Assembly (NCBI RefSeq): GCF_003952425.1
Contig: NZ_CP034449.1
Span: forward strand, 4,278,001 to 4,342,000
Source: Mesorhizobium sp. M2A.F.Ca.ET.046.03.2.1
GTDB taxonomy: Bacteria > Pseudomonadota > Alphaproteobacteria > Rhizobiales > Rhizobiaceae
Direction: 5' to 3'
DNA length: 64,000 bases
Under the pieces are notes generated by a model. The model did not search any database. It was not told the origin of the DNA and saw nothing but the letters and a program-made list of their open reading frames with translations. Within the stretch, counting starts at the first letter, position 1. Each line of letters starts with the position of its first letter. A program made the position numbers and the translations under genes. This document shows positions 1 through 64,000 of the stretch, piece by piece.

Positions 1-778
1 CGACGGCAAAGGCGCCGTGGAAAACGTCGCCGGCGGCGAGCGTATCCACCGCCTTGACCTTCGGTGCCTCGACATGGCGTACGCGTCCGGTCGCCCGGTC
101 GTGCCACCAGGTTCCAGCGGCGCCGCCGGTCACCGCGACAAAGGCATCGGTGCGCGAGGCGAGGTCGGCGCAAGCGCTTTCCGGGTCGAGCGCATGGCCG
201 CAGACGATGCGCGCCGCAGGCTCGGACGCGACGATATGCGAGGCCGACGGCAGAAGCTGCTCCAGCACCTCGACGGGTGCTGTATCGGCATCCAGGATCG
301 CCGGACGGCCGATCGATCGGGCAGCGCTCAGAGCGAGCGCCGCGGCGCCCGGCCAGCGGACATCGACCAGAACGGCGTCGAAGCCGGAGAGGTCGGCGAG
401 CGGCAGCGTTTCAGGATCGGCCTGCGCCTTCTTGTCGTAGAAGGGGACGATGATGCGCTCGCCATACGCATCGACCACGATCGCGGCCAGCGCCGAACGC
501 GCGCCGGGAACCCGGCGGATAAGGCTGCAGTCGATGCCTTCGGCCTTGATGTCGGCGATCAGCTGGTCGCCGACCGGATCGTCCCCCGCGCTTGCCCATA
601 GCGAGACCTCGGCGCCGAGGCGATGCGCGGCGCAGGCGGCGCTCGTCGCCATGCCGGAAGCGATCTGGACGCCGTCGCTGGCGATGAACTTGCCCTGGTG
701 CGCGGGCAGCGTCTCGACTCGGAGAATGGTGTCGAGGGTGAAGGCTCCGACGCTGAGCAGTCTGACCGGCTTCGCCAT
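1..778 (-). CDS. PfkB-family sugar kinase (C-terminus off window)
   Basis: The first 259 codons are present; the C-terminus lies beyond base 1. The protein starts MAKPVRLLSVGAFTLDTIL and carries the second PfkB signature as DTLAAGDVFHGAFA near the window edge. The catalytic Asp of the GD motif is present, and the usual DTxGAGD reads DTLAAGD. Enzymes of this family phosphorylate a sugar or sugar derivative with ATP in the cytoplasm. DTL-AGDVFHGAFA is also seen in YihV-like (sulfofructose kinase) members, but the substrate cannot be told from sequence alone. The start codon lies 7 bp after the stop of the upstream DUF2125 gene on the same strand, so the two are probably cotranscribed. Confidence 0.88.
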   Translation of the reverse strand, partial: MAKPVRLLSVGAFTLDTILRVETLPAHQGKFIASDGVQIASGMATSAACAAHRLGAEVSLWASAGDDPVGDQLIADIKAEGIDCSLIRRVPGARSALAAIVVDAYGERIIVPFYDKKAQADPETLPLADLSGFDAVLVDVRWPGAAALALSAARSIGRPAILDADTAPVEVLEQLLPSASHIVASEPAARIVCGHALDPESACADLASRTDAFVAVTGGAAGTWWHDRATGRVRHVEAPKVKAVDTLAAGDVFHGAFAV

Positions 779-785
779 CGTCGTG

Positions 786-1784
786 TTACTCGAGCGGCTT
801 GATCTTGCCGAGCGGAATGAAGCCGAGCGAAGCCTTACCCTTGACGATCTTCAGCGGCATCGACGGTTCCTTCCCGAGCATGGCCAGGGCGGCAAAACCC
901 TGCTCGATTTCGCTTTTATGCTCGGGAACGGCCCCGGCGAGGATGGCCGCCACCGCTTTCGGGTCCTTGAGCTTGATCATCAGGTCCCCGTCGACCAGCC
1001 CTTCCGCATCGACGGAGACCGGTCCGGATACGGTGATGCGCGCGGTTCCCGACGACAGGTCGAGTTTGGTAATGTCGATCGACTGGCCGCGCAGGCTTTT
1101 CGGCGGGGCCGAGATCAACGCCACGCCGTTCTTCAGCGTCACGTCGCCGGTGCCGTCCAGCGCCGGCAGCACGCGTCCCTCGATAGCGTCCGCATTGATC
1201 TCCAGATCGCCGAAGCTGCCGACATAGTTGATGTCCTGGCCGGCCGGCTGCAATTGCCCGGCCGCCTTGCCGGCGCTAAACAGCTGCATCGGATCCGTGT
1301 CGTCCTGGGGGTCGGTCTGACCGTTCAGGCCCTCAGCCTGCAGCGAGACACTGCGCGGCAGCGGCCACCACACTTTGACCTTGGCCTGCAACTGGTCCCA
1401 GTCGATCCAGAGCGGCGGCATGCCGGGCGCGATCGTGCGCAGCGGCCCGCGCAGATCGGCGACCGGCGACAAGGGGCCGGTGATCGCGGCGACGGCGTTG
1501 AAGCTCCCGGTAGACGCAGCGACTTTCCGGGCGTCGTCCTCATAGGCGATGTTGTCGCAGGAGACCGTGAAGCTCATCGGAAAACCGCTGACGGTGAGGT
1601 TGGCGCAGCCGGCGGCGATCCCCTTGCTGCCCAGCCGCGCCACCGCCTGGTCGGCTTCGGTCTTGAGCCTTTCGGCGAGATAGAACCAGCCGCCGCTGTA
1701 GAAGGCGAATAGCACGGCGATGAACGCCGCGAGCCAAAGCAGCCGGCGGCGGGGTTTGGGCGATCGCTCGTCACTTGACGTCAT
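786..1784 (-). CDS. DUF2125 domain-containing envelope protein
   Basis: This 332-residue protein has one N-terminal membrane segment (about residues 14-35, LLWLAAFIAVLFAFYSGGWF) after a basic stretch. A long beta-rich periplasmic part with two Cys (GCANLTV, VSCDN) follows. It matches the alphaproteobacterial DUF2125 family from memory: a signal anchor, an LTVSGFP-type motif, and a length near 330. Function is unknown in the family; an envelope role is inferred from topology. It is the upstream gene of a short operon with the sugar kinase and is divergent from the ChaC-type gene at 1902. Confidence 0.8.
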   Translation of the reverse strand: MTSSDERSPKPRRRLLWLAAFIAVLFAFYSGGWFYLAERLKTEADQAVARLGSKGIAAGCANLTVSGFPMSFTVSCDNIAYEDDARKVAASTGSFNAVAAITGPLSPVADLRGPLRTIAPGMPPLWIDWDQLQAKVKVWWPLPRSVSLQAEGLNGQTDPQDDTDPMQLFSAGKAAGQLQPAGQDINYVGSFGDLEINADAIEGRVLPALDGTGDVTLKNGVALISAPPKSLRGQSIDITKLDLSSGTARITVSGPVSVDAEGLVDGDLMIKLKDPKAVAAILAGAVPEHKSEIEQGFAALAMLGKEPSMPLKIVKGKASLGFIPLGKIKPLE

Positions 1785-1901
1785 GCTGCGGCTCTCGTTA
1801 ACCCCGGCGTGCAGGCGTTTGCTTCACGCAAACAAGCGGGGGACAGAAGAAGCACTCTCCGGTGCGGTGTCGTTCACTCGAATGCGATCAGGCTTGGCGA
1901 T

Positions 1902-2438
1902 ATGGGCGATTTTTGGGTTTTTGGCTATGGCTCGCTGATCTGGCGGCCCGGATTCGCCCATGTCGAGACGCGCCGCGCCCGGCTTTACGGCTACCGCCGC
2001 TCGCTTTGCGTCTATTCCTTCGTGCATCGCGGCACGCGCGCACGGCCGGGTCTGGTGCTCGGCCTCGACCGGGGCGGCTCCTGCATCGGCCTCGCCTACC
2101 GCGTCCCCGGCAATCTGCGCGACGAGGTGCTTTCCTACCTGCGCGAGCGAGAGCTGGTGACCAGCGTCTATCTCGAACGCATGCTCGATGTCCGACTGGG
2201 CAGGGACGGGAAAGGAGAGGGCGTTTCGGTCGAGGCGGTCGCCTACATCGTCGACCGGCGGCATGAACAATATGCTGGCGCGCTCGATGCCGATCACGCG
2301 GCAAGGATCGTTCGCGGCGCCGTCGGCCAGTCGGGCCGGAATGAGGATTATGTGCTGAGCACGCTCGAGCATCTCGAGGCGCTCGGCATCCGCGATCACT
2401 GGCTGGAAGAGGTGGGCCGTCAGGTCTCGTCTTCGTGA
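1902..2438 (+). CDS. gamma-glutamylcyclotransferase, ChaC type
   Basis: A 178-residue protein that opens with FWVFGYGSLIWRPGF, the glycine-rich YGSL substrate loop of the gamma-glutamylcyclotransferase fold. A likely catalytic Glu sits in the RERELVTSVYLER region, as in ChaC proteins. ChaC enzymes release 5-oxoproline and Cys-Gly from glutathione in the cytosol. I chose the ATG at 1902 (MGDFWVFGYG) because the fold begins at once; the open frame reaches back to 1809 but that stretch has no family-like residues. It is transcribed away from the DUF2125 gene, with about 117 bp between them. Confidence 0.88.
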   Translation: MGDFWVFGYGSLIWRPGFAHVETRRARLYGYRRSLCVYSFVHRGTRARPGLVLGLDRGGSCIGLAYRVPGNLRDEVLSYLRERELVTSVYLERMLDVRLGRDGKGEGVSVEAVAYIVDRRHEQYAGALDADHAARIVRGAVGQSGRNEDYVLSTLEHLEALGIRDHWLEEVGRQVSSS

Positions 2439-2553
2439 AGTGCTGGTCCGATCAAAAAGCAAACCATGCCTTTGACCTCGGCCGGCCACGACCTAGCTTA
2501 GCGGCATCCCATCCCTGGGCGTCAGGCCCGTTCCAGCATCACGGAGATCAGTC

Positions 2554-3501
2554 TTGCAGAAACGCCGTCTCGGTCGCACCGACCTTTTAATCGCGCCGCT
2601 GGTCCTGGGCGGCAACGTCTTCGGCTGGACCGCCGACGAGAAGACCTCCTTCGATCTACTTGACCGGTTCGCCGGAGCCTGCCTGAACGCCATCGATACG
2701 GCCGATGCCTATTCGCGCTGGGTTCCCGGCAACAAGGGCGGCGAGTCGGAAACCATCATCGGCAATTGGATGAAGAGCCGCGGCAACCGCGACAAGGTGG
2801 TCATCATCACCAAGGTCGGCTCGGATATGGGCCAGGGCAAGCGCGACCTCTCCGCCGCTTATATCGAAAAGGCGGTCGAGGCATCGCTCAAACGGCTGCA
2901 GGTCGATGTCATCGACCTCTATCTGTCGCACTGGCCGGACCCGGCCACGCCTTACGAGGAAACGCTCGGCGCCTATCAGCGCCTGCTCGAAAAAGGCAAG
3001 ATCCGCTATCCGGGCTGCTCCAATCTCGATGCCGGCCAGTTGCGCGCGGCGCTCGACGTGGCCGGCCTGCGCAGCCTGCCGCGTTACGAGGTCCTGCAGC
3101 CTGAATACAATTTGTACGATCGCTCATCGCTCGACGGACCGCTGCTCGATCTCTGCAAGGCTGAGGATATCGGCGTCATCACCTATTTCAGCCTGGCCAA
3201 GGGATTTTTGAGCGGGAAATACCGCAGCAAGCCCGATCTCGGGCAAAGCGCGCGCGGCGAGGGCGTGGCCGGCTACCTCAACGAGCGCGGCATGCGCATC
3301 CTGTCCGCGCTCGATGCAGTGGCCGAACGCCATTCGGCCAAGCAGGCGGAAGTGGCGCTGGCCTGGATCATCGCGCGTCCAGGCATCACCGCGCCGATCG
3401 CCAGCGCCACGACGCCGGCCCAGATGGACAGCCTGATCCGCGCCGCATCGCTCAAGCTTTCGGCCGACGATGTCGCGGCGCTCGACCGGGCCAGCTCGTA
3501 A
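2554..3501 (+). CDS. aldo/keto reductase
   Basis: A 315-residue NADPH-dependent oxidoreductase. Visible family features are the N-terminal strand QKRRLGRTDLLIAPLVLGGN, the catalytic Asp/Tyr region (IDTADAYSRW), a strand-5 stretch DVIDLYLSHWPDP, and GCSNLDAGQL. The product starts at TTG 2554: a GGAG at 2542 lies at a good distance, and no ATG gives the conserved start. AKRs reduce aldehydes or ketones; the YSRW and GNKGGESE features place it among the Tas/YajO-like bacterial AKRs, but the substrate is unknown. It stands alone between a ChaC gene and a LysE gene. Confidence 0.92.
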   Translation: MQKRRLGRTDLLIAPLVLGGNVFGWTADEKTSFDLLDRFAGACLNAIDTADAYSRWVPGNKGGESETIIGNWMKSRGNRDKVVIITKVGSDMGQGKRDLSAAYIEKAVEASLKRLQVDVIDLYLSHWPDPATPYEETLGAYQRLLEKGKIRYPGCSNLDAGQLRAALDVAGLRSLPRYEVLQPEYNLYDRSSLDGPLLDLCKAEDIGVITYFSLAKGFLSGKYRSKPDLGQSARGEGVAGYLNERGMRILSALDAVAERHSAKQAEVALAWIIARPGITAPIASATTPAQMDSLIRAASLKLSADDVAALDRASS

Positions 3502-3601
3502 TCTCAACACGCCTTGGCGCAGTCGATACTCGCACGATCATCCAAGACGGCCATGACGGTCCCTCCTAAATCCTGCGCATCGCGGCAGGAGGAGGTTCGG
3601 C

Positions 3602-4222
3602 ATGGCTGGTGGTGTTCTGGGCGATCCACAATCCTGGCAGCAAGTGCTGGCGCTTGTCTTGGCCGCGACGGTCGTCATGGGCAGTCCGGGACCGGCGACG
3701 ATCAGCGTCACCGCCGTCGGCGCGGCTTTCGGTCTGAGTCCTTCCCTGAGTTACACCGCGGGCGTCGTGCTCGGCACGATCGCCGTGCTTCTGGCTGTGG
3801 CGGCCGGGATTTTCGGCATGTTGACCTCGGTACCGGGAGTGGCGCCGGTGCTGGCGATCCTTTCGGCCGCCTACATCCTCTATCTCGCCTTCAAGATAGC
3901 GACGGCGCCGCCATTGGCCGAGCGCGGCAGCACGGCGACAAAACCCGATTTTCTCGGCGGCTTCGCGCTCGCCGCCGCCAACCCGAAGGCCTATGTGGCG
4001 ATTGGCGCCGTGTACGCCGGCGCGGCGTCTCAGCCCGATCCGCTCGGCATTTTCACCAGGCTGCTGGTGCTTGCCGCGATGATTGTCGCCATCCACGTCG
4101 TGTGGCTGCTCGCAGGAACGGCCTTCGCACGGTTCCTGCGCCATCCGCTGGCGTCGCGGGTCATCAACCTGGTGTTTGCCGCGACGCTGGTGCTGACGAC
4201 CTTGCTGGCGGTGCTGCGGTAG
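3602..4222 (+). CDS. LysE/RhtB-family amino-acid exporter
   Basis: A 206-residue inner-membrane protein with about six hydrophobic helices. It has the family motif MGSPGPATISV in the first helix and the ANPKAYVAIGAVY motif in mid-protein, both typical of LysE/RhtB exporters that push amino acids or their analogues out of the cell. The start ATG follows a strong AGGAGG six bases upstream. It is convergent with the plsC-type gene, with only 4 bp between the stops. Confidence 0.88.
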   Translation: MAGGVLGDPQSWQQVLALVLAATVVMGSPGPATISVTAVGAAFGLSPSLSYTAGVVLGTIAVLLAVAAGIFGMLTSVPGVAPVLAILSAAYILYLAFKIATAPPLAERGSTATKPDFLGGFALAAANPKAYVAIGAVYAGAASQPDPLGIFTRLLVLAAMIVAIHVVWLLAGTAFARFLRHPLASRVINLVFAATLVLTTLLAVLR

Positions 4223-4226
4223 CGGA

Positions 4227-5021
4227 TCAGGTCCTGGCCGTTACGCCGAGTTCCGCTAGGCGCTTGACCGCCGTCGGCGGCATGGGCGGCGGGTTCGGCG
4301 CCTGCGCGGCCTCGACAAGCATCTGGTCGCAGGCGGCTTCCGTCTCGCCGATCAGCCGCTGCATGAATTCCTCCTTGCCGAGCCCTGGTGGAATCGGCGG
4401 CAGGAAGCGGGCCTTGATGGTGCCCGGATAGCGCAGGAACTTGCGGCGCGGCCAATAGAGGCCGGCGACATGGGCGACCGGCACCACGGGCACGCCCAGC
4501 TGCGTGTAGATCTCGACGATGCCGTATTTGTAGGACGGCTCGGCGCCCGGCGCGCGGCGCGTGCCTTCGGGATAGATGATCAGTTGGCGCGGGTTGCGGT
4601 CCATCTCCTGTCTGGTCGCGACGACGACCGCTTTCAGCGCTTTCGAACGGCTGCCGCGGTCGACCGGGATCATGCGCATCTTCATGATGTACCAGCCGAA
4701 GAAAGGGATCCAGGTCAGCTCGCGTTTCAGGATGTAGAGCGCGTCGTCGAGATAGGGGAAGAAGGCGATCGCATCCCAGAAGGACTGGTGCTTCGGCGCC
4801 AGGATGAAGGACCCTTCGGGCAGGTTCTCGACACCGGTGATCTCGCTCTTCGTCGCGGCGATCTTGTCATAGAGCCACATTGAGGTCCGCGACCAGAATT
4901 TCGGCACGAACCAGGCACGGTGGCGCGGCGCCAGGAAATAGAAAGGGGTCCAGAAGATCATCTGGACGATCAGGCTGAGATAGAAGACGAGGTTGAACGC
5001 CAGCGAGCGGATGATGAGCAT
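4227..5021 (-). CDS. plsC: 1-acyl-sn-glycerol-3-phosphate acyltransferase
   Basis: A 264-residue membrane-bound acyltransferase. Block 1 is HQSFWD (HX4D, His78-Asp83), the catalytic dyad, and block 3 is PEGTR near residue 150. One hydrophobic helix is seen at about residues 8-30. PlsC transfers an acyl chain to lysophosphatidic acid to give phosphatidic acid. The C-terminal ~30 residues are Pro-rich (PNPPPMPPT), a common loose tail. A paralogue acting on another lysophospholipid or on ornithine lipid cannot be ruled out. Confidence 0.88.
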   Translation of the reverse strand: MLIIRSLAFNLVFYLSLIVQMIFWTPFYFLAPRHRAWFVPKFWSRTSMWLYDKIAATKSEITGVENLPEGSFILAPKHQSFWDAIAFFPYLDDALYILKRELTWIPFFGWYIMKMRMIPVDRGSRSKALKAVVVATRQEMDRNPRQLIIYPEGTRRAPGAEPSYKYGIVEIYTQLGVPVVPVAHVAGLYWPRRKFLRYPGTIKARFLPPIPPGLGKEEFMQRLIGETEAACDQMLVEAAQAPNPPPMPPTAVKRLAELGVTART

Positions 5022-5117
5022 GCAAGGGGCCCGTGAGGAAGTGTGCGTTGGTTACACCAAGCGGCGGCAAAAAGGAAACGCCGCCACGGTCGAAATGCCG
5101 GCCACTCTTGGTTTGCC

Positions 5118-5161
5118 GCAATTCCGGACGGAAAACCGCGATGCACTTTTCCTGGAATTGC
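5118..5161. repeat. dispersed palindrome family A, copy 1
   Basis: An inverted repeat framed by GCAATTCCGGACGGAAAACC and CTTTTCCTGGAATTGC. The same 43-bp unit recurs at 12275-12317 and 54274-54316, and in an expanded form at 61821-61887. It ends directly at the stop codon of the LysR gene and lies in the gap after the plsC start. Confidence 0.85.
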
Positions 5162-6064
5162 TTACAATGACCGCGCCAGCCGCTCCTTGAGGCGCGGCGC
5201 TGCAAAATCGAGGAAGGCGCGCAATTTCACCGGCAGCCGGCCCTGGCCGGCATGGACGAGGCTTACCGGCCAGGGCGGCGACTCGAATGGCTCCAGCACC
5301 ACCCGCAGCGTGCCGGCGCGCACGCCGGCGTCCGCCTGGTAGGAGAGCACTTTCGTCAGGCCAAGCCCGGCGATGGCGGCATCGATCGCCGCTTCGGCGG
5401 TGTTGACTTGCAGGCGCGAGCGGACCGGGATCGTGGTTTCCGTCTTGCCCGCTCCGAAACTCCATGTCGCGGGAGAGGCAAGGCCCTCGAAGGTGACGCA
5501 GCTGTGACCCGCAAGCTCAGATGGTTTCTCCGGCGTGCCCTGCGAGGCAAGGTAAGCCGGGCTTGCGCAGACGATGCGGCGGATCGAGCCGACGCGGATC
5601 GCGACCATGGCCGAATCCGGCAGCTCGCCGATGCGCAGGGCCAAATCGATATGCTCCTCGACCAGTTGGGTGATCCGGTCCGACAAGGTCAGGCGGACGT
5701 CCACCTGCGGATAGATGGCGAGAAAGTCGGTGATCACGGGCAGCACATGCAGGCGGCCGAAGACGACCGGTGCCGTGATGACCAGCTCGCCTGTCGGGCT
5801 CGAATATTCGCCCGCAGCGGTACGCTCGGCCTCATTCACCTCATCGAGAATGCGGCGGCAGGCGGCGAGGTAGGATTGGCCGGCATCCGTCAGCACCAGG
5901 CGCCGCGTCGAGCGGTTGAGCAGACGCGTCTTCAAATGCTTCTCCAGGTCGGAGAGCTTGCGGCTCACCGTCGCCAACGGCACGCCGGCACGCCTGGCAG
6001 CGGCGGAAAGGCTGCCGGCCTCCACCGTAGCGACGAACAGGGACATGGCGTCGAGGCGATCCAT
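5162..6064 (-). CDS. LysR-family transcriptional regulator
   Basis: A 300-residue regulator. The N-terminal winged HTH is clear (MDRLDAMSLFVATVEAGSLS, then AARRAGVPLATVSRKLSDLE), and a periplasmic-binding-like effector domain fills about residues 90-295. I chose ATG 6064, where the canonical HTH begins, and not the upstream in-frame codon at 6097. It is divergent from the PNPOx-fold gene at 6165, the usual arrangement of a LysR regulator and its target; the ~100 bp between them should hold the operator. It belongs to the AaeR/DsdC-like branch with MDRLDAM starts. The ligand is unknown. Confidence 0.9.
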   Translation of the reverse strand: MDRLDAMSLFVATVEAGSLSAAARRAGVPLATVSRKLSDLEKHLKTRLLNRSTRRLVLTDAGQSYLAACRRILDEVNEAERTAAGEYSSPTGELVITAPVVFGRLHVLPVITDFLAIYPQVDVRLTLSDRITQLVEEHIDLALRIGELPDSAMVAIRVGSIRRIVCASPAYLASQGTPEKPSELAGHSCVTFEGLASPATWSFGAGKTETTIPVRSRLQVNTAEAAIDAAIAGLGLTKVLSYQADAGVRAGTLRVVLEPFESPPWPVSLVHAGQGRLPVKLRAFLDFAAPRLKERLARSL

Positions 6065-6164
6065 TATTCTTCCGAAATCTGGAAGGGTGAATTGCAAATA
6101 TGCTCTCTACATCCGATTTTCGGAAGAGGGTAATGACATGCCATCCTGTCCGAGGAGCGCCGGC

Positions 6165-6785
6165 ATGAACGAATTCACCAGCGACGTCGCCTTCACACCG
6201 ACCGTCAAGGCGATCCAGTCGCGCAAGGGATCGCGCGATTCCTATGCGCGCGTCGAGCAGCGCGGCGGCTGGCGGGCCACGATCACGCCGGACCTTGCCG
6301 CCTTCATCGAAGCGCAGTCCAGCGTGTTCCTTGCGACGGCCAATGCCGAAGGCCAGCCTTACATCCAGCATCGTGGCGGGCCGGCCGGCTTCCTCAAGGT
6401 GCTGGACGAGCACACGATCGGCTTCGCGGATTTCTCCGGCAACCGCCAGTTCATCACCCAGGGCAACCTGCAGGACAACGACCAGGCCTTCCTGTTCCTG
6501 ATCGACTATATGCTCAGGCAGCGCATCAAGGTCTGGGGCAGGGCGCGGGTCGTCGAAAACGACCCGGAGCTGACGGCGAAGCTGATGCCGGCGGACTACA
6601 AGGCAAAGCCGGAGCAGGCGATCCTGTTCACGGTCACGGCGTGGGATGCCAATTGTCCGCAGCACATACCGCAGCGTTTCGAGGCGGCGGATGTCGCGGC
6701 GGCGCTCGCCGAGCGCGATCGGCGCATCGCCGGCCTGGAGCAGGAGATTGCCCGCTTGCGAGATAATTTGGAGGCTAAGGTCTAG
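6165..6785 (+). CDS. pyridoxamine 5'-phosphate oxidase-fold flavoprotein
   Basis: A 206-residue split-barrel protein. The core VFLATANAEGQPYIQHRGGP, followed by IGFADFSGNRQF, is the FMN-binding PNPOx pattern. A C-terminal helix (AERDRRIAGLEQEIARLRDN) looks like a short coiled coil for dimerisation. Start ATG 6165 is preceded by GAGGAG at a good distance; an in-frame ATG at 6138 would add nine residues. It is divergent from a LysR gene that probably controls it. Substrate is unknown; proteins with this fold reduce or oxidise small molecules with FMN. The stop overlaps that of the convergent ydcF-like gene by 4 bp. Confidence 0.85.
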   Translation: MNEFTSDVAFTPTVKAIQSRKGSRDSYARVEQRGGWRATITPDLAAFIEAQSSVFLATANAEGQPYIQHRGGPAGFLKVLDEHTIGFADFSGNRQFITQGNLQDNDQAFLFLIDYMLRQRIKVWGRARVVENDPELTAKLMPADYKAKPEQAILFTVTAWDANCPQHIPQRFEAADVAAALAERDRRIAGLEQEIARLRDNLEAKV

Positions 6786-7510
6786 TTCTTCACCGCGGTC
6801 GATGCTTGGGCAAGCGTCATGCCCTCGGGCGTCGTGCGAAGCGGCAGGAAGCCGCGCGCCAGCGAGAGCACATATTTGCTGTATTCGGTCAGCAGCACGC
6901 GCAGCGCTTCCGGCTTGGTCAGCCAGCCGCCATTGCCGAGATTGGTGTTGACCACCGGATAGGGCTCAAGGCGCGCGCCATGCAGCAGCCGGCCCATCTC
7001 GAGCAGGCTGCGCGGCATGTGGTAATTGTTGGTGACGATGATGATGCTGCCATAGGCGTGGTTTTCCACCCATTTGGCGCTTTCTTCGGCGTTGCCGATG
7101 GTGTCGAGCGCGGCACGGTCGATGTCGACACAGCAAGAGAAGAGCCGCTTGTCACCACCCATCGCCGCCTGCAACTGGCGTTTGGTGGCCGACGGATGGA
7201 CGCCGCTGATCAGCAGCCGTTCCCCTTTGCCGGACGCCAGCAGGTCCATGGCGGCGTCGAGCCGCGACTGCCCGCCGGTGAGCACGATTATGGCATCCGC
7301 CCTGGCCGGATCGAGCGGGGTCGTCATATGGCTGACCTTGTCGGCGAACCAGCCGAAGCCGCCGGCAAAAAGCACCAGCGCGGCGAGAGCGACGAAACCG
7401 CAGACGCGCAGGGCGAGCCGCAGACGACCAAACTCGGCGGGGGCGGCGGCGCGCGCACGCACTGCCGGCATCCGTCCAGCCGTCTCGATCTGCTCCCGCG
7501 CTTCCATCAT
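6782..7510 (-). CDS. YdcF/SanA-type DUF218 membrane protein
   Basis: A 242-residue protein with one N-terminal helix (about residues 33-53) and a DUF218 Rossmann-like domain: DAIIVLTGGQSRLDAAMDLL, LLISGVHPS, and IIIVTNNYHMPRSLLEM. DUF218 proteins are tied to envelope functions such as vancomycin resistance (SanA) and cyclic Enterobacterial common antigen (ElyC), but the reaction is not settled. It is separated by about 160 bp without a gene from ftsX, which lies upstream on the same strand. Confidence 0.85.
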   Translation of the reverse strand: MMEAREQIETAGRMPAVRARAAAPAEFGRLRLALRVCGFVALAALVLFAGGFGWFADKVSHMTTPLDPARADAIIVLTGGQSRLDAAMDLLASGKGERLLISGVHPSATKRQLQAAMGGDKRLFSCCVDIDRAALDTIGNAEESAKWVENHAYGSIIIVTNNYHMPRSLLEMGRLLHGARLEPYPVVNTNLGNGGWLTKPEALRVLLTEYSKYVLSLARGFLPLRTTPEGMTLAQASTAVKN

Positions 7511-7667
7511 CCCCAGGTTAATCCTGAAAGCTTCTAATGGTTAACTCCGAAATGCGGCCTTTGATAGGTGAGGCGGCGCACTTTGCGTTACGGCATCTGC
7601 CCAAGCCGTGATCGTTGCCTTGTTTGTATGCAACGCCTTCCACGGGCTTTCGGCTGGAGCTCATGGA

Positions 7668-8654
7668 TCAGCCCGCGTCCGGCTGGCGAACGTCGATGTC
7701 GCTGAGATAGGCGACGACGGTCGCGTGCGAGGTGGCCGCGGTCAGCGCGCCGATCACAAGCACCATCAGGCCGACGCCGAAATAGCCGGCGGAGCCAATG
7801 GCGAAATTGCCGAATAAGGCGGTCGCCTGGTCGGCCTCGGGCGTCGCCATGTTGCGCGACGACCACCAGGAAAAGACGATGAAGACGACGATCGCGAGCG
7901 CTCCGCCGGCTGCCGCGCCCTTCATGCCGGTGACCAGGAAATGCCAGCGGAATTCGCGCGCGATGAAACGCGCCTCGGCGCCGACGAAATGCAGCACCTC
8001 GATGATATGGCCGTTACCGGCCATGGCGCCGCGCGTGGCGAACACCACCGTCAGCACCGTCGCCGAGAGCATCAGCGCCAGAACGGCGATGCCGATCGTC
8101 ACCGTGGTGTGCGCCATGGCGACGAGGCGGTCCACCCAGGTGCGGTGGTCGTCGAGCGCGGCGGTCGGGATCTTGGGCGTGATGGCGGCGCGCATGGCGG
8201 CAAAGTCAGGCGGGCTGGCCTCGTCGATGGTGACGATAATGAGGCGCGGCACCGGCAACTCGTCGATGTTGAGGCCGCTGCCCAGCCATGGTTCCAAAAG
8301 GCGCGCCGTCGCGTCGCGGTCGATGATCTTGGTGCCCTTCACACCGGGGAACTCGCTGGCGATCTGCGAGGCCTGCGCAAGCGCCGCCTCCATGTCGAGG
8401 CCGTCGGCCGGCTTGATCTGGATCGTCGCCTCGCGCGAGATCTGGTTCTCCCAGACCGAGGCGGTGTCGCGCACCAGCGTCACCGCGCCGAAGGTGAGAC
8501 AGGACAGGAAGGTCATGATGGCGATGACCAGCACCAGCGCCCGCCCGGCGATGTTCTGCGCCGGCACGATCGGCGCCGTCTTGCGCTGGACGCGCCGGAC
8601 CGTCACCGGCGCCTCGGCTTCATCCTGGAGGTGATCGGCCGGAAAGTCAGTCAT
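7668..8654 (-). CDS. ftsX: cell-division ABC transporter permease FtsX
   Basis: A 328-residue protein with four membrane segments: one near residue 40, then three in the last third (AVLALMLSATVLTVVFATRG, GGALAIVVFIVFSWW, FGVGLMVLVIGALTAATS). A periplasmic domain lies between the first and second. FtsX couples the FtsE ATPase to peptidoglycan hydrolase activation at the septum. Start ATG 8654 overlaps the ftsE stop by 8 bp, so the pair is translationally coupled. The 18-bp longer reading from 8672 lacks support. Confidence 0.92.
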   Translation of the reverse strand: MTDFPADHLQDEAEAPVTVRRVQRKTAPIVPAQNIAGRALVLVIAIMTFLSCLTFGAVTLVRDTASVWENQISREATIQIKPADGLDMEAALAQASQIASEFPGVKGTKIIDRDATARLLEPWLGSGLNIDELPVPRLIIVTIDEASPPDFAAMRAAITPKIPTAALDDHRTWVDRLVAMAHTTVTIGIAVLALMLSATVLTVVFATRGAMAGNGHIIEVLHFVGAEARFIAREFRWHFLVTGMKGAAAGGALAIVVFIVFSWWSSRNMATPEADQATALFGNFAIGSAGYFGVGLMVLVIGALTAATSHATVVAYLSDIDVRQPDAG

Positions 8655-9306
8655 AGACGTCCAACCTTCCACCGGCCAGAATCATACGACGCGCATCGAC
8701 CTGCTCCATCAGGCCGAGGTCGTGGGTGGCGATGACGACTGCGGTGCCCAGCCGGTTGAGCTCGATGAAGAGTCTCAGCAGCCGGCGCGCCAGCGGCGGA
8801 TCGACATTGCCGGTGGGCTCGTCGGCCAAAAGGATCTCCGGCTGCTCGATCAGCGCGCGCGCGATCGCGGCGCGCTGCTTCTCGCCGCCCGACAGCACCG
8901 GCGGCAGCACATGCATGCGGTCGCCAAGGCCGACCCATTTCAGTAGCTCGGTGACGTCGGTGCGGTAGCTCGCCTCCTCGCGCCCGCGCACGCGCAAGGG
9001 CAGCGCGACATTCTCGTAGGTCGTCATATGGTCGAGCAGGCGGAAATCCTGGAACACCACGCCGATGCGGCGGCGCAGCAGCGGCAATTCGCTGCGCGAG
9101 ATGCGCGAACGGTCCTTGCCGAAGATGGTGATCAGGCCGCGCGTCGGCTTCAGCGACATGAACAAAAGGCGCAGCAACGTCGTCTTGCCGGCGCCCGAGG
9201 GGCCGCTCAGGAACTGAAAGGAGCGCTCCGGAATGTGCAGGGAGATGTCGCGGAGGATCTCCGGACCCATGCCATAGCGGAGGCCGACATTTTCGAAGCG
9301 GATCAC
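8647..9306 (-). CDS. ftsE: cell-division ABC transporter ATPase FtsE
   Basis: A 219-residue ABC ATPase. Walker A is GPSGAGKT (35-42), the signature is LSGGEKQRAAIARAL, and Walker B is ILLADEPTG, followed by the H-loop IATHD. The length and the MIRFENVGLRYG start are typical of FtsE. It acts with FtsX at the division site. A near-perfect CtrA palindrome 70 bp upstream (9376-9390) suggests cell-cycle control. Confidence 0.95.
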   Translation of the reverse strand: MIRFENVGLRYGMGPEILRDISLHIPERSFQFLSGPSGAGKTTLLRLLFMSLKPTRGLITIFGKDRSRISRSELPLLRRRIGVVFQDFRLLDHMTTYENVALPLRVRGREEASYRTDVTELLKWVGLGDRMHVLPPVLSGGEKQRAAIARALIEQPEILLADEPTGNVDPPLARRLLRLFIELNRLGTAVVIATHDLGLMEQVDARRMILAGGRLDVYD

Positions 9307-9375
9307 GTTCGGCGACCTGAAACTTTCGGCGGCGACGCGCCACGATCTACATTAACAGACCATCGGCCGGCATGG

Positions 9376-9390
9376 TTAACCGGCGGTTAA
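9376..9390 (-). promoter_or_regulatory. CtrA-type box upstream of ftsEX
   Basis: Reading on the minus strand, TTAA-CCGCCGG-TTAAC is an exact match to the CtrA consensus TTAA-N7-TTAAC. It lies 70 bp before the ftsE start. On the plus strand the same palindrome reads TTAA-N7-TTAAT, about 100 bp before the gene at 9487, so it could serve either side. Confidence 0.65.
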
Positions 9391-9486
9391 TTTTTCTACG
9401 ATCGGTACTCGTCAAGGCCATTCCGGTGGGGAAGCGTTAACCAATTCCGTTTACGCAAAAGAAACGAAGACTGCACTGGTGCCGTA

Positions 9487-10122
9487 ATGGCTGAGAATAG
9501 AACCGCGCGCCCCGTTTCCGGCGAAATCATGACCGGCCCGGCAACACATGCCGCGCCGGAGCGCGCCATGTCCAATGCGGCCGACATCGTCGATGCCGAC
9601 TATGTGGTGCTGCCGCGTTTTGCCGCGCATCCGGAGCGGTCGCCGCCCCAGCCGCAGATCCCGCCGCCGCCGCCGATCGAAGGCATGGGCATGCTGCGCA
9701 AGCCGGATGCCGCGCCGTCGCGGCCGTCGCGGGGCGGCCCGATGTTCTGGATCGCCGGAGTCGGCATAGCACTCTCCTCCTTCTGGGTGTCGGGCGGTCA
9801 TGCGCTGGTCCGGCACAGTCCGTTCTGGGTGACCGCTGGGCCGGCGAGCGCACTCACCATTTCCGGCGTGACGTCGCGCATCGATGCGTCGGGCCTGAAA
9901 CCGGTGTTGTTCGTCGATGGCGAGGCAGCCAATGACGGTTTGACATCGCAAGCATTGCCGCCGCTCGAAATCCGCGTCACCGACAACGACCGCAATATCA
10001 TCCGCTACAGGCTGGGGACATCCAATCGCGCACTGGCACCCGGCGAAAGATTCGGCTTTTCCAGCCGCCTCGATGTGCCTAGAAACGGCGTCAGGACTGT
10101 CGCAGTAATCTTCGCCGGCTAG
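9487..10122 (+). CDS. DUF3426/MJ0042-neighbour-type membrane protein
   Basis: A 211-residue protein. The first ~75 residues are polar and Pro-rich (PQPQIPPPPPIEGMG), then one membrane helix (about residues 83-100, MFWIAGVGIALSSFWVSGG) leads to a C-terminal beta domain (about 110-211) that resembles DUF3426. In rhizobia the gene divergent from ftsE usually encodes such a protein with an N-terminal MJ0042 zinc ribbon. Here no CxxC pairs are seen, so the ribbon is missing. Function unknown; its place suggests an envelope or division link. Confidence 0.7.
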   Translation: MAENRTARPVSGEIMTGPATHAAPERAMSNAADIVDADYVVLPRFAAHPERSPPQPQIPPPPPIEGMGMLRKPDAAPSRPSRGGPMFWIAGVGIALSSFWVSGGHALVRHSPFWVTAGPASALTISGVTSRIDASGLKPVLFVDGEAANDGLTSQALPPLEIRVTDNDRNIIRYRLGTSNRALAPGERFGFSSRLDVPRNGVRTVAVIFAG

Positions 10123-10132
10123 GTATGCCGAT

Positions 10133-10250
10133 ATTCAGGTGAGGCCGGCCTGCGAACGACGGCTTCCTGCGCTTCCGGTGCTCACGCACTTCAGGTACGC
10201 TCCGCTCCGGTTCTCGGAAGCCATCGTTCTCGGCTCGGCCTGACCTGAAT
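10133..10250. repeat. long hairpin repeat family C, copy 1
   Basis: The outer arm ATTCAGGTGAGGCCG pairs with CGGCCTGACCTGAAT with one mismatch, and the inner arm GAACGACGGCTTCC pairs with GGAAGCCATCGTTC. The central core (tgcgcttccggtgctcacg, then acgctccgctccggttctcg) is shared with 52959-53080, while the arms differ between the copies. It starts 11 bp after a stop codon and may act as a terminator or mRNA stabiliser. Confidence 0.8.
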
Positions 10251-10300
10251 CTCGATACACCTAGCACCTGGCATCCCAGGTGATTCTGAAGGACGAAAGA

Positions 10301-10843
10301 ATGCCAGTTGTGCGCGGCAAGGACATCGAGGTGCTGTTTTCGGCGTCGGCAATCGCGCGCCGCAATCTCGAGCTCGCCAAGGAAATCGCCGGGCGCGACT
10401 ACCATGACCTGCTGGTGATATCGATTCTCAAGGGCTCGTTCGTCTTCGCGGCCGATCTCATCCGCGCCATGCATGATGTCGGCCTGTCGCCGGAAGTCGA
10501 GTTCATCTTCATCTCGAGCTACGGCGCCGGCACCACGAGCGGCGAGGTCAGGGTGCTGCGCGACATCGACAACGAGGTCGCCGGCCGCGACGTGCTGTTG
10601 ATCGACGACATACTGGAATCCGGCAAGACGCTTTCCTACACCCGCGATCTGATGCTGGCGCGCGGCGCCAGGAGCTGCGCCATCGCGGTGCTGCTCGACA
10701 AGCGCATGCGCCGTCAGACCGCGCTCAACGCCGATTATGTCGGCTTCGACTGCCCGGACTATTTCGTGGTCGGCTATGGCATGGACGTCGCCCACGCGTT
10801 TCGCGAACTGCCGTTTGTCGGGGTGGTGAAGGGCGACGCCTGA
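10301..10843 (+). CDS. hpt: hypoxanthine phosphoribosyltransferase
   Basis: A 180-residue type I phosphoribosyltransferase. The PRPP loop is LLIDDILESGKTL, the flexible loop is SSYGAGTTSGEV, and the C-terminal VGYGMDVAHAFRELPFVG is the purine-binding end. It salvages hypoxanthine or guanine to IMP or GMP in the cytoplasm. ATG 10301 follows an AAGGA at 10289, which fixes the start. The C-terminus and length agree with the family. Confidence 0.93.
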   Translation: MPVVRGKDIEVLFSASAIARRNLELAKEIAGRDYHDLLVISILKGSFVFAADLIRAMHDVGLSPEVEFIFISSYGAGTTSGEVRVLRDIDNEVAGRDVLLIDDILESGKTLSYTRDLMLARGARSCAIAVLLDKRMRRQTALNADYVGFDCPDYFVVGYGMDVAHAFRELPFVGVVKGDA

Positions 10844-10925
10844 AGAGCCCCCGTTTCGCCCCGAAAAGCCGCTGATCGTTAGAATTTTCAGAAAACGTCA
10901 ACGTTTCGCCGGCATCTATCTCGGC

Positions 10926-11297
10926 ATGGCAAAGCTTCTGATCGTCGAGGACGATGAGTCCGTCCGCACCCTCGCCGCCCGCGCTCTGGAGCGCGACGGC
11001 CATGATGTCACCGTCGCCACCGATGGGTCGCAAGGGCTGGACGCGATCCGGCAGGCCCGCGGCGGCTACGATCTGGTGGTGTCCGACATCCGTATGCCGG
11101 AGATGGACGGCATCGAGATGGCGACTGCCGCCGCAAGAGAGTTCCCGACGCTGCGGATCATGCTGATGACCGGCTATGCCGACCAGCGCGAGCGCGCCGA
11201 GGAGCTCAACGGCATCATCCTCGACGTCGTGCAGAAGCCGTTCACGCTTGCCGAGATCCGCGCCCGCGTCGGCAAGGCGTTAAGCTGCTTCGCTTGA
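10926..11297 (+). CDS. receiver-only response regulator, CpdR-like
   Basis: A single receiver domain of 123 residues. The acidic pocket is EDDE (residues 8-11), the phosphoacceptor Asp is in VVSDIRMPEMDG, the conserved Thr/Ser is in MLMTGYA, and the Lys is in VQKPFT. There is no output domain. Its length and ending resemble CpdR, the receiver that controls ClpXP-dependent proteolysis in the alphaproteobacterial cell cycle, but other stand-alone receivers look alike, so no symbol is given. Its 3' end overlaps that of the convergent EamA gene by 18 bp. Confidence 0.85.
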   Translation: MAKLLIVEDDESVRTLAARALERDGHDVTVATDGSQGLDAIRQARGGYDLVVSDIRMPEMDGIEMATAAAREFPTLRIMLMTGYADQRERAEELNGIILDVVQKPFTLAEIRARVGKALSCFA

Positions 11298-12269
11298 GAC
11301 CGCACCGGCCGCGGGTGCTGCGCTTCGCCGGCGCTCGCCGGTGAGCGCAAGCAGGCCGGCGCCGATGATCAGCGCCGCGCCGAGCACGGTCGTCTCGCGC
11401 GGCACTTCGGCGAAGAACAGGAAACCCCACAGCGGCGACCACAGGATGCCGGTGTATTCGAAGGTGGCGACGCGGTTTGCCGGCGCCATTCGGTAGGCTT
11501 GCGACAGCAGGATCATGCCGGCGGAAGCGACGAAGCCGCAGGCGGCCATCTTCAGGAAATCCGGCATCGTCGGCCACACCCACGGCCGCACCAGGAATTC
11601 GACGCTCGGATGCGCCGCATGGGTGATGCCGGCGAGATGGAAGACGGTCGCGACCGCGACGGCGCCGCTGAGATAAGCGCCGTTCTGGTAGAAGGCCATC
11701 ACCGTCGATGATTCGGTGTCGCCGATGCGGCGCGCCATCAACTGCGAAAAGCCGTATAGGAAGGCCGAGCCCAGCGACAGCAGCGCCGCCCAGTCGAACA
11801 CGCCGGCGCCCGGGCGCACCATCACCAGCACGCCGACAAGGCCGATCAGCACCGTCGCCAGCGTCTTCCAGGAGACGCGCTCGCCGAGATAAGGTCCGGC
11901 CATCGCCATGATGAACAGCGGCGCCATGAAATAGAGCGCCACCGCGTCTGCCAGGGGCAAGGCCGCGATCGCGAGATAATAGACCGTATAGGACGAGAAC
12001 TGGATGAAGGCGCGCAGCGTCAGCAGGCCGAAGCGCTTGGACAGCACCGCCTTCAGGCCGACATCGGCCTGGACGATGACGATCAGGATCGGCAGCGCGA
12101 CGATGGCGCGGATCGCCATCACCTCGGTCACCGGATAGCCGCCCGACACCGCCTTCACCAGCGGATCCTGCAGCGAAAAGACCAGCACGCCGAGGCAGAG
12201 GCTCAGAATGCCAAGCACCAACCGGTTCCGCATCAGTCTCGGCCCCCCGCGAGCCGCATCGATATTCAT
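11280..12269 (-). CDS. EamA/DMT-family transporter
   Basis: About 329 residues with ten hydrophobic helices in two EamA halves (first near residue 15-150, second 165-310); GAALIIGAGLLAL is the last helix. DMT proteins export metabolites or take up small solutes. The start is uncertain: ATG 12269 (MNIDAARGG) or ATG 12233 (MRNRLVLGIL) both fit. The open frame continues to 12440 but that part lies inside repeat elements and is not coding. It is divergent from a LysR gene that may regulate it. Confidence 0.85.
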   Translation of the reverse strand: MNIDAARGGPRLMRNRLVLGILSLCLGVLVFSLQDPLVKAVSGGYPVTEVMAIRAIVALPILIVIVQADVGLKAVLSKRFGLLTLRAFIQFSSYTVYYLAIAALPLADAVALYFMAPLFIMAMAGPYLGERVSWKTLATVLIGLVGVLVMVRPGAGVFDWAALLSLGSAFLYGFSQLMARRIGDTESSTVMAFYQNGAYLSGAVAVATVFHLAGITHAAHPSVEFLVRPWVWPTMPDFLKMAACGFVASAGMILLSQAYRMAPANRVATFEYTGILWSPLWGFLFFAEVPRETTVLGAALIIGAGLLALTGERRRSAAPAAGAVSSEAA

Positions 12270-12274
12270 TTCAC

Positions 12275-12317
12275 GCAATTCCGGACGGAAAACCGCAAGC
12301 ACTTTTCCTGGAATTGC
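12275..12317. repeat. dispersed palindrome family A, copy 2
   Basis: Same unit as 5118-5161: GCAATTCCGGACGGAAAACC on the left and CTTTTCCTGGAATTGC on the right. It abuts a RIME-like mosaic at 12322. Confidence 0.85.
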
Positions 12318-12321
12318 TCCT

Positions 12322-12445
12322 AGAGCAGGATGACGCTTCGTTGAACCGTCATCCTGCTCCAACTCTTGTTGTTTGAGCATGATCTCGCCCGAAAACCGGT
12401 TCCCACTTTTCGCTGACGCGGTCCTTCGGTTCGGGATCATGCTCT
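12322..12445. repeat. RIME-like mosaic repeat, copy 1
   Basis: Two palindromic modules: AGAGCAGGATGACG paired with CGTCATCCTGCTC (12322-12359), and GAGCATGATC paired with GATCATGCTC (12375-12445). The latter carries the inner motif GAAAACCGGTTCCCACTTTT. Closely related copies are at 29264-29362 and, decayed, at 25401-25499. It resembles the rhizobial intergenic mosaic element RIME1 from memory. Confidence 0.8.
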
Positions 12446-12620
12446 TAAAAAGAACCCGCTACCGTTTCGCGCAGCGGGTACGAGTGAGGACTCTTCGATT
12501 GGTCCGCGGCCGACTCGCGACCGCCTATCCAATGGGTATGGGAACTATCCTGCGGCGTTTGACATGTTGCAAACGAATTGGGATGATGCCAGCAATCAGA
12601 TTTGCTTATGGCGGTTTTCG

Positions 12621-13499
12621 ATGAGACCAGTCCTCGACAGCGACCTCCTGCGCACCTTCGTGGCGGTGGCCGAAACCGGCAATTTCACGCGCGCGGCGGA
12701 GAAAGCCGGGCGCACGCAATCGGCCGTGTCCATGCAGATGAAGAAGCTGGAGGACATGGTCGGCGACAATCTGTTCGAGCGCGGCTCGCGCGGCGTGGCG
12801 CTGACGCGCCGCGGCGGCGAGTTGATCGCCAATGCGCGCCGGATCGTCTCGCTGCTCGACGAAACGGCTGCCTCGCTGGTGGCGCCGCCGCTTGGCGGGC
12901 TGGTGCGCATCGGCATCCCGGCCGAATATGGCCGCTCGATCCTGTCGCGGGCGCTGGGCGAATTCGCCAAGCGCCATCCGCGCGTCGAGGTCACGGTGCG
13001 CTACGCGCATTCGGATTCGCAGGTGAGGGCGCTCGCGGCCGGCGAGCTCGATCTCGCCGTGGTGTTCGAATGGGAGGGCTCTTCCGGCGGCGAGGTGCTG
13101 ATGCACGACCCGACGGTCTGGGTGACTTCGACGCTGCACCGCATGCATGAGGACCGGCCGGTGCCGATCGCGCTCTACAGCCGCAACGGCTGGTGCCGCG
13201 ACTTCGCCATCAAGTCGCTGCAGCAGCGCGGCCTCGATTACCGCGTCGCCTATACCAGCGACACCAATGGCGGCCTGACGCTCGCGGTGACTTCCGGCCT
13301 GGCGATCGCGCCGATTTCGCGCAGCAACATCCCGCCCGATTGCCGGGAATTGACGGCCGCCGACGGCTTCGGCGACATCGATTCGTCAAACGTCGTCCTG
13401 CATCGCAATCCGCTCGCGACCGGCGAGGCGATCGACGGCATGGAAAACGCGATCCGCGACGCCTTCATGCTGACAAGGCAGGTCGCGCCTGCGGCATAG
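12621..13499 (+). CDS. LysR-family transcriptional regulator
   Basis: A 292-residue regulator. The HTH is FVAVAETGNFTRAAEKAGRT and then QSAVSMQMKKLE (residues about 13-45). The effector domain follows, with VRIGIPAEYGRSIL and the LDLAVVF strand. ATG 12621 gives the typical start (MRPVLDSDLLRTFVAV); the frame opens earlier at 12564 without family residues. It is divergent from the EamA exporter across 350 bp that is mostly repeats, leaving about 170 bp for the promoters. The ligand is not known. Confidence 0.9.
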   Translation: MRPVLDSDLLRTFVAVAETGNFTRAAEKAGRTQSAVSMQMKKLEDMVGDNLFERGSRGVALTRRGGELIANARRIVSLLDETAASLVAPPLGGLVRIGIPAEYGRSILSRALGEFAKRHPRVEVTVRYAHSDSQVRALAAGELDLAVVFEWEGSSGGEVLMHDPTVWVTSTLHRMHEDRPVPIALYSRNGWCRDFAIKSLQQRGLDYRVAYTSDTNGGLTLAVTSGLAIAPISRSNIPPDCRELTAADGFGDIDSSNVVLHRNPLATGEAIDGMENAIRDAFMLTRQVAPAA

Positions 13500-13523
13500 A
13501 TACCGACGCACAGCGATCCTTCG

Positions 13524-13695
13524 CGCCCCCCTCTGTCCTACCGGACATCTCCCCCACAAGGGGGGAGATTGCCAGTTCCCGCGACCGCGCTTTTCCTGCG
13601 GTGTTGGTGATTGCGGCGCTGGCAATTGGCGAAAGCGGTGACGACATCCGATCTCCCCCCAAGTGGGGGAGATGTCCGGCAGGACAGAGGGGGGC
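13524..13695. repeat. long inverted repeat (family D)
   Basis: The left arm (13524-13568, CGCCCCCCTCTGTCCTACCG and on) pairs with the right arm (13651-13695, ending CAGGACAGAGGGGGGCG) over about 45 bp. Each arm itself holds a small hairpin (CTCCCCC/GGGGGAG). It fills most of the gap between the convergent LysR and TIGR02302 genes and could end transcription on both strands. The 82 bp between the arms show no gene. Confidence 0.85.
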
Positions 13696-13764
13696 GCTGT
13701 CCCGCCAGCATCCCAAAAGTGGGCAAGGGCCGTCACATCCAGTCTAACAGCTGTGAGGCAGAAG

Positions 13765-16353
13765 CTACTTCAGCTCCAGCAGCCGTTCGAGATAGCTGCG
13801 CTCGATGTCGGGGCTGAGCGCATTGCCGAGCCGCTTGCGGATCGCGTCGAGGATCTGGCGGGCGCGCTGGACGTCGATCTCGTCGGGAACCTTGACCGAA
13901 GTGCCGTCATCGGGGCCATTGGTGGCGCGCGGCCGTCCCAGCGGGTCACGGTCGGCATTCTGCTCGCGACCGCCCTGCTCGCTGCCTCCCTGGTCCCCCT
14001 GCATGGCCTGCATCTGCTTCATCATGTCCTTGGCGCCGCGGCGCAGCGCTTCCAACGCGCGACCCTGGTGGCCGACGGCCTGGTCGCCGTCGCCCTGGCC
14101 GAGCGATTGCTCGGCATTGCCCATCGACTTTCCGGCTTCGCCAAAACCCTCATTGGGCTCCATGCCCATGCCTTCGAGCCCTTTCTTCAGCTGATTGAGC
14201 TCGCTCTGCAGCTGGCCCTGGCCTTCCTGCAACTGCTTCAATGCATCGGCGAAATCCTTCGGCGACATTTTCGGCCGTGCCAGCGGATCGCGGTCTTGGC
14301 CGGGACCCGGCCGCTGCTGGTCATTGGGCTGGCCCTGCTCGCCATCCTCGCCAAGCTGCTGCTGCTCGCCGCCTTCGCCACGCTGACCGCGCTGCATCTG
14401 GTCCAGGCGGAAGGTGTCGTTCATCATCTCCTGCTGGCGACGCATGATGTCGCCGAGCTTGTCCATCTGCTGACGCAGCTCGCTGTCCTGCTCGCCGCCC
14501 TGCTGCTGGCGGCCGGCCTGCAGGTTGTTCATCATGTCCTGCAGCTCGGAGAGAAGCTGCTGCGCCTTGTCGCGATCGCCGGATTTGGCCAGGTTTTCGA
14601 TCTGATCCATCATGCGGTCGATGTCGCTCTGGCGCAGCTCGCGGCCGTTCTGCTGCATCTGCGGCGCGTTCGGGTTCTGCTGCGCGCGCTGGGCGAATTC
14701 CTGCAGGAACTGGTTCATCGCCTCGCGCAGTTCCTTCATCGCCTTCTCGATCTCCTGATCGCTGGCGCCATTCTTGATGGCGTCCTGCAAGGCCTGCTGC
14801 GCCTGGCGCAGCCGCCGCTCGGCGGCCGAGAGATTGCCCTCCTCGATGCCGAGCGCGAGCTCCCAGAGATAGGAGACGACGTTGCGCAGCTGGTCGTCGC
14901 TCTCGGAGAGCTTCAGACGGCTCCTTGCGCTCACGATGGCGAGATAGTTCGACATGTTGTCGAACGTGTCCTCGGGCCGCAGCGTGATCGCGTCCATCAG
15001 GTCGAGAACGCGCGGCTTGGCGTTGGTATCCAGCGCCAACAGCCGGCGCTGCTCGATCACCGCGCGGGCCAGCGGGTTGGCGAAGGGCCGCTCCGGCATC
15101 ATGAGCGTCTTGGTTTCGCTGGTCGCGGTGTGGCCGGCATCGTCGGTGACGCTCAGCGTCAGCTTGATGCCGCTGCCGGCCCAGACATGCTCGGTCAGGT
15201 CCTTGGTCGTCTTGGCCGCATTCGTCTTGCCGCCGCGGCGCGGCAGGGTCAGCGGCAGGTCCGGCGGGCCGTAGAGCGGATGCGCATTGGCGGCCGGCGG
15301 ATCCGACAGCTCGAAAACGGCCTTGGCCGAGGCTGCGCCGTAATCGTCATCGATCTCGTAGTTCAGCTCCATGGAGCCGTTGACGGCGCGCTTCGGCTCG
15401 CCGACGAAGCGGATCGCCGGCGGCTTGTCGGGAATGACGGCAAAGGCCCAGTGGCCGAGATCGCTTTCGGCGGATTTCAGCGTCAGCGTGCCGTTCGAAT
15501 CCAGCTTGCCGGAGAACTGGCGCACTTTGGGCGCGGCCTGGCTGGCAGGCGCGGGGCCTTTGGGCGCCGCGGGCTCGATGGCGCGCGCATTGCCGTCTTG
15601 ATCGGCGTAGCTTAGCGTCTCCTCTCCGGAACTGCCCGTGACGCGCAGCGAAACGTCGCTGCCTTGCGGCACCGAGAAGGTCTGGACCGCCTGGTTGGCG
15701 TCGGCGGTCAGGAACAGCGGCGCCTTGCCGGTATAGGCGGGCGGCGTCACCCAGGCGTCGATGCGCGGCGGCACGGTATCGCGCGCGGCGCGGGCAACGA
15801 AGCCGTCGCTGACCCTGCCGCCGAAGGGCCCGAAGGAGAAGGCCAAAGCGGTGACGAACAGCAGCCCCGCCACGGCGCGCAGGCCCCAGCGATCGTAGTC
15901 CGGGACGCGGCTGCGCGGTCGGTCGGCGCCGAGGCTCGACAGCCGCTCGGCCATCCGCTTCTGGTGCTCGCGCCACAAGGCCTGCGAGAAGATGCTCTCG
16001 GCGCCGCTGGGACGATCGGTCTGCACCTGGACCGGGCTGTGCAGCAACTGGTTTGCCGCCTCGATACGCCTGTCGATCTCGGCGGCAGAGGGCATGCGGA
16101 AGAAACGCAGCGGATAGAGCGCCGCGACCCCGGACAGGGCGAACAGGATCAAGAGGCCGATGCGCGCGACGTCGGGCAGACGCGGGAACAGGCCGAACCA
16201 CGAAAAGCTGAGAAACAGGCTGATGGCGATCAACAGCGGCAGCACGAGCGGCCAGCCGCGCTCGAAGACCATCGAGGCCCGCGTCGCCAACCGGCTGAGC
16301 GCCAAGCGCAAGGCCAGGCCGCGTTCGCCGCTGGAAATGGGTCGTTCCGTCAT
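13765..16353 (-). CDS. TIGR02302/DUF4175 large membrane protein
   Basis: 862 residues. Two or three helices lie near the N-terminus (PLVLPLLIAISLFLSFSWFG, IGLLILFALSGVAALYPLRF, AVAGLLFVTALAFSFGPFG), then a periplasmic part of several hundred residues. From about residue 560 on it is very rich in Gln, Met, Gly and Asp (runs such as RQQQGGEQDSELRQQMDKL), probably helical. This matches TIGR02302 alphaproteobacterial proteins; their function is unknown. I chose ATG 16353 (MTERPISSGERG), preceded by AGGAAGG. A longer open frame up to 16575 overlaps the dehydratase gene and is rejected. Confidence 0.85.
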   Translation of the reverse strand: MTERPISSGERGLALRLALSRLATRASMVFERGWPLVLPLLIAISLFLSFSWFGLFPRLPDVARIGLLILFALSGVAALYPLRFFRMPSAAEIDRRIEAANQLLHSPVQVQTDRPSGAESIFSQALWREHQKRMAERLSSLGADRPRSRVPDYDRWGLRAVAGLLFVTALAFSFGPFGGRVSDGFVARAARDTVPPRIDAWVTPPAYTGKAPLFLTADANQAVQTFSVPQGSDVSLRVTGSSGEETLSYADQDGNARAIEPAAPKGPAPASQAAPKVRQFSGKLDSNGTLTLKSAESDLGHWAFAVIPDKPPAIRFVGEPKRAVNGSMELNYEIDDDYGAASAKAVFELSDPPAANAHPLYGPPDLPLTLPRRGGKTNAAKTTKDLTEHVWAGSGIKLTLSVTDDAGHTATSETKTLMMPERPFANPLARAVIEQRRLLALDTNAKPRVLDLMDAITLRPEDTFDNMSNYLAIVSARSRLKLSESDDQLRNVVSYLWELALGIEEGNLSAAERRLRQAQQALQDAIKNGASDQEIEKAMKELREAMNQFLQEFAQRAQQNPNAPQMQQNGRELRQSDIDRMMDQIENLAKSGDRDKAQQLLSELQDMMNNLQAGRQQQGGEQDSELRQQMDKLGDIMRRQQEMMNDTFRLDQMQRGQRGEGGEQQQLGEDGEQGQPNDQQRPGPGQDRDPLARPKMSPKDFADALKQLQEGQGQLQSELNQLKKGLEGMGMEPNEGFGEAGKSMGNAEQSLGQGDGDQAVGHQGRALEALRRGAKDMMKQMQAMQGDQGGSEQGGREQNADRDPLGRPRATNGPDDGTSVKVPDEIDVQRARQILDAIRKRLGNALSPDIERSYLERLLELK

Positions 16354-16465
16354 CGGCCCTTCCTGCCCGGGCGTAAGCCCGGACGTCATCACCAGAAGGA
16401 TACCAGCAAACACGGCAAAGGCGAGGCGGGTTCCAAAAACGTGAAGCGGTTTTGCCGGGTTATGA

Positions 16466-17407
16466 TCAGAAATTGCCAGGATTCGTATTGGAACCGCAGA
16501 CCAGGACCGCCACGCGCTCGCCCTCCGCCGGCACATAGCGCCCGGAAAGCATGGCGGCGAAGGCCGCTGCGCCACCCGGCTCGGCGATGATTCGCACGCG
16601 GTCCCACAGCGCCTTCTGCGCAGCTATGATGTCGTCGTCGCTGACCAGGATAGAGCGCTCGACGAAGGCTTCGGCGATCGGAAACATCATCTCGCCGACG
16701 CGCTTCGGGGCCAGCGAGTCGGCGGCAATGCCTTCGGCCGGGGCGTCGACCGGCTCTCCGGCCTCCAAAGCGCGATAAAGCGTCGGAGCGCCCTCGGGCT
16801 CGATGGCGACGATGCGGATGCGACCCGCGAACCAGGCGGCTATGCCGCCGATCAGGCCGCCGCCGCCAACGGCAACCAGCAGCGTGTCGATCTCGGGCAG
16901 ATCGGCCTCGATCTCCAGGCCGAGCGTGCCCTGGCCGAGCAGCGTTTCCTCCTGGTTGAAGGCGTGGATCTGCAGGGCGCCGGTCCGCGCCGCGAAGTCC
17001 TCGCTGGCGGCCAGCGCCTCGGCATAGCGGGCCCCGCCGACGACCAGATCCGCGCCGTAGCTACGGATGCGCGCGAGCTTGGCCGGGGGACTGACCTCGG
17101 GCACGAAGATCGTGGCCTTGTGCCCAAGCTTCATGGCGGCGTAGGCGACGGCCGCACCGTGGTTGCCGCCGGACGCGGCCACCACGCCGGCCTCGGGCAC
17201 CTGGCGTTCGAGCAGGTTGGTGAAGGCGCCGCGCGCCTTGAAGGAACCGGAATGCTGTAGGCTTTCGAGCTTCAGGTCGACCGGAAAGGCGGGACGGCCG
17301 AAATCCGCCATGTCGACGCGTATGACCGGGGTATGGCGGATATAGGGGCGGATGCGCGGCTCCACGGCGGCGATGCGCTCGCGCGTGATCGTCTTTTTCT
17401 CCAGCAT
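16466..17407 (-). CDS. threonine/serine dehydratase-like PLP enzyme
   Basis: A 313-residue fold-type II PLP enzyme. The Schiff-base Lys is in SGSFKARGA (Lys57), the substrate loop is ASGGNHGAAV, and the phosphate-binding Gly loop is VGGGGLIGG. It lacks the C-terminal ACT domain of biosynthetic IlvA, so it is a catabolic-type threonine/serine dehydratase or racemase, cytosolic. It is the gene upstream of the TIGR02302 gene on the same strand, with 112 bp between. A serine racemase role is possible. Confidence 0.88.
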   Translation of the reverse strand: MLEKKTITRERIAAVEPRIRPYIRHTPVIRVDMADFGRPAFPVDLKLESLQHSGSFKARGAFTNLLERQVPEAGVVAASGGNHGAAVAYAAMKLGHKATIFVPEVSPPAKLARIRSYGADLVVGGARYAEALAASEDFAARTGALQIHAFNQEETLLGQGTLGLEIEADLPEIDTLLVAVGGGGLIGGIAAWFAGRIRIVAIEPEGAPTLYRALEAGEPVDAPAEGIAADSLAPKRVGEMMFPIAEAFVERSILVSDDDIIAAQKALWDRVRIIAEPGGAAAFAAMLSGRYVPAEGERVAVLVCGSNTNPGNF

Positions 17408-17436
17408 GGCTTGCTCCTTAAGGCGTCACCGCTCGG

Positions 17437-18705
17437 CTACTTCAGCCAGTCGGGAACGGAATCCAGCCCGATCAGGTCCTCATAGGTCTGGCGGGGGCGC
17501 ACGACATGGAAGCGGTCGCCGTCGACCAGAACCTCCGGCACAAGAAGCCTGGTGTTGTAGGTGCCGGCCTGCACCGCGCCATAAGCGCCGGCGGTCGAAA
17601 CAGCGATCAGGTCGCCGGCCTTCAGCCTAGGCAGGTCGCGGTCGTGGCCGAGGAAGTCGCCGGTCTCGCAGACCGGGCCGACGACGTCGACCTTCATGCG
17701 GGGTGTGGAGGCGGGCGGCTGCACCACCGGCCGGATGTCGTGGAAAGCGTCATAGAGCGTCGGCCGGATCAGGTCGTTCATGGCGGCGTCGACGATAAGG
17801 AAATTCCTGGCGTCGCCTTCCTTCACATAGATGACCTCGGACACCAGGATGCCGGCATTGCCGACGATCAGGCGCCCGGGCTCGAACATCACCTTGAGAC
17901 CGAGCCTGGTGACATGCTTCCTGACGATCTCGGCATAGGCGTCGGGCAGCGGCGGCGGGCTGTTGTCGACGCGGTAGGGGATGCCGAGGCCGCCGCCGAG
18001 ATCGACATGCTCGATCGCATGTCCGTCGGCGCGCAGCGCGCCGACCAGCTCGACCAGCAGCGCGAAGGCGTCGTCGAAGGGCTGCAATTCGGTGATCTGG
18101 CTGCCGATATGGGTGTCGATGCCGGTCACCTTGATGCCGGGCAATTCGGCCGCGCGGGCATAGACCTGCCGCACGCGCTGCCACGGGATGCCGAACTTGT
18201 TCTCGGCCTTGCCGGTCGAGATCTTCTTGTGTGTCCTGGCATCGACATCCGGATTGATGCGCAGCGAGATGGGCGCCACCTTGCCGAGCGCCACGGCGCG
18301 CGCCGACAGCAGTTCGAGTTCAGGCTCGGATTCGACATTGAAGCAAAGAATGCCGGCGGAGAGCGCGAAATCCATCTCGCGCGCGGTCTTGCCGACGCCG
18401 GAAAACAGGATCTTGCTGGCCGGGATGCCGGCGGCCAGGGCACGGCGCAATTCGCCTTCCGAGACCACGTCGGCGCCAGCACCTTGCCTGGCCAGCGTCC
18501 TCAGCACGGCCTGGTTGGAGTTCGCCTTCATGGCGTAGCAGACCAGCGCGTCGAGGCCGGCGAAGGCTTCTCTGAAAACGCGGAAATGCCGGGTCAGCGT
18601 CGCCGTCGAATAGCAGTAGAAAGGCGTGCCGACCTCGGCTGCTATATCGGGGATGGCGACGTCCTCGGCATGGAGCACGCCGTCGCGGTAGTCGAAATGG
18701 TTCAC
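17437..18705 (-). CDS. lysA: diaminopimelate decarboxylase
   Basis: A 422-residue fold-type III PLP decarboxylase. The PLP Lys is in CYAMKANSNQ (Lys60), the Gly-rich phosphate loop is HVDLGGGLGIPY, and the C-terminal catalytic Cys is in GPVCETGDFLG. It makes L-lysine from meso-diaminopimelate, the last step of lysine synthesis, in the cytosol. The length is as expected. It follows the small LptM-like gene by 53 bp and argH further up on the same strand, an order common in Rhizobiales. Confidence 0.96.
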   Translation of the reverse strand: MNHFDYRDGVLHAEDVAIPDIAAEVGTPFYCYSTATLTRHFRVFREAFAGLDALVCYAMKANSNQAVLRTLARQGAGADVVSEGELRRALAAGIPASKILFSGVGKTAREMDFALSAGILCFNVESEPELELLSARAVALGKVAPISLRINPDVDARTHKKISTGKAENKFGIPWQRVRQVYARAAELPGIKVTGIDTHIGSQITELQPFDDAFALLVELVGALRADGHAIEHVDLGGGLGIPYRVDNSPPPLPDAYAEIVRKHVTRLGLKVMFEPGRLIVGNAGILVSEVIYVKEGDARNFLIVDAAMNDLIRPTLYDAFHDIRPVVQPPASTPRMKVDVVGPVCETGDFLGHDRDLPRLKAGDLIAVSTAGAYGAVQAGTYNTRLLVPEVLVDGDRFHVVRPRQTYEDLIGLDSVPDWLK

Positions 18706-18758
18706 GAGGGTTGGTCCCGAAAGTTGGAGCGTGGTGAGATCGAGCGATCCCGTCGGCT

Positions 18759-18965
18759 CTAGAGCAGTGGATCGAGGATGAACTTCCTGTCCTTGACCGG
18801 TTTCTCCGGCTCGGGCGGGAGGGGCTGCTTGGCTTTTTCCGCATCCTTGCGCGCCTGCTCCGCCGCCTCATAGGGCGTGTCGAGGCCGGTCTTCCTGCCG
18901 CAGGCCGTGACGGTGACAACCGCCGCCAGCAGCGCTAGCGTCACCAAAATCCTGCTACGGGTCAT
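18759..18965 (-). CDS. LptM-like small lipoprotein
   Basis: A 68-residue protein with a lipoprotein signal: a basic start (MTRSRI), a hydrophobic stretch, and a lipobox TACG with Cys at residue 22. The mature form starts CGRKTGLDTP, the hallmark of the LptM (YifL) family, then a charged, Pro-rich tail. LptM helps LptD assemble for LPS export in E. coli; that role is inferred here. It sits between argH and lysA, where it is normally found in alphaproteobacteria. Confidence 0.85.
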   Translation of the reverse strand: MTRSRILVTLALLAAVVTVTACGRKTGLDTPYEAAEQARKDAEKAKQPLPPEPEKPVKDRKFILDPLL

Positions 18966-19038
18966 CGATCCATCCGTTTGAAATTGTTTCCTGTGCCGCC
19001 GCTTTTAGCCGAGTTTTCGGCACTTTGCATCCGGGCAA

Positions 19039-19149
19039 TTGTTTTGATGCATATCGTGCCCAGAACCGCTGCACACGTCCGGGCGACATGCATTTGTTTT
19101 GATGCATGTCGTTGTCCCAGAACCGCTATGCACTTCTGGCGACAGGCAT
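19039..19149. repeat. tandem pair of a palindromic intergenic unit
   Basis: Two imperfect copies of about 55 bp (19039-19093, 19094-19149), each starting TTGTTTTGATGCAT and ending near GGCGACA-GCAT, with CCCAGAACCGCT in the middle. The unit contains GATGCATGTCG facing CGACATGCAT, so it can fold. It fills the gap between argH and the lptM-like gene and touches the argH stop. Confidence 0.75.
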
Positions 19150-20549
19150 TAAGCCTTGGCGAGCCGCTTTTTCCAGTAGCGGATCTGCTTGCGCACTTCG
19201 GACGGCGCGGTGCCGCCGAAGCTCACCCGGCTCTTCACCGAATTCTGCACGGCAAGCACCGAGAAGATGTCGTCGGTGATGCCGGGATGGATCGAGCGCA
19301 GGTCCTCCAGCGAGAGCTTCTCCAGGCCGACCTTCTTCTCCTCGGCGAGCGCCACGGCGCGGCCGGTGACATGGTGCGCCTCGCGAAAGGGCAGGCCGAG
19401 ATTGCGCACCAGCCAGTCGGCGAGGTCGGTCGCGGTGGCGTGACCGGCGCCGGCGGCCTTCTTCATGGCGGCGGCGTTGACGGTCATGTCGCGCACCATG
19501 CCGGTGGTCGCCGCCAGCATCAGGTCGAGCGTCTCGGCGGCGTCGAAGACCGCTTCCTTGTCCTCTTGCATGTCCTTGCCATAGGTCAGCGGCATGCCCT
19601 TCATCACGGTCAGCAGGCCGACGAGATGGCCGTTGACGCGGCCGGTCTTGCCGCGCACCAGCTCGGCGGCGTCCGGGTTCTTCTTCTGCGGCATGATCGA
19701 GGAGCCGGTGGAGAAGGAATCCGACAGGCGGATGAAGCCGAATTGCGGCGTCGACCAGATGACGATCTCCTCGGCGAGCCGCGAGAGGTGCGTCGCGCAG
19801 ATCGCGGCGAGGCTCAGGAATTCCAGCGCGAAGTCGCGGTCCGAAACGCTGTCCAGCGAATTGCGCGTCGGTTCGCGGAAGCCGAGCGCCTTCGCGGTCA
19901 TATGACGGTCGATGGAAAAGCTGGTGCCGGCAAGCGCCGCCGCGCCAAGCGGGCTTTCGTCCATGCGCTCGATGGCGTCGTGGACGCGCGAGAGGTCGCG
20001 GCCGAACATCTCGACATAGGCCATGCAATGGTGGCCGAAAGTCACCGGCTGCGCGGCCTGCATATGGGTGAAGCCGGGCATGACGGTCGCCGCATGCTCC
20101 TCGGCGCGTTCGAGGAATGCGGCGATCAAGTCCTTCAATGCCTCGGCGACGCGCTGGCATTCCTGCTTGACCCAGAGCCTCAGATCGACCGCCACCTGGT
20201 CGTTGCGCGAGCGGGCGGTGTGCAGACGTCCGGCCGCAGGGCCGATCAGGTCGGCAAGGCGGGCCTCGACATTCATGTGGATGTCTTCCAGCCTGGTGGA
20301 GAATTCGAAGGTGCCGGCCTCGATCTCTTTCAGGATCGTGTTCAGCCCGTGAGCGATTTTTTCTTGATCGGCCGCCGAAATAATGCCCGTTTCAGCCAAC
20401 ATCTCGCTATGGGCGATCGATCCGCTTATGTCCTGCGCATAGAGCTTGCGGTCGAAGCCGATCGACGCGTTGATCGCTTCCATGATCGCGGCCGGACCCG
20501 AGGCAAAACGTCCGCCCCACATCTGGTTGCTGGCCTTCTTGTCGCTCAT
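19149..20549 (-). CDS. argH: argininosuccinate lyase
   Basis: A 466-residue enzyme of the fumarase/aspartase superfamily. The signature [12 protein letters not shown] is intact, the N-terminus [11 protein letters not shown] is typical, and [16 protein letters not shown] is the substrate loop. It splits argininosuccinate into arginine and fumarate, the last step of arginine synthesis, in the cytosol. It is divergent from tlpA with only 33 bp between starts, so their promoters overlap. Confidence 0.96.
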
Positions 20550-20582
20550 CGCTATAACCCGTGCTCCGGAGCAGTTTTGAAA

Positions 20583-21266
20583 ATGGCAGACGGCAAGAGA
20601 TTCTTTTTTCCGGCTACGCGCCTAATCCTTGCCGCTTTGGTGGCGGGCGTGCTGGCCGGCGCGGTCGCGGTATATGTCAGCGAGAGCGGTTCTGGCAACA
20701 ACGCTCCGGAGAAGGTCGCTGCGGCCGCCGGCAAAGACGACACCGCCTGTGCGGCCAAGGCAACCCGGGCCAAGACCGTCGCCGCAAAAGCGGTTGGCCA
20801 GGTCGCGGCGCTGCAGCCAGCCGATCCGCCGCAATCGCTGAAAAGCCTCGCCTTCAACGGTCCCGATGGCAAGCCGATGACGATCGCCGACCATGCCGGC
20901 AAGACGGTGCTGCTCAATCTGTGGGCGACATGGTGCGCGCCTTGCCGCGCCGAGATGCCGGCGCTCGACGCGCTGCAGAAGGAGAAGGGCAGCAAGGACT
21001 TCGAGGTCGTCGCGGTCAATGTCGATACGGGCGACGATACCAAGCCGAAGAAGTTCCTCAAGGAAATCGGCGTCGAGACGCTCGGCTTCTACCGCGATCC
21101 GACGATCGCCCTGTTCAACGAGGCGAAGACGCGCGGCCTGGCGCTCGGGCTTCCGGTCACCATGCTGATCGACGCGGACGGCTGCTTGATCGCGCATATG
21201 AACGGCCCGGCCGAATGGTCGAGCCCCGACGCCAAGCGCCTGGTGGAAGCGGCGCTCGCGCCGTGA
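20583..21266 (+). CDS. tlpA: TlpA-type membrane-anchored thioredoxin
   Basis: A 227-residue protein. An N-terminal signal anchor (about residues 11-32) is followed by an Ala/Lys-rich linker and a thioredoxin-like domain with the active site WCAPC (Cys118, Cys121) and the cis-Pro in GLPVTMLID. TlpA is a periplasmic reductant that delivers electrons for cytochrome oxidase copper-site assembly in rhizobia. ATG 20583 was chosen because a much longer open frame from 18978 is antisense to argH. The argH/tlpA divergent pair is common in Rhizobiales. Confidence 0.9.
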
Positions 21267-21281
21267 CGCCAGTCGGGGAAC

Positions 21282-21303
21282 GCAATTCCGCACGGAAACC
21301 GCG
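21282..21303. repeat. half copy of palindrome family A
   Basis: GCAATTCCGCACGGAAACCG matches only the left arm of the family A unit. The right arm (GGAATTGC) is not found downstream. It lies between tlpA and the STAND gene and could mark an old breakpoint. Confidence 0.5.
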
Positions 21304-21383
21304 CTGCTGCTGGTGCGCCGAGAGGTGAGGCATCCACCGCGACGAATTTTTCGGCTAAATCGCGAAACATAAGCCGGCCGCGT

Positions 21384-21564
21384 TCATTCAAAGCGACCGC
21401 TTTCCGCCCGGTCTTTCTCCAACTCCTCGCGTCGTTCTTTGGCTATCGTTTCGGCGAGCCTGGCGCGCGTTTCCTTGACCGTCGCGATCAGGCCTGGGTT
21501 GGTTCCGGTCTCAAGCCGGTCGAGCAAGTTAAGGCGAACCTCGCATTCCGTCGCGTACGACCCC
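21384..21564 (-). pseudogene. out-of-frame C-terminal tail of the STAND gene
   Basis: This stretch continues the 1,214-residue reading frame if one G is removed from the run of five G (plus strand C run 21561-21565). It then reads GSYATECEVRLNLLDRLETG and ends EKDRAESGRFE followed by TGA. An acidic/basic helix ending in RFE is what large STAND ATPases of this kind often have, from memory. In the sequence as given the downstream part is out of frame. It may be a true frameshift, a base-calling error in the homopolymer, or a recoding site. Confidence 0.6.
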
Positions 21565-24500
21565 CTCAAAGCTTCTTGGCCAGAGGTTAATCTCTTCAAA
21601 CACCGCGACCGGGTCAGGCGCGCGCTCCAAAAGCGCTTTGGCGATTGGCCGCCATTCCAGCGCGGCCGTACCATCGTAGCGGGTGAAAAGCTCGGCGACG
21701 GCAGCAGCAAAGGGATAGCGAGGTTCCGGGTCGGCCGCACACCATTCTAAAATGACATGATCTGGAACCTCACTAACCGGATTTGGATGGCCGTGCATCA
21801 CATCCTGAACGATATCAATGCTGTTCCGGCGATCCTGCTCGTTACCCGCAACGAGCTCGTCCAGCATGATTACAGGTTGGATCTTGAATAGGGCTTGCAA
21901 AAGGTCGTTGTGGTCCCAGGCGTAAACCTCGTCCTTCTCAATGGCCGCTTTCAAGTCGCGCCATATCTTGCGTGCAACGGGAGCGCCTTCTGGCCCGTTC
22001 AAGCAGCTCTTTGCGATACCGCCCAGTGTGTGGTCACTGTGATCAATTCGCCTGGGATCTGGCTCGAATGAATGCCGGCTAAGAAGAATGCGCCCAGCCT
22101 CAAGTGTTTCAGCTTTTGGCTTCCGTCCCGCGCTGCCGTCCGAATGTAGGCGCATCATGACGATTTGCAGGGCGATGGGATAGCCGTCGGGTTTCGCAGC
22201 AATCGCAACCACTAGGTCACGAAATGCAGGTCCCGGAATTGGATCGCAAACGCGCCCGCCAACCAGAACGAAGAAGTCGTGGGCAGTGACCTTGCCAAGC
22301 TCTAAGGCGCGATGGAAGCGGCCAACACCTACCTCATCGATCGTGACGCTCGCCTGAAGATCGACCAGCCATTTGCCGAGAACGGCATCATCTACGGCTT
22401 CATCAAGGAATGCCTGTGTTGCCGTGGCTTCCTTTGTTTGAAGCCCATTGAGGAAGCCACGCAACAGTTGCACATTTGGCTGTTGGGCTGAGGCCACTTG
22501 GGCGGCCAATCGCTTCCACATGACGCGCGGCTCGTCCGCGCCCAGGGCAAGTCCCTGCCCAAATTCGAAAAGCCGCCCATGGCCGCCGATGAGTTCCGGA
22601 AGGACTGTAGCGAGAGCTTTTTCGTCGGCTGCGGCTTCTTTTCCAAATTCCACAACAGCCTCGGCGACGCGCTTCAAGCGCTCGGCAATGTCCATTTCGT
22701 CATCATCCTCGAAGTCATCAAGGCTGCCTCCTCTTTCTCCGAGCACGATTCCCCGTACGCTATCGATCAAATCCTTCGGTCTTAAAAATTCCTCCAGTTC
22801 GGTAAGGCGTTGCAGTGCCCGGGCATCCAGCATTTTCGCGCTGTATCGCCGGGTTTGCCGTGTTGCGATCCAACCCTCGCGCCAAAAACCGTCCTTGGCA
22901 ATTGCCCTGGAGATGCGCTCCAGCGCGTAGTACTGGCCCGCATTCGCCCAGAGGCCTCGAAATTTGCGGGCGATGCTTTTCTGAACCCGTACTCTGACTT
23001 TGCTGTCATGTAGCGCGAAGGGTTCCGCTGTCTTGAGCACATCGCCGAACCACTGATCGTACTCGGCTTTACTCTTTGGATGGTAGCCATAGTCCCGCGA
23101 CCGCGCGCCGAACTCAAAACTGGAATAGGGCCTGAAGTGCTCGGTTGTCATCATGGCTTCCAACGCCTTGACGCCGAGATGGCATTCAACCGGCATGTCT
23201 GATTTTAGAAATTCTGTCGCTACTTCGAGGCGCATCGACAACGGTGCGTGGGTCGCGGAAAAAGCGACGTAGAAGAGAGGCGCGATTGCCTTCTCGGCAT
23301 CGCTGTCGACCACCACACCATGCATGCCCGCGAACTTGCACAACAATGCCACGGAACGTTTGAACAATTCAGCGTCATAGGCGAGCGCATGCAACAGCCG
23401 GATAAGAGGTGCGCCGGCCAGTAGCGCATCCACGTCTGTATTGGCGAAGCTATTCTCAAGCGCGGAAAGTGTTGCTCGAGGCTGTACCGGCGCGACATTT
23501 TCGAGCATCGCGTGGCCAAGCGGGTTTAGGTTCGACACATCGAAGAGAAGGCCGCCCGGTGCAAGCCAGCCTTTGGCGATGGCCTGGGCCTCCTTGCTGC
23601 TGTCGAGATAGCCAAGGCGGCGCGAGAAAGAGCGCAACAGGCGCTCTGACGTCCCATTCACAATCGCGGCTTCTATAATGGAATAGGGGATATTCTGAAG
23701 AGCCAGTTCCGCAAGTCGGTTTGCGATAGCGTGGGGCAAGATCGCGCGCCATTCCCCACGCTTTTGCAAAAGATCCCGCCGCTTCAGTTCAGCGGCTGCG
23801 GTGAACACCTCCTGGGCGGTCTTTCCGATCAACCCGCCGAGCACGGGCAGTTCCGCATTCTCGCCCGTCAGGTCTTCCCCTTGAAATGAGTAAACCAACG
23901 AACAGGCTTCCGCGATTTGCAACAGCCCCGCATCGTGCTCGTGGCGTTGCTGGAAGAGACGCTTGAACAATTCGGTGTGGGTGAGCCCAGAGACCGTCTC
24001 GGTTTTCTTTACGGTGCCGGCAAGCGCAAGTGCTATCCGCGCGTTGCCGCCTGAGAACTCGGCAATCCTGCGGCTGTCGAGCTGTGATAAGTCCGGGAAG
24101 CGACCCGCCACCAATTTTGCGATCAGAGGCACCGACGATGTTTCCAGCGAGAAAACGTCTGTGCCTTCTGGCTGATCCTCGCGGATGTCATATTCTACGG
24201 TGATGGCGCTGACCGCTGAGCCCGAGGCACGCACCACCTCCGATAGGTGCCGGTGCGTTTCCGGAGGGCAGTTGTCAATCACCAAAATCGCGCGCGTGCC
24301 GGCCGCGGTCAGCTCAGAGGCAAGAACCTTTGGCTGTGGATCAGGCCCATCGGCAACGTCGGTATAAAAGGCGAGGCAAGGGTCCAGCGCGTTCGCGCCC
24401 ACAGTATTGTCAAACAAGGCTTCGACCAGCCGTGTCTTGCCAACACCTGAGAGGCCAACAAGACGAACAACCTGACCTGGTTTTCGCAGCGCATCTCGCA

Positions 24501-25173
24501 TGCGGTTGATGCCATCTACGGCCGACAGGCCTTCACCATCGTCTTTGTTGCCCGTCTTGATGCGTGCCTCGTCATCAAGAAGATAGCGTTTATCCGCGCC
24601 CGCCGGCACGCTTGACCAGTCCCCGTAAGACTTCCACCCGGGGATGGGCCTTCTAACCCGGGAACGAACCCACGCAATCAGCCCCGGATTGGCACGCACC
24701 CAGCTCGCGATACGATTGCGGTCATAGAAGTCGAGATGCAGCTTTTCGGCGTCAGCAATGCTGTTTACCGCTTCCGCCATCGCCGCTCGGCGATTGTTAA
24801 GCGCTGAATCGGCGGTGGATCCACTTGAGCTTACGATGATGTAGGCGCCATCCGCGGCAGCCAGTTCCTCAATCACCGGACGAATGACGCCATTCGGCCT
24901 CATTTCCTTCGGAATCTCCGATCGGGGCATGTCAGGCTTCTTCACCTGAAAGCCGGTTGCGGCCCTTGGTATGAAGCCCTCGATCTTGCTTCCTGCGGGC
25001 AGCGCCACACGCACATCAACGCCGCCGTCTTTGGCGGTTTGGTCGCCGCCCCAAGTCGCCGCAGAGACAGGGAGATTCGCGCGCTGGAGCGTGGCCTCGC
25101 AGAGACGGCCGATTAGCGACCGCAAATTTTCATCGTTCAGTGCAGCAATATCGTCGCGGGTGATCTCGAACAT
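21529..25173 (-). CDS. nuclease-STAND NTPase, putative anti-phage protein
   Basis: A 1,214-residue protein. Residues about 38-80 look like a PD-(D/E)xK nuclease of the Mrr/Cap4 kind: GGVDVRV (Asp53) and FQVKK (Gln76, Lys78). A P-loop GLSGVGKT lies at 240-247, a Walker B ILVIDN at 297-301, and a GGNARIALALA motif at 375-385, as in STAND NTPases. Residues 400-1214 are mostly helical, probably sensor repeats. This is the order of Avs-type defence proteins (effector, STAND, sensor), so a role in recognising a phage protein and cleaving DNA is inferred, not shown. The gene stands alone, and its codons are less GC-rich than the neighbours. It ends early: about 55 more residues are out of frame downstream. 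Confidence 0.72.
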   Translation of the reverse strand: MFEITRDDIAALNDENLRSLIGRLCEATLQRANLPVSAATWGGDQTAKDGGVDVRVALPAGSKIEGFIPRAATGFQVKKPDMPRSEIPKEMRPNGVIRPVIEELAAADGAYIIVSSSGSTADSALNNRRAAMAEAVNSIADAEKLHLDFYDRNRIASWVRANPGLIAWVRSRVRRPIPGWKSYGDWSSVPAGADKRYLLDDEARIKTGNKDDGEGLSAVDGINRMRDALRKPGQVVRLVGLSGVGKTRLVEALFDNTVGANALDPCLAFYTDVADGPDPQPKVLASELTAAGTRAILVIDNCPPETHRHLSEVVRASGSAVSAITVEYDIREDQPEGTDVFSLETSSVPLIAKLVAGRFPDLSQLDSRRIAEFSGGNARIALALAGTVKKTETVSGLTHTELFKRLFQQRHEHDAGLLQIAEACSLVYSFQGEDLTGENAELPVLGGLIGKTAQEVFTAAAELKRRDLLQKRGEWRAILPHAIANRLAELALQNIPYSIIEAAIVNGTSERLLRSFSRRLGYLDSSKEAQAIAKGWLAPGGLLFDVSNLNPLGHAMLENVAPVQPRATLSALENSFANTDVDALLAGAPLIRLLHALAYDAELFKRSVALLCKFAGMHGVVVDSDAEKAIAPLFYVAFSATHAPLSMRLEVATEFLKSDMPVECHLGVKALEAMMTTEHFRPYSSFEFGARSRDYGYHPKSKAEYDQWFGDVLKTAEPFALHDSKVRVRVQKSIARKFRGLWANAGQYYALERISRAIAKDGFWREGWIATRQTRRYSAKMLDARALQRLTELEEFLRPKDLIDSVRGIVLGERGGSLDDFEDDDEMDIAERLKRVAEAVVEFGKEAAADEKALATVLPELIGGHGRLFEFGQGLALGADEPRVMWKRLAAQVASAQQPNVQLLRGFLNGLQTKEATATQAFLDEAVDDAVLGKWLVDLQASVTIDEVGVGRFHRALELGKVTAHDFFVLVGGRVCDPIPGPAFRDLVVAIAAKPDGYPIALQIVMMRLHSDGSAGRKPKAETLEAGRILLSRHSFEPDPRRIDHSDHTLGGIAKSCLNGPEGAPVARKIWRDLKAAIEKDEVYAWDHNDLLQALFKIQPVIMLDELVAGNEQDRRNSIDIVQDVMHGHPNPVSEVPDHVILEWCAADPEPRYPFAAAVAELFTRYDGTAALEWRPIAKALLERAPDPVAVFEEINLWPRSFEGVVRDGMRGSP

Positions 25174-25497
25174 TAGCCGAAATTGGGGGGGACTTGAGTA
25201 AACGTCAAATTACGTGTTCAAGTTCACGTGGGTTTCCACAAGAGAGACTGTGAGGAACGAAGAGTCCAAATCTCATATTGCGGATCTAGTTCCGCCAAGG
25301 CGAGCAGATTGGGTTTGCCTTAGCCACAGCGCTTCGTTCGCAGATCAGTCGGCCAAGCGATGCGCCGCTGGAAGCAGGGAGTGCGATCGCGTTCCGTCCT
25401 GCTACAACACGACGTTTCGTTGAACCGTCATCCTAATTTCATCATTTGTCACACCAGAATCTCCTTCGAAAGCGGTTTCCACTTTTGGGGTCCTGCT
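25174..25497. other. gap with decayed repeat, no gene seen
   Basis: The 324 bp upstream of the STAND gene hold no convincing frame. The right part (25401-25499) is a decayed RIME-like mosaic. The STAND promoter must lie at the left end, but no clear -35/-10 pair was found. Confidence 0.6.
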
Positions 25498-25499
25498 TC
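25401..25499. repeat. decayed RIME-like mosaic, copy 3
   Basis: ACGACGTTTCGTTGAACCGT and GCGGTTTCCACTTTT match the two modules of the copies at 12322 and 29264, but the outer palindrome arms are eroded. It overlaps the stop codon of the MHYT gene at 25498. Confidence 0.65.
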
Positions 25500-27972
25500 A
25501 GCCTGAACGCGCGGCCGCTGCCGGCTGCAGCATCAGGATGCTGCCGCCCCGGACATTTTCGACCTTGGCGGTTGCCGCGTCTTCCTTGACGCCGTCATCG
25601 GCCGCCGGAACACCCGTGAGCTCGCTGAACGCCTCGATCGGGCCGGGCCTGCCCAGAAAATATCCCTGGCCGATGTCGCAATCCTCGGCATCGAGGAAGC
25701 GCAATTCGTCGAGCGTCTCGACGCCTTCGGCCAGGACCGGCAGGCCGAGGCCGCGCCCCAGGCCGAGCACGGCGCGCACGATGGTCGCGACCTGGCCGTT
25801 GCGGTCGACCGACTTGATGAAGGACCCGTCGATCTTGATCTTGTCGAAGGGGAAGGCGCGCAGGTTGGAGAGCGAGGAATAGCCGGTGCCGAAATCATCC
25901 ATCGCCACGCGTACGCCCAGCGCCTTGATCTGACGCAAGGTGGCCAGCGCGCGCGGCATGTCCTTCACCAACGCCGTCTCGGTGATCTCGAGCTCGAGCC
26001 GGCCCGCCGCCAGGCCGGTGCGAAGCAGCACCTCATGCACCTTGCGGCTGAAATCTGGATTGTGAAGCTGCACCGCCGAGACGTTGACAGCGACCGTCAG
26101 CGGGTTCTTCCATGTCGCGGCCTCCTCGCAGGCGGTCGACAGCACCCACTCGCCGATCTGGGCAATCGAACCGCTATCCTCGGCCACCGGGATGAACACC
26201 GAAGGCGGAACCTCGCCGCGGTCGGGATGCTGCCAGCGGAGCAGGGCTTCGAAGCCGATCATCCTGCCGCTGCTGATTTCCTTCTGCGGCTGATAGACGA
26301 GCCGGAATTCGCCGCGCGCCACTGCCTGGCGCAGATCCTGCTCCAGGCTGCGCCGGTCGCGCGCCTCGGCACCCATGGAGGCCTCGAAATAGCGGAAGGT
26401 GTCCTTGCCTTCGGCCTTGGCGCGATAAAGCGCGGTGTCGGCATGGCTGACCAGCGCCGCCTGTTCGTCGGCATCGAGCGGGTAAAGCGCGATGCCGATG
26501 CTGGCCGACACCATGCCGCCGGGCGACAACCGGTTTTCCTGGCGCAGAGCCGAAAGCACCGCCTCGGCTATGCGGCCCGCCGCCTGCGGGTCAGGAAGGT
26601 TGGGGGCGATGATGGCGAATTCGTCGCCGCCAAGCCGGGCCAGCATCTGGCCGTGGCGCAGCACGCTGGAGGCGCAGTGAGCCACCTTTTGCAGCACGGC
26701 GTCGCCAGCGGCGTGGCCGAAGAGGTCGTTCACTTCCTTGAACCGGTCGAGGTCGAGCAGCATGAGCGCCAGCTGGCTACCTTTGCCACTGCTTTTGCCA
26801 TCTGGCGCGGACGCGGCGATCTCGGCTTCCAGACGGCTGGCGAAGCTACGGCGGTTGGCAAGGCCGGTGAGCGGGTCGTAATTCGCAAGCCGCATGATCT
26901 CCTGTTCGGCCTTCCTGCGTTCGCGTATGTCGCGCACGGCCACGACCAGATGCGGCTTGCCGCAATAATCGATTCTCCTGGCGATCAGCTCCACCGGTAT
27001 CCGGCTGTCGTCCTGACCGCGGAGGTCGGCTTCCTGCGCCTGTCCGTTGCCGGTGGCAACGGCCGACGCAATTCGTTCGCCGAACAGCTCGCCCAGCCTC
27101 ATCGTGTTCAGCGCGCCGGCGGCGATGCCGCTCAGCGCCGCGATGCTGTCGTTGGCGCTGACGATGCGGTTGCCGTCGCAGACGATGAGGCCTTCGACGG
27201 CAGCATTGGCGAGGCCGTGCATGCGCTCCGCCTCGATCCTGTGACGGCGGAAGCGCAGATCGATCCACAGCGCGGTGGCCGCCAGCACCAGGATGACGAG
27301 GCTTGCCGTCGCGGCTGCGAAAGCCTGCGACATCGGAGCGATCGTGAATTTCGAGATCTCGATCGAGGAATCCGGATAGATCGAGACGGCGGCCATGGCG
27401 ATGAAATGCAGCGTGCAGATCGCCAGCGTCAGCAGGACGGCACCGGCGACTGTCGCCAGGGTCGACGGGCGACGCAGCACGATAAACAGCGAAAGCGCGG
27501 CAAGTGATATACCCGAGACCAGCGATGCCGCGACCAGCAGCTGGTTCCAGACGATCCGACCTTCGACCTCGAAAGCCGCCATGCCGGTATAGTGCATCGC
27601 CGCGATGCCAATGCCGAGCACGGCGCCACCGACGAGATAGTGGTCGATGCCGGTGCGCACGGTTGCGATCCATATCCCAGCGGCCGTCAGAAGAACGGAA
27701 ACCGCCAGCGAAGCGACCGAAAGCTCGGCGTTGTAGGCGTTGGGTATTCCCGGCGTGAAGGCGATCATGGCGATGAAATGCGTCGCCCAGATGCCAAAGC
27801 CGGTGGAAGCGGCGGCAATCAGCAGCCAGGCATAACGGTTCCGGCTGGTCGATTGCACGACATGGCGGAGCAGATTGACAGCGGTGAAACAAGAAATTCC
27901 ACAAATCAGCGCGGCCAGTGCGACCAGTCTCAGATCGTGCTCGTTCACGATACAATTATAGACGGTCAACAT
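25498..27972 (-). CDS. MHYT-PAS-GGDEF-EAL c-di-GMP turnover protein
   Basis: An 824-residue inner-membrane protein. The first ~235 residues form an MHYT sensor with seven helices and His motifs (WATHFIAM at 62-69, AMHYTGM at 125-131, LHFIAM at 188-193), thought to sense a gas through copper. A PAS-like segment (250-350), a GGDEF domain with intact RLGGDEF (446-452), and an EAL domain with EALLRW (575-580) follow. Both catalytic motifs look intact, so it could make and break c-di-GMP. It is transcribed towards the STAND gene and upstream of nothing else. Confidence 0.93.
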   Translation of the reverse strand: MLTVYNCIVNEHDLRLVALAALICGISCFTAVNLLRHVVQSTSRNRYAWLLIAAASTGFGIWATHFIAMIAFTPGIPNAYNAELSVASLAVSVLLTAAGIWIATVRTGIDHYLVGGAVLGIGIAAMHYTGMAAFEVEGRIVWNQLLVAASLVSGISLAALSLFIVLRRPSTLATVAGAVLLTLAICTLHFIAMAAVSIYPDSSIEISKFTIAPMSQAFAAATASLVILVLAATALWIDLRFRRHRIEAERMHGLANAAVEGLIVCDGNRIVSANDSIAALSGIAAGALNTMRLGELFGERIASAVATGNGQAQEADLRGQDDSRIPVELIARRIDYCGKPHLVVAVRDIRERRKAEQEIMRLANYDPLTGLANRRSFASRLEAEIAASAPDGKSSGKGSQLALMLLDLDRFKEVNDLFGHAAGDAVLQKVAHCASSVLRHGQMLARLGGDEFAIIAPNLPDPQAAGRIAEAVLSALRQENRLSPGGMVSASIGIALYPLDADEQAALVSHADTALYRAKAEGKDTFRYFEASMGAEARDRRSLEQDLRQAVARGEFRLVYQPQKEISSGRMIGFEALLRWQHPDRGEVPPSVFIPVAEDSGSIAQIGEWVLSTACEEAATWKNPLTVAVNVSAVQLHNPDFSRKVHEVLLRTGLAAGRLELEITETALVKDMPRALATLRQIKALGVRVAMDDFGTGYSSLSNLRAFPFDKIKIDGSFIKSVDRNGQVATIVRAVLGLGRGLGLPVLAEGVETLDELRFLDAEDCDIGQGYFLGRPGPIEAFSELTGVPAADDGVKEDAATAKVENVRGGSILMLQPAAAARSG

Positions 27973-28151
27973 CTTGCTTCACCTGATCTTCCCACATCAA
28001 TCAAGGCAACGGAATTGATTAGGGCCCGGCAGCTGAAGAATCGGTTATGCCGCCCGCAACCGCTGCGTGCGTCCCAGGTTGTATCTGTCAGGGAGGCCAT
28101 GCCTGGAATCATTGGGCCGAGCCAGCGGGAATTGGTCGATCCTGAAGGCCG

Positions 28152-29204
28152 TCACTTCACCCGCACCGTGACCACCAGCGCCTCGTGGTCGGCGCTCGGG
28201 CTGCCGTCCGGCAAGACCGCCGGCAGCGTCGCGGGTGCGCTTGCCGAAGGGCCGCGGGTGAAGAACCAGTCGATATGGCCGGCGGGCGTCAGGTCGCCGG
28301 CCGCGCGCCGCTGCGTCGGCTTGTCGAAGGCGTTGGCCTCGCGCCAGTCGTAGCCACGCTCGGCAAACACCGCGAACAAGGGCTCATGACGCTCCGGGCA
28401 CATCAGCCGGTCCGGTTCGGCGGCGATGCGCTTTCGCCACGCGTCTGGGTCGTCATTGCGTTCGGGATAGGTGGCGGTGAGCGTGTTGAAGTCGCCGCCG
28501 ATGAGAACAGGCGTTTCCGCATCATATCTGTCGATGGCATCGAGCAGATGGCGGGTCTGGTCGGCGCGGCCTGCTGGCGTGGTGCGGTTCTCGAGATGCA
28601 CCGAAACGACGGTCACACGGCGGTCGCCTAACATCACCTGGCCGCCGAGCGCCATGCGGCCGCCGATGCGTGGCTGGCCGTGCTCCGGCAGGAACCAGGC
28701 GCCAGCGGCGTCGAAGCGAACGAGAAAAGGCCGCAGCAGCGGAACGGTGCTGGTTATGGCGTTGCCGTGGAAGCCCTCCGCATTCTCGGCGCCGCCATTT
28801 GCCGCCTGCTCCGTCTCATTGCCGGTGCCGAGTTCGAGGAACTCGACGCCATAGGCGTAGGAATGGCCCAGGCGATCAGCAAGCCGGCTCAAAAGATGGC
28901 CGTTGCCGGAGCGCGCCATGCCCTTGTCGACTTCCGACAGCAGCACGACGTGTGGCGCCTGGCCGGCGATGATTTCGGCGATGGCATCAACGTGGCGCAG
29001 CCGCTCGACATTCCAGGCCATGACGGTCAGGCTCTCACCGGCGCTTTCACGCGAAGCCTTGCCGCCGATCTCAATCTCGCCGAGGGCGGGAACGGCGGCG
29101 GCGTGGCGCAGATGGGTGGCGCTGTCGCGCGGCCCGTCCCGCATGGCGTTGCGGACGGCGACGGGCACGTGCGTGAGCTGCGGAACCAGCATGTCTTGTC
29201 TCAT
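28152..29204 (-). CDS. endonuclease/exonuclease/phosphatase-family protein
   Basis: A 350-residue EEP-fold hydrolase. Catalytic motifs are VMAWNVERL (near 61), LLSEVDKG, TVVSVHLENR, LIGGDFNT, and the terminal SADHEALVV His. Such enzymes cut phosphodiester or phosphate ester bonds with Mg2+. No signal peptide is evident; the first ~55 residues are polar and may not all be coding, so the start is uncertain. Substrate unknown. About 180 bp without a gene separate it from the MHYT gene downstream. Confidence 0.82.
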   Translation of the reverse strand: MRQDMLVPQLTHVPVAVRNAMRDGPRDSATHLRHAAAVPALGEIEIGGKASRESAGESLTVMAWNVERLRHVDAIAEIIAGQAPHVVLLSEVDKGMARSGNGHLLSRLADRLGHSYAYGVEFLELGTGNETEQAANGGAENAEGFHGNAITSTVPLLRPFLVRFDAAGAWFLPEHGQPRIGGRMALGGQVMLGDRRVTVVSVHLENRTTPAGRADQTRHLLDAIDRYDAETPVLIGGDFNTLTATYPERNDDPDAWRKRIAAEPDRLMCPERHEPLFAVFAERGYDWREANAFDKPTQRRAAGDLTPAGHIDWFFTRGPSASAPATLPAVLPDGSPSADHEALVVTVRVK

Positions 29205-29263
29205 TCAGTTAGCCGGTTAATCAAAGAGGTCTTTTCACCGCTTGGCGGCGCCCTAGCTACCTG

Positions 29264-29362
29264 ATCAGGATGACGTTTCGTTGAATCGCCATCCTGATCC
29301 AATTCTTTGTTGGAGCATGATCTTGTCCGAAAACCGGTTCCCACTTTTCGGGATCATGCTCT
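29264..29362. repeat. RIME-like mosaic repeat, copy 2
   Basis: ATCAGGATGACG pairs with GCCATCCTGAT, and GAGCATGATC pairs with GATCATGCTC around GAAAACCGGTTCCCACTTTT. It is the best-kept copy in the window and lies between the EEP gene and ugpB. Confidence 0.82.
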
Positions 29363-29532
29363 AGAGCGCCGATGTGACGTTTTCATGCCGGCGCTGCCGC
29401 TGCCAGGGGAGGAGAGACTGGCTGTCCACAGGGGCTTCGGGCCCACAACAGAACTGTCACATACCTTCTCTATGAGAGCGGGCAAGGACTTGCGCAAAAC
29501 CCTTGTCACACTGCCACTCAAGAGGGAAGACC

Positions 29533-30885
29533 ATGACGATCATCAAGCGGGGCTTTGCTGCCCTTGCCGCCAGCGCGCTCAGCACCGCGCTTGCGGTTCC
29601 TGCTATTGCCGAGCCGGTCAAATTCGATTTCTGGTTCGGTCTTTCGGGCGATCTCGCCCGCGTCGTCGACACGCTGTGCAAGAACTTCAACGCTTCGCAG
29701 AAGGACTACGAGGTCGTTTGCACCAGCCAGGGCAATTACGACGCCACGCTGCAGAACACGATCGCCGCCTTCCGCGCCGGCAAGCAGCCCACCGTCGTCC
29801 AGGTCTATGACGTCGGCACCGCCACCATGATGCTGTCGGGCGCCTACAAGCCCGCCGACAAGCTGATGGAGGAGAACGGCTACAAGATCGACTACAGCGA
29901 CTATTTCCCCGGCATCGCCCGCTATTACGCGACGTCGAAGGGCGAGATGCTGTCCTTCCCGTTCAACTCCTCGACGGCGCTGATGTACTGGAACAAGGAC
30001 GCCTTCGCCAAGATCGGCAAGACCGAGGCGCCGAAGACCTGGGAAGATGTCGGCGCCGACCTCAAGGCGCTGAAGGACGCCGGCTATGACTGCCCGATGG
30101 CGATCAACATCTCGGCCAACGAAAGCTGGCAGCTGATGGAGCAGTTCTCGGCGCTGCACAACCAGCCGATCGCCACCAAGAACAACGGTTATGACGGCCT
30201 CGATGCGCGTCTGGAAGTCAACAAGACCAAGTTCGTCCAGTATGTCACCGACTTGAAGAAGTGGTATGACGCGGGTCTGATCAAGATCAAATCCAAGGAT
30301 CTCGGCCAGGACATGGTGCAGGCCTTCGCCACCGGCACCTGCCAGGTCATCCTGACTTCGGTCGGCGACCACGGCACTGTCGGCCGCACCCAGAAGGAAG
30401 GCATGAGCTGGGATGTCGCCGAGCTGCCGGTCTATGCCGGCACCGAGCGCAAGAACTCTTTGGTCGGCGGCGCCTCGCTGTGGGTGCTGTCCGGCAAGTC
30501 GGACGCCGAATACAAGGGCGCGGCCGCCTTCCTCAACTTCATCCACGACCCCAAGACCGCTTTGTTCTGGTCGACCAACACCGGCTATATCCCGGTGACG
30601 AAATCGGGCTTCGATTTCATGAAATCCAACGGCTTCTACGACAAGGCGCCTTATAAGGGCCGCGAGGTGGCCATCGCCAGCCTGACCGCGTCGGAGCCGA
30701 CCGAGATCACCCGCGGCATCCGCCTCGGCAACTTCACCCAGATCCGCGCCGAGTTCGGCACGCAGATGCAGGCGATCTTCGCCAACAAGGTCAGCGTGCA
30801 GGAAGGCCTCGACACCCTGGTCAAGAACGGCGACGCCATCCTCGATCGCTTCCAGCAGACCTATCCAGGTAAGACCCTGCCCTGA
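29533..30885 (+). CDS. ugpB: glycerol-3-phosphate ABC transporter, binding protein
   Basis: A 450-residue periplasmic binding protein. It has a Sec signal (MTIIKRGFAALAASALSTAL ending in PAIA-EP) and UgpB features: FWFGLSGDLARVVDTL, NFNASQKDYEVV, and FPFNSSTALMYWNKD. It binds sn-glycerol-3-phosphate or glycerophosphodiesters for the UgpAEC importer. ATG 29533 follows AAGAGGGAAG. A weak PHO-box-like stretch (CTGTCAC at 29454) lies 79 bp upstream, as would suit phosphate control. A strong hairpin follows the gene at 30902. Confidence 0.92.
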   Translation: MTIIKRGFAALAASALSTALAVPAIAEPVKFDFWFGLSGDLARVVDTLCKNFNASQKDYEVVCTSQGNYDATLQNTIAAFRAGKQPTVVQVYDVGTATMMLSGAYKPADKLMEENGYKIDYSDYFPGIARYYATSKGEMLSFPFNSSTALMYWNKDAFAKIGKTEAPKTWEDVGADLKALKDAGYDCPMAINISANESWQLMEQFSALHNQPIATKNNGYDGLDARLEVNKTKFVQYVTDLKKWYDAGLIKIKSKDLGQDMVQAFATGTCQVILTSVGDHGTVGRTQKEGMSWDVAELPVYAGTERKNSLVGGASLWVLSGKSDAEYKGAAAFLNFIHDPKTALFWSTNTGYIPVTKSGFDFMKSNGFYDKAPYKGREVAIASLTASEPTEITRGIRLGNFTQIRAEFGTQMQAIFANKVSVQEGLDTLVKNGDAILDRFQQTYPGKTLP

Positions 30886-30901
30886 TCCCGGATAGCGCAA
30901 C

Positions 30902-30930
30902 GGCCGCCCGTCGAGATTCGACGGGCGGCC
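30902..30930 (+). terminator. hairpin between ugpB and ugpA
   Basis: GGCCGCCCGTCGA, a 3-nt loop, then TCGACGGGCGGCC: a perfect 13-bp stem. It is followed by ATTTCAT and not by a T run. Between a binding-protein gene and its permeases such a stem usually stabilises the upstream mRNA or ends part of the transcripts. Confidence 0.8.
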
Positions 30931-30991
30931 ATTTCATATCTAGTTTGTCCCGCGAAGGCGGGCTGATGGATTCCACTGCATCGGCGGATCG

Positions 30992-31876
30992 ATGGAAAAA
31001 CGCGTCACTTTCGGCAGATGGACGATCGGCATCCTGTTCGCGGTGCCGCAGCTCATCCTGATCTTCACCTTCTTCTACTGGCCGGCCGGCCAGGCGGTCT
31101 ACTGGTCGCTGACGCTGCAGCAGCCCTGGGGTGGCGGCAACATCTGGGTCGGGCTCGACAATTTCCGCTCGATCCTCGCCAATGCCGACTACTGGAATTC
31201 CATCACCGCCAGCATGATCTTCGCCGGGATCAGCACGGGCCTGGCGATGGTCATCGCGCTGGTGCTCGCCGCCCTGACCGACCGGCAGCTCGCCGGCTCG
31301 TGGCTCTATCGCGTGGTGCTGATCTGGCCTTACGGCATCGCCGCGCCGGCGCTGGCGCTGGCATTTCGTTTCATCCTGGCGCCGGAAGCCGGCTTCATGG
31401 CCGTCGTCAACAAGGTTTGGCCGGGCTTCTGGGACCCCGGCCTCGACGGCGCCGACGCGATGGCATCCGTCATCATCGCCTTTTCCTGGAAATATGTCGG
31501 CTACAACTTCATCTTCTTCCTCGCTGCCTTGCAGGCGATCCCGCGTTCGCTGATCGAGGCGGCGGCGATGGACGGCTCCGGCGTCATCCGGCGGTTCTGG
31601 GACATCCAGTTCCCGCTGATCACGCCGACGATCTTCTTCCTGCTGGTCATCAACATCACCGAGAGTTTCCAGGATTCCTTCGGCATCGTCGACATCATGA
31701 CCGCCGGCGGGCCGGCCAATGCCACCAATCTGATGGTTTACAAGATCTATTCCGACGGCTTCAAAGGCCTGGATTACTCCGGCGCGGCCGCGCAGAGCAT
31801 CATCCTGATGCTCTTGATCATCGCGCTCACCATCGTCCAGTTCCGCTTCATCGAGCGGCGCGTGCATTATCGTTGA
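30992..31876 (+). CDS. ugpA: glycerol-3-phosphate ABC transporter permease UgpA
   Basis: A 294-residue MalF-type permease with six helices. The EAA loop is EAAAMDGSGVIRRFWDIQFP, in the expected place about 100 residues from the C-terminus. The start MEKRVTFGRWTIGILFAV at 30992 is typical. It forms the membrane channel with UgpE for glycerol-3-phosphate import. The next gene starts 8 bp after its stop. Confidence 0.93.
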   Translation: MEKRVTFGRWTIGILFAVPQLILIFTFFYWPAGQAVYWSLTLQQPWGGGNIWVGLDNFRSILANADYWNSITASMIFAGISTGLAMVIALVLAALTDRQLAGSWLYRVVLIWPYGIAAPALALAFRFILAPEAGFMAVVNKVWPGFWDPGLDGADAMASVIIAFSWKYVGYNFIFFLAALQAIPRSLIEAAAMDGSGVIRRFWDIQFPLITPTIFFLLVINITESFQDSFGIVDIMTAGGPANATNLMVYKIYSDGFKGLDYSGAAAQSIILMLLIIALTIVQFRFIERRVHYR

Positions 31877-31884
31877 GGCGGGCC

Positions 31885-32799
31885 ATGGTCGAGCGCACTC
31901 CGATCCTCAATTTCTTCACGCATCTCATCCTGTTCGCCGGCTTCGTCTTCTGCGTGGCGCCGTTCGTCATCGTGGCGATCGCCGCCTCGCACAATCTGAA
32001 GGACGTCAACGACGTGCCGATGTCGCTGCTGCCGGGCAGCGATTTCTGGGTCAACATCAAGACGGCCTGGACGACGGCCGATCTCGGCCCGAAGCTGCTC
32101 AATTCCTTCATCATGGCGTTTGGCGTTGCCGCCGGCAAAGTGATCATCTCGGCGCTCACCGCCTTCTCGATCGTCTATTTCCGCTATCCCGGCCGCATGC
32201 TGATCTTCTGGCTGATCTTCATCACGCTGATGCTGCCGCTCGAAGTGCGCATCGTGCCGACCTATGCGGTGGTCGCCAATGTGCTCGAGCCTTATCAGAC
32301 GATAATGGACCTAACAGGGCTGTCCTGGCTGATCGAAAAGGTGTCTGGGGTTCAGGTCCAGCTCAGCCTGGGGCTGCTCAATTCCTATAGCGGCCTGATC
32401 CTGCCGCTGGTCGCGACCGCCACCGGCACGTTCCTTTACCGCCAGTTCTTCCTGACCGTGCCGGACGAATTGACCGAGGCGGCGCGCATGGACGGGGCCG
32501 GCGCGCTGCGCTTCTTCGTCGATATCCTTCTGCCGCTGTCGCGCAACAACATGGCGGCGCTCGGCACCATCATGTTCCTGTGGGCCTGGAACCAGTATCT
32601 GTGGCCATTGCTCATCACCACCGACCAGTCGCATGCGATGGCGGTGACCGAGTTGAAGCAGCTCATCCCCAATGTCGGCGGCGCGCCGGAATGGCATATC
32701 GCCATGGCTGGCACACTGATCATCATGCTGCCGCCTATGATCGTCGTGGTGCTGATGCAGCGCTGGTTCGTGCGCGGCCTGATCGCCACCGAAAAATAA
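31885..32799 (+). CDS. ugpE: glycerol-3-phosphate ABC transporter permease UgpE
   Basis: A 304-residue MalG-type permease with six helices and the EAA loop [23 protein letters not shown] 31885 lies 8 bp after the ugpA stop. A longer frame from 31018 overlaps ugpA and is not real. It has a stretch of some 20 residues (near [14 protein letters not shown]) that makes it longer than E. coli UgpE (about 280). Confidence 0.92.
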
Positions 32800-32810
32800 G
32801 GAGACAGGAA

Positions 32811-33917
<1,107 letters not shown>

Positions 33918-33964
33918 TCCCTTTCCGTCGGCTTTTGCGAACATTTTGATTGAGGGTTCAGGGC

Positions 33965-34762
33965 ATGAAGGTCATCCAGGTTACGGACGTCCATCTCGGT
34001 CGTCTGCGCGAGATACGATATGGCGCGAACCTGAATGAGCGGCTCGATCGTTGCATCGACCATATCAATCAGCGCCACAGCGATGCGGCGCTCTGCATCT
34101 TCACCGGCGACCTGACCGACGACGGCGAGGCCGACAGCTATGCCGACCTGAAGGCGGCGCTGAGCCGGCTTGCCGTGCCTTACCGGCTGCTGCCTGGAAA
34201 CCACGACCGGCGCGCCAACCTCATCGCCGCCTTCCCGGAAAACGGGACCGACGGAAACGGTTTCGTGCAGTCGGTTTTCGACACGCCGGAAGGGCGGCTC
34301 ATTTTCCTCGACAGCCTGGCGGAAGGCCGCGTCACCGGCGAGTTGTGCGACGACCGGCTCGGCTGGCTCGATGCCAGGCTCGCCGAGGTGGCGGGGAAGG
34401 CGGCCTATATCTTCCTGCACCATCCGCCGGTCGAGCTCGGGCTTACGCTGCTCGACCCGCTCGGGCTCGAGCAGCCGCAGCGGCTCATCGACGTGCTGAC
34501 GCGCCACGGCAATGTCCGCTACATCTTCTTCGGCCATGTCCACCGCGACATCGCCGGCACCGTCGCCGGCATTCCGTTCTCGGTGCAACGGGGCCTGCAT
34601 GCCCGCTTCATGCTCGACGTGGTCGGCGACGAGATGGTCGAGCAGGCGCCGCCCGCCTATTCGATCATCCTGATCGACGGGCAGCGCGTCGTTATCCACA
34701 GCCACGACTTTCTCGAGCAATGGCCGCTCTGGTCGCCGGCGACGGGACAACGCGTGCGGTAG
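33965..34762 (+). CDS. metallophosphoesterase, GpdQ/CpdA-like
   Basis: A 265-residue calcineurin-type phosphoesterase. All metal motifs are seen: TDVHLG (Asp), GDLTDDG, GNHDRR, HHPP, and GHVHRD. It belongs with GpdQ and 3',5'-cyclic-AMP phosphodiesterases. Because it is the last gene of the ugp operon it probably frees glycerol-3-phosphate from glycerophosphodiesters brought in by Ugp, taking the place of UgpQ; this is inference. ATG 33965 was chosen; a TTG at 33950 is possible. It is convergent with vapC, one base between the stops. Confidence 0.85.
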   Translation: MKVIQVTDVHLGRLREIRYGANLNERLDRCIDHINQRHSDAALCIFTGDLTDDGEADSYADLKAALSRLAVPYRLLPGNHDRRANLIAAFPENGTDGNGFVQSVFDTPEGRLIFLDSLAEGRVTGELCDDRLGWLDARLAEVAGKAAYIFLHHPPVELGLTLLDPLGLEQPQRLIDVLTRHGNVRYIFFGHVHRDIAGTVAGIPFSVQRGLHARFMLDVVGDEMVEQAPPAYSIILIDGQRVVIHSHDFLEQWPLWSPATGQRVR

Positions 34763-34763
34763 A

Positions 34764-35162
34764 TCACTCGAGCAGCAGTGTGGGCGTTCCCTGTCCTTCG
34801 ACCAGCTTTGCCGCTTTTCTATCGAAGGACACGAAGGTTTTGCCGCCGAGCCACTGACCGTCGAACGCTATCACGCCGTCGGCGAAATCTCCGCCGGCGT
34901 CGAGCACGGCCTGGCCAGCCTCGATCGTTGGTCGGTTGGCTACGACGTTGCGCATATCGAGGATGCGACGGATCGAGGCTGATATGTCGGGCCGCGCGAC
35001 CCGGTAGCTTCTGTCCAGCACCCAAACGAACTCGCAGAGCGCTTGAACGCTGATCGCGACCAGTTCGGCCCTTTCCAGGGTCTCGGCTGCGGTCTGCTGC
35101 TGCGCTTCGTCGTCCCCGACAATGAGCCACAACAGCACGTTGGTGTCGAGGCTGACCTTCAC
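34764..35162 (-). CDS. vapC: PIN-domain toxin, VapC type
   Basis: A 132-residue PIN-domain RNase. The acidic residues expected for Mg2+ binding are Asp6 (SLDTNVLLWL), Glu44 (ALCEFVWVL), Asp95 (FADGVIAF) and Asp114 (VSFDRKAAKL). VapC toxins cut tRNA or rRNA and stop translation. The start overlaps the antitoxin stop by 4 bp (ATGA), the usual coupling. It is a plain type II module in a chromosomal gap between ugp and fbp. Confidence 0.9.
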   Translation of the reverse strand: MKVSLDTNVLLWLIVGDDEAQQQTAAETLERAELVAISVQALCEFVWVLDRSYRVARPDISASIRRILDMRNVVANRPTIEAGQAVLDAGGDFADGVIAFDGQWLGGKTFVSFDRKAAKLVEGQGTPTLLLE

Positions 35163-35434
35163 TTGCGCTCGATTCCGCGCATCCCGCTCGAAGCGCCGGC
35201 GTCGGCGATCGCATCGTTGATCTCCTCGATCGAAAGCCGGGCGCCGTTGGTTTTGCCCTTGAGCATCCCGCTCAGCTCTTGCCAGGAGCCCTTGCCCTGG
35301 TCGGCTTTCAGCTCCGCCCGGCCACCAGGTAGAAGATCAAGCCTGATCTTGTCACCGGGCTGGATGCGGAGGTGCTTGAGCACATCCTTCCGGAACGTGA
35401 CTTGGCCACGCGCTGTAACTGTCAATGTCGTCAT
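35159..35434 (-). CDS. vapB: AbrB/MazE-type antitoxin, VapB
   Basis: A 91-residue protein with a SpoVT/AbrB swapped-hairpin DNA-binding domain at the N-terminus (TLTVTARGQVTFRKDVLKHL, then GDKIRLDLLPGGR). A charged C-terminal tail should wrap VapC. It sits upstream of vapC and very likely represses the pair at the palindrome 24 bp before its start. Confidence 0.9.
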   Translation of the reverse strand: MTTLTVTARGQVTFRKDVLKHLRIQPGDKIRLDLLPGGRAELKADQGKGSWQELSGMLKGKTNGARLSIEEINDAIADAGASSGMRGIERK

Positions 35435-35457
35435 GGTGCAGCCTCCGGCTGCTGAAG

Positions 35458-35477
35458 ATAATGCAGAATTGCATTAT
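35458..35477 (-). promoter_or_regulatory. vapBC operator palindrome
   Basis: ATAATGCA-GAAT-TGCATTAT: a perfect 8-bp inverted repeat with a 4-bp spacer, 24 bp upstream of vapB. An AT-rich palindrome in this position is the typical VapB site and would overlap the -10 region. Confidence 0.7.
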
Positions 35478-35490
35478 TTCAAGGCGGAGA

Positions 35491-36573
35491 TTAAGCGAAT
35501 ACGTGCGCCTTGCCGGTGACGGTCAGCCGCACGATCTCGCCGATGGACGGCGCGTCCATGCCTGTCCTGCGCAAGACGAGCGGCGTGTTGCCGATGGCGG
35601 CCGCGTCCGGCGGATCCGGGCTGTTGAGCAGCCGTACCGCCACGGTGCAGACGGCGCCCGCGAATTCGCAGTCCGTCACCTCGCCGAACAGCATGTCCGG
35701 CGTGCCCGACATACCTTCGCGGGAGGTGAGCTTGAGCAGGATTTGCTCGGGCCGCAGCATGATGCGCGCGACATCGCGCCGTTCCTTCGTATCGACGGCG
35801 ATGCGGCCGAGCCGCGACACTGCGAAGCCATCCGCGATCCTGGCGGGCACGATGATGGCGTCGCCAAGGAATTCGGCGACCATCCTGTCCTTGGGCTGGA
35901 AATAGAGCTCGCGCGGCGTCCCGACCTGCGAGAACAGGCCGTCGCGCATCACCGCCACCTGGCTGGCGAAGGACAGCGCTTCGGCTTGGTCGTGCGTGAC
36001 CAGGATGGTGGTGATGCCCGCCTCTTCCAGAAGCTCTGCCACCGCTTTGCGCATCGAAGCGCGAAGCCCGGTGTCGAGCGCCGAGAAGGGTTCGTCGAGC
36101 AGCATCAGCCGCGGCTTCATCGCCATGGCGCGGGCAAGCGCGACGCGCTGCTGCTGGCCGCCGGAAAGCTCATGCGGCCGGCGTTTCAGGACCGCCTTGT
36201 CCAGCCCGACGATATAGGCAAGCTCGACGATATGCTCGGCCCGCTTGTCGGCATTCCGCGCGATGCCGAAACCGATATTGTCGGCGATGCTGAGATGCGG
36301 GAACAGGGCACCGTCCTGGGCCACCACGCCGATCCCACGGCGATGCGCCGGCACGGCCGCGTCGCCATTGGCGAGCACCTTGCCGTCAAGCGCGATGCGG
36401 CCGCGGTCCGGCGCCTCGAAGCCGGCGATCAGCCTGAGCAAGGTGGTCTTGCCGCAGCCGGACGGCCCGACGATCGCGGTGCGGCTGCCGCTTTCGACCT
36501 GAAGGTCGACACCGGCCAGCGCCGTCACCGGACCATACTTCTTGGCGACATCGCTCAGTTCGAGAAAGCTCAT
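35491..36573 (-). CDS. fbpC: ferric-iron ABC transporter ATPase
   Basis: A 360-residue ATPase with Walker A GPSGCGKT (36-43), signature [15 protein letters not shown], Walker [13 protein letters not shown], and a C-terminal TOBE-like domain. The PotA/FbpC type matches the Fe(III) permease and binding protein upstream. Start ATG 36573 overlaps the permease stop by 4 bp (ATGA). The much longer frame upstream to 38073 is antisense-type noise over the permease gene. Confidence 0.88.
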
Positions 36574-38144
36574 CGTCCGGCCATCCGCTTCGACTGGACG
36601 TAGAGCCACCAGGTCATCGGCAGCGACATCGCCACCATGATCAACGCGTAAGGAGCGGCGGAGGCGTAGTCGATCTCGCTGCTGTAGGACCAGAAGGCCA
36701 TCGCCAGGGTGCGGGTGCCGTTGGGCGCCAGCATCTGGGTGGCGGTGAGCTCGTTGGTGATGCCGAGCGCCACCATCGCCATGCCGGCCGCGGCGCCGGG
36801 CGCCGACAGGCGGATGGTTGTCGCCCACAGTGCCTTGACTGGCGGCCGGCCGAGGCTGGAAGCGGCACGCTCCAACTCCACCGGAGCCTGCGCGATCGAA
36901 GCGCGCAGGCTTATCAGCGCGCGCGGCAGGAACATCAGCGCATAGCCGAACAGGATGGTGAACAGCGTCTGGTAGAGCGGCAGCGCGACGCGTACGGTGA
37001 TCGTCACCAGCGCCAGCGCAATGACCACGCCCGGCAACGCGCCGACGATGTAGTTGCAGCCCTCGAGCAGGCGCTGCAGCCGGCCTGGCGCGCGGATCGA
37101 GATCCAGGCCATCGGCATGGCGGCAACCGTCGCGAGCACAGCGCCGACGATGGCGAGGAACAGCGTCTGGCCGAGCGCCAGGCCGATCTCGTCCCAGCGC
37201 CAGACATCCGCGCCGCCGGCGAGCAGCCAGCGGCCGACAGTGACGAAGGGCACGCCGAGCGACAGCAGTGCGACACCGGCCGGCAAAAGCAGGCAAGGCA
37301 GGGCGGCGCGGCCGAGGCGGGCACGCTGCTGCTTGCGTGCGGCGCCGGAACCGACACGCGCATAGCGCTCCTCGCCACGTATCATCACCTCGAGGGCGAG
37401 CAGGAAAAGGCAGCAAGCCACAAGCACGGCGGCCAGCATGTTGGCAGCCGGGCCGTTGAAGGTCGACTGGAACTGGTCGACGATCGCGGTGGTGAAGGTG
37501 TCGAAGCGAATGAAGACATAGAGGCCATATTCGGCCAGAAGATGCAGGCCGACCAGCAGCGAGCCGCCGCAGATGGCAAGCCTCAACTGCGGCAGTACGA
37601 CGCGCGCGAAAACCCGCCACGGGCCAAGGCCAAGCGCCGCCGCCGCATCCTCCAGCGCCGGGTCGAGACGGCGCAACGCGGCGGAGATCGGCAGATAGAG
37701 GAACGGGAAATAGGCGATGACGGAGACCAGCACGCCGGCCCAGAGCCCGTGCAGGCCAGGGACAAAGCTGATCCAGGCATAGGAGTGCACGAAAGCAGGG
37801 ATGGCGAGCGGCGCCACCGACAGCCACGACCACAGCCGATTGCCCGGCAGGTCGCTGCGTTCGGTCAGCCAAGCCAGCGCCACCGACAGCGCGATGGCGA
37901 TCGGCACGGTGACGATGACGAGGAGCACCGTGTTGATCAGCAACTCGCCGACGCGCGGGCGGAAGATCAGCGCCACCACCGTATCCCAGCCGGTCTGGAT
38001 CGCGATCCAGACGATGAAGCCGAGAGGCAGCAGCGCGATGAGCGAGATCAAAGCCGCGGCGAGCGTGATCCACGACATGGCCCGGCGCTTCTTCATTCCG
38101 GCCGCCGGCAGCGCGGAAGCCGTGAGGTGGATCGCGGACGCCAT
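36570..38144 (-). CDS. fbpB: ferric-iron ABC transporter permease (fused halves)
   Basis: About 524 residues with twelve helices, two fused permease halves, each with an EAA-like loop ([39 protein letters not shown]). This fused form is typical of FbpB/SfuB for periplasmic Fe3+. ATG 38144 ([11 protein letters not shown]) is my pick; 38198 or the Met of MKKRRAM at about 38096 are alternatives. It is followed directly by the ATPase gene. Confidence 0.88.
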
Positions 38145-38240
38145 CAGTCGGAATAGGCCGCCCGGAAGCGACGTGATGAACCGCGGCCGCGGCCGCAAAC
38201 GCAGATGATCGTCATCGACGAGGCCATCTCCAAAACAAAA

Positions 38241-38274
38241 GCGCTCCCACGGAAGCGAGTTCCCGCGGGAGCAC
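38241..38274 (-). terminator. hairpin between fbpA and fbpB
   Basis: GCGCTCCCACGG pairs with CCGCGGGAGCAC around a 10-nt loop. It lies 30 bp after the fbpA stop (minus strand) and before the permease gene. There is no T run; it probably sets a higher level of the binding-protein mRNA. Confidence 0.65.
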
Positions 38275-38304
38275 GGTCGCTTGCCCTTTTAGGACGAACG
38301 CGAA

Positions 38305-39309
38305 CTAAAGCAAGCCGGCTTGCGTCATCAGGTCGATGACCTTCTTGGAATTCAGCGTCGCCGGATCGATTTTCGGCGCCTGCAAGTCGGCCAGCGGCAC
38401 CAGCTTCGGGTTGGACTGGGCATCCTTGCCGACCGCATATTCATACGACGTGCCCGTTTTCAGCACGTCCTGGCCGCCCTTGCCTGTCACCCACTTCAGG
38501 AACGCCTGGGCTTCCTTCTGATGCTTGCTGGAGGCCAGCACGCCGCCGCCCGATACCGAAACGAAGGCGCCCGGGTCCTGGTTCTTGAAATAATGCAGGC
38601 CGACATTCTTGCTGTTCTCGCCGGTCTTGGCCTGATCGCCGAACCAGTAATAGTGGTAGATCACGCCGCCATCGATCTCGCCGACATTGACCGCCTTCAT
38701 GACAGTGCTGTTGCCTTTGTAGGCCGTGAAATTCTCCTTCATCGCCTTCAGCCAGTCGGCGGTCGCGGCCTCGCCCTTCAGCTGGAGCAGGGCGCTGACG
38801 ATGGCCTGGAAGTCGGCGCCCGACGGCGAGGCGGCCCAGCGGCCTTTCCAGCTCGGATCGGCGAGGTCCAGCAGCGACTTGGGGAGCTGGTCTTCCTTCA
38901 GCTTGTCCTTGTTGTAGGCAAAGACGGTGCTGCGGGCCGCGACGCCGACCCACTTGCCGCTCGACGGCTGGTATTCCTGGGGAACCTGGGCGAGGGTGTC
39001 GGCGTCGACCGGGGCGAACAGACCGGCCGCCTCGACCAGCGCCATGGCCGGCGAATTCTCGGTCAGGAAGACGTCGGCCGGCGAGGCCGCGCCCTCGGCG
39101 ACGATCTGGTTGGAGAAATCGCTGTCTCCGCCATTGCGCAGCGTGACCTTGATGCCGGTCTCCTTAGTGAAGCCGGCAGCCCATTCCTTGGCGAGGCTCT
39201 CATGCTGGGCATTGTAGACGACGATGCCTTGATCCTCCGCCATGGCCGGGCCGGCGATCACGCCGAGCGCCATCGCAGCGCCGGCGAGCGTGGAAAGGGC
39301 ATTCTTCAT
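38305..39309 (-). CDS. fbpA: ferric-iron ABC transporter, binding protein
   Basis: A 334-residue periplasmic protein. It has a Sec signal (MKNALSTLAGAAMALGVIAG, cleaved near AMA-ED) and FbpA features: IVVYNAQHESLAKEWAAGF, LTENSPAMALVEAAGLFAPV, and GVIYHYYWFGDQA with the tyrosine pair that holds iron. It passes Fe3+ to FbpBC. A TGA-N9-TCA IRO box lies 58 bp upstream, which suits RirA control by iron. Confidence 0.92.
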   Translation of the reverse strand: MKNALSTLAGAAMALGVIAGPAMAEDQGIVVYNAQHESLAKEWAAGFTKETGIKVTLRNGGDSDFSNQIVAEGAASPADVFLTENSPAMALVEAAGLFAPVDADTLAQVPQEYQPSSGKWVGVAARSTVFAYNKDKLKEDQLPKSLLDLADPSWKGRWAASPSGADFQAIVSALLQLKGEAATADWLKAMKENFTAYKGNSTVMKAVNVGEIDGGVIYHYYWFGDQAKTGENSKNVGLHYFKNQDPGAFVSVSGGGVLASSKHQKEAQAFLKWVTGKGGQDVLKTGTSYEYAVGKDAQSNPKLVPLADLQAPKIDPATLNSKKVIDLMTQAGLL

Positions 39310-39366
39310 GGGGCATCGTCCTCAAATCTGGAGACAGGGGTCAGGCTCGGCTCACCTACCAATACC

Positions 39367-39381
39367 TGATTATTGTAGTCA
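39367..39381 (-). promoter_or_regulatory. IRO box (RirA-type) upstream of fbpA
   Basis: TGATTATTGTAGTCA fits TGA-N9-TCA, the iron-responsive operator described for the rhizobial regulator RirA. It is 58 bp before the fbpA start. Confidence 0.55.
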
Positions 39382-39469
39382 AGATTGTGCCCCTGCTTCA
39401 ATCCGTCGCCATGCCGCAAACTTTCGTGATTTTGCGGCAGTTTGGCTTGGACATTATTTCGCCGGCCAC

Positions 39470-39495
39470 GTAACAAACCAGGGCCGAGACGCGAA
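39470..39495 (+). promoter_or_regulatory. SigF-type ECF promoter of the sigF-nrsF operon
   Basis: GTAACA-N16-CGAA, ending 18 bp before the start of the sigma factor gene. It fits the reported Caulobacter SigF consensus GTAACC-N16-CGAA with one mismatch. It would give autoregulation. Confidence 0.6.
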
Positions 39496-39513
39496 CTTCG
39501 GGGGTAAACTCTT

Positions 39514-40050
39514 GTGACCGGCAAGGACGAGGCAGAGCTCTCCGGGCTGCTCAGGGCCGCGATCGCGGGAGACGAAAGGGCTTATGCCAACTTTCTGCAT
39601 CGCATCGCCGCCCTCGTTCGCGGCTTTGTCCGGCGCAAGATCGTTCAGGGCGGAGTCGACCCCGAGGATGTCGTGCAGGAAACCTTGCTTGCCATTCATG
39701 TGAAACGCCACACCTGGCGGCCGGATGCGCCGGTGCTGCCCTGGGTCTACGCGATCGCCCGCTTCAAGCTTATCGACGCGTTCCGCCGGCGAGGGCGCCG
39801 CATCGAGGTCGAGATCGACGAGATCGCCGAGACCTTCGCCGAGCCGGAGACGGAGACGGTCAGCCAGCGCGACATAAATCGGGCGCTCGAGGGACTGCCG
39901 CCGACGCAACGCTCGGTCGTCTCGTCAATTTCGGTCGACGGTCATTCGATCGGCGAGACCGCCGCCAAGCTCGGCGTCAGTGAAACGGCTGTGCGCGTGT
40001 CGCTGCATCGCGGCCTCGCCGCGATCGCTAAAAGATTCGGGCGACAGTGA
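39514..40050 (+). CDS. sigF: ECF sigma factor, SigF type
   Basis: A 178-residue ECF sigma factor. Region 2 spans about residues 20-90 (YANFLHRIAALVRGFVRRKI, DPEDVVQETLLAIH, LPWVYAIARFKLIDAFRR), and region 4 spans about 120-175 (GLPPTQRSVVSSI, SIGETAAKLGVSETAVRVSL). It starts with GTG 39514 near GGGGGTAAAC. The next gene encodes a NrsF-like anti-sigma protein one base after its stop. SigF in Caulobacter answers heavy metals and oxidants; the same is inferred here. Confidence 0.85.
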   Translation: MTGKDEAELSGLLRAAIAGDERAYANFLHRIAALVRGFVRRKIVQGGVDPEDVVQETLLAIHVKRHTWRPDAPVLPWVYAIARFKLIDAFRRRGRRIEVEIDEIAETFAEPETETVSQRDINRALEGLPPTQRSVVSSISVDGHSIGETAAKLGVSETAVRVSLHRGLAAIAKRFGRQ

Positions 40051-40051
40051 C

Positions 40052-40690
40052 ATGAGGACAGAGGATCTGATCAAAGCGCTCGACGCGGATGCCGGCAAGA
40101 AGGCCATGCCGATGGGCAAGGCCTGGTGGCTGGCGGTCTCCGTTGCCGTGGCGATCGCGGCAGCCGTGTTCTTCACGACCATCGGGCCGCGTCCCGACAT
40201 CATGCCGGCCATGCACACGATGCGCTTCATGTCGAAATTCGTGTTCACGCTGGTGCTTGCGGTCAGCGCCTTCGCGCTGATCCGCGCGCTGTCGGTGCCG
40301 GGCGCTTCGACAAGGCAGAAGATGGCCTGGATGCTCGCCGCGCCGCTTTTGGTCGTGCTGGCGGTGGTCCTGGAGCTTTTCGTCGTACCCCAGGCCGATT
40401 GGGGCAAGCGGCTCGTCGGCTCGAACATGATGATCTGCATGACTTTCATCCCGCTGATCGGCATCGGCCCGCTGGCGGTCTTCCTCGGCATGCTGCGCTA
40501 CGGCGCGCCGACCAGGCCGGTGCTTGCTGGCGCGGTGGCCGGGCTGCTCGCGGGCGGGCTCGCGGCAACCTTCTACGCCGCGCATTGTTTCGACGATTCG
40601 CCGCTCTTCGTCGCCACCTGGTATACGATCGCCATCGCCTTCCTGACGCTGCTCGGGGCTATCGGCGGGCGGCTTTTCGTGCGCTGGTAG
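40052..40690 (+). CDS. nrsF: NrsF-like (DUF1109) anti-sigma membrane protein
   Basis: A 212-residue protein with six helices (about 24-42, 64-80, 93-112, 126-148, 157-175, 188-208). The only two Cys are Cys129 and Cys179, 50 residues apart, as are the two Cys reported to be needed for metal response in Caulobacter NrsF (numbering from memory 131 and 181). It should hold SigF at the membrane until the cysteines react. It overlaps the sigF operon by a single-base gap. Confidence 0.85.
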   Translation: MRTEDLIKALDADAGKKAMPMGKAWWLAVSVAVAIAAAVFFTTIGPRPDIMPAMHTMRFMSKFVFTLVLAVSAFALIRALSVPGASTRQKMAWMLAAPLLVVLAVVLELFVVPQADWGKRLVGSNMMICMTFIPLIGIGPLAVFLGMLRYGAPTRPVLAGAVAGLLAGGLAATFYAAHCFDDSPLFVATWYTIAIAFLTLLGAIGGRLFVRW

Positions 40691-40812
40691 CCCGCCGGGG
40701 CTGTTTCGAAACAGTCCTTTAATCATGCCGGCAATTGTTTGCCGGTTAGCGGAGCGATCGCCATCATCTGCGCAACCATTCCTTAAAACCGATCCGCCAG
40801 GGTTGCGGCAAC

Positions 40813-42801
40813 GTGCAGTTGCGTGTTGGGGTGGGTCGCATCGTGGCGTGGTTGAACTGGAAAGGGCTTCGTGCCGACAGGCACGCCGCGCAGGGTTTGC
40901 TCGCAATCGGCCTGGTTGCCGCCGCCGCATCGATCCTGCTGCCACGCCTCGAATTTGGCGCCGACGCGCTGAGGCTCTGCCTGCAGATTTCCATCGCCAT
41001 CACAGCCGCGACGCTGTTTCTGTCGGCCATGTTCATCCAACGCATCGTCGACGATCGCCGGCAGATCGCCGAGAGCGAACAGCGCTTCCGCCGGGCCATG
41101 GAGGATTCGGCGATCGGCGTCGCCATTGTCGGGCTCGACGGGCGCATCGTTCAGGCCAATCCGGCCTTCGCCGACATGCTCGGCTATACCCGATCGGAAA
41201 TCGAGGCGCTGACGTTCCTCCAGATCACCCATCCCGACGACCTGCAGATCGGCCGCGAGACGATGATGAGCCTGAAGGAAGGCAAGATCCACTCCTTCCA
41301 TTTCGAGAAGCGGTATCTGCACAAGGACGGTACTCCGGTCTGGGCGCAGCTTGCGGGCTCGGTCATCCGCGAAGAGGGGACAGGCCGCCCGCTCTATCTG
41401 GTGTCGCAGATCGAGGACATCGACGCCCGCAAGCAGGCCGAGGCGCGCATCGCCGAGGCCGAGACCCGTTGGAATTTCGCGCTCACCAGCACCGGACAGG
41501 GAGTCTGGAGCCTCGATATGCGCAAGGGTGGCACAACCTATTCCGAAACCTGGGCGAAGATGCTGGGCTATGCCGCTGGCGAGCTCGACGGAGACCCGGA
41601 CCGCTGGCTGACCATGATCCATCCCGACGATCAGGCACGCGTCGCCGAGGCGGATCGCGCGCACCTTGCCGGCGAGACGCCCTTTTTCGAAGCCGAGTTC
41701 CGGATGCGCCACAAGGACGGCCACTGGGTCTGGATCCTCGACCGTGGCAAGACGATCGAGCGCGACGCCGAGGGCCGGGTGATCCGCGCCATCGGCAGCC
41801 TGACCGATATCACGCAGCGCAAGGAGGCCGAGACGCGGCTGATGGTTTCGGCGGCGATGCTGGCCGACGAGAAGGAGCGTCTGAGGGTCACGCTGCAGTC
41901 GATCGGCGACGCGGTGATTTGCACCGATGCCGCCAACCGCATCACCTTCATGAACCCCGTCGCGGAAAAGCTCACCGGCGTTGACGTCTGCGAAGCCCTT
42001 GGAAAGGTGCTCGGCCATGTCTATTGGGCGGTCGACGAGGAAAGCGGGCAGAGAATCGGCCTGACGCGTCCTTCGGCGTGCGAACAGCCTCGTTGCGACC
42101 AGAACACGCGCGCGGTTCTCGTGCGGCGCGACGACACGCGCTGCAGCATCCGCCAGGTGGTGTCGCCGATCATGAACGACCGCAAGCAGTTCTGCGGCCT
42201 GGTCATCGTCTTCCAGGACTTCACCGACGCGCGCGCCCTGCAGCGACAACTGGCCTACGCCGCCGCCCATGACGCGCTGACCGGGCTCGCCAACCGCTCG
42301 AGCTTCATGCGCACCATGGAGGAACTGGTCGACCAGTGCCGCCTCAATGGCGGCGAGCATCAGTTCATGTTCGTCGACCTCGACCACTTCAAGGCCGTCA
42401 ACGACACCGGCGGCCATGCCGCGGGCGATGCGCTGCTCAGGCGCGTGGCCGACACCCTGCGCAATGTGCTTGGCCCGGAAGAGATCGTCGCGCGGCTCGG
42501 CGGCGACGAGTTCGCCGTCATCCTCAAATCGGGCGACGCGGCGCGCGGGCCGATCGCGGCGCGCTCGATCATCGATGCCATCTGCAACCTCAATTTCAGC
42601 TGGGACGGCCGCCCGCATTTGATCGGCGCCAGCATCGGGCTCGCGCCGATCCGCGCCGGTTGCGGCGAGGTGGATGAGATCATCGCCCGCGCCGATGCCG
42701 CCTGCTACGATGCCAAGGCGGCAGGCCGCGGCTGCGTTTCCGCCGCGCCGGACGAAGCTTCGAGAGATGTGCCGCCCATGCCGCTCGCCGCGGCGTCCTG
42801 A
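40813..42801 (+). CDS. membrane PAS-PAS-PAS-GGDEF diguanylate cyclase
   Basis: A 662-residue protein with two N-terminal helices (about 27-42 and 54-73), three PAS/PAC modules (near 85-205, 215-335 and 350-470; FRRAMEDSAIGVAIVGLDGR opens the first), and a GGDEF domain with intact RLGGDEF near residue 561. No EAL domain. It should make c-di-GMP from GTP in response to a signal bound by the PAS domains. GTG 40813 is the likely start. Its partner genes are not evident; the gap to nrsF is 122 bp. Confidence 0.9.
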   Translation: MQLRVGVGRIVAWLNWKGLRADRHAAQGLLAIGLVAAAASILLPRLEFGADALRLCLQISIAITAATLFLSAMFIQRIVDDRRQIAESEQRFRRAMEDSAIGVAIVGLDGRIVQANPAFADMLGYTRSEIEALTFLQITHPDDLQIGRETMMSLKEGKIHSFHFEKRYLHKDGTPVWAQLAGSVIREEGTGRPLYLVSQIEDIDARKQAEARIAEAETRWNFALTSTGQGVWSLDMRKGGTTYSETWAKMLGYAAGELDGDPDRWLTMIHPDDQARVAEADRAHLAGETPFFEAEFRMRHKDGHWVWILDRGKTIERDAEGRVIRAIGSLTDITQRKEAETRLMVSAAMLADEKERLRVTLQSIGDAVICTDAANRITFMNPVAEKLTGVDVCEALGKVLGHVYWAVDEESGQRIGLTRPSACEQPRCDQNTRAVLVRRDDTRCSIRQVVSPIMNDRKQFCGLVIVFQDFTDARALQRQLAYAAAHDALTGLANRSSFMRTMEELVDQCRLNGGEHQFMFVDLDHFKAVNDTGGHAAGDALLRRVADTLRNVLGPEEIVARLGGDEFAVILKSGDAARGPIAARSIIDAICNLNFSWDGRPHLIGASIGLAPIRAGCGEVDEIIARADAACYDAKAAGRGCVSAAPDEASRDVPPMPLAAAS

Positions 42802-42831
42802 ACGGCGTCGGAAGGGTTCAGCCGCGGAAGA

Positions 42832-43710
42832 TCAGCGCGTCGGCACCGGATGGTCGCCGCGATAGTCGTAGAAGCCGCGACCAGTCTTGCGGCCGAGCCA
42901 GCCGGCCTCGACATATTTCACCAGCAGCGGACAAGGGCGGTATTTCGAGTCCGACAGGCCCTCATGCAGCACCTGCATGATCGACAGGCAGGTGTCGAGG
43001 CCGATGAAGTCGGCGAGCTGCAGCGGGCCCATCGGATGGTTGGCGCCGAGCCGCATGGCGGTATCGATGGCGTCGACCGTGCCGACGCCCTCATAGAGCG
43101 TGTAGATCGCCTCGTTGATCATCGGCAAAAGGATGCGGTTGACGATGAAGGCCGGGAAATCCTCGGAGACGGTGATCGTCTTGTCGAGGTGCTTCACATA
43201 GGTCTTGGCCGCCTCGAAGGTCTGGTCCTCGGTGGCGATGCCGCGCACTAGCTCGACCAGCTTCATCACCGGCACAGGATTCATGAAATGTATGCCGATG
43301 AAGCGCTCGGGACGGTCGGTCTGGGCGGCAAGCCGGGTGATCGAGATGGACGAGGTGTTGGTCGCCAGAATCGCTTCCGGATTGAGCTGCGGGCAGAGCT
43401 GCGCGTAGATCTTGCGCTTGACCGTCTCGTCCTCGGTCGCCGCCTCGATCACGAGGTCGGCGGCGGCGAGGTCGGCCATGGCCGGAGCGGCGGAGATGCG
43501 CGCCATCGCTTCGTTGCGCGCCTTTTCCTCAAGCTTGCCGGAACCGACTTGGCGGGCCATGTTGCCACTGATGGTGGCGATGCCCTTCTCGATCCGGTCG
43601 GCCGATATGTCGTGGATCAGGACCTTGTAGCCGCCCAGCGCAGAGACATGGGCGATACCGCCACCCATCTGACCCGCGCCGACAATGCCGATCGTCTCGA
43701 TCTTGCTCAT
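42832..43710 (-). CDS. 3-hydroxybutyryl-CoA dehydrogenase
   Basis: A 292-residue NAD-dependent dehydrogenase. The Rossmann motif is IGIVGAGQMGGGIA (7-20), the catalytic His is in GIHFMNPVPVMKLVE, and the C-terminal domain carries NRILLPMINEAIY and GANHPMGPLQLADFIGLD. It interconverts (S)-3-hydroxybutyryl-CoA and acetoacetyl-CoA. ATG 43710 was chosen; the frame extends 135 bp upstream without family residues. It lies downstream of etfA in the usual rhizobial order, 201 bp away behind a terminator. Confidence 0.92.
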   Translation of the reverse strand: MSKIETIGIVGAGQMGGGIAHVSALGGYKVLIHDISADRIEKGIATISGNMARQVGSGKLEEKARNEAMARISAAPAMADLAAADLVIEAATEDETVKRKIYAQLCPQLNPEAILATNTSSISITRLAAQTDRPERFIGIHFMNPVPVMKLVELVRGIATEDQTFEAAKTYVKHLDKTITVSEDFPAFIVNRILLPMINEAIYTLYEGVGTVDAIDTAMRLGANHPMGPLQLADFIGLDTCLSIMQVLHEGLSDSKYRPCPLLVKYVEAGWLGRKTGRGFYDYRGDHPVPTR

Positions 43711-43848
43711 GAACCCCGATCCCGTCCGGAACGTCCGCACTTCCTTGAAGTACAAAGACGCTCCTGCTTGTTTGTTTCCCGCAATCCGGAGGCGAACCGC
43801 CGGATTGGCTCCGGACCTTGATGGCCCGCTTTTTGTGCAGTGCAAACT

Positions 43849-43883
43849 AAAAGGGCGGGGCGACTTCGTCTACCCCACCCTTT
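43849..43883 (-). terminator. rho-independent terminator after etfBA
   Basis: On the minus strand AAAGGGTGGGG, a 12-nt loop, then CCCCGCCCTTTT: an 11-bp stem with one mismatch running into T residues. It lies 29 bp after the etfA stop. Confidence 0.75.
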
Positions 43884-43911
43884 GGATTTTAATATGCCAG
43901 AACGGACGGCG

Positions 43912-44841
43912 TCAAAGCGCCTTTTGCAGCTCCGGCAAAATGACGAAGAGATCGCCGACCAAGCCGTAATCGGCAACCTGGAAGATCGGCGCCTCCTCGT
44001 CCTTGTTGATGGCGACGATCACCTTGGAGTCCTTCATGCCGGCCAGGTGCTGGATGGCGCCGGAGATGCCGACGGCAATGTAGAGGTCGGGCGCGACCAC
44101 CTTGCCGGTCTGGCCGACCTGCCAGTCGTTCGGGGCATAGCCCGCGTCGACCGCGGCGCGGGACGCGCCGACCGCGGCGCCGAGCTTGTCGGCGACCGGC
44201 AGGATGACTTCCTGGAACTTCTCCGAAGAGCCGAGCGCGCGGCCGCCGGAGATGATGATCTTGGCCGAGGTCAGTTCCGGACGATCGTTCTCCGAGAGCT
44301 TGTTCTCGACGAAGGACGACAGGCCGGGGTTGGCGGCGGCGCCGACCGTCTCGACCGCGGCAGAACCACCTTCCGGCGCTGCCGCGAAGGAGGCGGTGCG
44401 CACCGTGATGACCTTCTTGGCGTCGGTCGACTGGACGGTCTGGATGGCGTTGCCGGCATAGATCGGCCGCTTGAAGGTGTCAGGCGAGACCACTTCGATG
44501 ATTTCCGACACCTGGGCGACGTCGAGCAGGGCGGCGACGCGCGGCGCGATGTTCTTGCCGGCGGAAGTGGCCGGCGCGATGATCGTGTCGTAGCCGCCCG
44601 CAAGCGAGACGACGAGAGCCGCAGTCGGCTCGGCGAGGCGTTCCGAAAGCTCGTCCGCTTCGGCCAGCAGCACTTTCCGAACGCCCTTCAGCTTGGCGGC
44701 GGCGTCGGCCGCGCCCTTGGCGCCCTTGCCGGCCACCAGCACGTCGACTTCCGCGCCGATCTGGAGCGCCGCCGACAGCGCCTTGGCGGTCTGGTCGGAA
44801 AGGCTTGCGTTGTCGTGTTCGGCGATGAGGAGAATTGCCAT
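43912..44841 (-). CDS. etfA: electron transfer flavoprotein, alpha subunit
   Basis: A 309-residue subunit. The C-terminal FAD domain is clear: [34 protein letters not shown], and [23 protein letters not shown] accepts electrons from acyl-CoA dehydrogenases and passes them to ETF-ubiquinone oxidoreductase. It is 23 bp downstream of etfB on the same strand. Confidence 0.95.
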
Positions 44842-44864
44842 TGTCTTTATCCTTTCCCGATCGC

Positions 44865-45614
44865 TTAGAGCACGCCGGCTTCGTTCTTCAGCTTCTCGAC
44901 CAGCTCGGCCACCGACTTCACCTTGACGCCCGCCTTGCGGCCGCCCGGCTCCTCGGTCTTGATCACCTTGAGGCGCGGCTTGACGTCGGCGCCGAAGTCG
45001 GCCGGGCTCTTCTCGTCGAGCGGCTTCTTCTTCGCCTTCATGATGTTGGGCAGCGATGCATAGCGCGGCTGGTTGAGGCGAAGGTCGGCGGTGACGATCG
45101 CCGGCATCTTCAGTTCGACCGTCTGCAGGCCGCCGTCGACCTCGCGCGTCACCTTGGCATGATCGCCGGCAAGCTCGACCTTGGAGGCGAAGGTGCCCTG
45201 CGACCAGCCAAGCAGCGCCGCCAGCATCTGGCCGGTCTGGTTCGAATCGTCATCGATCGCCTGCTTGCCGAGGATGACGAGGCCGGGCTTCTCCGCCTCG
45301 ACCACGCCCTTCAGCACCTTGGCGACGCCGAGCGGCTCGGTCTGCTCGTCAGTCTTAACCAGAATGGCCCGGTCGGCGCCCATGGCGAGCGCGGTGCGCA
45401 GCGTTTCCTGCGCCTGCTGCGGGCCGACCGAGACGACGATGATCTCTTCCGCCTTGCCGGCTTCCTTGATGCGGATCGCTTCCTCGACCGCGATCTCGTC
45501 GAACGGGTTCATCGCCATCTTGACATTGGCGAGCTCGACGCCGAGTCCGTCGGCTTTCACCCGGACCTTGACGTTGGCATCCACAACCCGCTTCACGGGC
45601 ACAAGGATCTTCAT
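44865..45614 (-). CDS. etfB: electron transfer flavoprotein, beta subunit
   Basis: A 249-residue subunit starting [20 protein letters not shown], with the AMP-binding stretch [20 protein letters not shown] and the recognition-loop signature ([20 protein letters not shown]). It is the first gene of the etfBA operon. About 160 bp upstream, before the rhomboid gene's end, hold its promoter. Confidence 0.95.
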
Positions 45615-45776
45615 TTTCCTGTCACCTCTCCTGAGATAGTCGGGGCGCTATAGCAGCGTACGCCCTGTCAGAGTTGTCGAAAGCCGACATTACGGGCGGA
45701 ATATCCGCCCAGCGGTGCCGTTTCCGTAGTGGCGGCAAATCCGCGCGTCAATATCCCACGAGGCACCCAAATCGGT

Positions 45777-46586
45777 TCAGTCCCGAGGCGTCGCTGCTCC
45801 ACGGCCCCATTGCGACCCCGGCTGCGCCGGGGTGCCGTCGCTCGCGGCGGGCTCGACGGGGACAGGCGGCTGCTGGATGTTCGGCGTCGGGTCCGGCTCG
45901 CCGTCGGCGCCGGCCAGCAGCGGCACGCCGCGGCTGCGCAGCACCAGCACCAGCACGAATCCGGCGAGGATGCCGCCGATATGGCAGGCCCAGGAAATCC
46001 GGTCCTCTCCGCCGGCGGCGAACATCACGATCTGGAACAGGATCCAGAGGATCAGCGGGATGAAGGCCGGAATGCGCAAGGGGATGCGGGCAAAGGCCAG
46101 CACCCAGACTTTCACGCGAGGGTAGAGAATCAGATAGGCGGTGACGACGCCGGCAATGGCGCCGGACGCGCCGATCAGCGGCACCTGCGAATCCCAGGCC
46201 ACCAGCCCCTGGAAGAAAGCGCCGGCGACAGCGCAGGCCAAGTAGAAGATCAGGTAGCGTATGTGGCCGAGCGCATCCTCGACATTGTCGCCGAACACCC
46301 ACAGGAACAGCATGTTGCCGCCTAGATGGAAAATGTCGGCGTGCAGGAAGGAATAGGTGAGATAGCTGAGGCTTTCGGGTATGACGACGAATTCAGGCGA
46401 CAGCTCGACCTTGTGGTGGACCACCGAGGGAATGAAGCCGAGGCCGAGAACCGCGGCATTGGTGAAGTTCTCACCGCCAAGCGTGGTCGCCAGATAGACC
46501 AGCGCATTCACCACCATCAGACCGATCGTCACATATTGCAGACGGATGTGGCGCAGCCTGTTGGTGTCGTAAAGCGGGATGAACAT
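45777..46586 (-). CDS. rhomboid intramembrane serine protease
   Basis: A 269-residue protein with six helices. The catalytic Ser141 is in GASGAIAG and His202 is in ACHIGGILAG, the rhomboid dyad; HLGGNMLFLWVFGD carries the oxyanion-site His/Asn. The last ~45 residues are a Pro-rich tail. Rhomboids cleave membrane proteins within the bilayer; the substrate is unknown. It is the last gene of a run of four on the same strand (SDR, HIG1-like, adenosyltransferase, rhomboid) with gaps of 18-25 bp. Confidence 0.92.
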   Translation of the reverse strand: MFIPLYDTNRLRHIRLQYVTIGLMVVNALVYLATTLGGENFTNAAVLGLGFIPSVVHHKVELSPEFVVIPESLSYLTYSFLHADIFHLGGNMLFLWVFGDNVEDALGHIRYLIFYLACAVAGAFFQGLVAWDSQVPLIGASGAIAGVVTAYLILYPRVKVWVLAFARIPLRIPAFIPLILWILFQIVMFAAGGEDRISWACHIGGILAGFVLVLVLRSRGVPLLAGADGEPDPTPNIQQPPVPVEPAASDGTPAQPGSQWGRGAATPRD

Positions 46587-46607
46587 CGGACCCTCCCGCC
46601 CCTGGAT

Positions 46608-47189
46608 TCAGCGGTTCTTGCCGGGAACCCATAGCACGTCGGCCTTTCCATTGTCATTGACCGCACGGGCGGCAACGAACAGGAAATCCGAGACGCGGTT
46701 GACGTATTTGAGCGCCTCGCGGTTGACATGCTCGGTCGGATCCTGGGCCAGCGCCACCATCAGGCGCTCGGCCCTGCGCGCCACGGTGCGGGCCAGATGG
46801 AGCGCGGCCGCGGCCGGCGTGCCGCCGTTCAGCACGAAGGATTTCAGCGGCTGCAGGTCCTTGTTGAGGAGGTCGATGTCCTGTTCGACGCGGCCGGTCT
46901 GGGCGGCGACGATACGCAGCGGCTCGTATTCCAGGGGCTTGCCGCCGTCGGGCACGGCGAGGTCGGCTCCCAGATCGAACAGATCGTTCTGAATGCGCGA
47001 CAGCATGGCCTCGATCGCGGGATGTTGGCCGGCGGTATGGATGCGGGCCATGCCGATGCAGGCATTGGCCTCGTCGACCGTGCCATAGGCGTCGACGCGC
47101 AGGTCGGATTTCAGCCGCCGCTCGCCGGTGCCGAGCCCGGTGGTGCCGTCATCGCCGGTGCGGGTGTAGATCTTGTTGAGCTTGACCAT
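46608..47189 (-). CDS. cob(I)alamin adenosyltransferase, PduO type
   Basis: A 193-residue enzyme. Family marks are the N-terminal KIYTRTGDDGTTGLGTGERR phosphate-binding loop, VDAYGTVDEANACIGMAR, and the RRAERLMVAL ... YVNRVSDFLFVAAR end. It makes adenosylcobalamin from ATP and cob(I)alamin in the cytosol. In rhizobia this gene often lies by etfBA, as here. The chain is called cobO or pduO by different annotators, so no symbol is given. Confidence 0.93.
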   Translation of the reverse strand: MVKLNKIYTRTGDDGTTGLGTGERRLKSDLRVDAYGTVDEANACIGMARIHTAGQHPAIEAMLSRIQNDLFDLGADLAVPDGGKPLEYEPLRIVAAQTGRVEQDIDLLNKDLQPLKSFVLNGGTPAAAALHLARTVARRAERLMVALAQDPTEHVNREALKYVNRVSDFLFVAARAVNDNGKADVLWVPGKNR

Positions 47190-47207
47190 AACGTCCCCAA
47201 AAGACCT

Positions 47208-47399
47208 CTATTTGCGCGTGAAATAGACCACCAGCAACAGCAGCGCCAACGCCACGGCCTGCAGCATCACACGGGCTTGCATCAGCTTGTTCGAGGTGAC
47301 GCCGGAGCCGCCGCGCATCATGTTGATCAGGCCGCGAACCAGCACGATCAGCACGGCCGCCATCGCGATGACGGCGAGAATCTTCAAGACGATGACCAT
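47208..47399 (-). CDS. twin-helix small membrane protein, HIG1-like
   Basis: A 63-residue protein with two helices (about 3-25 and 44-60) joined by a short basic loop (RGGSGVTSNKLMQARVMLQA). The Q-A-R-V-x-L-Q motif is the HIG1/hypoxia-induced family mark. In mitochondria these proteins tune respiratory complexes; in alphaproteobacteria a role at cytochrome oxidase is likely but unproven. It lies 18 bp before the adenosyltransferase gene. Confidence 0.85.
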   Translation of the reverse strand: MVIVLKILAVIAMAAVLIVLVRGLINMMRGGSGVTSNKLMQARVMLQAVALALLLLVVYFTRK

Positions 47400-47424
47400 C
47401 TGGCTGGCTCCGGTTCAGTTTCGG

Positions 47425-48291
47425 TCAGGCGCGCCTGGCGAGCACGCGGTACAGCATTGACGCCGGCAGGATGCGTTTGAGTGCCGCGCCGATCCTGGCC
47501 GGCACCGTTACCACATAGTGCGGGCGCGGGCGCTGTGACAGAAGCGCGTGGCGGAGCGCGTTGTGCACGACCTCCGGCCCGGGCTTCAGCTTCGACACGC
47601 TGCCGCCGGCCTGGAGCCGGGCGAGCTGCGCCTGATAATCCGCGCGGTGGACGGACTTTTCGACATCGATGTTCTTCAGGAACCAGGGCAGGCCATTGCT
47701 GGCGATCTTCGACGTCACCGGTCCCGGTTCGATGAGGGAAAGGTGGATGCCGCTGCCGTCGAGTTCCTGGCGCATGCACAGCATCAGGCCTTCGATGGCG
47801 TGCTTGGATGCCGAATAGGCGCCGCGGAAGCGGACAGGCGCCAGTCCGAGGATCGAGGAGCAATGGACGAGACGGCCGTGCCCCTGGCGACGCATGACCG
47901 GCATGACGCGCCGGGTGAGATCATGCCAGCCGAAGAAATTGGCCTCGAACTGCTCGCGCAGCGCTGCGACCGGCAGGTCCTCGACGGCGCCGGGCTGAGC
48001 GTAGGCGCCGTTGTTGAACAGCGCGTCCAGCGTGCCGCCGGTGCGTTCAAGCACCGCCTCGACCAGCGCGGCGATGGATTCCGGCTCACGATAATCGAGA
48101 TAGAAGGCCTCCAGGCCGTCGGCCTCGAGCACGGCTATGTCGGCCGGCTTGCGCGCCGTTGCGAAGACCCGCCAGCCCTCCGCCTTCAGCGCCCGCGCGC
48201 AATACGCGCCGATGCCGGAGGAGGCCCCGGTGACGATGACGGTGCGCAATTCTTTCGCGACGGTGGACGTTGTCTGACCTGGGGTTGCCAT
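47425..48291 (-). CDS. short-chain dehydrogenase/reductase
   Basis: A 288-residue SDR. The NAD(P) loop is VTGASSGIGAYCARAL, the structural NNG is FNNGAY, and the active site is SSILGL with YSASKHAIEG (Tyr-Lys). The C-terminus has a basic amphipathic stretch (RIGAALKRILPASMLYRVLA). ATG 48291 was chosen over the TTG three codons upstream. Substrate unknown. It is divergent from the YihY gene, with 58 bp between starts. Confidence 0.9.
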   Translation of the reverse strand: MATPGQTTSTVAKELRTVIVTGASSGIGAYCARALKAEGWRVFATARKPADIAVLEADGLEAFYLDYREPESIAALVEAVLERTGGTLDALFNNGAYAQPGAVEDLPVAALREQFEANFFGWHDLTRRVMPVMRRQGHGRLVHCSSILGLAPVRFRGAYSASKHAIEGLMLCMRQELDGSGIHLSLIEPGPVTSKIASNGLPWFLKNIDVEKSVHRADYQAQLARLQAGGSVSKLKPGPEVVHNALRHALLSQRPRPHYVVTVPARIGAALKRILPASMLYRVLARRA

Positions 48292-48349
48292 TTGCTGCAA
48301 TCACTTCCCATATTCGCGGCGTCGACACAATCGAGCGGAGCGCGGGTCC

Positions 48350-49201
48350 TTGCTCAGGAATATCGTCGCCGTCAAGCGCGTGCTCTACGATGCGATCGGC
48401 CATTTCAACAATGACGACGGCTGGGCGATGGCCAGCCATCTCGCCATCACCTCGCTGATGGCGTTGTTTCCGTTCCTGATCTTCGCCACGACACTGGCCA
48501 GCTTCCTCGGCGCGCAGGCGTTCTCGGACACGGCGGTGCATCTCGTCTTCGACACCTGGCCGGAGCAGATCGCCAAGCCGATCGCGCGCGAGGTGCAGAA
48601 CGTTCTCACCGTCAGGCGAACCGACCTTTTGACCTACGGCGTCGTGCTTGCCGCCTATTTCGCGTCGAACGGCATCGAGGCGCTGCGCACCTCGCTCAAC
48701 CGGGCCTATCGTGTCACCGAAACGCGCGGCATCATCCACCGCAGGGTGCAAAGCATCATTTTCGTGCTGATCGCCACGGCCTGTTTCCTGGCCGTCAGCG
48801 TGCTTCTGGTGTTCGCCCCTCTGCTGGCCAGGCTGGCGGAGGCGCATCTCGAATGGATCAAGCCCTATATGGGCACCATCACGCTGTGGCGTTACGTCGT
48901 CGCCTCCACCGTCATCGTCATCGGGCTGTTCTCGGTGCATATCTGGCTGCCGGCCGGCAAGCGCCGCTTTGTCTCGATCATACCGGGCATCGTCTTCACG
49001 CTGATCGCCTGGCTCGCCGGCTCGACCATCTTCGCCACCTATCTCGATCATTTCTCGTCCTACGTGACGACCTATGCGGGGCTCGCCTCGATCATGATCG
49101 CGGTGGTTTTCCTCTACATCATCTCGGCGATCTTCATCCTCGGCGGCGAGCTCAACGCCGCCATCAGCCGCTATCTGGAGGCGCGTGCGCGCGTCGGGTG
49201 A
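48350..49201 (+). CDS. YihY/UPF0761-family inner-membrane protein
   Basis: A 283-residue protein with six helices. Family marks are the N-terminal DDGWAMASHLAITSLMALFP and ASNGIEALRTSLNRAYRV, then GLASIMIAVVFLYIISAIFI near the end. It was once called RNase BN, wrongly; its function is unknown. It starts with TTG 48350 close to a weak GAGCGG; no ATG gives the conserved start. It is convergent with the DMT gene. Confidence 0.85.
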   Translation: MLRNIVAVKRVLYDAIGHFNNDDGWAMASHLAITSLMALFPFLIFATTLASFLGAQAFSDTAVHLVFDTWPEQIAKPIAREVQNVLTVRRTDLLTYGVVLAAYFASNGIEALRTSLNRAYRVTETRGIIHRRVQSIIFVLIATACFLAVSVLLVFAPLLARLAEAHLEWIKPYMGTITLWRYVVASTVIVIGLFSVHIWLPAGKRRFVSIIPGIVFTLIAWLAGSTIFATYLDHFSSYVTTYAGLASIMIAVVFLYIISAIFILGGELNAAISRYLEARARVG

Positions 49202-49213
49202 GTTGCGTCGGTA

Positions 49214-49344
49214 GAGGAATTGAAGAAATGAAGAATTGAGGAATTGAAGAAAAAGCGATCCGGCGCTGCCGGCTTCTTCTTCAGTTCTTCAGTTCTTCAG
49301 TTCCTCAGTTCTCCGTTCTTCAATTCTTCAATTCCTCAATTCCC
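49214..49344. repeat. simple-sequence inverted repeat between two convergent genes
   Basis: The left arm (49214-49252) repeats GAGGAATTGAAGAA, and the right arm (49273-49344) repeats TTCTTCAGTTC and TTCTTCAATTC and ends TTCAATTCCTCAATTC. The two arms are complementary over about 20 bp around a short GC-rich loop (CCGGCGCTGCCGG). It writes the last seven residues of the minus-strand DMT gene (GIEELKN then stop). It probably ends transcription on both sides. Confidence 0.85.
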
Positions 49345-50222
49345 CTTCCCTTCCCTTGCCTGCCCGCCGTCGCCAGGCCTACGCCAAGGGTCGCGATCGC
49401 CATGCCGGCGATCTGCAGCAGATTGAGCTGCTCGTCGAAAAGCATCCAGGCGATGACCGCGGTCACGGCGGGCACGAGGTAGAACAGCGAAGCGACCTTC
49501 GACATCTCGCCGTCCCTGATCATCACCATCAACAGGAAGATGGCGCCGACCGACAGCACCAGGACCAGCCAGGCCATGGCAAAGATCAGCTCGCCATTGA
49601 CGGTGACGGCGCGCGTCTCGAAGGCGAGCGAGCCCAGGATCATCACGGCGGAGCCGCCGACATACTGCCACATCGTCGCCGACACCAGGTCGCCGCCGGA
49701 AGCATAGCGTTTCTGCCAGATGGTGCCGGCGCTCATGCCAAGCACCGAGACGAGCGAGGCGGTCAATGTTGCCGCGGTCACGCCGCCGCCGACCGCTCCG
49801 AGCTTCGGCCACAGCACAATGACGACGCCCACAAGCCCGACAGCGAGCCCGGCCCAATGGCGGGGCAGGATCGCCTCGCCGAGGAATCTGCCGGCGAGCA
49901 CGGCGGTGATCAGCGGCTGCAGGCCGACGATCAATGCCGAAAACCCTGCCGGCATGCCCCGGTGGATCGCCCAGAAGACGGCGCCGAGATAGACGCCATG
50001 CATGAGGACGCCGGCCATCGTCGCATGCAACGCCTCGTCGCGCGTCGCCGTGCGCGAGCCAAGCAGCACGGCGAGGCCGGCAAACAGGATCGCCGCTATG
50101 ACGAAGCGGATGGCAAGGAACGTAAAGGGCTCGGCCCAGGGCATGGCGTAGCGCGCGCCGATGAAGCCTGTCGCCCACAGAACGACGAAGGAGGCGGGAA
50201 TGAGCCGCTTGATGCTCTGCAT
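49320..50222 (-). CDS. DMT-family (EamA) transporter
   Basis: A 300-residue protein with ten helices in two EamA halves; the first half ends near VLWPKLGAVG and the second starts near TLTASLVSVLG. It opens MQSIKRLIPASFVVLWATGF. The C-terminal GIEELKN comes from the repeat array beyond it, so the natural end may vary between strains. ATG 50222 is the best start; a frame to 50261 adds 13 residues. The substrate is unknown. It is divergent from the small membrane protein at 50378. Confidence 0.85.
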   Translation of the reverse strand: MQSIKRLIPASFVVLWATGFIGARYAMPWAEPFTFLAIRFVIAAILFAGLAVLLGSRTATRDEALHATMAGVLMHGVYLGAVFWAIHRGMPAGFSALIVGLQPLITAVLAGRFLGEAILPRHWAGLAVGLVGVVIVLWPKLGAVGGGVTAATLTASLVSVLGMSAGTIWQKRYASGGDLVSATMWQYVGGSAVMILGSLAFETRAVTVNGELIFAMAWLVLVLSVGAIFLLMVMIRDGEMSKVASLFYLVPAVTAVIAWMLFDEQLNLLQIAGMAIATLGVGLATAGRQGKGRGIEELKN

Positions 50223-50377
50223 GGGTGGGAGGCTGCCGGGGTGAACGGTTGATGACGGCAATTGCTCTAATGCCGTTCAATCCGGCAAGCAAAACGAAAC
50301 GGTTGATCCATAAGCTAAGTCGAATTCAACAAACCGTGCCAAGAGGGGCATGGCGCGTCGGCGCGCCATGGGTGGGC

Positions 50378-50665
50378 ATGTTTTTGCATCTCGACACGAC
50401 CTGGCTGTTGTTCGCCTTCCTGATCATTGCCGGCTTCGGTTTCTTCTTCGGCACGGCGCTCGACGCGATCATGAAGGAGAGCGGGTTTGGCCCGACCGGC
50501 AACACGCTGCTGTTCATCTTCGGCTTCTTTGCCGCGGTGACGGTCGCCGGCAAGCATGGCATCAGCCTGAGCGACCTCAGGCTGGCGGTTGCCTGTGGGC
50601 TCGGCGGCGCCTTTGCCTTCATCAGCGTGCTGGCACTGATCAAGGCCGGGATGGCGCGACTTTAA
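50378..50665 (+). CDS. conserved small membrane protein
   Basis: A 95-residue protein with about three helices (TWLLFAFLIIAGFGFFFGTA, TLLFIFGFFAAVTVAGKHG, and LAVACGLGGAFAFISVLALI). I do not recognise the family. ATG 50378 lies in GGTGGGC with an in-frame GTG two codons upstream. It ends 4 bp inside the convergent gluQRS stop. Strong hydrophobicity and codon use like its neighbours suggest a real gene; the function is unknown. Confidence 0.65.
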   Translation: MFLHLDTTWLLFAFLIIAGFGFFFGTALDAIMKESGFGPTGNTLLFIFGFFAAVTVAGKHGISLSDLRLAVACGLGGAFAFISVLALIKAGMARL

Positions 50666-51534
50666 TCAAACTCGACAAGCCGCCTGACGTCCTGCGACGA
50701 CATGCCCGCCTCGCGAAGCGCGGCAAGACCGGTGTCCTTGAAGCTCTTGGACAGTTTCCTGCCGTCCGGACCAAGGATCAGGCGGTGGTGGAAATAGCGC
50801 GGCTGCGGCAGGCCGAGCAGTTCCTGCAGCAGGCGCTGCACGCCGGTCGCCGCATAGAGGTCCTGGCCGCGCACGACATGGCTGACGCCCTGCAGCGCGT
50901 CGTCGAGGACGACGGCAAGATGATAGCTGGTCGGGATGTCGCGGCGGGCGACGATGACGTCGCCCCAGGCCTGCGGTTGCGCTTCGATCGCTCGTGTCGC
51001 CGACATCGTCTCATCGGTGAATTCGGTCCATGACAGGTCGGCGGTGACGCGCATCCTTGCCACTTCGACGTCGAGCCGCCAGGCGAAGGGCATGTTCTCG
51101 GCGATCCGTCGCTTGCGCTCCCTGGCTGGCAGGGCCTTGTCGAGCGGCGGGTAGAGCGGCACGCCGTCAGGATCGCGCGGCCAGTCGCGGCCGCCTCTCT
51201 CGGCGATGAAGGCGCGGATCTCGCCCCGGCTCATGAAGGCCGGATAGACCAGTTCCTCGGCGACCAATCGGTCGAGCACCGCCTGGTATTCGGCAAAATG
51301 TTCCGACTGGCGACGCACCGGCTGTTCCCAGCGCAATCCCAGCCATTCGAGGTCGCGGAAAATGCCGGTCTCGAATTGCGGCGTGCAGCGGGCGATGTCG
51401 ATATCCTCGATGCGCAGCAGCAGCCGTCCGCCGACCTGCGTCGCCATCTGCTGGTTCAGCAGGGCCGAATAGGCATGGCCGAGATGCAGTTCGCCATTCG
51501 GGCTCGGCGCGAAGCGGAATGTCAGGAGCGTCAT
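50662..51534 (-). CDS. gluQRS: glutamyl-Q tRNA(Asp) synthetase
   Basis: A 290-residue truncated GluRS. The class I motifs are FAPSPNGELHLGHAYSAL (HLGH) and KLSKSFKDTG (KLSKS). The anticodon-binding domain of full-length GluRS is absent. It adds glutamate to the queuosine at position 34 of tRNA-Asp. ATG 51534 (MTLLTFRFAPSP) was chosen over 51597 because the HLGH fold begins there. It is divergent from the AlkA-type gene. Confidence 0.92.
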   Translation of the reverse strand: MTLLTFRFAPSPNGELHLGHAYSALLNQQMATQVGGRLLLRIEDIDIARCTPQFETGIFRDLEWLGLRWEQPVRRQSEHFAEYQAVLDRLVAEELVYPAFMSRGEIRAFIAERGGRDWPRDPDGVPLYPPLDKALPARERKRRIAENMPFAWRLDVEVARMRVTADLSWTEFTDETMSATRAIEAQPQAWGDVIVARRDIPTSYHLAVVLDDALQGVSHVVRGQDLYAATGVQRLLQELLGLPQPRYFHHRLILGPDGRKLSKSFKDTGLAALREAGMSSQDVRRLVEFD

Positions 51535-51623
51535 CTCTCGGGCGGCGTTCGGGTTGAAAGGTGCTTTCGCCGGTTGGTATTTAGCCTCCATTGCCATTTC
51601 GCGGGCGTCCTGGGAACAAGAAC

Positions 51624-52283
51624 GTGCAACGCATCGCCTCGCTCGACGACATTGCGACTGGGCTCGACGCGCTCTGCCGAATCGATCCGCGGTTGGAGAC
51701 GGTGCGCGGCAAGGCGGGCGAGGTGCCGCTTCGGCTGTCGGAGCGGGGGTTTCGAAGCCTGGCCTCGATCATCGTTTCGCAGCAAGTTTCCCGCGCCAGC
51801 GCCGACGCCATTTTTGGCCGTCTGGTCAAGCTAGTCGATCCGCTGACGCCGCAGGCGATCCTCGCCGCCGGCGGGGACATATTCCGCGAGGCCGGTCTGT
51901 CGCGGCCGAAACAGCGCGGGCTGCTCGCGGTCGCGCAAGCCGTTGCCGGCGGGCTCGATCTCGATCACCTGTGCACCCTGGACGCCGGCGAGGCGATCGC
52001 CGCGATGACGGCCGTGCCCGGCATCGGCCCATGGACGGCCGAATGCTATCTGTTGTTCGCCGCCGGCCATCCGGACGTCTTCCCCGCGCGCGATGTCGCG
52101 CTGCAGACGGCGGTCGGCCATGCGCTCGGCATCGACCCGCGTCCGCCGGAGAAAATGCTGATCCGGCTGGCCGAATCATGGAGCCCCTGGCGGGGTGTCG
52201 CGTCGCGGCTTTTTTGGGCCTACTATCGTGAACTGAAGGGCAGGGACGCGGCGCCTCCCGTCGAAATGGCCAATAAAGCATGA
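51624..52283 (+). CDS. DNA-3-methyladenine glycosylase, AlkA type
   Basis: A 219-residue HhH-GPD glycosylase. The helix-hairpin-helix is AVPGIGPWTAECYLLF, and the catalytic Asp is in FPARDVALQ. It removes alkylated bases from DNA. There is no Fe-S cysteine cluster, so it is AlkA/Mag-like. GTG 51624 follows GGGAACAAG. Divergent from gluQRS with 90 bp between; the HNH endonuclease follows 110 bp on. Confidence 0.9.
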   Translation: MQRIASLDDIATGLDALCRIDPRLETVRGKAGEVPLRLSERGFRSLASIIVSQQVSRASADAIFGRLVKLVDPLTPQAILAAGGDIFREAGLSRPKQRGLLAVAQAVAGGLDLDHLCTLDAGEAIAAMTAVPGIGPWTAECYLLFAAGHPDVFPARDVALQTAVGHALGIDPRPPEKMLIRLAESWSPWRGVASRLFWAYYRELKGRDAAPPVEMANKA

Positions 52284-52393
52284 AAATCATGCGTTTTTGA
52301 GAGTTTCGGCGAGAGACAATCCGCTTCACATCCCTGTCATGTCGGGCTTACAGTATCCGCGCCGTTCGGTTTGGAATGTAGGAGGCGAAGGAC

Positions 52394-52951
52394 GTGACGG
52401 TTGCCGTATCTCCGGATGGGCTTCCCGCGCTGGTGCTGAATGCGGACTACCGCCCGCTCAGCTATTACCCCCTGTCGCTCTGGTCGTGGCAGGACGCCAT
52501 CAAGGCTGTCTTCCTCGACCGGGTCAACATCGTCGCAGAATACGAGCACGCCGTCTCCTCGCCGACCTTCTCGATGAAGCTGCCGAGCGTGGTCAGCCTC
52601 AAGGCCTATGTGAAGCCGTCCCGGCATCCCGCCTTCACCCGCTTCAACGTGTTCCTGCGCGACCGTTTCCAGTGCCAGTATTGCGGCACGCCGGAGGATC
52701 TGACCTTCGACCATGTCATCCCGCGCCATCGCGGCGGGGCGACGACCTGGGAGAATGTCGTCGCCGCCTGCTCGCCCTGCAATCTTCGCAAGGGCGGCAT
52801 GATGCCGGCGCAGGCCAAGATGTGGCCGCTGCAGAAGCCCTACCAGCCGACGGTGCACGACCTGCACAACAACGGCCGCCTGTTCCCGCCCAACCATCTG
52901 CATGAAAGCTGGATGGATTATCTCTACTGGGATGTCGAGCTGGAACCTTAG
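52394..52951 (+). CDS. HNH endonuclease
   Basis: A 185-residue protein. The HNH core has a zinc ribbon: CQYCG (two Cys), FDHVIPRHRGG, and NVVAACSPCNLRKG (two more Cys). The first ~60 residues (ALVLNADYRPLSYYPLSLWS) are the mark of a common alphaproteobacterial HNH family with this start. GTG 52394 follows AGGAGGCGAAGG. HNH proteins cut DNA, but the role of this family is not known. The hairpin repeat family C follows at 52959. Confidence 0.9.
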   Translation: MTVAVSPDGLPALVLNADYRPLSYYPLSLWSWQDAIKAVFLDRVNIVAEYEHAVSSPTFSMKLPSVVSLKAYVKPSRHPAFTRFNVFLRDRFQCQYCGTPEDLTFDHVIPRHRGGATTWENVVAACSPCNLRKGGMMPAQAKMWPLQKPYQPTVHDLHNNGRLFPPNHLHESWMDYLYWDVELEP

Positions 52952-52958
52952 AGTTCGG

Positions 52959-53080
52959 CAGAAATCCGCGAGCCCGGCCGTCTGCCGCAGCTTTCTGCGC
53001 TTCCGGTGCTCACGTACTTAAGTACGCTCCGCTCCGGTTCTCGAAAGCCGCGCCAGCCAATCCGGGCTGGCGAATTTCTG
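52959..53080. repeat. long hairpin repeat family C, copy 2
   Basis: CAGAAATCCGCGAGCCCGG pairs with CCGGGCTGGCGAATTTCTG with two mismatches. The core is the same as at 10133-10250, but the arms are different sequences that still pair. It lies between the convergent HNH and dsbB genes and could end both. Confidence 0.8.
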
Positions 53081-53118
53081 GACGAACTCTCCGCCGTGCC
53101 GTTCGATAGAAAATTGGC

Positions 53119-53637
53119 TCAGTCGCGGGATAACGCGCTGCGGAAGGCGACGGCGGCCAGCACGAGGCTGGCGATAGCGTTCCAGCCGGCGAGCGAGAGA
53201 CCGAGGACGCGGAGCGCCGCCTTGTCGCAGGAGGGCGGCACGAATTTGTCGAGCGCGTCGAGCACGCCCTTGCCGCCGGTGTCGACCGGGCCGGCGCCCG
53301 CCGTGCAGTCGGTCGGGCCGGCCCACCAATGCCATTCGACGCCGGAGTGGTAGACGCCGAGATAGAGGCCGTAGAGCATCAGCAAGCCGCCGATCCCCAG
53401 CAGGCCGCGCGTAGCCCAGGCCGGCGCATGAAGCATCGAGGCGATTACCGCCAGCAGCATCAGCGGCGCGCCGACATAATAGGGCGTGCGCTGCTCGAGG
53501 CAGAGGTGGCAGGGGATGTAGCCGCCGATATATTGGAAAGCCAGCGCCGAGCCGACGGTCGCGGCCATGGCGACGGCGAGAAAAAGCGCCGCGCGCGTGC
53601 GCTGGCGTCCGGTGTCGGCATTCATGGTCGCTGTCAT
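53119..53637 (-). CDS. dsbB: disulfide bond formation protein DsbB
   Basis: A 172-residue protein with four helices. The first redox pair is CHLC (Cys43, Cys46) in GYIPCHLCLEQRTPYY, and the second pair is in TDCTAG and PPSCDK in the periplasmic loop. DsbB oxidises DsbA and passes the electrons to ubiquinone. The CxxC is CHLC, as in many rhizobial DsbB. It lies 25 bp after the YqaA-like gene on the same strand. Confidence 0.92.
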   Translation of the reverse strand: MTATMNADTGRQRTRAALFLAVAMAATVGSALAFQYIGGYIPCHLCLEQRTPYYVGAPLMLLAVIASMLHAPAWATRGLLGIGGLLMLYGLYLGVYHSGVEWHWWAGPTDCTAGAGPVDTGGKGVLDALDKFVPPSCDKAALRVLGLSLAGWNAIASLVLAAVAFRSALSRD

Positions 53638-53662
53638 CTAATCGGATCCGTTTGTTGCGTCG

Positions 53663-54250
53663 CTATCCGTGGGCGTATCTGACGAGGATATAGAGCAAAA
53701 TCAGGGCAGCCGCGCCGGCGCCGACGATCAATCCCAATCGCTTTTCGATGAACTCCCGGATCGATTCACCATAGCGGCGCAACAGCCAGGCCAGCAGCAG
53801 GAAACGCGCGCCGCGCGCCACGATGGCCGAGACGACGAAGACAAGAATGTTGACGTGAAGCGCGCCGGCCAGAATGGTGACCACCTTGATCGGCGGCAGG
53901 TGCGCAGCGCCGGATGTGACGAGCAGCACGAGCATCAGCCCGGTGCCTGACGACTGCCACCTCTCGAAGGTGTCGAGGCCGCCGAAATGCTCCAGGATCG
54001 GCCGCGCTATCGTGTCGTAGGCATAGTAGCCGATCAGCCAGCCGGCAATGCCGCCCAGCACGGAGGCAACCGTGGCGGTCAGGGCGTAGCGATAGGCGCG
54101 ATCAGGCCGCGCCAACGCCATGGGCAGGAACAGCACGTCGGCCGGTATGAAGAACACGGAGCTTTCGACGAAGGCGATGAAGGCCAGCCACCATTCGGCG
54201 GATTTGCGCGCCGCCAGCGACAGGGTCCAGTCGTAAAGTCCGCGAAGCAT
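53663..54250 (-). CDS. YqaA-family (SNARE-associated-like) membrane protein
   Basis: A 195-residue protein with about four helices, starting MLRGLYDWTLSLAARKSAEW. The mid-protein GGIAGWLIGYYAYDTI and ISAIVARGARF-like stretches fit the YqaA/DedA group. The function is unclear; DedA relatives move lipids or keep the membrane potential. ATG 54250 was chosen; the frame goes on to 54331 in the repeat family A copy. It is the first gene of a pair with dsbB. Confidence 0.85.
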   Translation of the reverse strand: MLRGLYDWTLSLAARKSAEWWLAFIAFVESSVFFIPADVLFLPMALARPDRAYRYALTATVASVLGGIAGWLIGYYAYDTIARPILEHFGGLDTFERWQSSGTGLMLVLLVTSGAAHLPPIKVVTILAGALHVNILVFVVSAIVARGARFLLLAWLLRRYGESIREFIEKRLGLIVGAGAAALILLYILVRYAHG

Positions 54251-54584
54251 CGGCTCTCCTAATGCGGTCGACACAATTCCGGACGGAAAACCGCAGCGCG
54301 CTTTTCCTGGAATTGCTCTGATCAATGTCACCCGGGACGCTTGGCGGTTTTGGGCAACGGCAGGCAGGAAGACAAGGACCCAAAGCGCCGCATCCAGCTT
54401 CCGGATGCGAGGCGCTCAATGCTTCGCCTGTCTAGAAAGATTTTCCGCGCCGCACAATGTCTGCGTCGCCACGAGGCCGAAGGGTGGGCGATGCCGCCGG
54501 TTGCGCGGGCAAATCCGCAACAGGCCAGTTGACGAACACCCATCCGCCCGTATAGTCCGCGCCCATCCAGGCCGCCCGGCCTGA
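54251..54584. other. gap with repeat copy, no protein gene seen
   Basis: The 334 bp between the YqaA-like gene and tRNA-Leu hold the family A palindrome at its left end (54274-54316) and the tRNA promoter at its right end. No frame in it looks coding. Confidence 0.6.
54274..54316. repeat. dispersed palindrome family A, copy 3
   Basis: CAATTCCGGACGGAAAACCG and CTTTTCCTGGAATTGC, as at 5118 and 12275. Confidence 0.85.
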
Positions 54585-54669
54585 GCCCCTATGGCGGAAT
54601 TGGTAGACGCGCTCGACTCAAAATCGAGTTCCGCAAGGAGTGCTGGTTCGATCCCGGCTAGGGGCACCA
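54585..54669 (+). tRNA. tRNA-Leu (anticodon CAA)
   Basis: An 85-nt tRNA. The acceptor arm GCCCCTA pairs with TAGGGGC, followed by A and encoded CCA. The anticodon arm CTCGA-CTCAAAA-TCGAG places CAA in the loop. The long variable arm (GTTCCGCAAGGAGT) is that of a class II tRNA, and the T arm is GCTGG-TTCGATC-CCGGC. It reads UUG leucine codons. Confidence 0.97.
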
Positions 54670-54821
54670 CTACCTTCATGCAGGTGTTGACGTATTTTAC
54701 CGTCGGGTCGACCGGCGCAGGGCGCTTAACAAAAGCAAGACCGTCACCCACGGGCGCCAATAGTTTACCAACCATCGGCTTGCGCTTGCGGAGCACCGGT
54801 TCCGGCAACAGGCCGGCAAGA

Positions 54822-55847
54822 TCATCGATCTATTCTGTGCGCGGAATGTCCGGTTTGCGCGGGATGATCGCCGTCAACCCACTGGACGATCATCCGGAAT
54901 TGCACTTTCGCTTGCGAATAGGAGCGATAGAAGTCGAGAAGTTCCCCTGTGGGTTCCGACAAGCGTTGGAAGCCCGAAATAAAGGCGACGACCGTGCCGA
55001 TCGTCGTCTGCCCGCGGATCACAAGATAGCCGCCAACGATCAGGACCATCAGGGACCCCGCCGCGTTGGCTATATTCAGCAACGTCTTCAGCCCGAATTT
55101 CAACAAATAGAATTCGATGCGGGTGCTGAAGATCGTGCGTATGGTGCGAAAGGCGGCTCGGCGCTTCGTCGAGTGGCTGGCGAAGGAATTGACTGCTTGG
55201 TTGCCAAGCTTTCGGACCAGCGCGACCTGCCGCTCCACGAGTGTGTTCAGGTCCTTCTGCATATAAAGCGCAAGCAGGATTTGCGGCAGGAGTGACAGGC
55301 CGCTGACCAGAGCGATCACCGGCTGCATGTAGGTCATGTAAAATGCGACGGAGACCATCAGCGTGACGTTGACCACGCAATCAGAGATGCTGGTGCCGAC
55401 AAATCCGCCAACATAGTCGATCTCGTTGCCGATGATGCCGGCGGTCTGACCACTCCTTGCGTGCTCGCGCGCGGACCTTTGCGTGGCGACGAGAGCGAGT
55501 TGGTCGCGGGCCGTCTTCACCACGCTCTCTCCGACCCAGCCTTGATAGACGATCAGTGCGTATTTCAGGCCCGCATGCAGGAGTATAGCCCCAAGATAAA
55601 GGCCGCCGAGCATCAGCAGCCCCCGTACGTCCTTGTCGGCAATTGCCACATCGACGACCCGTCTCTGCAGGTCGATGGGTAGAAAGTTGGCCAAGGCAAC
55701 CGAAATTGCGATCACGCTGACATAGACCTGTTGCATGCCGCTGGCGCGCCGGACAAAACTGGGAAACTTCTCGCCAGGGCGCATCGCGTCGGCCATCGGC
55801 TCAAACGGGGCGAAGCGCCGCGCAATTGTCGCGAAAATTCCGCTCAC
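54822..55847 (-). CDS. orphan ABC transporter transmembrane-domain protein
   Basis: A 341-residue protein with the type-1 exporter membrane domain only. Six helices are spread over about residues 40-310 (VYVSVIAISVALANFLPIDL, LLMLGGLYLGAILLHAGLKY, and others), and there is no Walker A, signature, or Walker B. The end (QFRMIVQWVDGDHPAQTGHS) is where an ATPase domain would begin. It may work with an ATPase encoded elsewhere, or belong to the stand-alone family ABC_membrane_3. It starts with GTG 55847 (GGAGG ten bases up). It is convergent with tRNA-Leu. Codon use is a little less GC-rich than around. Confidence 0.75.
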   Translation of the reverse strand: MSGIFATIARRFAPFEPMADAMRPGEKFPSFVRRASGMQQVYVSVIAISVALANFLPIDLQRRVVDVAIADKDVRGLLMLGGLYLGAILLHAGLKYALIVYQGWVGESVVKTARDQLALVATQRSAREHARSGQTAGIIGNEIDYVGGFVGTSISDCVVNVTLMVSVAFYMTYMQPVIALVSGLSLLPQILLALYMQKDLNTLVERQVALVRKLGNQAVNSFASHSTKRRAAFRTIRTIFSTRIEFYLLKFGLKTLLNIANAAGSLMVLIVGGYLVIRGQTTIGTVVAFISGFQRLSEPTGELLDFYRSYSQAKVQFRMIVQWVDGDHPAQTGHSAHRIDR

Positions 55848-56336
55848 CTTTGGTGCGCCTCCGTCGTATCCATTTCCGATCCAACCGATCAGAGCAACGC
55901 ACCCTGTCGGTGACCTGCTGAACAGGCAGCCTCTGTCAGGCCCGGGACTGCCGCCCGGTCATGCTTTTTGCCAGCCCACGCCACATGAGGAGGCTGAGTT
56001 CTCTATCTTCACGGATTGATAGCGAAGAAGGCCGCGAGCCCCTTTGATCGGCATCAAGGCCAGGGGAATTTACGATCCGAGCTGAACCAGGCAGGCTGCG
56101 CGATAGATACGCTGGAGAGGTCAGAGCCGTCCGTGTCGATATTTTGAAGTATGCGTTTCAGGCTTGGAACGATCGGCGCGAGCGTGGCAGGCATTTGGCG
56201 CGCACATCATAAGCTGCAATTCCCGCTTCCCGACATTCAGACGCTCTGCAAAATGGCAGGCGTGACGTTCAAAGGATCGTGCAGGTCGACTACACAATGC
56301 CGGCTGCGTTGAGTCTATTGGCGGCGTCCAGCCTCC
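55848..56336. other. gene-poor gap with FixK/FNR box
   Basis: This 489-bp stretch has no convincing frame on either strand. It holds one perfect anaerobox palindrome (56044-56057). It separates the orphan ABC gene from the beta-propeller gene, both on the minus strand. I see no transposase remnants. Confidence 0.6.
56044..56057 (-). promoter_or_regulatory. FixK/FNR-type anaerobox
   Basis: TTGAT-CGGC-ATCAA is a perfect match to the FixK/FnrN consensus TTGAT-N4-ATCAA. It lies about 200 bp upstream of the orphan ABC gene start, the only gene it could drive (minus strand); the next plus-strand gene is far away. Confidence 0.55.
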
Positions 56337-57497
56337 CTACCGCATATTGCCCGTATGCCCTTGCGAGTAGCGCCCCGGCTGCGGCCATACGGTGAGCCCA
56401 TGCGGCTCTAGGCCGACGCGGATTTTCGTCACGGCGCCGCTCGTCGTGTCGATCATATACACGTCGCTGTCGAAGCGGCCGGAGAGCCATAGCTGCTTGC
56501 CGTCGGCGCTGACATTGCCCATGTCGGGGCTGCCGCCGCCGGGGATCGGCCATTGCGCGACCACGGCGCGGGTGGCGAAGTCGATCACCGTCACGCTGCC
56601 CGGACCCTTGGCCTTGCCCTGCTCCATTTTGTGCGAGCCGCGGTTCGAGACATAGAGCCGCTTGCCGTCGCGGCTGACGACGAAGCCGTGCGTGCCGATG
56701 CCGGTGGGGATGAAGCCGATTTCCTTGAAACTGTCGCCGTCGATCAGGAATACGCCGTCATTCATCATGTCGGCGACGTAAAAGACCTTGCCGTCGGGCG
56801 ACAGGCGGATGTCCTGCGGCATGCCCATCCTGGACAGGTCGAGATGGCCGAGCACCTTCTGGTTCTTCAGGTCGATCTTGGCCAGGCCGCCATCGCCATA
56901 TTCGCAGGTGAAGATCGCATAGGAGCCGTCGACCGAGAAATCGGCATGGTTGATGCCAAGGCAGGTCGGCGTCGGCAGGCTCGATTTCAGCGCCATGGTG
57001 TGCGGGTCGCGGAAATCGAGCTGCTGCAATGCCTCGTCGACGACGATGGCCGCGCTGCCGTCCGGCATGAAATAGAGGTTGTAGGGATCGTCGACCGGGA
57101 CCTGCTGGCCGGGCTTGGCGGTCATCGGGTCGATCGGCGTCAGGCTGCCGTTTTTGCCGGTGCCGTTGTTGGCAACCCACAGCGTCTTCAAATCCCAGGA
57201 CGGCACGACGTGCTGCGGCTTGCTGCCGACTTTGAAGCGGTCGACTTCCTTGAGCGTTACGCTGTCGATCACCGAGACGCTGTTGGAAGAGCGGTTGGGC
57301 ACATAAACGCGCGGCAGGGCGCCTGCCGTGGCGGGGCTCAGATGGCCGAGCGTGGTCTGGCTGTAGATGTTGATCGGGGGAGGCGGCGCATCGGAGCAAT
57401 CCTCCGGGCAGGTGTCGGCCGAGGCTCGATCCGGAAACATGGCGAGCGGGACAAGCGGCGCACAAAGGCGAGCGAAGCGCAGGACAGTATCGATCAT
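56337..57497 (-). CDS. secreted YVTN-type beta-propeller protein
   Basis: A 386-residue protein. A Sec signal (MIDTVLRFARLCAPLVPLAM, cleaved after ASA) leads to a mature start DTCPEDC and then seven-bladed propeller repeats: RVYVPNRSSNSVSVIDSVTL, TLWVANNGTGK, VFYVADMMNDGVFLID, RLYVSNRGSHK, and QLWLSGRFDSDVYMID. It belongs with YncE-like surface or periplasmic propellers. Function unknown. An ATG at 57569, directly after the GNAT stop, could be the start and would add 24 residues; 57497 gives the cleaner signal. It is the last gene of an operon with a flippase and a GNAT. Confidence 0.82.
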   Translation of the reverse strand: MIDTVLRFARLCAPLVPLAMFPDRASADTCPEDCSDAPPPPINIYSQTTLGHLSPATAGALPRVYVPNRSSNSVSVIDSVTLKEVDRFKVGSKPQHVVPSWDLKTLWVANNGTGKNGSLTPIDPMTAKPGQQVPVDDPYNLYFMPDGSAAIVVDEALQQLDFRDPHTMALKSSLPTPTCLGINHADFSVDGSYAIFTCEYGDGGLAKIDLKNQKVLGHLDLSRMGMPQDIRLSPDGKVFYVADMMNDGVFLIDGDSFKEIGFIPTGIGTHGFVVSRDGKRLYVSNRGSHKMEQGKAKGPGSVTVIDFATRAVVAQWPIPGGGSPDMGNVSADGKQLWLSGRFDSDVYMIDTTSGAVTKIRVGLEPHGLTVWPQPGRYSQGHTGNMR

Positions 57498-57569
57498 TTG
57501 GAAGTGCTTTGTAGTGAAGGCCGGCCGGGCTCGGCCGCCGCAAGCCATAGCCGGTGTTTCGCCACCCAT

Positions 57570-58850
57570 CTAGCGCCTTTTCAACAGGCTCCGCATGCGG
57601 TTGCGCAGCAGGCGCGCCATGTTGCGGGTCTCGCGATAGAGGTGCAGTTGCGAGGCCGCCTGGCGGGCCAGCCGGTCGGCGTCCGGCGTCAGCCCGACCA
57701 CCAGCGTGCCCATCGGCTTGCGCTCGCTCCACAGGCGGCTCATCACCGGATGGTCCGGAACCGCGCAGGAATCGGTCATGACGATGTTGGGATCGTCGAG
57801 ATGCTGCTTGGTCACCTCGATCATCAGCAGCGTGCCCGGCGAATAGTCGGAGAGCGTCTCGTCATAGGCCGTCTTCCAGGTGTAGGCGACGCCGGCCTCG
57901 ACGAAGACAACCAGGCAGCCGATGGCGCGGCCATCGAGCGTCAAGAGATGGATGCGGCACATGTCCTGCTCGGCCAGCCGGTGCACGGCCTCGCGGGCGA
58001 AGGCGGCGCGGTAGCGGTCGATCGCCATGGCGGTGCGCTCGCGGCCCTTCCAGCCGGCGGCCTCCAGCGTCAGGAAGCTTTCGATGGCATGGCGGATCTC
58101 GTCCGGCCCGCGCGCCACGATGTGCTCGAGCTTGCCGAGGTCGGCAAGGCGCCGCTTCAGCCGGCGAAATTCGCGATAGTGATGCGAACGCAGCGACGCC
58201 TTGAGGTAGTCCTCGCCGTCGGCGTCGCTTTCAAGCACCGGGCGCTCGACCCTGCCGGTGGTCACCAGGGTCAGGCCGCGGCTGTCGGCGAAGGAGGTCA
58301 GCAGGCTCGCCACCGGGCCGTCAAGGCGCATGTCGGGCAGCACGAAGACTTTTGGCAGCTTGAGATGCGGCCGCGACAGCATCGAGAAGAAATCCTCGAT
58401 GACGCCGATCGGATCGTCGCGGTCGACCAGCGGCGTGCCGAGCGGGCCGAACGGGCTTGACCACGTGCGCATCACCGGGACGCCGAGCGGCATCGCCGGC
58501 CGCTCGACCGAGAAGGGCACCAGAAGGCGCAACCGGTCGCGGTATTCGTCGCCGTCGCGGATGACGGCCAGCCGCACCTCGCGGTCCTCCAGCCGGGGCA
58601 TCGCCGGGGCCAGGAAGCGCGGGTTGAAGAAGACATTAGGCTCGACCGTGCGGGCGCTGAGATAGTCGAGTTCCTCGACAAGGTCGAAGCCGGCCGAGGC
58701 CGGGTAGATGGCGAGCTTGCGTTCCGGCCTGTTGCTGGCGAAGAGCTCGATATGGGCAGGGTCGACCTCGCGCGCCAGGCCGGCAAGGTTGGAGACCATG
58801 GCGCCGGCGGGGCCGCCGCTGGTCTCTTCGAGCAACGGGACGGCGGCCAT
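57570..58850 (-). CDS. GNAT acyltransferase, CelD/BcsL type
   Basis: A 426-residue protein with a duplicated GNAT fold. RSHHYREFRRLKRRLADLG and FLTLEAAGWKGR, then IHLLTLDGRAIGCLVVFVEA, are the marks of the acetyltransferase_6 (CelD/BcsL) group tied to cellulose and exopolysaccharide synthesis. It probably acylates a sugar or lipid-linked unit. ATG 58850 shares its A with the stop of the flippase gene (TGATG). A far longer open frame upstream is noise over the flippase. Confidence 0.85.
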   Translation of the reverse strand: MAAVPLLEETSGGPAGAMVSNLAGLAREVDPAHIELFASNRPERKLAIYPASAGFDLVEELDYLSARTVEPNVFFNPRFLAPAMPRLEDREVRLAVIRDGDEYRDRLRLLVPFSVERPAMPLGVPVMRTWSSPFGPLGTPLVDRDDPIGVIEDFFSMLSRPHLKLPKVFVLPDMRLDGPVASLLTSFADSRGLTLVTTGRVERPVLESDADGEDYLKASLRSHHYREFRRLKRRLADLGKLEHIVARGPDEIRHAIESFLTLEAAGWKGRERTAMAIDRYRAAFAREAVHRLAEQDMCRIHLLTLDGRAIGCLVVFVEAGVAYTWKTAYDETLSDYSPGTLLMIEVTKQHLDDPNIVMTDSCAVPDHPVMSRLWSERKPMGTLVVGLTPDADRLARQAASQLHLYRETRNMARLLRNRMRSLLKRR

Positions 58851-60253
58851 CAGGCAATTTCCTTCTTTGCAGGCACGAAGATCGCCATCACGATGCCGAG
58901 CTTGCGCCAGACGGTGAAGGAGAGCGCGCCGGCCTCGAACACCATGGCGAGGCTTGTGGCCATCGCCGCGCCCCAGAGGCCGAATAGCGGGATCAGCAGC
59001 ACGTTGAGGCCGATGTTGAGGGCGAGCGTCATGGCATAGACGGCGGCGCAGATGTTCTGGTTGCCGCTCATGGTGAGCAGGCTTTCGCAGGGGCCGACGG
59101 CGGCGCGCGCCACGACGCCCAGCACAAGCAGGAAGAGCAGCGGATAGCCGGCGGTGAATTCGGGACCGAACAGCACCAGCATCGGCTCGCCCAGCGCCAG
59201 CACCAGCAGCGCCATCAAAAGCGAGGGCCAGAAAGTCCAGGACACGGTCTCGCGGGCGAAGGCGGCAAGCCTGTCCGGCTCGCCATGGGTGAATTGCGCA
59301 TAGCGCTGGGCAACACCGGCCTTGACCGCGAAATAGACGAAATGCACCAGCGCCAGCGTCTTCACGGTCGCGAAATAGACGGCGACATCGTTGGGCGGGA
59401 GGTAGGCGCCCACCATCAGCACGTCGGCATTGGTGAGCAGGAAGAAGAAGCCCTCGACCAGGAAGATCGGCAGCGAGACAAGGATCCATTGCCCGAAATG
59501 CACCGTCATCGGCCCGGGCGGGACTTTCTTGTCCATGCGAGAGGTGACGGCCATCAGCTGGCCGAGCGTCGTGACATAAGTGGCGGCGATCGAGGCGAAG
59601 ATCGCGGTCTTGGCGTCCGGCACATAATGCAGGCCAAGCATCAGCGCCATGAAAGCCAGGATCAGCACCGGCCGCACCAGATAGGTGGGCGAGAGCGCCA
59701 GCAGCGCCCAGGAATTGGCGCGCGCCAGCCCTTGCAGGAGGTCGCCGAGCGCGATCATCGGCAGGCAGATGACGCCGAGGATGAATGGGATGACGTAGTA
59801 GTTCTCGATCCAGTCCGAGGCGAGCCACACGCCAAGCGCGCCGAGACCGGCGATCAGCGTCGAGGCGACGAGCACGAACAGGCGGCTGGCAAGCACGATG
59901 CCGCGCAGCTCGGCCAGCATGCCGCGCTCGCGATACTCCGGAATGAAACGGATGACGGAGGTGTGGAAGCCAAGGCAGGCGAGATTGCCGACGATGACCA
60001 TCGTCACCCAGACCAGCACCGAGATGCCGTATTCGAATGACCCCATCCAGCGCGCCATCAGCACCTGGCTGACAAAGGCGATCGAGGCGCTGATGATGCG
60101 GATGGAAAAGGCGATCAGCGACATGCGCCCGGCTTCGCCGCGCGCATCGGCGGTGAAGAGGATGGCATCGATGCGGCCAAGCAGCGGCCGCATGCGCAGC
60201 GCCCAGCGCTGCGGCAAGAACCGCCCGGCAGTCGTTGCCGCGGAAAAGCGCAC
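58850..60253 (-). CDS. polysaccharide flippase (Wzx/MATE-like)
   Basis: A 467-residue protein with about 12-14 helices, of the polysaccharide biosynthesis/oligosaccharide flippase clan (MSLIAFSIRIISASIAFVSQ; GVWLASDWIENYYVIPFIL; FGLWGAAMATSLAMVFEAGA). Wzx-type proteins flip lipid-linked repeats for polysaccharide assembly. It is the first gene of the flippase-GNAT-propeller operon. No glycosyltransferase is in the window. Confidence 0.85.
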   Translation of the reverse strand: MRFSAATTAGRFLPQRWALRMRPLLGRIDAILFTADARGEAGRMSLIAFSIRIISASIAFVSQVLMARWMGSFEYGISVLVWVTMVIVGNLACLGFHTSVIRFIPEYRERGMLAELRGIVLASRLFVLVASTLIAGLGALGVWLASDWIENYYVIPFILGVICLPMIALGDLLQGLARANSWALLALSPTYLVRPVLILAFMALMLGLHYVPDAKTAIFASIAATYVTTLGQLMAVTSRMDKKVPPGPMTVHFGQWILVSLPIFLVEGFFFLLTNADVLMVGAYLPPNDVAVYFATVKTLALVHFVYFAVKAGVAQRYAQFTHGEPDRLAAFARETVSWTFWPSLLMALLVLALGEPMLVLFGPEFTAGYPLLFLLVLGVVARAAVGPCESLLTMSGNQNICAAVYAMTLALNIGLNVLLIPLFGLWGAAMATSLAMVFEAGALSFTVWRKLGIVMAIFVPAKKEIA

Positions 60254-60326
60254 CCAAAACTCTCCGTTTTCCGCCTTTTTCCAGCGTTCGGGTCTATCCG
60301 AAACACCTTAAGAAAGGGTGGGTGGA

Positions 60327-60385
60327 GAGCTTCCTTCTCCCCGTCACTATAGGGGGAGGTGAGGAGTGGTCCGCGCAGCGGACGA
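60327..60385. repeat. dispersed repeat with short hairpin (family F, partial)
   Basis: GAGCTTCCTTCTCCCCGTCA and then AGGGGGAGGTGAGGAGTGGT, GCGCAGCGGAC. It resembles the common rhizobial CTTCTCCCC/GGGGAGAAG element but is incomplete. It lies upstream of the flippase, so it may hold its promoter region. Confidence 0.5.
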
Positions 60386-60558
60386 AAAGCCAATTGCTTG
60401 GCTTTTCGAATGACGAACGCCTGCAGGCGGATAAGGGGCAGCGCCGGCCACGGAAATTGGGATGAATGACGTGTCGAAGAGGTTCTTTGCGGAAGAGTTC
60501 CGAAACATAGTGATCATCTCCTGTCAGATAAGAGGGACGGCCAATCGCAATCGTTGGC

Positions 60559-60613
60559 GCCGCCCCTCATCCGGCCCTTCGGGCCACCTTCTCCCCGTGA
60601 AACGGGGAGAAGG
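60559..60613. repeat. dispersed hairpin repeat (family F)
   Basis: CTCATCCGGCCCTTCGGGCC is followed by CCTTCTCCCC-GTGAAAC-GGGGAGAAGG, a 10-bp stem. This is the form of a common rhizobial intergenic repeat. It starts 12 bp after the stop of the next gene on the minus strand and can act as its terminator. Confidence 0.75.
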
Positions 60614-60624
60614 AAGAGGCGCTC

Positions 60625-61131
60625 TTACATCCCCTTCATCGCATCGCACGAGACGCTCGGGTTCATGTCGGCGAAGGCGCCGGTCGGGTTCTGCTTCCAG
60701 GCCCAGACATGCAGCTCGTAGAACGGGCCGAGGCCGTAGCGGTTGGGCGCGGTGTTGAAGTTGAACAGATGGCCTTCGAGCGATGCCGGGCCTTTCGACG
60801 TGATGTATTCGACGGCGATCAGCCTCAGCGTGCCGTCGGCCATCGGCTCGTACATGACGGCTTCCGGCTTGGCGACGTCGACGGCATCGTCCTTCAGATA
60901 GGCGGCGTTGACGTAGTGGATGCCCATGGCGCCGCCGGTGAGGCCGCTGGCGCAGGGGATCGGCGCATAGCCTTCGGCCTTCGCCACCGCGACGTCCTCG
61001 AAGCGGCTGTCGAGCGCCCGCACCTTGTCGGCCAGCGGGTTGACGGTTTCGGCCATGGCGGCGCCCGCCATCAGCAGGGTGATCGCGGCAGAGGCGCCGA
61101 CAAGGCACCTGGTCCAATTGCGAATGGTCAT
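60625..61131 (-). CDS. secreted protein of unknown function
   Basis: A 168-residue protein. A Sec signal (MTIRNWTRCLVGASAAITLL, cleaved near AMA-ET) leads to a mature form with two Cys (IPCASGL and VSCDAMKGM). GGAMGIHYVNAAYLKDD, VMYEPMADGTLRLIAVEYIT and FYELHVWAWKQNPTGAFADM are the marks of a rhizobial secreted family I cannot name. The two Cys may form a disulfide. ATG 61131 was chosen over 61161. Confidence 0.78.
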   Translation of the reverse strand: MTIRNWTRCLVGASAAITLLMAGAAMAETVNPLADKVRALDSRFEDVAVAKAEGYAPIPCASGLTGGAMGIHYVNAAYLKDDAVDVAKPEAVMYEPMADGTLRLIAVEYITSKGPASLEGHLFNFNTAPNRYGLGPFYELHVWAWKQNPTGAFADMNPSVSCDAMKGM

Positions 61132-61246
61132 TTCATGTCTCCATGCGGTTGAGGCGCGCAACGGTGGGCCGGCCCGCCAAGGCCAACTCCGGGCGCCGGC
61201 GAAGCTTGTCGTTAAAAGGATGGATACTGATCCCTACGAGGCGGGA

Positions 61247-61396
61247 TCAGCGGTGATGCCACCAATATTCCCAGTATTCGCGCGGCATCTCCCGCTCATC
61301 GAGGCCGATGTCGCGTCTCAGGTAATCGTCCTGAGGCGGCAGAAGGCGGCGCCGGTTTCGCAACGGCGAAAGCAGCGCCGACAAGGCCCGTCGCAT
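61247..61396 (-). CDS. DUF1127-like small basic protein
   Basis: A 49-residue protein (MRRALSALLSPLRNRRRLLP, then YLRRDIGLDE). The basic start and Y-L-R-R-D-I-G-L motif are those of DUF1127 proteins, which in rhizobia influence phosphate and carbon metabolism through RNA turnover. It ends EYWEYWWHHR, an unusual aromatic tail. ATG 61396 is the only sensible start; the open frame reaches further up without family residues. It is downstream of the DUF4242 gene. Confidence 0.65.
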   Translation of the reverse strand: MRRALSALLSPLRNRRRLLPPQDDYLRRDIGLDEREMPREYWEYWWHHR

Positions 61397-61508
61397 GAAG
61401 CCGCGCCGTGGCGGGAGGTAATCCGCCGCGGCGGGTACACTCTCGCTGTCCGGCACGGCGTCAGGTCCGCCGGCGACGGGTATGGTCTGCCCGACACGGT
61501 CTTCCCCG

Positions 61509-61781
61509 TCAGCGATAAAAGTAGGGGTCGAGGACCCGCACCTCCGTGATCTTATCGACAGGAAGCGCATTCTTTTGCGCGGTGCTGCGGATCGCCTCCG
61601 GCGAGGGCGCGTCGTAGATGCAGAAGCTCTTGCCCTTGTCGGGCGAGACGAAGGATTGCACCCAGGTGACGCCTTTCTCGGCGTTGCGGGCGATGACGCC
61701 GCCCATCGCGGTGGCGCCGGCATCGTTCATCGGCACATGCAGGCCCTCCGGGAAGGTGCGTTCAACGAGATAACGTGGCAC
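61509..61781 (-). CDS. DUF4242 (nickel-binding-like) protein
   Basis: A 90-residue protein starting at GTG 61781 (MPRYLVERTFPEGLHVPMND) after AAAGGAAAG. The body VTWVQSFVSPDKGKSFCIYD and ITEVRVLDPYFYR match DUF4242, a ferredoxin-like fold whose members are annotated as nickel-binding. The role is unknown. A longer frame to 61937 runs into the family A repeat and is rejected. Confidence 0.8.
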   Translation of the reverse strand: MPRYLVERTFPEGLHVPMNDAGATAMGGVIARNAEKGVTWVQSFVSPDKGKSFCIYDAPSPEAIRSTAQKNALPVDKITEVRVLDPYFYR

Positions 61782-61820
61782 GATCGTCTTTCCTTTCGTG
61801 ATTGGATTGCAAGTTTCCAC

Positions 61821-61887
61821 GCAATTCCGGACGGAAGGCCACGGCGAAGTCGCCGAGCCAACCGCTACGCAGTTTTCCCGGAATTGC
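61821..61887. repeat. dispersed palindrome family A, expanded copy
   Basis: GCAATTCCGGACGGAAGGCC on the left and GTTTTCCCGGAATTGC on the right are the usual arms, but about 24 extra bases with their own small palindrome (GGCGAAGTCGCC) sit in the middle. Confidence 0.75.
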
Positions 61888-62014
61888 TCCGTGCTCGTTT
61901 CGAGCAAGGCGGATACCACCATTTCGGGAAAGGCCATGCATCGGAGCCATTCCCCATATTGCCCGGGACGATTCCCTATCTTTGGGACGTTTTATGTGGA
62001 AGATGGCACTTGAA

Positions 62015-62030
62015 TGTGTGGAAAGTCACA
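62015..62030 (+). promoter_or_regulatory. CRP-like palindrome
   Basis: TGTGT-GGAAAG-TCACA differs in one base from the CRP consensus TGTGA-N6-TCACA and lies 72 bp before the ATPase gene at 62102. Binding by an alphaproteobacterial CRP-family protein is only a guess. Confidence 0.4.
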
Positions 62031-62101
62031 TTTTAGGACTGTCTCCCACGCTATCGCGGCGGCGATCCGCCACGATGGAATTTCAATTTCGCGAGAGAGC
62101 G

Positions 62102-64000
62102 ATGATGCTTCTGGAACGGCAGCCGCAGCTGCAGCAGATGGATGCCCTGTTGGCGGACGCAATCGGGGGCCGCGGCCGCATCGTGGTCGTCTTGGGCGAG
62201 GCCGGCGCCGGCAAGACGGCGCTGGTCGAGGCGTTCGCGAGCCGGCTGGATGATGGCCTGACAATGCTTCGCAGCGCCTGCGAGGACCTCTCCATTCCCG
62301 ATCCGCTGGGGCCTCTTCACGATCTGGCCCGCGACGCGCATTGGGAACTGCCGCGGGTGCTCGACGACCGCCAGGTGCAGCGGCTGCCCTTGTTTTCCGA
62401 GGCGCTCGACGTCTTCGAGGCGAAAGGCCCGTGCCTGCTCGTCATCGAAGACCTGCACTGGGCGGACGACGCGACGCTCGATTTCGTGCGCTTCCTCGGC
62501 CGGCGCATCGCCAACACCCACATCCTGCTTCTGATCACGGCGCGGACCGACCGCAGCGAAGGACAGATGCGCGTGCGCCGGGCGCTCGGCGAGATCCCGG
62601 CCGGCAATGTCGTGCGTATCGACGTGCCGCTGCTCAGCGAAAGCGCCGTGCTGTCGCTGGCCGCAACCGCCGAGCGCGACGGCGAGGCGATCTACCGGGC
62701 AAGCGCCGGTAACGCCTTCTTCGTCACCGAGCTGCTCGCCGCCGAAGGCGATGGCGCCTTGCCGGCAAGCGTGCGCGACGCCGTGCTGGCGCGCGCCGAA
62801 AAACTGTCGCCGGGCGCGCGCTCGATGCTCGACGCCGTCTCGGTGTTTCCGCGCCGCGCCGACGCCTGGGCGCTGAGCGGCCTTTGCGGGATTGCCGCCG
62901 CCGGCCAGCTCGCCGAATGCGTCGCCAACGGCCTGCTCGAGGATTTCGGCGACGGCTATGCCTTCCGGCACGAGATCGCCCGCACGGCCATCGAGATGGC
63001 GCTGACGCCAAGCAAACGGCGCGAATACAATGAACGCGCCCTGGCAGCCTTGCGCGAAAACCCGCAAGTGGCCACTGCCAGGTTGGTGCATCATGCCGTG
63101 GAAGCGCAGAACCTGGAGGTGGTGCGCGAGCTCGCGCCGGCGGCGGCGCGCGAGGCTTCGCGGGTCGGCGCGCATCGCGACGCGGTGGGCTATTACGAGG
63201 TTGCCCTGCGCTATGCGGATATGCTGCCGGTCGACAAGCGAGCCGAGCTCTATGAGGGCCATGCTTTCGAGTGCCACCTGATCGGCCGCGTCGAGGCGGC
63301 GATGGAAGCGCAGGGCCAGGCGCGCCAGTTGCGCCAGGCGCAGGGCGATCGGGTCAAGGAGGGCGACGGTCTACGCTGCCTGTCGCGCTTTGCCTACCTG
63401 CTCGGCGATCGCGAGGCCGCGGACCGGTTCGGAGCGCAGGCCGTGGAGCTTCTGGAGACAGCGCCTGACGGCCCTGAACTCGCCATGGCTTATTCCAACC
63501 TCTCGCAGCTGGCGATGCTCGCCGAACGGCTCGAGGACACGCTCATGCTCGGCGGCAAGGCCGTGGAGCTGGCGGAGCGGCTCAACCGGCCGGATATTCT
63601 GTGTCATGCGCTGAACAATGTCGGCGCCGCCGGGCAATGGCTGGACTTCGCCAAGGGGCGGCGCGATCTCGCCCGCAGCCTGGGAATCGCATTGTCGGGA
63701 AACTTCCAGGAACATGCGGCGCGCGCCTTCACCAACTGCGCCTGCGTCGAGATGAACAGGCTCAACTTCAAGGAGGCGTCCTCGTTGCTGGAGCGCGGCA
63801 TCGGCTACTGCGTCGAGAACGATCTCGCGACATGGCGCGACTACATGCGCGGCGTGCAGGCGCAGCTGCTGCTGAGGCTCGGCCTCTGGGACGACGCCGC
63901 GGCGGTGGCGCATGAGGTTGTCGATGATGAAGCAACGACGCCGTTGGTACGCTATCCATCGCTCGTCGCGCTGGCACGCTTGCGCATCCGCCGCGGCGAC
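62102..64000 (+). CDS. LuxR/MalT-like AAA ATPase regulator (C-terminus off window)
   Basis: 633 codons are present and the frame stays open to the window end. The P-loop is GEAGAGKT (32-39), Walker B is LLVIEDLHWADD, and a winged-helix stretch and then many TPR-like helix pairs follow (AMAYSNLSQLAMLAERLEDT). A C-terminal LuxR HTH is expected in this class but lies outside the window. Such STAND-type regulators sense a ligand with the TPR part and bind DNA. ATG 62102 follows GAGAGAGC; ATG 62075 is possible. Confidence 0.82.
   Translation, partial: MMLLERQPQLQQMDALLADAIGGRGRIVVVLGEAGAGKTALVEAFASRLDDGLTMLRSACEDLSIPDPLGPLHDLARDAHWELPRVLDDRQVQRLPLFSEALDVFEAKGPCLLVIEDLHWADDATLDFVRFLGRRIANTHILLLITARTDRSEGQMRVRRALGEIPAGNVVRIDVPLLSESAVLSLAATAERDGEAIYRASAGNAFFVTELLAAEGDGALPASVRDAVLARAEKLSPGARSMLDAVSVFPRRADAWALSGLCGIAAAGQLAECVANGLLEDFGDGYAFRHEIARTAIEMALTPSKRREYNERALAALRENPQVATARLVHHAVEAQNLEVVRELAPAAAREASRVGAHRDAVGYYEVALRYADMLPVDKRAELYEGHAFECHLIGRVEAAMEAQGQARQLRQAQGDRVKEGDGLRCLSRFAYLLGDREAADRFGAQAVELLETAPDGPELAMAYSNLSQLAMLAERLEDTLMLGGKAVELAERLNRPDILCHALNNVGAAGQWLDFAKGRRDLARSLGIALSGNFQEHAARAFTNCACVEMNRLNFKEASSLLERGIGYCVENDLATWRDYMRGVQAQLLLRLGLWDDAAAVAHEVVDDEATTPLVRYPSLVALARLRIRRGD

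What the first reader, a model, noticed from the sequence alone, without database searches (positions are those of the whole stretch)
21384..25173. Solitary nuclease-STAND NTPase: candidate single-gene defence system
Seen: an N-terminal stretch with GGVDV and FQVKK, a P-loop GLSGVGKT, ILVIDN, GGNARIALALA, then about 800 residues of helical sequence. Known: Avs-type anti-phage proteins have an effector, a STAND core and a sensor. Inference: it senses a phage protein and cleaves DNA. The gene stands alone in a core region, is less GC-rich than its neighbours, and has repeat remnants on both sides (21282-21303, 25401-25499).
Basis: partly seen in the sequence, partly recalled or inferred. Interest (0 to 1): 0.78.

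Follow-up and report, generated by a model that had tools for sequence, protein, structure and literature searches.

The report
Solo relative of PD-λ-4 phage-defence protein
A soil bacterium carries a recently acquired, slightly damaged gene for a large one-protein immune receptor, related to one half of a known E. coli anti-phage system, that probably senses a virus protein and then cuts DNA.

Summary
Window 21384-25173 (minus strand) carries one long gene: a nuclease-like N-terminus with invariant D49/D53/Q76/K78, a STAND P-loop core (K246) and about 700 residues of helical repeat. The open frame is 1214 aa; the family's last ~60 residues lie in another frame. It is not an unknown kind: PADLOC matches it to PD-Lambda-4_A (E 4.5e-295), component A of an E. 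coli phage-defence system, 32% identical. The E. coli partner B is absent from this genome and from 67 of 67 genome loci with enough 3' flank. An AlphaFold model (pLDDT 87) has Avs3 bound to terminase as its best PDB match. Five relatives have an alpha/beta-hydrolase in place of the nuclease: a swappable effector. The gene is an insertion: 0 of the 29 best-matching congener loci have it at this site; 14 of 146 genus genomes, this one included, have any match. Best reading: a B-less PD-λ-4A, NLR-like immune receptor, recently impaired in this strain or mis-sequenced. The nuclease fold is likely, not shown. No function was tested.

The parts
21529..25173 (-). Solo PD-Lambda-4_A-like gene, open frame of 1214 aa
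   Evidence: ORF; PADLOC PDLC03991 E 4.5e-295 over residues 1-1204; 32% identity to E. coli A
24604..25173 (-). N-terminal effector, residues 1-190, PD-(D/E)XK-like with D49, D53, Q76, K78, E90
   Evidence: Residues invariant in 58 of 58 and 39 of 39 rows; AlphaFold topology; sub-threshold Foldseek matches to Mrr and VRR-NUC
23734..24603 (-). STAND NTPase core, residues 191-480: P-loop G240-T247, Walker B with N301, GGN-x-R at 375-379
   Evidence: Conservation; model; Foldseek to Avs3, STAND-TPR, EfAvs5, NOD2, Apaf-1, NRC
21562..23733 (-). C-terminal helical solenoid, residues 481-1204, presumed sensor
   Evidence: Nearly all-helical model of residues 481-1195; Foldseek also matches HEAT-type karyopherin and CAND1 solenoids
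21387..21572 (-). Family's conserved C-terminal tail, in another frame than the ORF
   Evidence: 62 codons, 81% identical to the M. temperatum tail; 68 of 69 relatives over 1200 aa have FE at or one residue before their end
21303..25493 (.). Inserted segment, about 4.2 kb, relative to empty sites in congeners
   Evidence: L110, L112, L114 and L117 match the window up to 21302 and again from 25494 with about 20 bp between
21280..21298 (.). Left half of an interrupted dispersed intergenic palindromic repeat
   Evidence: whole element present at empty sites such as L110
25411..25434 (.). Second short dispersed repeat on the right side
   Evidence: 24-nt matches at 12332-12355 (96%) and 29272-29295 (92%)

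Best explanation
The gene encodes a B-less homologue of PD-λ-4A, a single-protein, NLR-like (STAND) anti-phage receptor. Proposed mechanism: the long helical solenoid holds the protein off and binds a phage protein made during infection; binding lets the STAND core exchange nucleotide and assemble; the N-terminal PD-(D/E)XK-type domains are brought together and cut DNA, stopping the phage, probably at the cost of the cell. Shown here: architecture, conserved residues, homology to a protein of a known defence system, one effector swap in the family, lack of a conserved partner in the loci checked, horizontal acquisition. Inferred: trigger, assembly, DNA cleavage, cell death. In this strain the 3' end of the frame is broken, so this copy is probably impaired, or the sequence has an error there.
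For: PADLOC PD-Lambda-4_A E 4.5e-295; 32% identity over residues 1-1193 to the E. coli A protein, itself 2518 bits against the model. The E. coli PD systems, six of them selected with lambda-vir, were confirmed by plating (PMC9519451, part read; its text does not name PD-λ-4). Model pLDDT 87.3; best PDB match Avs3-terminase, then STAND-TPR, with EfAvs5, NOD2, Apaf-1 and NRC proteins among the first 16. Nuclease-type and P-loop residues invariant in 58 of 58 rows. Five relatives carry an alpha/beta-hydrolase in place of the nuclease, joined before the same W-x2-Y-x2-W linker. Patchy distribution: 14 of 146 genus genomes and 11 of 397 phylum genomes, both counts with this genome; 43 plasmid records; 15 viral contigs. 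dN/dS 0.16 against M. temperatum.
Against: The nuclease fold is not significant in either Foldseek search and Pfam names no nuclease. TM-score to Avs3 is low (0.15 on the query), and HEAT-type non-immune proteins score nearly as well as some STAND hits. The frame is broken. No match in 50,697 phage records. The text that I saw does not say whether PD-λ-4 acts by cell death.
Confidence: 0.72

Rival explanations
1. Orphan, non-functional half of a two-gene system: PD-λ-4A needs B, and solo copies are decaying leftovers.
For: This copy is frame-broken; 4 of the 14 genus genomes with a match hold only fragments and 1 (G020) a distant copy in two pieces.
Against: 0 of 67 genome loci with at least 2 kb held 3' of the gene have B; full-length solo copies occur in many phyla; dN/dS 0.16; the two A+B rows share a clade with five solo copies that could be checked; B is found without A (L153, L155) and is split in E. 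coli EC71 while A is whole.
Confidence: 0.15
2. STAND receptor that is not anti-phage: it excludes plasmids or other elements, or has a regulatory role.
For: No trigger known; the family is found on plasmids (43 records) and here in a chromosome among ordinary genes.
Against: The E. coli homologue belongs to a system named from a lambda selection (PMC9519451); swappable effectors and an Avs3-like fold point to conflict with invaders.
Confidence: 0.1
3. The N-terminal domain is not a DNase but acts on RNA or another substrate.
For: No significant fold match.
Against: D-x3-D and Q-x-K at neighbouring strands, invariant, are the usual PD-(D/E)XK pattern (recalled); the best sub-threshold hits are Mrr and VRR-NUC in BFVD, and SgrAI is rank 2 in PDB.
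Confidence: 0.2
4. The frame break is a sequencing or assembly error and the strain's gene is intact.
For: A single late break in an otherwise constrained gene (dN/dS 0.16).
Against: The genome is one contig, 100% complete by the table; no reads are available here.
Confidence: 0.4

Closest known systems
PD-λ-4 (Vassallo et al. 2022, E. coli), component A
   Same: Same protein family over the whole length, same nuclease-type residues, P-loop and C-terminal FE tail
   Different: No B gene; alphaproteobacterial chromosome among ordinary genes; 32% identity; frame-broken here
Avs (AVAST) types 1-4
   Same: Effector-STAND-solenoid order and STAND fold; Avs3 is the best PDB match
   Different: No Avs profile among PADLOC matches; solenoid also resembles HEAT-type proteins; trigger unknown
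Avs5 (SIR2-STAND; EfAvs5, PaAvs5)
   Same: STAND core; structural matches 9jap and 9nc9; C-terminal helices essential for immunity there (PMC12931631, passages seen)
   Different: Effector is SIR2, not nuclease-like
Eukaryotic NLR and apoptosome proteins (NOD2, Apaf-1, NRC2)
   Same: STAND NTPase fold
   Different: Effectors and sensors differ; sequence relation is at most a weak P-loop-region match (Roq1, E 0.023)

Membership tests
PD-Lambda-4_A protein family | Match to the PADLOC A profile over its length | tested here: met
   E 4.5e-295, profile positions 3-1225 of 1283
PD-λ-4 system | B component beside A | tested here: not met
   PDLC03992 has no match in the whole genome
PD-λ-4 system | Protection against phage when cloned | not testable with these tools
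   No experiment possible
AVAST / Avs | STAND NTPase core with N-terminal effector and C-terminal repeat sensor | tested here: met
   Model and Foldseek; effector swap in relatives
AVAST / Avs | Sequence match to an Avs profile | tested here: not met
   Only PD-Lambda-4_A models hit at E up to 1
AVAST / Avs | Activation by terminase, portal or another phage protein | not testable with these tools
   Needs co-expression
PD-(D/E)XK (Mrr/Cap4-like) nuclease | Fold match | tested here: inconclusive
   Mrr E 0.055 and VRR-NUC E 0.099, both prob 0.80, in BFVD; PDB none at E 0.001 or below; Pfam none
PD-(D/E)XK (Mrr/Cap4-like) nuclease | Acidic residue and Q/E-x-K at adjacent core strands, invariant | tested here: met
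   D53 just before strand 54-57, Q76/K78 in strand 72-78; 58 of 58 rows

The most novel reading that the evidence does not exclude
PD-λ-4A is not half of a two-gene system but a widespread single-protein NLR-like immune receptor family, distinct from Avs1-5 in sequence, with swappable effectors (nuclease or serine-hydrolase), a HEAT-like sensor and an almost invariant C-terminal Phe-Glu tail that takes part in control. B is a late E. coli-lineage accessory, so detection rules that demand A+B overlook most of the family.
Probability: 0.5. Interest if true: 0.62.

Novelty: new variant of a known kind. Interest (0 to 1): 0.47.

Why it matters
If A works alone, a defence system known from a two-gene E. 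coli locus becomes a broad family of one-gene immune receptors across Pseudomonadota, Bacillota, Chloroflexota, Acidobacteriota, Verrucomicrobiota and others (rows of the tree). The natural effector swap gives a direct test of which half senses and which half kills. It also warns that two-gene detection rules can miss the commoner form; that PADLOC and DefenseFinder ask for both genes is recalled, not tested here.

Tried and rejected
Avs membership by sequence: rejected, no Avs model among PADLOC matches. Pfam and NCBIfam naming: only weak P-loop or chance hits. Nuclease naming by sequence profile: none for 39 N-terminal domains in Pfam or in PDB sequences; the whole-protein profile met PDB chains only at E 0.023 and above. 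Conserved partner gene: none among neighbours of the relatives; the largest cluster was 5 loci of short, probably spurious ORFs. Defence-island enrichment: 78 neighbours scanned (of 153 nearest and 285 in all that one search listed); 202 defence profiles matched, but the tool does not say how many proteins and there was no control, so nothing is claimed. Phage collection: 0 records. Repeats as ends of a mobile element: not supported; the left one fits the dispersed intergenic repeat of the target. Hydrolase form in E. coli DNA: no match. Literature: PD-lambda-4 terms gave 2 relevant papers (one search also listed one unrelated). Of PMC10952713 I saw passages and part of Table 1; of PMC9519451 the outline, some passages and parts 2 and 3 of 8; of PMC12931631 passages; of PMC13268207 only the listing. 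Figures and supplements of PMC9519451 were not seen, so its drawing of PD-λ-4 is unknown to me.
Full report
What is there. The window is part of a 7.37-Mb single contig; the nearest named relative of the gene is in Mesorhizobium temperatum. On the minus strand at 21529-25173 lies a 1214-aa open frame. Neighbours are ordinary chromosomal genes (argH and a TlpA-like gene on one side, an MHYT-GGDEF-EAL gene on the other; names from reading the translations). GC is 58.0%, GC at third positions 63.4%, against 64.2% for the window.

The 3' end. Relatives of full length are about 1250-1280 aa. In the window the ORF leaves the family sequence at about residue 1204, and the remaining 62 codons lie in another frame at 21387-21572, 81% identical to the M. 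temperatum tail. Of 69 relatives longer than 1200 aa, 64 end in FE and 4 more have FE one residue before the end; 1 (L006) does not. In Avs5, deleting the last predicted helix abolishes immunity (PMC12931631, passage), so loss of this tail probably impairs the protein; that is inference. dN/dS against M. temperatum is 0.161 over 1200 codons, lowest in the STAND part, 0.088, so the gene was kept under constraint until recently, or the break is a sequence error.

What family. PADLOC: PD-Lambda-4_A, E 4.5e-295, two further A models, nothing else at E up to 1. Pfam gives only weak, sub-cutoff matches, mostly at the P-loop. The E. coli locus of strain FEX669 (L095) has an A gene of 1283 aa that scores 2518 bits, followed by a 303-aa B gene that scores 653 bits against PD-Lambda-4_B. 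Window against E. coli A: 32% identity, residues 1-1193.

The partner. B has no match in this genome. tblastn with B over the 155 loci then held, and the window, hit only L094, L095 and L142/L154 (E. coli-type A+B loci) and L153 and L155 (B, with no A hit) at E up to 0.1. Of the 80 loci, 78 could be parsed; 67 of these hold at least 2 kb 3' of the gene, and none has B; of 15 viral-contig copies, 13 hold at least 2 kb, and 1 (L142) has B. Among 14 control genomes B is found in one, Escherichia coli, and A in none (16, 66). In a tree of 89 cores the two A+B rows sit in an 8-row clade (support 100) with six rows labelled solo, of which five have flank enough to say so (L089); a second method on 62 rows agrees on that clade, but order inside it is unresolved (supports 27 and 32), so a late gain of B is suggested, not shown. 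A neighbour clustering found no other conserved gene. Limit: a very divergent B could be missed. The paper that defined the PD systems counted homologues that 'encode all components' (PMC9519451), so solo copies would not have been counted.

The effector swap. Of 132 loci with a core hit (some of them the same place twice), 17 had no hit to the window's N-terminal domain; most of these are fragments or diverged copies, but five (L079, L082, L090, L091, L092) have instead a region of about 300 residues with an alpha/beta-hydrolase-like start and a G/C-H-S-x-G-G elbow, running into the same W-x2-Y-x2-W linker. Pfam names Abhydrolase_6 and DUF676 in L090 and DUF676 in L091 above their cut-offs; L079, scanned without its first residues, matched the hydrolase part of a PADLOC DUF626_VIII model that L090 and L091 match too; L082 and L092 were named by motif only. 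The five form one clade (support 100) in both trees, so one swap explains them. This marks the N-terminus as an exchangeable effector and the rest as the sensing and switching part.

Structure. AlphaFold2 on residues 1-1195 with 58 rows gave pLDDT 87.3 and pTM 0.59. Residues 1-172 have the order helices, three strands, helices, strand, helix, strand, helices; D53 precedes strand 54-57 and Q76/K78 lie in strand 72-78. D49, D53, Q76, K78, E90, G240, K246, T247, N301 and R379 are the same in 58 of 58 rows. Foldseek against PDB: Avs3 with terminase (E 1.8e-8), a STAND-TPR protein, EfAvs5, NOD2, Apaf-1, AVAST5 filament and NRC proteins, mixed with HEAT-type solenoids such as transportin and CAND1; TM-scores on the query are low, 0.07-0.23 in the 50 rows shown. 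The N-terminal domain alone (pLDDT 87.8, pTM 0.85) has no PDB match at E 0.001 or below; rank 1 is a complex-I subunit and SgrAI is ranks 2 and 4 at E 0.29 and 0.59. In BFVD the two best are an Mrr-domain protein and a VRR-NUC protein, E 0.055 and 0.099, both probability 0.80. So a PD-(D/E)XK nuclease is likely, not shown.

The site. TlpA-region DNA was found in 146 of 146 genus genomes. I examined the 29 best non-self loci of that list: none has the gene there; in 19 the TlpA gene is next to the GGDEF-EAL gene, and in 10 the next gene is the one at window 28150-29260. Four loci place the insert at 21303-25493 with about 20 bp in its stead. There the empty site holds a whole copy of a dispersed 45-bp palindrome, of which the window keeps the left half; 64 whole copies lie in the genome, 0 for the reversed pattern. 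The M. temperatum copy shares only 21318-25221 with the window, and none of the 14 congener loci compared, with about 1.5 kb of flank, shares the window's flanking genes. In the genus, 14 of 146 genomes have a match: 8 nearly full length (this one included), 2 distant and partial or in two pieces (G022, G020), 4 fragments only. The family is in 43 plasmid records, 27 of them with one place covering 80% or more, 15 viral contigs and 0 phage records.

Mechanism and verdict. The best account is a one-protein STAND immune receptor: sensor solenoid, NTPase switch, nuclease effector. The trigger, oligomer, DNA cutting and cell death are inferred from Avs proteins (PMC12931631 says that Avs1-4 cut phage and host DNA after recognising terminase, portal or another phage protein; passage). 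It is filed as a member of the PD-Lambda-4_A protein family, not of the PD-λ-4 system (B not met) and not of Avs (no profile match), although it looks built to work like an Avs protein. The review PMC10952713 lists PD-λ-4 under a P-loop NTPase domain, and the PD-(D/E)XK row that I saw does not list it, so the nuclease-type N-terminus and the effector swap may be undescribed; the literature searches were only, and the figures and supplements of PMC9519451 were not seen.

Noticed in passing
window 5117, 12274, 54272, 61820 and genome-wide: A dispersed 45-bp intergenic palindrome (CGCAATTCCGGACGG... type), 64 copies at up to 3 mismatches, 55 forward and 9 reverse, 0 control.
   Followed up: partly
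window 25498-27972: The GGDEF-EAL gene between TlpA and the next gene is missing at this place in 10 of 29 congener loci examined: a second presence/absence change at the same junction.
   Followed up: no
L094 8898-9810: In E. coli EC71 the B gene is split into two frames while A is whole; 9 of the 10 listed rows also show two features under B.
   Followed up: no
L153, L155; plasmid hits H51-H55: PD-Lambda-4_B relatives occur without A in L153 and L155; on plasmids two Pseudomonas matches (H52, H53) touch a UvrD-type helicase gene (A not looked for there). B may belong to another system.
   Followed up: no
L101 1229-1314: One congener's nearly full-length A copy lies close to a sequence 78% identical to the window's tRNA-Leu gene, a possible integration spot.
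   Followed up: no
L060, L084 upstream of the A gene: A 379-aa ORF shared by two sphingomonad hosts lies just upstream of A; its function was not looked up.
   Followed up: no
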